From: an uncultured Chlorobiaceae bacterium
GTDB taxonomy: Bacteria > Bacteroidota > Chlorobiia > Chlorobiales > Chlorobiaceae
Reading direction: 5' to 3'
Assembly: GCA_903939765.1 (NCBI GenBank)
Contig: CAJAIK010000101.1
Coordinates: forward strand, 1-32,472
Length of the DNA stretch: 32,472 nucleotides
A program made the position numbers and the translations under genes. The notes under the pieces were generated by a model, which saw only the letters and a list, made by a program, of their open reading frames with translations, did not search any database and was not told the origin of the DNA. Below are positions 1 to 32,472 of the stretch, piece by piece; positions within the stretch are counted from its first letter, which is position 1, and every line of letters starts with the position of its first letter.

Positions 1-120
1 AAGGCCAATATTGCCAGTACGCTCGGCATCAGCGCAACCATCCGGCTGGTTGAACCCGGCACCATTGAGCGCAGCATGGGCAAGGCGCAGCGGGTTATCG
101 ACAAACGGAAACTGAAATAG
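1..120 (+). CDS. Phenylacetate-CoA ligase-like protein, C-terminal end (5' cut by window)
   Basis: Frame 1 is open from base 1 to the TAG at 118-120 and encodes the last 39 residues of a protein. The segment containing [13 protein letters not shown] and ending in RVIDKRKLK closely resembles the C-terminal tail of PaaK-type adenylate-forming ligases, which activate aryl acetates with ATP and CoA. In anaerobes such genes often sit beside indolepyruvate:ferredoxin oxidoreductase genes, but the upstream neighbour is outside the window. Only the mini C-terminal domain is visible, so the substrate cannot be judged. No catalytic residue can be checked in this fragment. Confidence 0.7.
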
Positions 121-184
121 AAAAAGATAGCAGCCAATCAGAACCCTTTGGGCACGGCTGTTGTTGCTCTTTGCTTTAGCTCTC

Positions 185-218
185 AGCAGCCCGGATAACC
201 TGACAAAACCGGGTTGCT
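185..218 (+). terminator. Hairpin after the ligase gene, possible terminator
   Basis: AGCAGCCCGG at 185-194 pairs with CCGGGTTGCT at 209-218 (10 bp with one G-T pair, 14-nt loop). It lies 64 bases after the ligase stop and before the VWA gene. There is no T-tract immediately downstream, so it is not a classical intrinsic terminator. It may be a transcript 3' end or simply a stable stem. Confidence 0.35.
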
Positions 219-272
219 GTGGTGACCTGTAGCTGGGACTCTGTTTTGTAATTTTTATAACCGTTATTCATG

Positions 273-279
273 GGAGGGA
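273..279 (+). promoter_or_regulatory. Ribosome binding site of the VWA protein gene
   Basis: A purine-rich GGAGGGAG stretch ends about 9-10 bases before the ATG at 289 and supports that start over alternatives. It is one of the few strong Shine-Dalgarno sequences in this window. Confidence 0.6.
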
Positions 280-288
280 GGCAGGCTG

Positions 289-2220
289 ATGCGGAACAAA
301 CTGTACCTTACTTTTGGCATTTTATCGCTTTTTCTCTGTCTGGCGGCAGTCTCCGTGGGAGTATTGACGGGCAAAGTCAAGAGCAGTCTTGGCGGCGCTC
401 TTGCGGGAGTGACCGTCACCGTCCTGGAAACATCAGCTTCTACGACAACCGCGACCGACGGTACCTTCAAATTCAACGCTCTTCCTGAAGGTGAATATTC
501 ACTCCGCTTCGACCTTACAGGCTTCAATTCAGAGAAACGGCAAGGAGTCAAAATCAAATCTGGCAAAACCTTGTCGCTCACCATTGTCATGAAACCGGCT
601 CCTTCAGCAGCTCAAACAGTTCCGGTGCCTCTGACAGATTCTTCCGCTCCCGACATGATGACGAAAAGGTCGATGAGCGCTCCACGCGAATCGAAAATGT
701 TTGAAATGATGGCGGCGCCTCCGCCTCCTGCCCCCTATCAGCAACCCTATACCCGAATTATTCCAAATCCCGCAATACCGGCAGCAGGAGTTGATTTCAA
801 TACCGAAGAGTACGGCCGCATCGTCGAAAACGCTTTCAAGGAGACAACCAGAGAGCCTCTTTCCACCTTCTCCATAGATGTCGATACCGCCTCCTACGCC
901 AACGTCCGCCGCTACATCACGGAAGGTACGGAACCACCGAAAGACGCCATTCGCATCGAGGAGCTGATCAACTACTTCTCCTACAATTACCCCAAGCCGG
1001 TCGGCGAAAATCCATTCTCCGTCAACATGGAGGCTGTAACCTGCCCATGGAACAGCGGCCACAACCTGATCGGCATCGGCCTGCAGGGGAAAAAAATTGA
1101 TGTCGCCAAGCTGCCAGCGGCCAACCTCGTTTTTCTCCTTGACGTTTCAGGCTCAATGCAGGATCCCCAAAAACTCCCTCTCCTCAAAGAGGCATTCAAG
1201 CTCCTTGTCAACCAGATGCGACGGCAGGATTACGTCTCAATCTGCGTCTATGCCGGAGCCGCCGGTACCATTCTGCCGCCCTCAAGCGGAGCTGACAAAC
1301 AGAAGATCCTTGATACACTCAACTCGCTTGAGGCCGGGGGATCCACTGCCGGGGGCGAAGGAATCATGCTCGCCTACAAAGAGGCCAAAAAACATTTCAA
1401 TCCGCACGGGAATAATCGGGTTATTTTGGCCACAGATGGCGACTTCAACATCGGCATATCCGATACCGGATCTCTGGTACGCTTCATCGAAGAGAAAAGA
1501 AAAGAGGGCATCTTCCTCTCCGTTCTTGGATTTGGCTCGGGCAACCTCAAGGATGAACGGATGAGCCAGTTGGCTGAAAAAGGAAACGGGAACTACTCCT
1601 ATATCGACACCATCCAGGAAGCAAAAAAAGTACTGGTCACACAGATGGGCGGAACGCTTTTTACCATAGCAAAAGATGTAAAACTGCAACTCGAATTCAA
1701 CCCGCTTAAAGTAAAGGCATACCGACTTGTGGGATACGAAAGCCGCTTGCTGAAAAACGAAGATTTCAACGACGACAAAAAAGATGCCGGAGAACTGGGC
1801 TCAGGCCATACCGTCACCGCGTTCTATGAAATCATTCCCGCAGGTTCGACCGAGCAGGTACCGGGAGTGGACGAATTAAAATACCAGAAAACAACCCTCA
1901 ACCCTGCCACCGCCGGAACCGGTGAAATCCTCACCGTAAAGCTTCGCTACAAACTGCCGAAACTCGATGTCAGTAAACTGCTCTCCGTTCCACTAAGCGG
2001 CCCGGTTAAACCCTTCGAGACGGCCTCCGAGAACACCCGCTTCGCCGCAGCCGTCGCAGAATGGGGTTCGCTGTTGCGCGACTCTGCATTCAAGGGACAA
2101 GCGAGCTTTGACCAGGTGCTCAATATCGCCAAAAAAGCCCAAGGGCTCGACAAAGAGGGCTACAGAAGCGAGTTCATCCGGCTTGTGGAGAAGTCGAAAA
2201 CGATAACGATGAAGGAGTAG
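289..2220 (+). CDS. Secreted von Willebrand factor A (YfbK-like) protein with carboxypeptidase-regulatory-like domain
   Basis: This 643-residue protein begins with a hydrophobic signal peptide (about residues 5-25, no lipobox cysteine). A carboxypeptidase-regulatory-like beta-sandwich follows at about 27-105 (GVTVTVLETSASTTTATDGTF, then an LPEGEYSLRF-type turn), and then a Pro/Ala-rich linker. Residues about 165-270 match the conserved N-terminal region of YfbK-type VWA proteins (STFSIDVDTASYANVRRY). The VWA domain has a complete MIDAS metal site: D285-x-S287-x-S289 (DVSGSM), T353 and D383. The C-terminal ~170 residues correspond to the DUF3520 region of the family. It probably acts outside the cytoplasmic membrane in metal-dependent protein binding; the partner is unknown. 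It is monocistronic as far as can be seen, since the following DNA is a decayed scar. Confidence 0.85.
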   Translation: MRNKLYLTFGILSLFLCLAAVSVGVLTGKVKSSLGGALAGVTVTVLETSASTTTATDGTFKFNALPEGEYSLRFDLTGFNSEKRQGVKIKSGKTLSLTIVMKPAPSAAQTVPVPLTDSSAPDMMTKRSMSAPRESKMFEMMAAPPPPAPYQQPYTRIIPNPAIPAAGVDFNTEEYGRIVENAFKETTREPLSTFSIDVDTASYANVRRYITEGTEPPKDAIRIEELINYFSYNYPKPVGENPFSVNMEAVTCPWNSGHNLIGIGLQGKKIDVAKLPAANLVFLLDVSGSMQDPQKLPLLKEAFKLLVNQMRRQDYVSICVYAGAAGTILPPSSGADKQKILDTLNSLEAGGSTAGGEGIMLAYKEAKKHFNPHGNNRVILATDGDFNIGISDTGSLVRFIEEKRKEGIFLSVLGFGSGNLKDERMSQLAEKGNGNYSYIDTIQEAKKVLVTQMGGTLFTIAKDVKLQLEFNPLKVKAYRLVGYESRLLKNEDFNDDKKDAGELGSGHTVTAFYEIIPAGSTEQVPGVDELKYQKTTLNPATAGTGEILTVKLRYKLPKLDVSKLLSVPLSGPVKPFETASENTRFAAAVAEWGSLLRDSAFKGQASFDQVLNIAKKAQGLDKEGYRSEFIRLVEKSKTITMKE

Positions 2221-2318
2221 ATCTTGAGACTCCAGAACGGGAAGCGTTGCTTTCGTTCATCCGACAGGGTGATACCGTCGTTGTGCACAGCATGGATCGT
2301 CTGGCTCGTAATTTGGAT
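2220..2318 (+). pseudogene. Remnant of a serine recombinase (Tn3-type resolvase/invertase)
   Basis: An open stretch starting at the last base of the VWA stop codon encodes about 33 residues. These include EALLSFIRQGD and TVVVHSMDRLARNLD, the signature of the catalytic domain of Tn3-family resolvases and DNA invertases just before helix E. Homology stops abruptly after NLD. The N-terminal catalytic-serine region and the C-terminal HTH are both absent, and the nearest start is a TTG at 2247. It is therefore a fragment left by a lost or rearranged mobile element rather than a working gene. It abuts another truncated gene on the opposite strand. Confidence 0.6.
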
Positions 2319-2345
2319 ATGGGCAACATCTTAATGTTTCGAGTT

Positions 2346-2897
2346 TTAAACCATCCCCAATTCGAGTTTGTGTTTTACTTTGTCCCAGCCGGGACTCACC
2401 GTGTCGAGGAGTTTATAAAACTCTGCACTGTGGTCAGGGTGCTTCAAGTGGCAGAGCTCATGGGTTACCACATAATCGATACACTCCTTTGGCGCTTTGA
2501 CCAGATTGGTATTGAGCGTCACCGTCCTTTTGTCGGAGAGGCTCCCCCATCGCTTCTGCATTTGCTTCACCGAAATCGCTGGTTTTGAACCTGCAAAGCG
2601 GGCAACCCTGGGCCAGCAACGCTCCAGGGTGTTATTGAACTGCAGAGAGGCTTTCGCCCAATACCATTTGCTCAACAGTTTTTTTGCTCCTTCCGGATTG
2701 GGCTCATCCCGCAGGGTGACATGAAAAAAGCCTCTGGATAACTTGACACTATTTTCATCTCCCTGAGCAATTTTCAGGCGATAGTGCTTTCCAAGGTAGA
2801 GGTGGCTTTCACCATGAACAGAACATCTCACAGGGGTTTTGGGAGTAAACTGCCTGAAGTAGTTCTGCTGCTGAAGAATCCATCGCGTTCTCTTGAC
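2346..2897 (-). pseudogene. 5'-truncated YgjP-type zinc metallopeptidase (DUF45/M48-like)
   Basis: The minus-strand frame encodes the C-terminal ~180 residues of the YgjP/DUF45 family. RWILQQQNYF and HLYLGKHYRLKI are typical of its middle part. The zinc motif HELCHLKHPDHSAEF provides two histidines and the catalytic glutamate, with a further histidine nearby. Full-length members are roughly 230-240 residues, so about 60-70 N-terminal residues are missing. The family resemblance continues upstream of the only plausible start (GTG at 2831) to base 2897, right up to the stop codon of the acyl-CoA ligase in the same frame. There is thus no room for an intact start. I read it as a truncated relic; expression from GTG 2831 as a 161-residue protein retaining the zinc site cannot be excluded. 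Confidence 0.7.
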
Positions 2898-4646
2898 TTA
2901 TGCCACCGCTTCTGCCAGGTGGGCCTCCACAAGTTTGCGGCGAAGCACTTTGCCTACGGTTGATTTTGGCAGTACCTGAATGAATTCAACATGTTTGGGC
3001 ACCTTGTAGGCCGCGAGGTCTTTTCGGCAGTGCTCCCGGAGTTCTTCAACCGTAAGCTGGTGACCCGGACGCAAGACAACCCACGCCTTGACCGCTTCGC
3101 CCTGGTAGGGATCAGGCACACCGGCCACACCAACTTCGAGGACTGACGGGTGAACGGCTATGGCCTCCTCAACATCACGGGGCCAGACCTGGAAACCGCC
3201 GGGTTTGATGACATCTTTTTTGCGGTCAACAATAAAGAGGTAGCCATCCTCATCAAGATAGCCAAGATCGCCGGTATAGAGCCAACCGTCACGAAGAACA
3301 AGTGCCGTTTCCATCGGATTCTGCCAGTACTCTTTCATGAGCTGGGGGGCTCGCATAATGATTTCCCCTATTTCAAGCTCGGCAAATGTTTTCAGGCCGG
3401 TTTCCGGATCAACAATCCTTATCTCGACATCCGGTACAGGAATGCCTACCGAGCCGTGCTTGTAGGTGCCAAGAATGGGGGTAAAGACCGAGGCAAGTGC
3501 TGATTCTGTAAGGCTGTAGGCGTCGATAATGCGCCCTCCCGTCAACTCTTCAAAACGTTTTTTTGTTTCGAGCATGAGTGGAGCTGCGCCTGAAACACTC
3601 AGTTTGAGCGATTTGAGCATCGAGCGGTCACGCTTGACTTTGGGGTGGTTGAGCAGTGCGGTAAAGAGGGTCGGCACACCGGGCAGTACCGCCGCTTTCA
3701 GGGTTTTGATGGTATGCAGAAGGTCGTCAAGGTCACGCGGATTTGGCACAAGGGCAACCGGGTAGCGAGCAATCAATGCGGCGGTCAGAATGCCAACCTG
3801 GGCATAGACGTGGAAGAGTGGCATGTTGAGCAGGATAATGTCTTTCCCTTTTTCAAGGATAACACTGAACCAGCTCGCAATCTGCATGCCGGTCATCACC
3901 ATCGCCTGATGGCTGATGACAACGCATTTGGGGTTGCCGGTTGTCCCTCCCGAAAAGAGGAAAATTGCCGGATCGTCGAACTTGATGGCAACCGGTACAA
4001 ATGACCGACCGGTTTGGGCGGCAAGAAGCGCACTCAGCCAATGGTCTCCGGAATGCAGTTTTACTCTGTGCCCATCCTTTTTCTCTTTGAAGAGGCTGAA
4101 GAGTGTGCTGTTGAGGGGTGAAAGATACTCCTTGATACGGGTTACAATAACCCTTTTGAGGCGCGAAACGCTCTGGGCTGCCTTGATTTTTTCGTAGAAG
4201 GGGGTGAGGACAATGACGGTCTCTGCACCGCATTCATTGAGTGCGTGTTCAAGCTCGTTGACGGTGTAGAGTGGATTCATGGGCACCGCAATAGCTCCGG
4301 CTTTCCAGACTCCGAACTCGCTGATAAGCAGTTGCGGTGAGTTGGGCATGATGAGGGCAACCCGGTCCTCCTTACCCAATCCAAGCGAGAGCAGGGCTGC
4401 GGCAAGCGCATCGCTTTGCTGCTCCAGTTCGAGGTTTGAGAGCGCACGTCCCTTGAAATACATTGCGGGATGCCGGGGCTGCTCCTCTGCACTCCTCCGG
4501 AGAACATCGACCAGTGTCTCTTCCGGGTATGGATGAAGCGTGTGGGGAACTCCCTTGTCGTAATGGCGAATCCAGGGCTTTGCTCTCATGGCTGTTATTG
4601 ACGTTTTTTTAATCTTGTATGGCTCGGAAACAAAGGGATAGTACAT
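2898..4646 (-). CDS. Long-chain fatty acid-CoA ligase (AMP-forming, FadD-like)
   Basis: This is a class I adenylate-forming enzyme of 582 residues, the usual size for FadD-type ligases that activate fatty acids with ATP and CoA at the inner membrane. The P-loop-like motif FSGGTTGNPK lies near residue 235. The A5-type YSLTES and the TGDLG motif with DGYLFIVDRKKD follow, and the C-terminal catalytic lysine is in KSTVGKVLRRKL. The open frame can start at ATG 4646, 24 bases after bioA. An internal ATG at 4589 (MRAKPW) aligns better with the family N-terminus, and neither has a strong RBS. Its position directly behind bioA suggests co-transcription with the biotin genes. It could supply an acyl-CoA, but pimelate activation is not needed here because BioC/BioG are present. 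The stop is followed in the same frame by the truncated peptidase. Confidence 0.85.
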   Translation of the reverse strand: MYYPFVSEPYKIKKTSITAMRAKPWIRHYDKGVPHTLHPYPEETLVDVLRRSAEEQPRHPAMYFKGRALSNLELEQQSDALAAALLSLGLGKEDRVALIMPNSPQLLISEFGVWKAGAIAVPMNPLYTVNELEHALNECGAETVIVLTPFYEKIKAAQSVSRLKRVIVTRIKEYLSPLNSTLFSLFKEKKDGHRVKLHSGDHWLSALLAAQTGRSFVPVAIKFDDPAIFLFSGGTTGNPKCVVISHQAMVMTGMQIASWFSVILEKGKDIILLNMPLFHVYAQVGILTAALIARYPVALVPNPRDLDDLLHTIKTLKAAVLPGVPTLFTALLNHPKVKRDRSMLKSLKLSVSGAAPLMLETKKRFEELTGGRIIDAYSLTESALASVFTPILGTYKHGSVGIPVPDVEIRIVDPETGLKTFAELEIGEIIMRAPQLMKEYWQNPMETALVLRDGWLYTGDLGYLDEDGYLFIVDRKKDVIKPGGFQVWPRDVEEAIAVHPSVLEVGVAGVPDPYQGEAVKAWVVLRPGHQLTVEELREHCRKDLAAYKVPKHVEFIQVLPKSTVGKVLRRKLVEAHLAEAVA

Positions 4647-4670
4647 ACTGAAAGATTATGAAACAAAATT

Positions 4671-5963
4671 TCACTCCATCGAATTCACAATATCACAAAC
4701 TGCGGCAGTTAATATCCCGAGTTCTTCGTCGCGCATGATAAAAGGAGGCATAAGATAGACCAGACGACCAAAGGGGCGTACCCACACCCCTTTTTCAACA
4801 AACTGTTTCTGGATGAGAGCCATATCGACCGGTCGGTGCAGTTCAACCACCCCTATGGCACCAAGCTGACGAACATCGGCCACATTGCTTCCATCGCGGC
4901 ACGGCTCAAGCCCCTGACGAAGCCCGGCTTCGAGCCGCAGAACCGATGCCTGCCAGTCATAACTGCATAGGAGACTGATGTTTGCCGACGCAACGGCACA
5001 GGAGAGAGGGTTGGCCATAAAGGTAGGACCGTGCATGAAGAGCCCCGGATTGCCTGAACAGATTGCCTCTGCCACCCTCTCTGTTGTCAGCGTTGCGGCC
5101 AGGGTCATGTAACCGCCGGTCAGTGCCTTGCCGACACAGAGGATGTCGGGCACCACGTCAGCATGTTCGAGCGCGAACATCTTTCCTGTACGACCGAAGC
5201 CGGTGGCGATTTCGTCGAAAATGAGCAGCACATTGTAGTGGTCGCAGAGTTCTCGAAGCCGACAGAGATAGTGCGGGGAGTAAAAGCGCATTCCCCCGGC
5301 ACCCTGAACCACTGGTTCGATGATCACAGCGGCAATCTCGCGGTGATGCTCTTCAAGCTTCTGGTGAAGATCTGCCATATCCTCCTGGGTGCAGGGCTCA
5401 CAAAATCGTGGTGCTGGCGCTTCGGCAAAGTAGTGTTCCGGCATCACCCCCTTGAAGAGGGAGTGCATGCCCGTTACCGGGTCGCAAACCGACATGGCGG
5501 CAAAGGTGTCGCCGTGGTAGCCGGAGCGGACGGTCAGCAACCGGTTTTTCAGGGGTTCACCCAGAGCCGCCCAGTACTGAAAAGCCATCTTGATGGCCAC
5601 TTCAACGGCGACGGAGCCGGAGTCGCTGAAAAAGAGCTTCTGCAATGGCTCGGGAGTCAGTGCCACCAACTGTTTTGCAAGGGTTATGGCTGGCTGATGG
5701 GTGAGACCTCCAAACATGACGTGGCTCATCAGTTGCAGTTGACTGACCACCGCCTCATTAAGCACGGGGTGGTTGTAGCCGTGAATGGCGGCCCACCAGG
5801 AGGACATGCCATCAACCAGCCTGCGGCCATCTTCAAGTTCAAGAAAGACTCCGCTGGCTCGGGCAACCGGATAAACCGGCAGAGGAGCCGTTACGGAGGT
5901 GTAGGGATGCCAGAGATGCTCACGGTCAAAATCAAGGTCAATTGATGCGGGTTGTATGGCCAT
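4671..5963 (-). CDS. bioA: Adenosylmethionine-8-amino-7-oxononanoate aminotransferase
   Basis: BioA converts KAPA to DAPA, normally with S-adenosylmethionine as amino donor and PLP as cofactor. The 430-residue protein is full length. Substrate-site signatures are HLWHPYTS near residue 17 and [15 protein letters not shown] near 52. The PLP-phosphate region is [15 protein letters not shown], the cofactor aspartate is D250 (IFDE), and the Schiff-base lysine is K279 in CVGKALTGG. It starts 21 bases after the bioD stop, so it belongs to the same transcript; it is the last dedicated biotin gene of the cluster. Nothing looks degraded. Confidence 0.95.
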
Positions 5964-5984
5964 ACCGATAGAGGCAATAACATG

Positions 5985-6662
5985 TTATAATAATGAAAGA
6001 CGGGCAAGAGCATCCCGATCAGGCGGCCCGTCACGCAGGTCGATGATCGGCGCTGCATACCCCGCTTTGGCGAGATAATGAAAAATCACCTCACGGGTAT
6101 CATCAGCGATCAGCTTATCGACCTCCTGAAAACAGTTGTAGATAACCCCTCTGATAACAATTCCCCTGTGCCGACAGGCCTCAATGGAGAGGAGTGTGTG
6201 GTTGATGCTGCCAAGCCGGGGGCTCGTAACAAGCAGAAGCTCGTACCCTGCATCCCGGATATAGTCGACAAAAAGAAGGTCGAGGGTGAGAGGAACAAGG
6301 AGTCCTCCAACCCCCTCGAGAAGCACCAGGTCGTAGCGTTGCTGCAAAGCAATGGTAGAGCGTCGGATACGCTGAAGATCAACCTCCAGGCCTTCCAGGG
6401 CGGCGGAAAGGTGGGGAGAGGCCGGATAGCGGAAAACAGACGGGCAGGTGAGCCCCTCCCGGTCGGAGTCCTGCACTCCAATCCCCATAAGCCGACGATG
6501 TTCGAGAATATCTTCCGCTATCCCTTCACAACCGGTCTGGACAATTTTCTGGGTAATGACCGTTTTGCTCCGCCCAAGGAGAGCTTTGGCGAGCAGACCG
6601 GTCGTGTATGTTTTTCCGACTCCTGTGTCAATACCGGAAACAGCAAGGACCGTTCCGTTCAT
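5985..6662 (-). CDS. bioD: Dethiobiotin synthetase
   Basis: BioD carboxylates DAPA with CO2 and ATP to close the ureido ring. The 225-residue protein opens with the P-loop GIDTGVGKT (residues 10-18), the BioD form of the Walker A motif. QTGC and LLEGVGGLLVPL follow, the latter contributing to substrate and metal binding. Its ATG overlaps the bioC stop by 4 bases (ATGA), indicating translational coupling. The length and motifs are normal for the family. Confidence 0.93.
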   Translation of the reverse strand: MNGTVLAVSGIDTGVGKTYTTGLLAKALLGRSKTVITQKIVQTGCEGIAEDILEHRRLMGIGVQDSDREGLTCPSVFRYPASPHLSAALEGLEVDLQRIRRSTIALQQRYDLVLLEGVGGLLVPLTLDLLFVDYIRDAGYELLLVTSPRLGSINHTLLSIEACRHRGIVIRGVIYNCFQEVDKLIADDTREVIFHYLAKAGYAAPIIDLRDGPPDRDALARLSLL

Positions 6663-7441
6663 GAGATTCTCTTTTTCATGCAGAAATATAGGGGATGATA
6701 GGTCAGGTAGACACCATTTTCACAAGAAAAAAGTCGCCGGTACTCTGCTATAAAATGGAGGTAGCGGCTTTTTGTCCATGAGCGGCGAAGCAATCCGTTG
6801 ACGCCAGTAGAGCGGATGTGGTGCAGCATTGCCTCTGGTGAAGTGAACTCCACACGTAACGTCTCTTCGCGGCTGACGCTTATTTCAAAATAACGTCCTG
6901 CAAGAAGCCGAAGCTCCCCGAGGGTGTAATAGCTGAGGCCGACACCTTCGATGGTTGCTATTTCACGCATGTTCGAGGGGCCGAAGGTGGTGACGGCGAG
7001 CATCCCGCCAGGCTTGAGACAATCAGATATTTTTCGAAAAAATCCGTCAAGGTCATGAAGCCATTGCACGGTGGCATTCGAAACGACCATGTCGAGCGAT
7101 GAGGGCAAAAGCTCCTGGCGCTCAATATCACCGGCCAGGAAGTGAAACTCCCCGACAGGATAGCGGCCAAGAACCTCCTGGAGAGCGCTCTGGCTCTCTT
7201 CGACAAGATCATTGGCATAATAGCTGCCGACGGTGCAACGCCCCAGCAACTCTGCCATGAGTGCCCCTGAACCTGAGCCAACTTCGAGTATCCGCTCAAA
7301 CGATCGGCTTGGCTCCTGCTGACAGATGATCTCTGAAAGTTCGCGGGCCATCGCTTTCTGCACCACAGCCTGGCTGCTGTAGCTGCGCAGGGTTCGGCAA
7401 AACCGGTCGCGAACCAGTTGCTTGTTGATCAACGGATGCAT
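6659..7441 (-). CDS. bioC: Malonyl-ACP O-methyltransferase
   Basis: BioC methylates the free carboxyl of malonyl-ACP using SAM, disguising it so that fatty-acid synthesis can extend it to pimeloyl-ACP methyl ester. The 260-residue protein has a class I methyltransferase fold. The SAM-binding glycine motif ILEVGSGSGAL is at about residues 51-61, followed by the acidic loop and SNATVQWLHDL, typical of BioC. The N-terminal KQLVRDRFCRTLRSYSSQA resembles the BioC cap. It overlaps the bioG stop by 13 bases and is coupled to bioD by ATGA, consistent with BioG being its dedicated partner. Confidence 0.92.
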   Translation of the reverse strand: MHPLINKQLVRDRFCRTLRSYSSQAVVQKAMARELSEIICQQEPSRSFERILEVGSGSGALMAELLGRCTVGSYYANDLVEESQSALQEVLGRYPVGEFHFLAGDIERQELLPSSLDMVVSNATVQWLHDLDGFFRKISDCLKPGGMLAVTTFGPSNMREIATIEGVGLSYYTLGELRLLAGRYFEISVSREETLRVEFTSPEAMLHHIRSTGVNGLLRRSWTKSRYLHFIAEYRRLFSCENGVYLTYHPLYFCMKKRIS

Positions 7442-8118
7442 TCAAGCACCTCCTGCAAGTTCCTGAAATGAAAAAAAGGAAAGTGGGGCATATCAGCGAT
7501 AACAGTTTGAGGAAGACCTTTCCAGGCACAGTACTGCTGCTCTGCCGGAAATATCAGATCACGTCCCCCGATAATGGCATGATCGTAGCGCCATGCAGTA
7601 CCGCCTGCTGCACCCTGCATCAGGAAGTGCACCTGCAACTGCTCCAGCTCTTCGAGCTGATCAGCCGCGCTGCGGTCGGGCGACATGGATGAAAAAAGGA
7701 GGTGCGCTTCGCCCAAGCCACACATCCTGCGGTTGAAGCGGTTGCGGCTTTTTTCACTATAGTTTGCCAGAGTTGCCTGAAAAACCTCGGGGCTGATTCC
7801 TCTTTCTGCACTGACCGGATGCAGGGTACCGTTAATGGCAATCGCGCACTTGACCGGTGGCAGCTCTACATGCTGTGCAACCCAGACACCAAATGACCAG
7901 GCAACCACCGTTATGCGGCGATAGCTTCCGAGTTCCCTCATAAAGCCGGCTTCTGGCTCCAGAGTACGATAGTCGTAGCAGAGCAGCAAATCGGCCTCAA
8001 AACCTTCCGGAAGCGACTCGGCGAGAAGATGGGCGCCAATTCGGCTATCCATGCCCCAACCGTTGAAAAAAAGCAGAAGCTCTTCAGCTCCCTCTTTTCT
8101 GAGCCATGCGGTTTTCAT
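7429..8118 (-). CDS. bioG: Pimeloyl-ACP methyl ester esterase, BioG type
   Basis: BioG removes the methyl group from pimeloyl-ACP methyl ester, ending chain elongation; it is the non-homologous-in-sequence substitute for BioH. The 229-residue alpha/beta hydrolase (DUF452) has the oxyanion-region motif FNGWGMD at 18-24 and nucleophile S75 in VVAWSFGVW. The likely acid is D187 (GGRD) and the base H212 (DMPHFPFF). The family uses A/G-W-S-x-G rather than the common GxSxG, as seen here. The ATG overlaps the bioF stop (ATGA). The bioF-bioG-bioC-bioD order matches the arrangement known from Haemophilus-type biotin operons. Confidence 0.92.
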   Translation of the reverse strand: MKTAWLRKEGAEELLLFFNGWGMDSRIGAHLLAESLPEGFEADLLLCYDYRTLEPEAGFMRELGSYRRITVVAWSFGVWVAQHVELPPVKCAIAINGTLHPVSAERGISPEVFQATLANYSEKSRNRFNRRMCGLGEAHLLFSSMSPDRSAADQLEELEQLQVHFLMQGAAGGTAWRYDHAIIGGRDLIFPAEQQYCAWKGLPQTVIADMPHFPFFHFRNLQEVLECIR

Positions 8119-9284
8119 ACTGCGGTTATCCTCCCGATAAGTTCAGGAATTCGCTCAATATCTTCCCATTGCAGTGTTGAGCGGAGCGAAATGCGGATAC
8201 GGGCGCTCTTTTCAGGAACCGTAGGCGGACGCACAGGCAAACAGAGAAATCCGGCACCCCGAAGGCGTGCAGAGAGCGCTACTGCGAGCGCATTACTGCC
8301 GGTAATCACAGGAACAATATGACTTTCACCCGGAACATCAAGGGAGAGGGCAATCAGTTCACTGCGGAGCTTCGATGCAAGCTGCAGAAGCGCCTGGCGC
8401 TCCCCGCTCATGGAGGCCTGCCGTCCGAGGGTGAGCAGGCTCCAGCCAAGAATGGCGGGAGGCAGGGCCGTGGTAAAAATAAAGGAGCGCATGGTATTGA
8501 TCAGGTACTCCCTGAAGAGAGAGCTCATCACGGCGTAGGCTCCTGTTGAGGCAAGTGCCTTACCGAAGGTCCCGGTGATGATATCAATCTGCTGCACCAC
8601 ACCGGCCGTTTCACAGAGGCCAAGACCGCGCTCTCCAAAGACTCCGACACCGTGTGCTTCATCAACAATAAGCACTGCCCCGTACCTCTCTTTCAGGGCA
8701 ACAAGCCGTGACATGTCGGCCAGGTCTCCGTCCATGCTGAAAACCGATTCGGTGACAATGAATATCTGGCGATAGCGATCACCAGCTCCGGCAAGCAGCT
8801 CTTCAAGATGATCGTAGTCGAGGTGGCGGTAGCGCTGGTAGGGTGCTTCGGCAATTTTCATGCCGTCAATGATGCTTGCATGGTTCTTCCGGTCACTGAG
8901 CACAAGATCGTGACGACCGCAAAGCGCCGGAATGATACCGATGTTGGCGTGATAGCCGCTGTTGAACACCAGCGCAGCTTCACGCCCGTAGAGCGCCGCA
9001 AGGGCCCGTTCCAACTGTTCGTAGAGGGGGTGGTTACCCGTCAGAAGACGGGAGGAGGAGCTGGTCATGGCATACTTCCTCTCCCTGAACTCTTCCATAT
9101 ACGCAGCATGCAGTTCCAGGTCATCGCCAAGGCCGAGATAGTCGTTCGAGGAGAGATTCAAAAGGCTTTGCCCGCCCACGGCAATATGGTTGCCTTGCCG
9201 GGCTGTGATATCGGGAAGCACCCGGTAGCGGTCGAGCTGGCGGAGCCCGTCGAGTTCCTGCCGAATCCGTTCCTGAAACTGCAT
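8115..9284 (-). CDS. bioF: 8-amino-7-oxononanoate synthase
   Basis: BioF condenses pimeloyl-ACP/CoA with L-alanine in a PLP-dependent decarboxylating reaction giving KAPA. I choose the ATG at 9284 (389 residues) rather than the upstream in-frame ATG at 9338, which would overlap bioB by 41 bases. A GGGAG sequence sits 9 bases before 9284 and the family N-terminus (FQERIRQELDGLR) begins there. Numbering from that start, conserved elements are SNDYLGL near 46, the DEAHGVGVFG cofactor motif with D208, and Schiff-base lysine K242 in TGTFGKALASTGAY. bioG begins within its stop codon. Confidence 0.93.
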   Translation of the reverse strand: MQFQERIRQELDGLRQLDRYRVLPDITARQGNHIAVGGQSLLNLSSNDYLGLGDDLELHAAYMEEFRERKYAMTSSSSRLLTGNHPLYEQLERALAALYGREAALVFNSGYHANIGIIPALCGRHDLVLSDRKNHASIIDGMKIAEAPYQRYRHLDYDHLEELLAGAGDRYRQIFIVTESVFSMDGDLADMSRLVALKERYGAVLIVDEAHGVGVFGERGLGLCETAGVVQQIDIITGTFGKALASTGAYAVMSSLFREYLINTMRSFIFTTALPPAILGWSLLTLGRQASMSGERQALLQLASKLRSELIALSLDVPGESHIVPVITGSNALAVALSARLRGAGFLCLPVRPPTVPEKSARIRISLRSTLQWEDIERIPELIGRITAV

Positions 9285-9288
9285 AACG

Positions 9289-9299
9289 GCGGCTCCCTC
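9289..9299 (-). promoter_or_regulatory. Ribosome binding site fixing the bioF start
   Basis: On the minus strand the bioB stop TGA runs straight into GGGAG, followed by CCGCCGTT and the ATG at 9284. The spacing of about 8-9 bases is ideal and decides the bioF start against the longer reading from 9338. Confidence 0.6.
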
Positions 9300-10302
9300 A
9301 GTTAAACGTTGCAATCTGGCGGGCAAACTGGTGGTCATCAGTAATATCGCGTCCTCGTGTGGTCAGGTAACCTCCTGTCAAATAGCCATTTGCGCCAGAA
9401 AGCATCAAAAGCCCCTGAAAATCTTTCATGATGGTCTCCCTGCCCGCAGCAAACTTGATAACTTTATGGGGATGTGCCAGACGGCAGATGGCGAAGGTTT
9501 TTACAATGTCGGCTACGGAAACCGGCTCTTTTCCTGCAAGAGGGGTTCCTTCGATTGGCACCAGCACGTTGAGCGGTATGACGGAGACATCAAGTTCCTG
9601 AAGCGCAAAAATCATGGCAATCCGATCCTGCATGGATTCACCGACCCCCATAATACCGCCACAACAGACTGATATATTGTTCTTTCTCAGCAACTTGATG
9701 GTCTCGATCCGCTCTTCGACACTATGCGTATCGGCAATGAGCGTGTTGTATTTGTCGGGCGCAACCTGAATGTTGATGTTGTAGTGGGCAATACCATGCG
9801 CGGCAAGCGCCTCCGCAGGCTCTTCGCCCAACATGCCAAGCGAGGCGCAGACGCTCAGTTCGGGCAACTCGGCATGGAGACGGTCAATCATGTCGAGTAC
9901 ACGCTGAAACTCAGGGTTTATCCGTTTATAACCGTAGCCACTGGTCACGATTCCGAAATGAGAGACTCCTGCGGAAAAACAGTTCCGTGCTTCAATCAGC
10001 ACGGACTCTTCATCGACCAGATCATAGACCTCAATGTCGGCCCGATTGTGCCGGGACTGTGCACAAAAACGGCAGTTTTCGCCACATACCCCCGATTTTG
10101 CATTCATGATAGAGCAGGCATGAATCGCTTCAGGACCGCTTCCATAACGGTTTTTAACTTTATTTGCAAGAGAGGCCAGGTCAAGCGCAAGCTCACCCGG
10201 TAACTCGGCAAGCAGCAGAGCTTCGGCATGGCTGATCGGTTCACCGGTTTCAAGCACACGGTACGCCGCGACAATTTGGGGGTGAAGCGTTGGTTTATCC
10301 AT
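9298..10302 (-). CDS. bioB: Biotin synthase (radical SAM)
   Basis: BioB inserts sulfur into dethiobiotin, using a radical-SAM [4Fe-4S] cluster plus an auxiliary Fe-S cluster as sulfur donor. The 334-residue protein carries the radical SAM motif C73-x3-C77-x2-C80 ([10 protein letters not shown]). The family segments [15 protein letters not shown] and [10 protein letters not shown] follow, as do the C-terminal [15 protein letters not shown] residues of biotin synthases. It begins 12 bases after birA ends and is followed by bioF with a small gap, so it is the second gene of the operon. Confidence 0.94.
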
Positions 10303-10314
10303 GAAAATAAGGAG

Positions 10315-11307
10315 TTATATGATTAATGGGCAAGTTCGCAGATGAGCCTCTCCCGATGAAACAAGAATAGTCTCTCCCTCCGCATCCTCAAGCATCAGCT
10401 CTCCGACGCGGGAGATACCTCTCACCGTTCCGCTCATGCTTCGTTTTAACTGGTCAATCGTCACCTCTTTCGACTGCAGAAGCGAATGCGCTTCGAGAAA
10501 GGGAATGATAAAACCGAGATCATCCTCGACAAGCCATGCGTCATAGAGTGGCTCAAAATAGTTCAGCACAGAGGCAAGAAGCGCCGGTCTCGAAAAGAGT
10601 TGCCCCGTTTCGAGGAAAAGCGAGGTTGCGCTCTCCTGCAAGGGGGGCTGAAACTCTGACTGGTTGATGTTGATGCCTACTCCAACAACAACAAAGTGTG
10701 TAAAATCCGGCTCGGACTGCATTTCGCACAATACCCCGCATAACTTTTTCCCATTGGCCAAAATGTCATTCGGCCACTTGATCATCGCCGCAAGATCACG
10801 AGAGAGTGCGCTCAAAGCCTGATGAATCGCCACCGCCACAAGCAGTGTCAGTTGCGGAACACGGATGGAAGGCACTTCCGGCCGCAGAATCAGGGAAAAA
10901 TAGAGATTGACGCCGGAAGGCGAGAGCCAGATCCGCCCCATTCGGCCACGACCACCTGTCTGTGAATCAGCCACGACCACGCAGCCCTCCACGGCTCCCT
11001 CAACGGCAAGAGCCTTGGCGAGAATATTGGTTGAGGCTGTAACGGGATGATAGACAATCGTTCTGCCAAACCGGCCGGCCGTCAGAAACGGCAACACCTC
11101 AGCCTCTACAGGACGACCAGTCAGGCCTGAAAGCCGATACCCCCGTCCTGTTACAGCATCAACAGAGTACCCTTCACGACGCAACAGAGTGATATGCTTC
11201 CATACAGCGCTTCTGGTTATGCCTAATTCACGGCAAAGCGCTTCTCCCGAAACAAAATCCGCATCGGTGATCAAGCGGCTCAAAATTCGGGCGGTAATGT
11301 CGTTCAT
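10315..11307 (-). CDS. birA: Bifunctional biotin-protein ligase / biotin operon repressor
   Basis: BirA attaches biotin to acceptor lysines through biotinoyl-AMP and, as a holorepressor, represses biotin genes. An N-terminal winged helix occupies about residues 8-60 (CRELGITRSAVWKHITLLRR is the recognition-helix region), so this is the regulatory class of ligase. The catalytic loop GGRGRMGRIW lies at about 118-127, with KWPNDI and the C-terminal SH3-like domain following. The frame is open to 11418, but those extra residues do not resemble BirA and the operator lies inside them. I therefore take ATG 11307 (330 residues). It is the first gene of its own operon, implying autoregulation through the site at 11353-11384. 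Confidence 0.92.
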   Translation of the reverse strand: MNDITARILSRLITDADFVSGEALCRELGITRSAVWKHITLLRREGYSVDAVTGRGYRLSGLTGRPVEAEVLPFLTAGRFGRTIVYHPVTASTNILAKALAVEGAVEGCVVVADSQTGGRGRMGRIWLSPSGVNLYFSLILRPEVPSIRVPQLTLLVAVAIHQALSALSRDLAAMIKWPNDILANGKKLCGVLCEMQSEPDFTHFVVVGVGININQSEFQPPLQESATSLFLETGQLFSRPALLASVLNYFEPLYDAWLVEDDLGFIIPFLEAHSLLQSKEVTIDQLKRSMSGTVRGISRVGELMLEDAEGETILVSSGEAHLRTCPLII

Positions 11308-11352
11308 GAACGGTAACAGAAGAGAGAGAATAAAGACGGCGTTTCCGGAAAA

Positions 11353-11384
11353 ATGTGAACCTGAATGTAGCGCCAGGTTTACAA
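11353..11384 (-). promoter_or_regulatory. BirA operator (biotin box)
   Basis: Reading the minus strand, TTGTAAACC is followed by 14 bases and GGTTCACAT. The first half-site is identical to the known BirA half-site, the second matches 7 of 9 positions, and the spacing is within the known range for BirA boxes. It lies 46-77 bases upstream of the birA ATG at 11307 and overlaps the promoter. Binding by BirA with biotinoyl-AMP would block transcription of birA and the bio genes. Confidence 0.8.
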
Positions 11385-11392
11385 CTTTGCAA
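11364..11392 (-). promoter_or_regulatory. Sigma70-like promoter of the birA-bio operon
   Basis: On the minus strand TTGCAA (11392-11387) is separated by exactly 17 bases from TACATT (11369-11364), each matching the consensus at 4 of 6 positions. The -10 hexamer falls inside the spacer of the BirA operator, the geometry expected for repression by promoter occlusion. Transcription would start about 50 bases upstream of birA. Confidence 0.55.
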
Positions 11393-11444
11393 TAAAAAAA
11401 ACAGCGCGTCTGCATCACGCTCCATTCTTGATGAGGGAAGCCTC

Positions 11445-13175
11445 TCAGCGCCCCATTGCCGCCATGCTTGATATTTCGTAATTTTTGCGGTAGCTCTGCA
11501 ATCCCTGAAAAATAGTGTATGCGATTTTTTTCTGCTCCTGGTGATCACGAAGAATCTGCTCCTCCTGTGGATTCGAGAGGTAACCCACTTCGACAAGGGC
11601 ACTCGGCATGGAAGGGCTCCATAACACCATAAAACCTGCCTGGTGAACTCCGCCTCGATTATTGGCCGTCTGCTGATCGTCCGAATTGAGAATGTGCCGG
11701 GCAAGAGATGTGGACTGCCTCACAAATGCACTCTGAGCCATACTGGTCATGATGAGATACTCCTCAGTAAAGCCTTTGTAAGCCTGTCTGTAGTCAGCCT
11801 CCTGGCGTATAACCGAGTTTTCAAAGAGGGCGACGTCAAGCGCCTCCTTCGTTTTGTGGGCTCCGAGAATATAGACTTCGGAACCGCGAACATTACGATT
11901 CAAATTCGCATTGCAATGCACGCTGATAAAGAGTTTTCCGCCACTCTGGTTTGCTATTTTCCCCCGTTGAAGCAGAGGAATAAAGATATCCTCCTTTCTG
12001 GTGTAGATGACCCGCACATCAGGCCATTTCTCCGTGATAAACCGACCAAGATCACGAACAATGTTCAGTGCCACATCTTTTTCAATGGTGCCGTTTCCTC
12101 CTGTAGCACCGGGATCCTTTCCTCCATGACCTGCATCAAGCACAATCGTGTCAAGCTTCCATTTTTCAATATCGCGACTGAGAACCTTTGCAATCTGCCG
12201 TTCTTTGTCCGTTCGGCGACCACCTTCCACATCAGTAGCAGTGCGGACATAGACTAGATAAGTGTTACGTTTTTTATCGCGCTGAAATTCAACAGAATTG
12301 ATTACAAAAGAGCGATTGTCGAGCGCGATGGTAAACTGTAACCCTTCTCTGGCAACGTGTTTCGGAGTGATTGCGCTGACCACACCTCCGCTACCGTACA
12401 CTTTTGTTAATGCACGAATATCACAAGAGGCTTTTTCAAGCGAAAAATAGGTGTACCCCTCTTTATTCAGCGTAACAAGTGATGCCTGTGCCTCGACACC
12501 GGAAGCTGAGAAGGTGATGACCGCTCCATTCGAACGTTTTTTAACTTCAATACCGGTAATCACCGTTTTCTCTTTTTCAGCCTGGATGGTGCCGCCTCCT
12601 ATGTCAGAGTGACCATCATCGCTGACAATCCCGATTGTTCCGTCCAACTCCGCAGAACTTTTTCTGTCCAGCCGGATGCTTATCTGACTTGACGATGGAT
12701 TGTAGACCACCTCCCGGTCCAACCAGATGCTGAAAAACCGGCATACCTGACTGACCGGCAACAAGAGCCGTGACTGTATCAGTGACGGCGCTGAAGAGAG
12801 TTGTATAACCCTTTTTGGAAGTTCCGGATTCCTCGAGAGAACGCGGACAAAATTATTGTCGGCCATGATCGTACAAATCGTACCGGGCATCCCGAAAGAT
12901 TCTTCGATAACGAGCCCGGCTTGACCATTACTGTAACCCAGGCGCAAAGCCCGAACCATAGATTCAAGATCAATCATCAACACACCCGCTCTGCTTTGGG
13001 CTTCTATCTTCATGGTATAGCCCTGATCCTCTCCTGTGATCACATTGAGCGAAACAGTGCACGGTCCTGATTGAACAGAAGGAAGTGCTGAAAGAGTTCT
13101 GAAAAAGAGCATCAAAAGCGTCACCAAGAGCAAAACGACCAAACCGGAACGAAAAGGAAGCAAATTGTGGCGCAT
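11445..13175 (-). CDS. N-acetylmuramoyl-L-alanine amidase (Amidase_3, AmiC-like)
   Basis: This periplasmic zinc amidase cleaves the lactyl amide between N-acetylmuramic acid and L-alanine in peptidoglycan. It has 576 residues: an N-terminal membrane/signal segment (about 10-30), then ~300 residues resembling a copper-amine-oxidase-like N-terminal/AMIN-type beta region, then the Amidase_3 domain from about 340. Zinc ligands are H350 (DAGHGGKDPG), E365 (GTIEKD) and H420 (SVHCNAN), and the catalytic glutamate is E529 (LVEVGYLSNP). All are intact. It is divergent from topA, and its stop is 137 bases from the birA start. The long N-terminal part probably targets the enzyme to the wall or septum. 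Confidence 0.88.
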   Translation of the reverse strand: MRHNLLPFRSGLVVLLLVTLLMLFFRTLSALPSVQSGPCTVSLNVITGEDQGYTMKIEAQSRAGVLMIDLESMVRALRLGYSNGQAGLVIEESFGMPGTICTIMADNNFVRVLSRNPELPKRVIQLSSAPSLIQSRLLLPVSQVCRFFSIWLDREVVYNPSSSQISIRLDRKSSAELDGTIGIVSDDGHSDIGGGTIQAEKEKTVITGIEVKKRSNGAVITFSASGVEAQASLVTLNKEGYTYFSLEKASCDIRALTKVYGSGGVVSAITPKHVAREGLQFTIALDNRSFVINSVEFQRDKKRNTYLVYVRTATDVEGGRRTDKERQIAKVLSRDIEKWKLDTIVLDAGHGGKDPGATGGNGTIEKDVALNIVRDLGRFITEKWPDVRVIYTRKEDIFIPLLQRGKIANQSGGKLFISVHCNANLNRNVRGSEVYILGAHKTKEALDVALFENSVIRQEADYRQAYKGFTEEYLIMTSMAQSAFVRQSTSLARHILNSDDQQTANNRGGVHQAGFMVLWSPSMPSALVEVGYLSNPQEEQILRDHQEQKKIAYTIFQGLQSYRKNYEISSMAAMGR

Positions 13176-13406
13176 AGATTATCGGATCGTTATTTTTCAC
13201 TGATAGCTTTACGACTTGTAAGAATAATAATAAAATATCTCTCTTTTTTCTCTACCGCCCATTTGTATAAACGGAAATGATCGGTTCCCGAAAGACGCGG
13301 AAGGGCAAAATCACGGTAAGAAAAATGGTAAAATTTGTTTTTTGCTCTTCAACACCTATCTTTTTCAAAATTTTATTTGTAATGCTCTTAATATCGGTAC
13401 TGATCA

Positions 13407-15803
13407 ATGGCCCCAAAACCATCAACACTCTCTGCCAGAAACAGGACCCTGATTGTTGTAGAATCCCCCTCGAAGGCAAAAACAATCAATAAATACCTCG
13501 GAGACAAGTATACTGTTTTCGCATCGGTAGGCCATATCAGGGATCTGCCGAAAAAGGAGATTGGCCTTGATTTTGACCATCATTACGAGCCGAGGTATGA
13601 AATTATTGCCGGAAAGGAAAAGGTTGTCCATCAGTTAAAAAAACTTGCAGCCGAAGCCAATGAAATTCTCATAGCTACTGACCCTGACCGCGAAGGTGAG
13701 GCCATCGCATGGCATATCTCAAAGGAAATCGGCGTAACCGACAAACCGGTATCGCGGGTGCTTTTTAATGAGATTACCAAAAACGCGATCATTGCCGCCA
13801 TTCAGGCTCCGCGGCAGATCGACGACCGGCTTGTCCGCTCACAGCAAACCCGTCAGGGTCTTGACAAAATAGTGGGCTACAAGATCAGCCCTTTTTTATG
13901 GAATGTGGTGCTGCGCGGTCTTTCTGCCGGCAGGGTACAATCCGTCGCACTGCGGCTGATCTGCGAGCGTGAAGCAGAGATAACCCGTTTCCAGATAGAA
14001 GAGTACTGGTCGATTTCGGCTGATTTCACCACACCGGGCAACGAGTCTTTCAAGGCAAGGCTTGTGCGCGTCGAAGGTGATAAACCTGATATCCCCAATC
14101 AGCAGCAGGCTGAAGCCCTGGCGGCTCGCATCAAATTGGGCGACTTTGCGGTCCGGGAGATCGCTCCACGCGTACAGCAGCGAAAACCTCCCCTGCCGTT
14201 TACAACATCGCTCCTCCAGCAGGCGGCATCAAACCAGCTCGGATTTGGATCAAAAAAAACCATGGGACTGGCACAGCAGCTTTATGAGGGCATTGATCTT
14301 GGTGCGGAGGGCACTGCGGGTTTGATCACCTATATGAGAACCGACTCAACGCGTATCGGAGCGGAGGCGGTCGTTGAGGTAAGAGGCTATATCAATCAGC
14401 AGTTCGGCAAGGAGTATATCGGTTTTGGCGGAGCGGCAAAACCCGGAAAAAATGCACAGGATGCCCACGAAGCCATACGACCGACCTCCATTTTTAAAAA
14501 ACCGGAGCAACTCAAACCGTACCTCTCAGCCGATCAGTTCAAATTGTATGATCTGATCTGGAAGCGCTTTCTTGCCGCCATGATGGCTCCGGCAAAAATC
14601 GAACAGACACGGGTTGATGTTGAGGATCGTTCAGAAAAGTTTCTTTTCAGGGCGACCGGCAGCAGGGTTCTTTTTGCCGGCTTCATGCGGGTCTATGATG
14701 ACCAGAAAGAGCTTGATTACGAGGCGCAGACCTCTACGAAAGAGGATGTGGAAAAGGAGCTGACGGTGAAACTGCCTGAACGGTTGTCGGTCAGTGACCA
14801 CCTTGCTCTTGCTGATCTTGACCAGAAACAGAGCTTTACCCGCCCTCCGGCACGTTACAGTGAAGCAACGCTGGTAAAGGATCTCGACCATTTCGGGATT
14901 GGACGCCCATCCACGTATGCCTCCATTTTTTCAACACTGCAGGAGCGCCGCTATGTGGAGCTGGATAAGAAAAAGATTCTGCCCACTGAACTTGGCAAAG
15001 ACGTCTCACTGATTCTTGTTGCCAATTTTCCTGATCTCTTCAATGTTGACTTCACCGCCTTCATGGAGAATGAGCTCGACAAGGTGGCAAGCGGCGAGGA
15101 TGAATATGAAAAAGTGCTCGACAGTTTCTACAAACCGCTCGAAGCAGTGCTCGGCCTGCGCAAATCCAATCCGATTGTCCCTCAAAACAGCGAACCTGAT
15201 ACCTGTGAAAAGTGCGGAGAGGGAGTGATGGTTGTCAAGTGGACGGCCAACGGGAAATTTTTTGGCTGTTCATGCTATCCCAAATGTAAAAATATCAAGG
15301 CGATAAGCAGTAACAAGGCGAAACCGGTTGACACCGCCATACTCTGCCCCTCCTGCAAGGAAGGGCACATGCTTTTGCGCAGCGGAAGATTCGGTACTTT
15401 TCTTGCCTGTTCCAACTACCCGAAGTGCAATACGCTGCTCAATCTGAGCAAACAGCGCCACATTGAACCCTTGAAAACTCCGCCGGTAGTGACCAGCATG
15501 CTCTGCCCAAAATGCAACTCTCCGCTCTATCTGAGAAGCGGAAAACGGGGGCTATGGCTTGGCTGCTCAAAATTCCCCAAGTGCAAGGGACGCCTCGCGT
15601 GGAGCACCCTTGACGAGAGCACGCAACGTCACTGGGAAGCGATCATGGCTGACCACCAGAAAGCTCACCCTGCGGTCATGCTGACAATGGTTGATGGTAA
15701 AGCGGTACCGATGACCGTTCCCGTTGATGATATCATCCTGAGGGCGGAAGAGGCAGGGTTGATTGCCTCTCCCATTGAAGAGAGTGCCGAAGTCACCCCA
15801 TAA
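13407..15803 (+). CDS. topA: DNA topoisomerase I
   Basis: Type IA topoisomerase that relaxes negative supercoils through a 5'-phosphotyrosine intermediate. The 798-residue protein has a Toprim domain starting at about residue 13 (TLIVVESPSKAKTI, then DPDREGEAIAWH). The catalytic tyrosine is Y309 in TYMRTDSTRIG, and the core continues to about residue 590. Three C-terminal four-cysteine zinc ribbons follow (starting at CEKCGEG, CPSCKEG and CPKCNSP), followed by a ~65-residue tail. The start is the ATG at 13407, just before the first conserved strand; no strong RBS is visible. It converges on feoB and their coding ends overlap by 11 bases. Confidence 0.95.
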   Translation: MAPKPSTLSARNRTLIVVESPSKAKTINKYLGDKYTVFASVGHIRDLPKKEIGLDFDHHYEPRYEIIAGKEKVVHQLKKLAAEANEILIATDPDREGEAIAWHISKEIGVTDKPVSRVLFNEITKNAIIAAIQAPRQIDDRLVRSQQTRQGLDKIVGYKISPFLWNVVLRGLSAGRVQSVALRLICEREAEITRFQIEEYWSISADFTTPGNESFKARLVRVEGDKPDIPNQQQAEALAARIKLGDFAVREIAPRVQQRKPPLPFTTSLLQQAASNQLGFGSKKTMGLAQQLYEGIDLGAEGTAGLITYMRTDSTRIGAEAVVEVRGYINQQFGKEYIGFGGAAKPGKNAQDAHEAIRPTSIFKKPEQLKPYLSADQFKLYDLIWKRFLAAMMAPAKIEQTRVDVEDRSEKFLFRATGSRVLFAGFMRVYDDQKELDYEAQTSTKEDVEKELTVKLPERLSVSDHLALADLDQKQSFTRPPARYSEATLVKDLDHFGIGRPSTYASIFSTLQERRYVELDKKKILPTELGKDVSLILVANFPDLFNVDFTAFMENELDKVASGEDEYEKVLDSFYKPLEAVLGLRKSNPIVPQNSEPDTCEKCGEGVMVVKWTANGKFFGCSCYPKCKNIKAISSNKAKPVDTAILCPSCKEGHMLLRSGRFGTFLACSNYPKCNTLLNLSKQRHIEPLKTPPVVTSMLCPKCNSPLYLRSGKRGLWLGCSKFPKCKGRLAWSTLDESTQRHWEAIMADHQKAHPAVMLTMVDGKAVPMTVPVDDIILRAEEAGLIASPIEESAEVTP

Positions 15804-17931
15804 GCAGGGCGATGTGGTAGACAACAAAAGAGAGCAGCCAGGCCATAGAGAGTGAGTAGGCCGAATAGAGCAGCACCGGGCGCCAGCGGCCAACCTCTTT
15901 TTTCATAACGCCGATCGCTGCCACGCAGGGAATATAGAGCAGCACAAAAACCATAAGGCTCAATGCCGTTGCCCTGCTGAATGAAGGATCGTGCCGGAGA
16001 ATTGTTTTCAGCTCTACCGGGGCGCCCTCGCTTTGCCCGATTGAGTAAATCGTGGCGAGGGTAGAAACAACGACCTCTTTCGCCGCCAGACCGGTTACAA
16101 GGGCAATGCCAATTCGCCAGTCAAAGCCAAGTGGCCTGATAAAGGGTTCAAGCACTTTACCGGCCCTTCCTGCCAGAGAGTACTCGAGCTGCTGCGATTT
16201 TATGCGCAAATCAAGCGCTCTTTGTCCAGCCTTTTTTTCGCCTTCACCCATGCTGCTCGCGGCGATACGCGCAGTTTCTGCCGAAAGCGTAGCCTGAAGA
16301 GCCTCGTTCCGGGGATAATTGCTTACCGCCCAGATAATAATGACCGCACCGAGAATAAGTGTCCCCGCTTTTTTGAGATACATCAACGCTTTTACCTTTG
16401 CCTGAAAGAGTACGGAGGCAAGTGTCGGCCAGCGATATGGCGGCAGTTCCATCACAAACGGTTCTGAATCGCTTTTCAGAACCGTTGACTTCAGAAGCAA
16501 GGCCGTCCAGAGGCCCACCACAATTCCAAGAAGATAGATGCCGAACATAACGTTGGCCGCCACATCGGGCGAAAAAAAAGCAGCAGTCAGCAGCACATAG
16601 ACCGGAAGTTTTGCCCCGCAACTCATGAAAGGAATAATCATGATCGTTACAAGCCGGTCTGTAGGACTTTTGAGCGTCCGTGTCGCCATGATGGCCGGAA
16701 TGGAACAGCCAAAACCTGTTATCATGGGGATGAACGATTTGCCGTGGAGACCAAAACGATGCATCAGCCGGTCAATCACAAACGCGGCACGGGCCATATA
16801 ACCGGAAGCCTCAAGAAAAGAGAGCCCGATAAAAAGCAAAACAATATTGGGAAGAAAAAGCAGTACGCCACCAACACCGGCGATAATGCCATCAATGACA
16901 ATGGAACGGAGCATATCATTCGGCAGAAGCGGGGCAATTACGGAGGCAATAAAGCCGAACAAGAGCTCAAGGGCACCCATAATCGGCGAAGCAAGGGTAA
17001 AGGTCAACTGAAATATGGCCCAGACCACCAGTAAAAAAATCGGCAGGCCAAGCACCCGGTTGAGCACCACCATGTCGATATAGTCGGTTGGTGAAGCCTT
17101 TACGCCTCCCGGCATGCGGACACACTCCTGCATGGCCCCGCGAATAAAAGCGTGACGATCTTCGGTGATGAGGATTTCAGGCTCCGAATCATGCAGCCGT
17201 TCAGCCTCGCGGAGGGCATCCTGAAGGGCAAGTTCAACTTTTACCCATACTGGATAGTGCTGAACTTCTTTATACACCTCACGGTCATTCTCGAGCAGCT
17301 TGATGGCCAGCCATCGAGCATTATAGCCTCCAAGTTCCTTCTGATGGAGAAGATATGTGGTAATTTTTTCAACCGACGATTCAACTTCAGGTCGAAAAAA
17401 AAGCTTGTTTTTACGTACCTCAATATCCTTTCGGGATACACGAATAATATGATCGAGCAGTGAGTCAAGTCCAATATTCTTTTTGGCCGAGATCGGAACG
17501 ATGTGACAGCCGAGAAGCTTCTGCAACTGCTTGATCTCGACAACAATGCCCTTTTCTTCGACCTCATCCATCATATTGAGCGCAACAAGAAAATCAACTT
17601 CGAGCTCCATGAGCTGCGTTGTCAAGAGAAGATTCCGTTCAAGGTTTGGCCCTTCCACAACGTTGACAACAACATCAGGGCACTCCTTGATGAGATACTC
17701 CCTTGTAACAATCTCCTCCGGAGAGTAAGGGGTGAGTGAGTATATTCCGGGAAGATCAACCACCCTGATCTGATAACCCTTGTACTCAAGGTACCCTTCA
17801 TGTTTTTCAACGGTCACCCCGGAGAAATTCCCCACTTTCTGGTGAGCGCCAGTCAGCGCATTGAAAAGGGAGGATTTTCCGCAGTTAGGATTCCCGGCAA
17901 GCGCAACCGTGATCTCTTTATCCTTGCTCAC
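15793..17931 (-). CDS. feoB: Ferrous iron transport protein B
   Basis: FeoB is the inner-membrane Fe2+ transporter with a cytosolic G-domain. The 712-residue protein opens with G1 GNPNCGKSS (13-21), G3 VVDLPGIYSL and G4 NMMD. A helical spacer domain follows, then the polytopic region from about residue 290. Conserved Gate motifs GFGCSIPAIMATRT and FMSCGAKLPVY contain the family cysteines. The C-terminal hydrophobic helices are present, so it is full length. The ATG overlaps the feoA stop (ATGA), so the two are translationally coupled. Confidence 0.95.
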   Translation of the reverse strand: MSKDKEITVALAGNPNCGKSSLFNALTGAHQKVGNFSGVTVEKHEGYLEYKGYQIRVVDLPGIYSLTPYSPEEIVTREYLIKECPDVVVNVVEGPNLERNLLLTTQLMELEVDFLVALNMMDEVEEKGIVVEIKQLQKLLGCHIVPISAKKNIGLDSLLDHIIRVSRKDIEVRKNKLFFRPEVESSVEKITTYLLHQKELGGYNARWLAIKLLENDREVYKEVQHYPVWVKVELALQDALREAERLHDSEPEILITEDRHAFIRGAMQECVRMPGGVKASPTDYIDMVVLNRVLGLPIFLLVVWAIFQLTFTLASPIMGALELLFGFIASVIAPLLPNDMLRSIVIDGIIAGVGGVLLFLPNIVLLFIGLSFLEASGYMARAAFVIDRLMHRFGLHGKSFIPMITGFGCSIPAIMATRTLKSPTDRLVTIMIIPFMSCGAKLPVYVLLTAAFFSPDVAANVMFGIYLLGIVVGLWTALLLKSTVLKSDSEPFVMELPPYRWPTLASVLFQAKVKALMYLKKAGTLILGAVIIIWAVSNYPRNEALQATLSAETARIAASSMGEGEKKAGQRALDLRIKSQQLEYSLAGRAGKVLEPFIRPLGFDWRIGIALVTGLAAKEVVVSTLATIYSIGQSEGAPVELKTILRHDPSFSRATALSLMVFVLLYIPCVAAIGVMKKEVGRWRPVLLYSAYSLSMAWLLSFVVYHIALLMG

Positions 17932-18194
17932 GACTCACAGACGGACAGGGAAAGCGGCTCTCCATGCTCTCCAACTTTACAGACAACGACACCCTCAGCC
18001 TCAGTTTTTCTCATGGCGAGATAAAGCCCCTTGAAAAAAATCTCAATCGGATCACCAAGTGGCGCAACCCTGAGAACCTTGAATCTGGTACCTTTGATCA
18101 AGCCCATATCCATAATCCTCCGGCGTATAACACTTTCTGCCTTTAGCGCAGTCACTTCAGCCTTGTCTCCCACCTTCAATTCGGATAACCGCAT
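17928..18194 (-). CDS. feoA: Ferrous iron transport protein A
   Basis: FeoA is a small SH3-like cytosolic partner of FeoB. I use the ATG at 18194 (88 residues, MRLSELKVGDKAEV), which matches the family N-terminus; the frame is open to 18275, but the extra residues are not FeoA-like. The RRRIMDMGLIKGTRFKVLRVAPLGDP segment, given here in outline only, is the typical core, ending in the glycine-rich turn before a C-terminal strand. It is coupled to feoB by a 4-base overlap and preceded by two hairpins in its leader. Confidence 0.9.
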   Translation of the reverse strand: MRLSELKVGDKAEVTALKAESVIRRRIMDMGLIKGTRFKVLRVAPLGDPIEIFFKGLYLAMRKTEAEGVVVCKVGEHGEPLSLSVCES

Positions 18195-18216
18195 AGCATA
18201 AACTCCATCAAAACAA

Positions 18217-18245
18217 TAAAAAAAACAGGACATATAATATCCTGT
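18217..18245 (-). terminator. Small hairpin with T-tract ahead of feoA
   Basis: On the minus strand ACAGGATA pairs with TGTCCTGT (8 bp with one G-T pair, 5-nt loop) and is followed immediately by eight T. This has intrinsic-terminator form and ends 23 bases before the feoA ATG. It could end transcripts from the HIT gene. Its closeness to feoA also allows a leader-attenuator role, which would be unusual. Confidence 0.5.
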
Positions 18246-18254
18246 ATAACGAAT

Positions 18255-18293
18255 GCCAGCAGGAAAAAATTGCATCCATTTTTTCCTGCTGGC
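18255..18293. repeat. Perfect 15-bp inverted repeat upstream of feoA
   Basis: GCCAGCAGGAAAAAA at 18255-18269 is the exact reverse complement of TTTTTTCCTGCTGGC at 18279-18293, with a 9-nt loop. It lies 30 bases beyond the HIT stop and 60 bases upstream of the feoA start. The A/T run is at the top of the stem rather than after it, so it is not a textbook intrinsic terminator. It may be the HIT 3' end hairpin or a regulatory site. Confidence 0.7.
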
Positions 18294-18323
18294 AAAATCG
18301 GACTGTCGCCTCTGAAAAAGTCG

Positions 18324-18704
18324 TTATCCGTGTACTGCCGCTGCACCGGGAAAGGGAGGCCAACCCATCCGTTCTCCACCAAGCAAGTGAGCGTGGATAT
18401 GAAGAACGCTCTGCAAGGCATCTTTTCCCGTATTAAAAACAAGCCTGTAACCAGACTCCCTGATGCCGATAATCTCTGCCACGACTGCAGCGGCAAGAAG
18501 AATATGACCGGCTATCGCTTCATCTTCTGGAGCAAGATCGTTGAGTGAGGCGATGTGCTTGACGGGAATAATCAGCACATGATCCGAAGCTACAGGCGTG
18601 ATATCACGGAAAGCAACAACATGATCATTGCGATAGACAACCTTGGCGGGAATCTCACCGCGCACGATGCGGCAAAACAGACAATCAGCTTCCGTTTGTA
18701 TCAT
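18324..18704 (-). CDS. HIT-family nucleotide hydrolase (HinT-like)
   Basis: A 126-residue histidine-triad protein of the HinT branch, which hydrolyses nucleoside phosphoramidates and acyl-adenylates. The N-terminal CLFC is the zinc-binding motif of many bacterial members. FRDITPVASDHVLIIPVKHI matches the core, and the triad HIHAH is at residues 102-106, followed by LLGG. The length is typical and all histidines are intact. It is separated from feoA by 129 bases containing two hairpins, and its start is 23 bases below the lipoprotein stop. Confidence 0.92.
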   Translation of the reverse strand: MIQTEADCLFCRIVRGEIPAKVVYRNDHVVAFRDITPVASDHVLIIPVKHIASLNDLAPEDEAIAGHILLAAAVVAEIIGIRESGYRLVFNTGKDALQSVLHIHAHLLGGERMGWPPFPGAAAVHG

Positions 18705-18727
18705 AAGGGTTTACTATCTTGTGGTTC

Positions 18728-19243
18728 TCAAGGCTCCTTAACGACAGAGAGCGACGCGGTGCCGTTGCCAGTCATGAGCACAACTTTAAGCTTCTCCTTT
18801 TCAGCCGAAACAACTCCTCCCGCCCCGTCACCGGAAGTCACGATAGTTGTAACATTTTTGAAACCATTGCTTTTAAGCTGGCTCTCGAACTCCTTGGCCA
18901 TATTACCGGAAACGTTCTCGTAGACAACGCTCCAGTTCTTCCCTTCCGGCGTCTCTGCGCGGGTAACGGCCGTTATCTTGCCCCAGGAAAACTTCGGTAC
19001 GTCAGCAGGCATATCTGCCGGCCAGACCCCGCTGTTCCCCTGAATTTCAATTTTCTGTCCTTCGGACTGTATCGTTATGTTGTTGCCACCGGAATTGACA
19101 GCAACCTTATTGCCTGTAGACTGCTCAATCGCTTTTTCAACCAGCACATCTTCAATCTTTTTCTGGCAGGAGGAGATGGTTGCACTGACGGCAACGAGTG
19201 CCAGGAAAATCCCGGCCGAACGGAGTTTTGATGGGAGCAGCAT
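18728..19243 (-). CDS. Putative lipoprotein of unknown function
   Basis: I do not recognise a family. The preferred ATG at 19243 gives 171 residues beginning with a lipoprotein signal (MLLPSKLRSAG, hydrophobic stretch, lipobox ISSC with C26). Longer readings from 19264 or 19288 place extra residues before the signal. The mature part has a Lys/Glu-rich helix, a Gly/Asn/Gln-rich strand region (GGNNITIQSEG), and a C-terminal half rich in short strands. It is probably anchored in the outer or inner membrane facing the periplasm. It is followed by the HIT gene at 23 bases, possibly co-transcribed. Confidence 0.7.
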   Translation of the reverse strand: MLLPSKLRSAGIFLALVAVSATISSCQKKIEDVLVEKAIEQSTGNKVAVNSGGNNITIQSEGQKIEIQGNSGVWPADMPADVPKFSWGKITAVTRAETPEGKNWSVVYENVSGNMAKEFESQLKSNGFKNVTTIVTSGDGAGGVVSAEKEKLKVVLMTGNGTASLSVVKEP

Positions 19244-19384
19244 GTGAAAATTGTCTACAGTCATTAAAAAATTCCAACTAAACTTCACGCCATAATGTAG
19301 GCAAAAGCTGGAAAATAGTGAAGAATGTACTGTACACCTTTAACGCATTGGCAACCGATACGGCGTCTGCAAAAAAAAAAGCGG

Positions 19385-20716
19385 TCACGGAGATGTTGAA
19401 GAACCAGCAGAGTCACCTGCTGCCGAATCTGGAACTGCCGAGAGCGGCGAAGCAAGCACTTTATCAATCCTCTGACCATCCAGATCGACAATCTCAAGAT
19501 TCCACTCTTCCCATTTCACAATATCTCCAGTCCTCGGCATACGACCAAGCAGCCACATCATCAAACCGCTGAGGGTATGATAAAGCCCCTTATCCTCTTC
19601 AGGCACAGATTTCAGCTCCAGCGTGTCTTTCAACTCGGGCACAGGAATAAGGCCGTCAAGGAGCCAGGAGCCATCCTGACGTTGTACTGCCCATGAATCC
19701 TCAAGATTGCGGGGAACAAATTCTCCGGTGACCGCCTCAAGCATATCCTGAAGAGTAACCAGCCCCTGAATTTCACCATACTCATCAACAACAAAAACCA
19801 TCTGGGTACCTGATGTCCTGAAATGGTCAAGCAGTTCCATACCCGTAAGCGTTTCGGGGACATAGACGCAGGGTTGCAACTGCGAGGTAAACTCCGTAAG
19901 CCCCCCTTTCAGCGTTTTCGACAGAAGCTGTTTGGCATTGACAACTCCAAGCAATGACTGAAGGCCTCCATTGCAGACAGGGAAACGGGAGTGCTCCGAC
20001 TCTGTTACACGGTTGATATTCTCTTCAAGCGGCCGGGAAACGTCAAGAGAGACGATATCGGCCCTCGGAACCATCAGCGAACCGAGTTGACGGTCATCGA
20101 GACGAAAAACATTACGCACCATTTCATGCTCATGCTGCTCAATCACCCCGGCTTCAGAACCCTCCTCAAGCATGGCATGAATCTCTTCCTCTGTGACACT
20201 CGGCATAACGTGGGGGTGGTTTCCCGTCAAACGGAGAACGGCATCGGTCGATGCCGTAAGCAGGCGGCCAAACGGACGGGTTAAGGTCGCAAGCATAAGC
20301 ATGGGACGCGCAACCATGCATGCAATTCCTTCTGGATTGAACATGCCAAGCCGCTTTGGCACAAGTTCACCAATAACAATCGTAACGTAGGTAATCGAAA
20401 GTACAACAACAACCGTAGAGATAATGTGACTTATCTCAAAAGCCATACCGAACGATTGAAGCTGGATAGCCAATGGGCCAGCAAGAGCACCTTCACCGAC
20501 GATGCCGTTAAGAATCCCGATAGAAGTAATACCAATCTGGATGGTCGAAAGAAAACTGGATGGTTCCCGGCCAAGCTTCAGGGCTACAGATGCAGCTTTT
20601 TCTCCATCCTCGGCAAGCCGGGTAAGACGGGAGCGCTTTGAGGTTACCAGCGCAATTTCCGACATGGCAAAAAGCCCATTAATGACAATCAAAACAAAAA
20701 GAAAGAGTATTTCCAT
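19385..20716 (-). CDS. CNNM/CorC-HlyC family membrane protein with CBS pair
   Basis: Proteins of this family (often labelled hemolysin C or CorC) are implicated in divalent cation, chiefly Mg2+, efflux or homeostasis. With the ATG at 20716 (MEILFLFVLIVINGLFAMSE, the family N-terminus) it is 443 residues. The DUF21/CNNM transmembrane domain occupies about 1-190 and contains IVIGELVPKRLG. Two CBS domains follow at about 205-325 (LMVPRADIVSLD, FVVDEYGEIQGLVTLQDMLE), then a CorC_HlyC domain at about 345-425. The reading open to 20815 adds non-family residues. A run of ten T follows four bases after the stop on the coding strand, possibly aiding termination. Confidence 0.88.
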   Translation of the reverse strand: MEILFLFVLIVINGLFAMSEIALVTSKRSRLTRLAEDGEKAASVALKLGREPSSFLSTIQIGITSIGILNGIVGEGALAGPLAIQLQSFGMAFEISHIISTVVVVLSITYVTIVIGELVPKRLGMFNPEGIACMVARPMLMLATLTRPFGRLLTASTDAVLRLTGNHPHVMPSVTEEEIHAMLEEGSEAGVIEQHEHEMVRNVFRLDDRQLGSLMVPRADIVSLDVSRPLEENINRVTESEHSRFPVCNGGLQSLLGVVNAKQLLSKTLKGGLTEFTSQLQPCVYVPETLTGMELLDHFRTSGTQMVFVVDEYGEIQGLVTLQDMLEAVTGEFVPRNLEDSWAVQRQDGSWLLDGLIPVPELKDTLELKSVPEEDKGLYHTLSGLMMWLLGRMPRTGDIVKWEEWNLEIVDLDGQRIDKVLASPLSAVPDSAAGDSAGSSTSP

Positions 20717-20759
20717 AGATTTACCTGTTGAACCATTCAGGAGCAGAGAGAAAAACTGT

Positions 20760-20788
20760 ACTGCCGCCAAAAACAACCATACGGCAGT
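20760..20788. repeat. Inverted repeat in the CorC-like gene leader
   Basis: ACTGCCG (20760-20766) and CGGCAGT (20782-20788) are perfect 7-bp inverted arms with a 15-nt loop. They lie 44-72 bases upstream of the ATG at 20716. They could form an operator or an mRNA leader stem; nothing else identifies them. Confidence 0.4.
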
Positions 20789-20849
20789 GCCCCGAATAAT
20801 TCTGTTCTTGCACAATATTCATAATCACCATACCATTCAACTACATATT

Positions 20850-20874
20850 CTTCCTGCAAGTTCCAAACAGGAAG
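20850..20874 (-). terminator. Hairpin downstream of the small eRF1-like gene
   Basis: CTTCCTG and CAGGAAG form a perfect 7-bp stem with an 11-nt loop, 64 bases beyond the stop of the gene ending at 20938. No clear T-tract follows, so terminator function is only suggested by position. Confidence 0.3.
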
Positions 20875-20937
20875 TCTGGATTTGCCGTGACGGATGCCAC
20901 CCTGCACCCTGTCCCGACCGGGGCATTACGAAGCTCT

Positions 20938-21351
20938 TTACTTGTGAGCGATAAAGAGTGTTTTCACTTTTGCAATCAGTTGATTTTCTGTCAACCGCTC
21001 GCATGGCTCAACTCCAGTTACTTTTGAATGCAGCCCACTCACCTTTTCAATCGCTTTGGCAAATTCAAGTTTTGCCTCCCCGGGACCAAAAATAGCAATC
21101 TTCGAGGAATCGCCGAGCAACTCTATCACCTTGATGAAAAATGCATGATACTGGTGTTTGCGCCGCTCATCCGCGGTGTGTTCATTGAATACAGCCTGCG
21201 CCACAACGGTTCCTCCCGCTTTCCACCCTCCGGCAGGCTTGAGATGACTTTCAGCACCAGATTCCACATGCTGAACAATCGTTTGATCACCTTCAATTGA
21301 AACCAGAACGGCTTCCTTGTGGTCAATCCAGATACCAGTATTTTTTTTCAT
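20938..21351 (-). CDS. Small eRF1/Pelota-like domain protein
   Basis: A 137-residue cytosolic protein. The opening GIWIDHKEAVLV, the middle RRKHQYHAFFIKVIELLG and IAIFGPGEAKLEFAKAI resemble small bacterial proteins annotated as translational machinery or baeRF (bacterial eRF1-like) proteins, which fold like eRF1 domain 2. Their role is not settled; ribosome rescue or stress is proposed for relatives. The ATG at 21351 has AAGGAG 10 bases upstream, which rules out the TTG reading from 21360. It stands alone, with a 329-base gap towards sdhB. Confidence 0.6.
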   Translation of the reverse strand: MKKNTGIWIDHKEAVLVSIEGDQTIVQHVESGAESHLKPAGGWKAGGTVVAQAVFNEHTADERRKHQYHAFFIKVIELLGDSSKIAIFGPGEAKLEFAKAIEKVSGLHSKVTGVEPCERLTENQLIAKVKTLFIAHK

Positions 21352-21680
21352 GGCAACCAAGCTCCTTCTGTGCTAATAGTTCGTATTGACAAAAGAGATT
21401 CGCAATGTTTCGACGGCGCCCGCTCCTCAAAATCGTCCGTCAAAAAAAGGTAACGGAACCTCCCCACCAGCAATGTAAGCAAAAAATATTGCGCCATTAC
21501 AGCGTATTTACTTTTTGCACATCACTGATCCGTCAACAAATCAGCAAGAAATACTTCACCCACAGGAGCCGTAGCGACAAACCCATTCATGGCACAAGGC
21601 ATGAAAGAGCCACTGTGAGTGGGCAAGAGTGAACCAAGCTCTGCTGTAAGAAGAAGCAAAGGCAAAAGAGCGGCTCTCTC
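21352..21680. other. Intergenic region without a recognisable gene
   Basis: This 329-base gap lies between the sdhB stop and the eRF1-like gene. It contains that gene's RBS and a short stem (CCACT/AGTGG at 21610-21622) that could lie at the 3' end of the sdhCAB transcript. A 75-codon open frame on the plus strand (21405-21632) has no family resemblance and no RBS, so I do not call it a gene. Confidence 0.5.
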
Positions 21681-22454
21681 TTAAAGGGAGTCCTGTATCA
21701 CCCGTTCCTTGTCGGCAAAAAGTTTCGCCGTGAGAAACTCCCGGTTCATGCGGGCAATATTAACCACTGAAATTCCTTTCGGACATTCAGCCTCACACGC
21801 GTAAGTATTGCTGCAACTACCGAAACCAAGCTCATCCATGGAGGCAACCATCTTCTGCACCCGCTTGGCGGCCTCAACCCTTCCCTGAGGAAGCAGAGCA
21901 AGATGTGATACCTTTGCGCCAACAAAAAGCATGGCCGCTGCGTTAGAACAGGCTGCAACACAAGCACCGCAACCGATGCAGGTTGCAGCATCAAAGGCCG
22001 CATCCGACTTCTCCTTTGGCACCGGAATCGTATTGGCATCAGGGACTCCGCCGGTATTCACCGATACGTAGCCGCCAGCCTGTATAATTTTATCAAAGGC
22101 ACTCCGATCAACAATAAGATCGCGGATGATGGGAAAGGCTTTTGCTCTCCATGGTTCAATATTGATGGTATCGCCATCAGTAAACGAACGCATATGGAGT
22201 TGGCAGGTGGTAACTCCCTTCACCGGTCCATGAGGACGTCCGTTAATATAGAGACTGCACGTGCCGCAAATACCCTCCCGGCAGTCATGATCAAAGGCAA
22301 CAGGGTCGCCGCCGGTCATGATGAGCCGTTGATTGAGCGAATCAAGCATTTCAAAAAAGGAGCTGTCAGGCGAGATCCCTGATACATCATAAGAGACCAT
22401 CTCTCCTTTAGCCTTAACATTGCCCTGGCGCCAGATTTTCAGCGTAAAATTCAT
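21681..22454 (-). CDS. sdhB: Succinate dehydrogenase/fumarate reductase iron-sulfur subunit
   Basis: This subunit carries electrons between the flavoprotein and the membrane cytochrome. The 257-residue protein has the plant-type [2Fe-2S] motif C58-x4-C63-x2-C66 with C84. C159, C162, C165 and C169 ([11 protein letters not shown]) and a later [14 protein letters not shown] region bind the [4Fe-4S] and [3Fe-4S] centres. The [11 protein letters not shown] form and overall sequence are like the Bacteroidota/epsilon-type B-class enzymes. It starts 9 bases after sdhA ends. In a green sulfur bacterium the complex would mainly reduce fumarate in the reductive TCA cycle. Confidence 0.93.
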
Positions 22455-22463
22455 AATTACCTG

Positions 22464-24404
22464 TTATTTATAGCTCCGCTGGGAGAGCTGAATCTCTTTG
22501 AATTGAAGTTCCTCGCGGTGCAGCTCTGCGGCAGCATCACGCCCCTTGTATTCCCATGCACCAACAAAAGCAAACCTCTCGTCATTGCGCAACGCTTCGC
22601 CCTCACTGGTCTGATACTCCTCCCGGAAATGGCCCCCGCACGACTCCTTTCGCTGCTGGGCATCCCGCACCATGAGCTGGCCGAGCTCGATAAAATCGGC
22701 AACCCGACATGCTTTTTCGAGTTCCGGATTATATTCATCAAGCCTTCCGGGGAGCCGAACACCGTTGGCAAACTCTTGACGCAGTTCCGTCAGTTGATAG
22801 AGTGCTTCGGTAAGACCGGCATCGTTTCGCGCCATGCCACAATACTCCCACATGATCTTGCCAAGGCGACGGTGGAAATGATCGACCGACTCCTTGCCTG
22901 AACTGTTTTTGATCTGCTTCAGGCGGTCGGTAACCGCATCTGCGGCAAGGGTAAATTCAGACGAGGCGGTGTCGAACCGCGGCGTATGAATTTCAGCCGA
23001 AAGATAGTTCCCAATGGTATAAGGAAGAATGAAATAGCCGTCAGCAAGCCCCTGCATAAGGGCTGAAGCTCCAAGACGATTTGCTCCATGATCGGAAAAA
23101 TTGCACTCTCCGATCGAATAAAGACCGGGGATGGTGGTCATCAGATCATAATCAACCCAGAGCCCTCCCATGGTGTAATGCACCGCAGGATAGATCATCA
23201 TCGGCATTTCATAGGGACTCTCTGCAACAATCTGCTCGTACATCTGAAAGAGATTGCCATAGAGGGAGTCAATGGCGTCATGCCCCTTGCGTTTAACGGC
23301 ATCGGCAAAATCAAGAAAAACAGCCATTCCTGTAGTGCCGACGCCGAAACCAGCATCACAGCGCTCTTTGGCAGCCCTTGAAGCCACATCCCTCGGGACA
23401 AGATTACCGAAAGCAGGATAACGACGTTCCAGATAGTAATCACGATCCGCCTCGGCAATATCAGATGGCTTGATCTCTTTGTTCCTCAGTTTTTCAACAT
23501 CTTTTATCTTGGCCGGAACCCATATCCGTCCATCATTCCGCAAGCTCTCGCTCATCAAGGTGAGCTTTGACTGCGCATCACCATGAACCGGAATACAGGT
23601 CGGGTGAATCTGGGTAAAGGCAGGGTTTGCAAACATTGCCCCTTTCTTGTAGGCGCTCCATGCCGGTGTCACATTGGAACCCATGGCGTTGGTGGAGAGA
23701 AAAAAAACATTACCGTATCCACCGCTTGCCAGCACAACAGCGTGAGCTGCGTGGCGCTCTATCTCGCCGGTCACCAGATTTCGGGCAATGATACCTCGTG
23801 CTTTTCCTTCAACAAGTACCGTATCAAGCACATCACGACGGTTAAACAGCGTGACATTACCTGCCGCAATCTGGCGGCTCAGGGCTCCATAGGCACCAAT
23901 CAAAAGCTGCTGTCCGGTCTGTCCCCTCGCATAGAAGGTCCTTGAAACCTGTGCACCTCCGAACGAACGGTTCGTCAACAGACCACCATACTCCCTGGCA
24001 AACGGCACACCCTGCGCCACACAAAGATCGATAATCTGGTTGCTGACCTGGGCAAGACGATAGACGTTTGCTTCGCGAGCACGGTAATCGCCACCCTTGA
24101 TGGTGTCGTAAAAGAGCCTAAAGGCACTGTCTCCGTCGTTTGGATAGTTTTTTGCGGCATTGATGCCACCCTGTGCAGCAATACTGTGTGCACGACGCGG
24201 TGTATCCTGATAACAGAATACCTTGACATTGTAACCGAGCTGCCCGAGCGATGCAGCCGCCGAGGCTCCGGCGAGACCGGTGCCAACGACGATGATATCA
24301 AGTTTGCGTTTGTTGTTGGGGTTTACCAGCTTGCTGCCCGATTTGTAGGCGGTCCATTTGTCAGCCACCGGCCCTTCAGGGATTCTGGCGTTGAGGCGTG
24401 TCAT
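22464..24404 (-). CDS. sdhA: Succinate dehydrogenase/fumarate reductase flavoprotein subunit
   Basis: Catalytic subunit interconverting succinate and fumarate. From ATG 24404 it is 646 residues. An FAD dinucleotide fold [18 protein letters not shown] lies near 37-54, and [12 protein letters not shown] follows, with H73 as the expected covalent FAD attachment site. Active-site regions include HPTCIP and RNDGRIWVP, and the C-terminal [14 protein letters not shown] cofactor-binding motif is present. The open frame extends to 24512 into sdhC, but the residues before [11 protein letters not shown] are not family-like. The 5' end lies 58 bases after the sdhC stop. Confidence 0.94.
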
Positions 24405-24462
24405 TGAAGAGTATTGTGAGTGTTGTTTTTGGTAAAGAACACAGCCGTTATTGGATAGTAAA

Positions 24463-25125
24463 TCACTTGAATAAATAGAGATAAACAGGAACAAGGCTGA
24501 ATCCGAGGGCAATAAAGACCGAGTAGGCCGAACCGATAAACTTTACGGCATCGGTATACTTGCTGTGATTCCAGCCGAGGGTCTGAAAAGCCGACTGAAT
24601 GGCATGGTTCAGATGAATGCCAAGAAAAACAAAGCAAACGACGTAGAAGAGGGAGTACCAGGGAGATGAAAACAAACGCAGTGTGCGACCATAGAAGTCG
24701 TGAGCTGCTATACCGGAAGGTGGCGCTACAAGGCCAATCTTGATAAAGTAAAAATCAATAAAATGGAGAAGAAGGAAGATGAAGACAATGATACCCGTAT
24801 GGAACATGTACTTCGAAAAGAAGGAGGTCTCTGAACTGTTGCTGCATGCGTAGGCGATTGGTCGGGCAGCACGGTTCTGGAAGGAGACCAGCACTCCGTA
24901 AATGATATGCAGGAGAAATCCGGCGAAGAGCACAATCTCGAAGACTTTGATAATGGAGTTGGTGCCCATGAAGGTTGCGGCTTCTGTGAACATACGGCCC
25001 CCATCATCTTTCAGCAGCATGAGATTGATGCCGAGATGCACACACAAAAATGTAACCAGAAAAAGTCCGGCAAGCGCCATAAGTACTTTTTTGGTAATAG
25101 ACGAAAACATGAGCATGATGTTCAT
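24463..25125 (-). CDS. sdhC: Succinate dehydrogenase/fumarate reductase cytochrome b subunit
   Basis: Single membrane anchor of the B-type (di-haem, five-helix) class, about 220 residues, which links the complex to menaquinone. Five hydrophobic helices are visible, with histidines suited for haem ligation at H31 (VHLGIN), in [17 protein letters not shown] and [10 protein letters not shown]. There is no separate sdhD, as expected for this class. The start is uncertain: ATG at 25125 and at 25110 (MFSSITKKV) are both possible and neither has a clear RBS. It is the first gene of sdhCAB. Confidence 0.9.
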
Positions 25126-25226
25126 ACTATGGTTATTTCAATGGGAAAGAACGGTGGATTTTATCCTGAGGGTCTTAAGGTAAGTTCCTCTTTTTGAACT
25201 TCCAATAAAAAAATCACGCAGTATCG

Positions 25227-25868
25227 TCATTCCTCAATAAAGGCAACCGCTCTGACAGGTGAGGCTTCAGCCCCGACAATTTTGAGAGGAAATCCGCAAA
25301 ACGTGAAAATAGAATGCAATAGAACAGGCGGACAGACAAGATTCTCAATGATAACGATTTCCTTTTGCAGTAAAATCCTGTGAACAGAAAAATCAGCAGA
25401 TTCAGGTGCATCGACCGAAATCATGTCAACACCGACTCCTTTAAGATGAAAACCGGTCAGCCACCGGGCTGCTTCGGAAGAGAGTACCGGGTATCCTGCA
25501 TAATAATCAGGCGAGCCCCAGTGCTGGCTCCACCCTGAACAGAGCAACAGAAACTCACTCTTCTGGATGAGATCCCGGAAAGGATAAAGTGCATCAACGG
25601 GAATTATTCCTCCGACGATGCCTCGGAGATCAATGGCGACTCCCGCGCCGGCAAACCGCTCAACCGTGAACGCATCAAGCGAGCTGCCTGAGGGAAGAAT
25701 ATGCGAAGGGAGATCGACATGAGTGCCGGTATGGGATGAAATGGTAATGAGCTGCTCGGCAAAGCCATGCTCGTCGATAGACGCGAGCGACTGAAAGAGC
25801 GGAGTGGGAGTTCCAGGATAACAGGGCATCCCTGAAGTGATGGTATGACTCAGATCAATGACCCGCAT
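25227..25868 (-). CDS. Cyclase-family metal-dependent hydrolase (kynurenine formamidase-like)
   Basis: Belongs to the cyclase/arylformamidase superfamily, metal-dependent amide or ester hydrolases. The metal motif HTGTHVDLPSH is near residue 47. DLSHTITSGMPCYPGTP at the N-terminus and the C-terminal GFPLKIVGAEASPVRAVA are typical. The ATG at 25868 (213 residues) overlaps the stop of the upstream alpha/beta hydrolase by 14 bases and has AGGGG about 8 bases before it. Upstream readings to 25952 lie inside the neighbour. The substrate is unknown; kynurenine formamidase proper is only one member of this family. Confidence 0.8.
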   Translation of the reverse strand: MRVIDLSHTITSGMPCYPGTPTPLFQSLASIDEHGFAEQLITISSHTGTHVDLPSHILPSGSSLDAFTVERFAGAGVAIDLRGIVGGIIPVDALYPFRDLIQKSEFLLLCSGWSQHWGSPDYYAGYPVLSSEAARWLTGFHLKGVGVDMISVDAPESADFSVHRILLQKEIVIIENLVCPPVLLHSIFTFCGFPLKIVGAEASPVRAVAFIEE

Positions 25869-26691
25869 CACTCGCGCCCCTTGTGTTTCGGCCGATCCTG
25901 CCGGCAACATAGTCGATAATCGCCTTGACCGCGTTCTCTCTCTCGCAATCACAAAAGAGCTGATGGCCGGAGCGCTCCAGCCATATCAAAGACTTGTCGG
26001 GGCAAGGAGTCGCAATCCGGTTATAAAGCATGATGGCACTTTCAGGAAGCACGGTGCTTTCTTTGCGATTGTGTATGATCAAAACGGGCACATTGACGCG
26101 ATCAAGTATCTGCAGACTTTCTTTGATCAGCTCAAAAAAAGAGATGATCGCGTCTGTGGGCACCCACGCATAATGAGTGGTGCTGGTGGCACAGCTCCGT
26201 TCCGCAAAGTCGTTCTTTAACCCCCAATTCCTGATAAGTCTGCCAAGAAGAGGCGCTGCAAAATGAAGCGGACGGCCAGGTGCAAGCACCGAAACAAGTT
26301 TGATTGCCGTTGTAGCAAGCACCAGAGAGTCTATCCTGTTTTGATACCGGACGGCAAGGTTGAGGGAGAGGAGAGCGCCCATACTATGACCGATCACAAT
26401 AATCTGCTCGGCCTCAAGGCTCAACTTGAGAAGCGCCTCTTCGGCATCAGCCATCCACTGTTCCCATTTCACTCCCCGAAGTGCCTCCGGCGACGATGCA
26501 CCGTGCCCTGCCAGCAGAGGCTGCGCAACCGGAATACCAAGCTCTTTGAGGGATGTGTACAATAATTTCACACTATCAAGCGTCGCCGTAAAACCGTGGA
26601 TGATCAGAACGCCGAAAGGGTTCCGCACCTTATGTTGTAACTCCATAATCGACTCTGATGCAATCTGACGCTCCATTGTAGCAACCCTCAA
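25855..26691 (-). CDS. Alpha/beta hydrolase, carboxylesterase/monoglyceride lipase type
   Basis: A 278-residue serine hydrolase resembling Est30-like carboxylesterases, probably cytosolic. VLIIHGFTAT near residue 29 forms the oxyanion region, the nucleophile elbow is GHSMG near 100, and SGHQLFCDCE near 248 supplies the histidine. At the position of the usual catalytic aspartate the sequence is HNRKESTVLP, with Glu where Asp is expected. Starts at 26691 or at ATG 26676 (MERQIAS) are both possible. It is the first gene of a two-gene unit with the cyclase-family hydrolase and is divergent from rlpA. Confidence 0.8.
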   Translation of the reverse strand: MRVATMERQIASESIMELQHKVRNPFGVLIIHGFTATLDSVKLLYTSLKELGIPVAQPLLAGHGASSPEALRGVKWEQWMADAEEALLKLSLEAEQIIVIGHSMGALLSLNLAVRYQNRIDSLVLATTAIKLVSVLAPGRPLHFAAPLLGRLIRNWGLKNDFAERSCATSTTHYAWVPTDAIISFFELIKESLQILDRVNVPVLIIHNRKESTVLPESAIMLYNRIATPCPDKSLIWLERSGHQLFCDCERENAVKAIIDYVAGRIGRNTRGASDAGH

Positions 26692-26745
26692 ACAGTTAAA
26701 CTACTCCTAATATAACGGGGTATAGGGAAAATTCCCTTTAATTGG

Positions 26746-26763
26746 CTACTTTTTAAAAAGTAG
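26746..26763. repeat. 18-bp perfect palindrome upstream of the RlpA-like gene
   Basis: CTACTTTTTAAAAAGTAG is self-complementary with no loop, and one G-T and one G-C pair extend it on either side. It lies 21 bases before the RlpA-like start and 55 bases from the divergent hydrolase gene. A second small repeat, GGGAA-AA-TTCCC, precedes it at about 26726-26737. Such a site could be an operator for a dimeric regulator. Confidence 0.5.
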
Positions 26764-26784
26764 TCCAGATAAAAAATTGAACCG

Positions 26785-27345
26785 ATGCGAAAAATCTATT
26801 TCATCTGGGGACTCCTTCTGCCCCTTGCGCTCAGTTCGTGTTCATCGACACGCACCACTTTTTCAGAGCGTGACGTCAAAAGCATTTCACCCGAAGAAGC
26901 TTATCGGCTCGGAAAAATCAAGAATACCCCCTATGTCATCAACGGCAGGGTATATGTACCCATGAGTTACGAAGAGGCCGCCTCCTATCAGGAGACCGGG
27001 ACTGCCTCCTGGTACGGTCAGGAAACCCTCGACCAGCATAGCGGGCAGTTGACCGCCTACGGAGAAATTTTTGACCCGTCACGGCCGAGTGCCGCGCACA
27101 AATATCTCCCGCTGCCAGCTCTTGTACGCGTGACCAATCTGGAAACATTGGCATCAATCATTGTCAGGGTCAACGACCGCGGGCCGTTTGTTGACGACCG
27201 GGTTATCGATTTGAGTGCAGAAGCAGCCAAGAGACTGGGATTTTACGAAAAGGGAACGGCCAAAGTCAAGATCGAGGTTGTCTCCCGGAACAACTCAGCC
27301 ATGTCGGTTATTACGCCGCTCAAGCTTCATCAGCAAGGTTCGTAA
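26785..27345 (+). CDS. RlpA-like septal ring lipoprotein
   Basis: RlpA proteins are lipoproteins with a double-psi beta-barrel, in some species lytic transglycosylases acting on denuded glycan strands at the septum. The 186-residue protein has a signal peptide with lipobox LSSC (C19). The RlpA core is at about residues 68-160: TGTASWYGQETLDQHSG, then YGEIFDPSRPSAAHKYLPLP, with VRVNDRGPFVDDRVIDLS at its end. There is no C-terminal SPOR domain, so it is a short form. The expected acidic residue in NDRGPF is present. It is divergent from the hydrolase operon and convergent with the CPBP gene. Confidence 0.88.
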   Translation: MRKIYFIWGLLLPLALSSCSSTRTTFSERDVKSISPEEAYRLGKIKNTPYVINGRVYVPMSYEEAASYQETGTASWYGQETLDQHSGQLTAYGEIFDPSRPSAAHKYLPLPALVRVTNLETLASIIVRVNDRGPFVDDRVIDLSAEAAKRLGFYEKGTAKVKIEVVSRNNSAMSVITPLKLHQQGS

Positions 27346-27474
27346 CGTTCTCCTGACCAATGTTTTGAAACTGCTGGCTTCCCTGCCAAAGCACGAAAGT
27401 GCGATAACAAGAGCCTGATAAATCAGATAGATAGGGCTTGCCAATAGTTTACCAAAACACGATTATTTGCTGCC

Positions 27475-28314
27475 TCATGGCAACGCCCTTTTGGATGCAA
27501 ACCTTTTGCGACCCACAACGAGAAGCGCCACCACCCATGTCAAGAGCACAACCAAAACAAGAGGTCTGGTACTGCCAGCCGATTCAGGGCTGATCTTCAA
27601 GGCGCCAGACCAGGTATTGACGGCAGCATGGAAGAGCATGACCAGTAACAGGCTCTCTGTTGAGCCGTGATAGACCCAAGTGATCAAGATGCTCAGAGGC
27701 ATGGTCAGCAAGGCGAAGAGCCAAAAAGACAGACTGTGCTGAGCCGAGGCTGAAATGAAAAAGAGCGGCAAATGCCACACCGTCCAAATGATACCCAGAA
27801 TAAGGCTGTCCCATGGTGGGCTAAAACGTGCCTCAAGTGCCGGGAGAACAACTCCCCTCCAACCGAACTCTTCGCCCAGCGGCCCGCCAATCAGAAAAAC
27901 CAGAACGAAATTGACCGCGACAATTAACCACCGAGCGCCAAACGGGACATAGTCGGGCACGGTGCCACCCAATACGATGTGCCCGCCCATAGCCAGCAAT
28001 ATCACCATTGCCGGTCCAACGATGGCGAGCAGATACCAGATTGGAGAAACACACCAGACTAATGCCCGACCGAGCAACTGACGCAGCTCAGTTCCGCCAG
28101 CGTATCTCCAGGTTAAAAACAGAGCAGCAACGCTCGGTGCAAAGGAACCTAACGTGATAAAAACAACGGACGGCACCGTCAGCGAGAGCCGCAGATACTC
28201 AACAATCAGCAGTGGCAACCAAATAAGCCAGGCGCCTCCAAAGGTTGCCAGCAAATATAAGGGGAGTGGAATACAATTTCCCGAGCTTGTACCGCGCGAA
28301 TGTGCTGGTTGCAT
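27475..28314 (-). CDS. CPBP-family intramembrane metalloprotease/glutamic protease
   Basis: CPBP (Abi/Rce1-like) proteins are polytopic proteases; some confer immunity to bacteriocins or process prenylated peptides. From ATG 28314 (279 residues) there are about eight hydrophobic segments. Motif 1 EEFGWRG has E148/E149, motif 2 contains H181 (VWHLPLFF), and motif 3 is FHAAVN with H229 and N233, so the catalytic set is complete. The earlier TTG reading from 28359 is less likely. A basic tail (GRKRFASKR) ends it. It is the first gene of the accessory segment, with no evident partner to indicate a substrate. Confidence 0.82.
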   Translation of the reverse strand: MQPAHSRGTSSGNCIPLPLYLLATFGGAWLIWLPLLIVEYLRLSLTVPSVVFITLGSFAPSVAALFLTWRYAGGTELRQLLGRALVWCVSPIWYLLAIVGPAMVILLAMGGHIVLGGTVPDYVPFGARWLIVAVNFVLVFLIGGPLGEEFGWRGVVLPALEARFSPPWDSLILGIIWTVWHLPLFFISASAQHSLSFWLFALLTMPLSILITWVYHGSTESLLLVMLFHAAVNTWSGALKISPESAGSTRPLVLVVLLTWVVALLVVGRKRFASKRALP

Positions 28315-28429
28315 GGAACCTCGTTCATCGTTGATGTATACCCAGCCACAAAGCAACAAGTGGCAGAGGCACGATGATTTATAACATTAATGCCACAACA
28401 ATAGCCTGACAAAGTATGGCAAAATAATT

Positions 28430-29812
28430 TTACTTTTTCCCCGACACTTTCACAGCAATATATTTTTGTTTGGGACTGTTCGGCTTGTCCGGTATGGTCG
28501 GAACAAGCAATCCTGCTTTCAGCAAAGGCGCCAAAATCTCGACACGAAAATGTTCGCGATGCTTTAACCCTAAGAATGCCTGAATCTCTTCTCTGCTTCT
28601 GGCTATAAAACAAAACTCCAATATGGCCAACAGTTTATCCTCCCCGACTTGCTCGGTAGCTTGCTCGGTAGCTTGCTCGGTAGCTTGCTCGGTGACTTTA
28701 TCGCGCTGAAACACAGCCCGAACAAAACCGGAGAACTCATACTTCAGCGGCTCAAGACCTGCCTCCGCCAACAGTTTTTGCATGCGCATCACCCCGGTGC
28801 CCATTTTTTCGATATAGTCAATGCGCTGCATCAGGTTGGCGATGTTTGGATTGCGGAGCAAGCTCACCTTACCGAAATCTTCAACGTTCAGTCCCTTTGG
28901 CAATCCACCCGGACTGGTTATATCTACCCGATCATCAAATATTTCGATCATGACGTTAGCTCCCTTTTCAAAATAGTCCCGGTGAACCACCGCGTTGATG
29001 ACCGCTTCACGAAGAGCCTCATAGGGAATTTCCGGAATTTCCCTGCGTGCCGGAGAGCCGTCAAACACATATCGGACTTTAAGATGCTGCTTGAGATAAA
29101 GCACAGCCTCGTCAATACTCTCCACAATATCACGATTAAAATCCTTGCGGTCGAGCACCGTCACCTTATCCAACCCCTTGTATATGGCGCAGGTTACGCA
29201 AGTGTGAAAGTAATGATCTGCCAAGTTTCTGGAAAAGAAGAGCACCGTAGTGTTGTAATAGAAACATTGGCCATGCTGTATTTCCGCCGCGTGCAGGTTC
29301 TTCAACATAGAGGTCGTTTCCATAACTCAGGAAATTCCGGCCATACGTAAAAATCGACCGAATTTTGTTTCATCAAAATCCTCTGCGCTGAAATCACGCT
29401 TGATCAACTCATCAAAGCGGACTTTACCCTCGGATTTGACAAACTCCAGAATCTCGTCTCGGTTCATCTTCTGGGCATTGGGGCCTGTGCGGTTATAGAA
29501 ACCGGATGTGCAGCGATATGGCTTGTCTATTCCTTTCCTAACCTCGACAATCAGAATATTCTGAAATTCCTCAAAGAGAATCTGCACCGAAGGATCGCAA
29601 TTGCGGGCAATATCCTGTATCTGCGACTTGACTTTATTGGTTATCTCAAAACCCTTGAGTCTCTTGTCATCTGCGATTCCCAGAAAGATGAAACCACCTG
29701 AAGCATTGGCAAAGGCCACAAACTCCTTATCGAGATTGGCAAGCTGCTCCTTGAATTCAATGCGGTAGCCTTCACCTTCGGCCAATACCATGAGCAGTTC
29801 CTGTGCTGTCAT
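28430..29812 (-). pseudogene. AlbA_2 / RecG-like ATPase-domain transcriptional regulator, interrupted by one in-frame TGA
   Basis: Residues 1-161 form an AlbA_2 (Schlafen-like) DNA-binding domain (EGYRIEFKEQ near 14; FANASGGFIFLGIAD near 32). The second part continues in the same frame with a family ATP-binding-like domain (EALREAVINAVVHRDYF, SPGGLPKGL). A TEQA repeat linker and a C-terminal winged-helix region (SREEIQAFLGLKHREHF) follow. The two halves are separated only by codon 162, a TGA at 29329-29327; the next ATG is two codons later at 29323. Intact relatives run through this point, so I treat it as one gene of about 460 codons with a nonsense mutation. The halves could still be made separately by termination and re-initiation. 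A Shine-Dalgarno-like AGGTGG precedes ATG 29812. Confidence 0.75.
28648..28695. repeat. Four tandem 12-bp repeats coding a Thr-Glu-Gln-Ala linker
   Basis: The unit CTTGCTCGGTAG is repeated four times head to tail (the last copy differs at its final two bases). On the coding strand it gives repeated ATEQ between the ATPase-like and winged-helix parts of the regulator. Each unit is four codons, so copy-number change would keep the frame. Similar TEQ-rich linkers are common in this family. Confidence 0.85.
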
Positions 29813-30034
29813 ACCGCCACCTAATTGAGTTTCACAAACAGGCCTTCTCCCTAAAAAATGGAATCATAACGTATGGCCTGTAAAAAAAGTATGATCAAAG
29901 TATCAATATTTCCAGCAACAATGAATAGCTTTGGTGTAATATATTTCAGCAACCATAGTCAATACGTGCGGAGGTCATCATTAATAAGACTCTTGATTGC
30001 CCCGTTCCTGAAATCATGCGTATTAAATCAACTC

Positions 30035-30235
30035 TTACTGATTGCAGAATAAATGCTTGCGACTCGGTAAGGAGTAGTCCCTTGCTGAAATCGTTTTTTT
30101 AGCTTTAGCGACCAGAGGCTCAACTTTGGTTATATCTCCACCGCATCCCTTTAAAATGGCCGTTTGGGCCAGTTCTCGCTTAACTTCGTATGTTCTCTTC
30201 CCATCACTGAACTTATTACTCGTCGTAACGCTCAC
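30035..30235 (-). CDS. Small hypothetical protein
   Basis: Sixty-six codons from a GTG at 30235, preceded by AAGGAG about 11 bases upstream. The sequence is hydrophilic and mixed-charge (FSDGKRTYEVKRELAQTAIL, then DITKVEPLVAKAKKTI) with a predicted helical middle. I do not recognise a family. It could be a short DNA-associated protein or the tail of a broken gene; the surrounding DNA holds other fragments. An overlapping GTG four bases earlier opens only a seven-codon frame. Confidence 0.4.
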   Translation of the reverse strand: MSVTTSNKFSDGKRTYEVKRELAQTAILKGCGGDITKVEPLVAKAKKTISARDYSLPSRKHLFCNQ

Positions 30236-30302
30236 TCACCGTCCGACTCCTTACGTTTTCACAATCATATCCTTGAGCCCAAACGGTAGTATTCAACCGC
30301 TG

Positions 30303-30518
30303 TTATGCTGACCGGAAACAAACCACGGTTACTCGGATCGGCTTGAGCGGATTGCTCTTCATTTCCCTTCCTTCACGGACAAAATCGACAATCTCCTTAG
30401 TCGAAATTTGAGCTTTAATAGTTGGGACATCTAATGGAGAAGCTGCAATATTTTCAGGAATCAAGGCAAATATGTGCCCATCTTTTCTCCGTATCAGAAC
30501 TTTACCTGAATTTTCGAT
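30303..30518 (-). pseudogene. Antitoxin-like fragment in frame behind the PIN toxin stop
   Basis: Directly after the PIN gene stop (TGA 30521-30519) the same frame stays open for 71 codons to a TAA at 30305-30303. The segment ENSGKVLIRRKDGHIFALIP followed by SPLDVPTI and EIVDFVREGRE resembles the C-terminal part of small Phd-like antitoxins that pair with PIN toxins. It has no start codon near its beginning and lacks an N-terminal DNA-binding part, so it looks like a decapitated antitoxin gene joined to the end of the toxin gene. The last ~15 residues look unrelated. Confidence 0.5.
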
Positions 30519-30920
30519 TCATTTACGGTCGGCTATCATCAACCCATGCTTCTCATAGTTTGGTGCAGCACCATCAACAGACAAAAAATGGATGTTTTGG
30601 CTAATACATTGCCAAATCATGATTCGATCAAACGGGTCTCGATGCTCGATGGGAAGTCGGTGGAAGGAGATCAGTTCTTCGTTCAAAAGAGGCAGACATT
30701 GAAAATGACTCATTTCAATTTCTTCGTACAATTCCTCTGGAGTCATACCCTTGAGAACCAACTTTCCAGAATTAAACTTGATGGATATTTCCCATAGACT
30801 TGCTTGACTGAAGAAGACCTCACTTTCGTCTGAAACCAAGATATCCACAGCCCATTGGGGTAACTTCTCTGGATTAGTAAATGACCAAATCAGATAGTGT
30901 GTATCAAGCAATATTTTCAT
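30519..30920 (-). CDS. PIN-domain toxin (VapC-like)
   Basis: A 133-residue PIN-domain ribonuclease of the type that cleaves tRNA or rRNA unless bound by its antitoxin. The acidic site is formed by D6 (LLDTHYLIW), E44 (SLWEISIK), D95/D98 (HRDPFDR) and D116 (FLSVDGA), all present. The ATG at 30920 overlaps the antitoxin stop (ATGA), the usual coupling of such pairs; the longer reading from 30953 lies within the antitoxin. The variant starting MKILLDTHYLIW is typical of the PhoH-independent, Phd-partnered PIN subgroup. Confidence 0.88.
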   Translation of the reverse strand: MKILLDTHYLIWSFTNPEKLPQWAVDILVSDESEVFFSQASLWEISIKFNSGKLVLKGMTPEELYEEIEMSHFQCLPLLNEELISFHRLPIEHRDPFDRIMIWQCISQNIHFLSVDGAAPNYEKHGLMIADRK

Positions 30921-31156
30921 GAATTCAAGAATTCCTCGTCCGACATTTTCCAATCGTCCCGGAACTCAACTTGTACCTTTCCGGCCAAGGAACCGAGTTT
31001 TCTCTCTTTAATTCTTTTGTACTCAGCAATTGGAACAATGACCGCAATCGTATGTCGCGTGCGACCAAACGAAATACCGATTTCATTTCCTGATTCGACT
31101 TCCTTCAGGAGTGATGAGAGATTTGACCGAACTTCGGCGACAGGTACTGTTTTCAT
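30917..31156 (-). CDS. Phd/YefM-type antitoxin
   Basis: A 79-residue antitoxin beginning MKTVPVAEVRSNLSSLLKEVESG at ATG 31156, described here by its ends; the N-terminal Phd fold binds DNA and represses the operon. IGISFGRTRHTIAVIVPIAEY is the central strand region. The C-terminal LAGKVQVEFRDDWKMSDEEF is the toxin-neutralising tail. It is immediately upstream of, and translationally coupled to, the PIN toxin. A TATACT box lies 12 bases upstream of the start with TTGTAG 18 bases before it, so transcription may start very close to the ATG. Confidence 0.85.
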   Translation of the reverse strand: MKTVPVAEVRSNLSSLLKEVESGNEIGISFGRTRHTIAVIVPIAEYKRIKERKLGSLAGKVQVEFRDDWKMSDEEFLNS

Positions 31157-31162
31157 ATTCCA

Positions 31163-31192
31163 AGTATAGATTGAACACATGAGGAACTACAA
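31163..31192 (-). promoter_or_regulatory. Possible promoter of the Phd-PIN operon
   Basis: On the minus strand TTGTAG and TATACT are spaced by 18 bases, with the -10 box ending about 7-12 bases before the antitoxin ATG. If used, the transcript would be almost leaderless. Assignment rests on hexamer likeness only. Confidence 0.35.
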
Positions 31193-31224
31193 CGACAAAT
31201 CGTCAATACAAAAAAACGCCATTA

Positions 31225-31241
31225 GTTGTTATTGTAACAAC
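31225..31241. repeat. Short inverted repeat upstream of the toxin-antitoxin operon
   Basis: GTTGTTA and TAACAAC are perfect 7-bp inverted arms with a 3-nt centre, about 70 bases upstream of the antitoxin ATG. It is a candidate operator for antitoxin autoregulation, although farther from the start than usual. Confidence 0.35.
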
Positions 31242-31443
31242 GTAGAAAAATACCCACAGTTACTTTCGACGAATGAGATTCAAAGAGATCTTACCCGCCC
31301 CAGGGGTTCCGTCTAACCCGCAAAAAATCCTTCAGTTAAAAAAGAGCAAAAGAACACCGATCGCTCATATTTCGTAATATATTAACGCTTAAACTGTGCT
31401 TGCCTTGTCAAAAACAATTTACTTTTCAGTATAACAAACAATC

Positions 31444-32049
31444 TCAGCCGATCAAAACACATCTGCCCGAAACAGACCAAAGCGGCCTCCCCCCGTGAAA
31501 ACCGTTGACACAAGATGCTAACATCCTTCGTGAACTGATACCCGCTGGTGCGATGCCGGAGCGATGCTGCATGACAAAACGTCCAAATGACGACTGGTGC
31601 CTGTGTGAATTCAGCGCACAGTAAGCCAGTCCGAGTTGATTGAGCCGTAAGGCGTGCGCTACAAAACTTGTGAGACAAATCATAACAAGTGGTCTAATAT
31701 GCCAAGCTGTGTGCTCGTGGAAAACAGTGCCTGTTACGATTACACTTCTTCCTGCTTTTGCTTTTAATGTACGACCGATTTTTTCTGAGTTTGAATACAA
31801 TTGAATTTCTGAAATGTCGGATTCATCACAGTTTATTTCATTTTCTTGGTCAGCTTTGATTCCAACAGGCACTTTGAGTTTTATGAAAGAATAATGAACC
31901 CACTGACCATTTGGATGCTGAAATTTACCTTGATGTACAGTGCCTGACAATTCGACAACAATAGGTTCGTATTGAATTACTTGGTCGCAAAACGCGAAGT
32001 TAGGAATAAAACTGTAAAAAAAGAAAATGGTCAGAAATAGGTATTGCAC
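31444..32049 (-). CDS. Secreted DUF4431-like cassette protein, C-terminus probably read through
   Basis: The GTG at 32049 is preceded by AAAGGAG at 9-10 bases and follows the attC core by only 25 bases, the usual position of a cassette gene. A signal peptide (about 1-20, ending near AFC) leads into QYEPIVVELSGTVHQGKF. The region through GRSVIVTGTVFHEHTAWH matches small DUF4431 proteins, whose function is unknown. Family-like sequence ends near RPLVMI (about residue 124). The remaining ~75 residues look like translated non-coding DNA, including a possible decayed attC, so the original stop appears lost. The DUF4431 portion is about 31678-32049. Confidence 0.6.
   Translation of the reverse strand: MQYLFLTIFFFYSFIPNFAFCDQVIQYEPIVVELSGTVHQGKFQHPNGQWVHYSFIKLKVPVGIKADQENEINCDESDISEIQLYSNSEKIGRTLKAKAGRSVIVTGTVFHEHTAWHIRPLVMICLTSFVAHALRLNQLGLAYCALNSHRHQSSFGRFVMQHRSGIAPAGISSRRMLASCVNGFHGGRPLWSVSGRCVLIG
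31600..31676 (-). other. Possible decayed attC site
   Basis: On the minus strand GTCTCAC (for GTCTAAC) is followed by AGCGCAC, a 34-base interior, GTGCGCT, then TGAATTCA and CACAGGC (for AACGTTAGGC). The pairing AGCGCAC/GTGCGCT and the TGAATTCA box occupy the positions seen in the intact site at 32075-32144, but both core sites are mutated. It lies where the attC of the DUF4431 cassette is expected. Confidence 0.4.
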
Positions 32050-32074
32050 TGGAAAAAACTCCTTTGATTGGGAT

Positions 32075-32144
32075 GCCTAACGTTTGAATTCACCGGCGAT
32101 GCGCGGCTTTATCGCGCAGCGTCCGGTGGAATGATGGGTTAGAA
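32075..32144 (-). other. Integron attC recombination site (59-base element)
   Basis: On the minus strand this 70-bp site starts with TTCTAAC (R'') and ends with the canonical GTTAGGC (R'). Between them TTCCACCGG pairs with CCGGTGAA apart from one unpaired base, the extrahelical base used by IntI for strand choice. The centre forms a second imperfect stem (GCTGCGCG/CGCGCATC) with an ATAAAGC loop. TGAATTCAAACGTTAGGC at the 3' end is typical of attC sites from chromosomal integrons. It lies 37 bases after the stop of one cassette gene and just before the next, all in one orientation. Confidence 0.82.
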
Positions 32145-32180
32145 ATTTTCGGTTAATTTATCTAAAAATGTTTCTAAAGG

Positions 32181-32365
32181 TCAAAATACAACCCTTGATT
32201 CAATTGCATACGAGAAATCTTCTGGGAATCTGTTAATAACTTCGCTCCAAGAGCCTGTTGGGCATATGGCGAGCCATGAGAAATTATTGGCAGCCAAGAA
32301 GGCTGTTGTTTTTGGGTATTCTTGAGAAAACATGTTCCATGTGGCCTGATACTTTTCTCTCACTC
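32181..32365 (-). pseudogene. 5'-truncated cassette gene cut by an IS630-family insertion
   Basis: The frame ending at the TGA 32181-32183 encodes about 60 residues with WNMFSQEYPKTTAFLAANN and FSWLAICPTGSWSEVI. I do not recognise the family. It has no convincing start: a GTG at 32363 and an internal ATG (MFSQEY) lack RBS. The reading runs into the TA at 32366-32367, where the IS element begins. It is therefore most likely the 3' part of a cassette gene, with its attC correctly placed downstream. Confidence 0.5.
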
Positions 32366-32367
32366 TA

Positions 32368-32472
32368 GTGTCCCGAATGGTTAATCCTTTGTGTTATTAG
32401 AAAGGCTATCTTTAGCCCGTTGAACCGATGCCAGAATTGCATTCGCACTTTTCGTCCATCTGAAAGGTTTTG
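32368..32472 (-). mobile_element. End of an IS630-family insertion sequence
   Basis: The element edge is inferred at GTGTCCCGAATGGTTAATCC (from 32368), adjacent to a TA dinucleotide at 32366-32367, since IS630/Tc1-like elements target and duplicate TA. It contains the transposase 3' end and continues beyond the window, so the other inverted repeat cannot be seen. Confidence 0.55.
32381..32472 (-). CDS. IS630-family transposase, C-terminal end (5' cut by window)
   Basis: The minus-strand frame encodes KPFRWTKSANAILASVQRAK and nine more residues before a TAA at 32383-32381. The KPF-x-WTKSA-x-x-IL pattern is characteristic of the C-terminal tail of IS630-family DDE transposases. Only 29 residues lie in the window, so the catalytic triad is not visible. 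The stop is 13 bases from the inferred element end, as is usual for compact IS elements. Confidence 0.65.
   Translation of the reverse strand, partial: KPFRWTKSANAILASVQRAKDSLSNNTKD

Follow-up and report, generated by a model that had tools for sequence, protein, structure and literature searches.

A genuine attC site in a Chlorobiaceae contig and the attI-headed cassette array to which it very probably belongs

The window, that is, the whole stretch of DNA analysed, is contig C101 in full (CAJAIK010000101.1; 32,472 nt) from an uncultured Chlorobiaceae bacterium (GCA_903939765.1), whose assembly amounts to 2.98 Mb in 128 contigs. As the initial annotation of this DNA had supposed from the letters, it comes from a green sulfur bacterium, and the nearest relatives of the host's integron integrase (intI) are from Chlorobiaceae MAGs (79–94% identity); the Chlorobiaceae genomes compared here are likewise mostly metagenome assemblies. 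The features at the right end of the window are as follows.

31631–31656, minus strand: possible half of a worn attC (GCCTTACGGCTCAATCAACTCGGAC) following the DUF4431 gene, picked out by eye
31660–32049, minus strand: second cassette gene, DUF4431 protein (PF14485), from a Pfam match and the alignment with a related genome, G069
32075–32144, minus strand: attC of the first cassette, from a covariance model and the bottom-strand fold
32081–32075, minus strand: R', GTTAGGC
between 32081 and 32080, minus strand: attC crossover, G^TT
32144–32138, minus strand: R'', TTCTAAC
32181–32367, minus strand: 3' end of the first cassette gene, the last ~60 codons of a 270-aa frame, from an in-frame join with contig C83, on which the start lies
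32368–32472, minus strand: end of an insertion sequence, which splits the cassette gene at 32368 and ends the contig

The site at 32075–32144 is a genuine attC and an ordinary member of its class, and the initial annotation had placed it correctly. It lies on the minus strand, as do both flanking genes, and along that strand it consists of R'', L'' (CATTCCACCGG), the inner stem and loop, L' (CCGGTGAATTC) and R'; the two cores are inverted, R'' with one mismatch to RYYYAAC at its first base and R' fitting GTTRRRY. A loose finder based on cores and folding gave clear background in shuffled sequence, and a covariance model was used instead, built from 20 attC sites on C88, a contig of the window genome, and at loci of other genomes downstream of integron integrases, with the window site excluded. 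This search, which the initial annotation had proposed, recognises the stem with its L''/L' pairing and returns the window site as the top match genome-wide (E 2.6e-5 over 3 Mb), at 45.1 bits on the minus strand against 14.6 bits on the plus strand, which rules out the plus-strand orientation. Folding of the bottom (recombining) strand, also proposed at that stage, gives −19.4 kcal/mol as DNA (z −4.3; 0 of 200 shuffles as good), while the top strand gives −16.8 kcal/mol (z −3.6). An imperfect stem with a single extrahelical base had been described; the stem holds, but by eye the bottom strand has two such bases, the G in GTG[G]AAT and the T in GCG[T]CCGG, and a G and a T are the usual attC pair.

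The spacing around the site is that of gene cassettes. The gene downstream has its GTG start at 32049, 25 nt past the R' core, exactly as annotated; the gene upstream has the annotated orientation, but its stop codon is 36 nt from R'' rather than 37, and what the window contains is only its 3' fragment. A chance hairpin or transcription terminator resembling attC might be suspected on the grounds that the cores are short and degenerate and that a loose core-and-stem search has its background in shuffles; this reading is effectively refuted, its probability being negligible, by the E-value and strong strand asymmetry under the independent model, by the cassette spacing and by the homology with G069, which restarts at the crossover as described below. 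An Rfam scan of the window gave zero matches. The site would be recombined on the bottom strand at G^TT by an integron integrase, for which the first cassette's difference from that of G069, with close homology returning at this crossover, is indirect evidence.

Taken by itself, the window contains one attC, with integrase and attI both absent, which is what would be expected of a plain CALIN, a stray attC cluster without attI that arose from off-target cassette insertion. This explanation is improbable in view of C83, whose attI has the position and orientation required, and of G069, where a single contig carries attI, cassette, attC and DUF4431 gene. At its right end, C83 has an insertion-sequence end with an inverted repeat matching that of the window; the terminal 108 bp of the element also occur at C66:34–141, and by inspection it appears to be IS630-like, with a TA target and inverted ends GTGT...ACAC. 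Once the insertion sequence is removed, a single 270-aa frame is obtained, whose start lies 14 nt beyond the attI crossover and whose end comes ahead of R'', so that the array reads attI, 14 nt, 270-aa gene, 36 nt, attC, DUF4431 gene. The gene of the first cassette has zero Pfam matches. In G069 the locus is continuous on one contig: the flank and attI are followed by a gene of 324 aa and an attC whose R' is worn, and after these come the DUF4431 gene and the remainder of the window region; C83 matches it at 88% in the flank and 84% in attI, and C101 matches it at 94% from attC onward. The first cassette differs between the two species and has a separate attC in each; close homology restarts at the attC crossover. 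No assembly spans the joint between C83 and C101, and the reading frame together with synteny indicates that the two contigs are probably adjacent. Because of the match between C83 and G069 and the 270-aa frame, the window site is taken to be the attC that closes the first cassette of an attI-headed array. Measured against the definition of a CALIN, the locus has no integrase nearby, one convincing attC where the default is at least two, and an attI that is placed by way of C83.

The DUF4431 gene is frameshifted in its last codons relative to G069, and its raw ORF continues to 31444; the putative half attC at 31631–31656 that follows it had zero covariance-model matches. With the first gene split by the insertion sequence and the second frameshifted, the array may be decaying. 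In a further genome, contig G052:C84 is similar over the 3' portion of the DUF4431 gene; the similarity breaks inside the gene, and attI is absent there.

An intact intI at this locus is absent in both the window genome and G069, so that the intact integrase gene beside attI that marks a complete integron is lacking; the attI on C83 adjoins only a worn 3' intI stub. Here, an attI is called solo if all that adjoins it of an integrase gene is a stub. The initial annotation had proposed a chromosomal integron, possibly cassette-only, with the integrase outside the window. The chromosomal-integron reading is supported, and the genome's one intact integron integrase is encoded on C88 (338 aa, without stop; TIGR02249, 477 bits); "cassette-only" is right in that this integrase lies elsewhere and wrong in that the array has its own attI with a decayed intI stub. 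On C88, intI is transcribed toward attI and the cassettes. The further attC sites that had been sought are present on C88 and C36, and several attI copies in the window genome adjoin intI remnants.

Both of these contigs contain more than a single attI with its cassettes. On C88, positions 4120–9340 of locus L014 (G000:C88:20000-30311) form a duplicated integron region, in which a partial serB copy precedes the intact intI-attI, and an intI 3' stub, a second attI and another cassette with attC are located past the intact serB (6920–8164, minus strand). On C36, locus L016 (G000:C36:25000-40000) has at 3142–6541 and 12146–12470, minus strand, a second solo attI accompanied by an intI stub, along with another intI stub and as many as three attC (36.9, 23.8 and 18.1 bits).

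The attI on C83 belongs to a larger family. The window genome has at least about nine to ten copies, the C88 copy included (nine were aligned), and all of them end at the G^TT crossover, after which the sequences differ. Across Chlorobiaceae, the ~60-bp attI is present in 67 of 86 genomes (with at most ten candidates scored per genome, so that copy numbers are lower bounds), and a strong intI match (E ≤ 1e-60) in 15 of 86; genomes with attI but without a strong intI match include three single-contig genomes, G001, G002 and G020. In groups other than Chlorobiaceae, the attI sequence was found in 2 of 50 genomes with a related integrase, and one of these two matches, provided that the contig numbering is what it seems, lies directly beyond the integrase. 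In 60 sampled attI loci, information content is high over the ~62 bp that lead up to the crossover and has dropped to background a few bases beyond it. Of 45 matches of the attC model (E ≤ 0.1), 44 lie downstream of attI and share its direction, and one lies elsewhere. The repeat is thus conserved up to G^TTRRRY, is followed by variable cassettes and adjoins a full intI in complete integrons (L161, L162, L164, L169 and C88), and it would be bound and recombined by its cognate integrase as attI. For the 64 attI sites in the sampled loci, a full integrase lies upstream in 4, a partial one in 17, and none was detected by tblastn in 43; the remnants beside the 17 are of graded length. When attI pairs with a common upstream flank are compared, 63 of 64 are without similarity in the 700 bp past the crossover, these pairs being non-independent, since they come from about ten loci, with the main serB-linked integron as the largest group.

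The attI sequence itself contains a block, ATCCGC-NNTNTA-GGCGGAT, with the potential to fold into a small hairpin, as well as a conserved TNYAAT-like block (60 loci, L159–L218; L014:5568-5629); integrase binding, a promoter or a leader would be candidate roles for them. A strict sigma-70 scan of the C83 attI gave no promoter; the TNYAAT-like block is nonetheless conserved.

In integrons generally, the integrase recognises attC as a folded bottom strand and attI as double-stranded DNA, and it cuts and joins at G^TT. The best explanation, which we regard as very probable, is a short array headed by a solo attI, in which the window attC is that of the first cassette and the C88 integrase acts in trans. 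The array would run from attI (C83) through the 270-aa gene, later split by the insertion sequence, to the window attC and the DUF4431 cassette, whose own attC would be decayed or missing. The C88 integrase would bind the folded bottom strand of the window attC, recognise double-stranded attI copies and cut R' at G^TT, between 32081 and 32080; cassettes would be excised as circles, with new ones inserted at attI, and in Chlorobiaceae such attI-headed arrays would be spread across many loci. Going by the cassette differences, action of the C88 integrase in trans on the window array is the most likely course, and the array would still be active at present.

A fossil origin of the locus is a possible but clearly less favoured alternative: a local integron would have lost its integrase, whereupon exchange ceased, leaving attI, attC and cassettes inert, and attI would be kept because it serves the gene that follows it, for instance by acting as its promoter. 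Such a history would suit the graded intI remnants beside the 17 sampled attI sites, several such remnants being in the window genome, and it is conceivable for the window array because the genes there are damaged, the first being split and the second frameshifted. It is less easily reconciled with first cassettes that differ at nearly all shared loci, with cassettes that differ between the window genome and G069 although neither has an intact intI at this locus, and with a window attC whose R' and stem are intact. To return to the attI-headed array served in trans, genomes with attI are mostly without a strong intI match, and trans action there would need an integrase from elsewhere or from the past. 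At the scale of the family, the balance tips slightly toward a decentralised integron, in which many inherited solo attI sites each head a short, fast-exchanged array and are served by one trans-acting integrase that is often lost and regained; as part of the same joint reading and with the same slight preference, the solo attI sites would be vertically inherited and scattered over the chromosome.

The usual description of an integron is of a single integrase with a single attI. It has been reported that complete integrons occur in Chlorobi (PMC9024848) and that the intI genes of Treponema cluster with the intI of Chlorobium phaeobacteroides (PMC3607928). The C88 integron resembles the reverse-type sedentary chromosomal integrons of Treponema denticola, in which intI likewise points toward attI and the cassettes; integrons of the Treponema type have one attI beside the integrase, whereas Chlorobiaceae have attI at many loci without an intact integrase. 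The CALIN of IntegronFinder (PMC9024848) are similar to the window array in bearing attC cassettes without an adjacent integrase, but the window array is headed by a recognisable attI. Mobilisation of integrase-less cassette arrays in trans is accepted (PMC12444791). In addition, the delta-attI cassettes of class 1 and class 2 mobile integrons are attI copies away from the integrase, where they can recombine (PMC12901181); delta-attI takes the place of attC at the 3' end of cassettes that lie within an array, while the Chlorobiaceae attI head arrays at separate chromosomal loci.

No matching report of solo, multiple or dispersed attI heading arrays was found in the open-access literature, and the dispersed solo attI sites appear to be new. 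Outside class 1, attI is poorly described and is not detected by IntegronFinder (PMC9024848), and for this reason dispersed attI may have been overlooked; current integron software would call such arrays scattered attC clusters or miss them. The excess of attI over strong integrase matches among Chlorobiaceae genomes (67 versus 15), with single genomes holding at least about ten attI, suggests cassette-capture sites scattered round the chromosome, away from a single integrase gene or without an integrase. Should an integrase serve these sites in trans, captured genes would have many entry points in one cell. The conserved ~62-bp attI can be used as a probe in searches and as a substrate in tests.

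Two other groups of genes are located near the array. Positions 27635–30361 (~2.7 kb) contain Schlafen/AlbA, HATPase/Fic-like-C and membrane protein genes, and this segment is absent from the otherwise colinear G069 locus. A pair consisting of a Phd/YefM antitoxin and a PIN-domain toxin (30519–31180) adjoins the array; the G069 alignment skips window positions 30687–30902, so that the toxin gene is internally deleted there and the antitoxin gene is kept.
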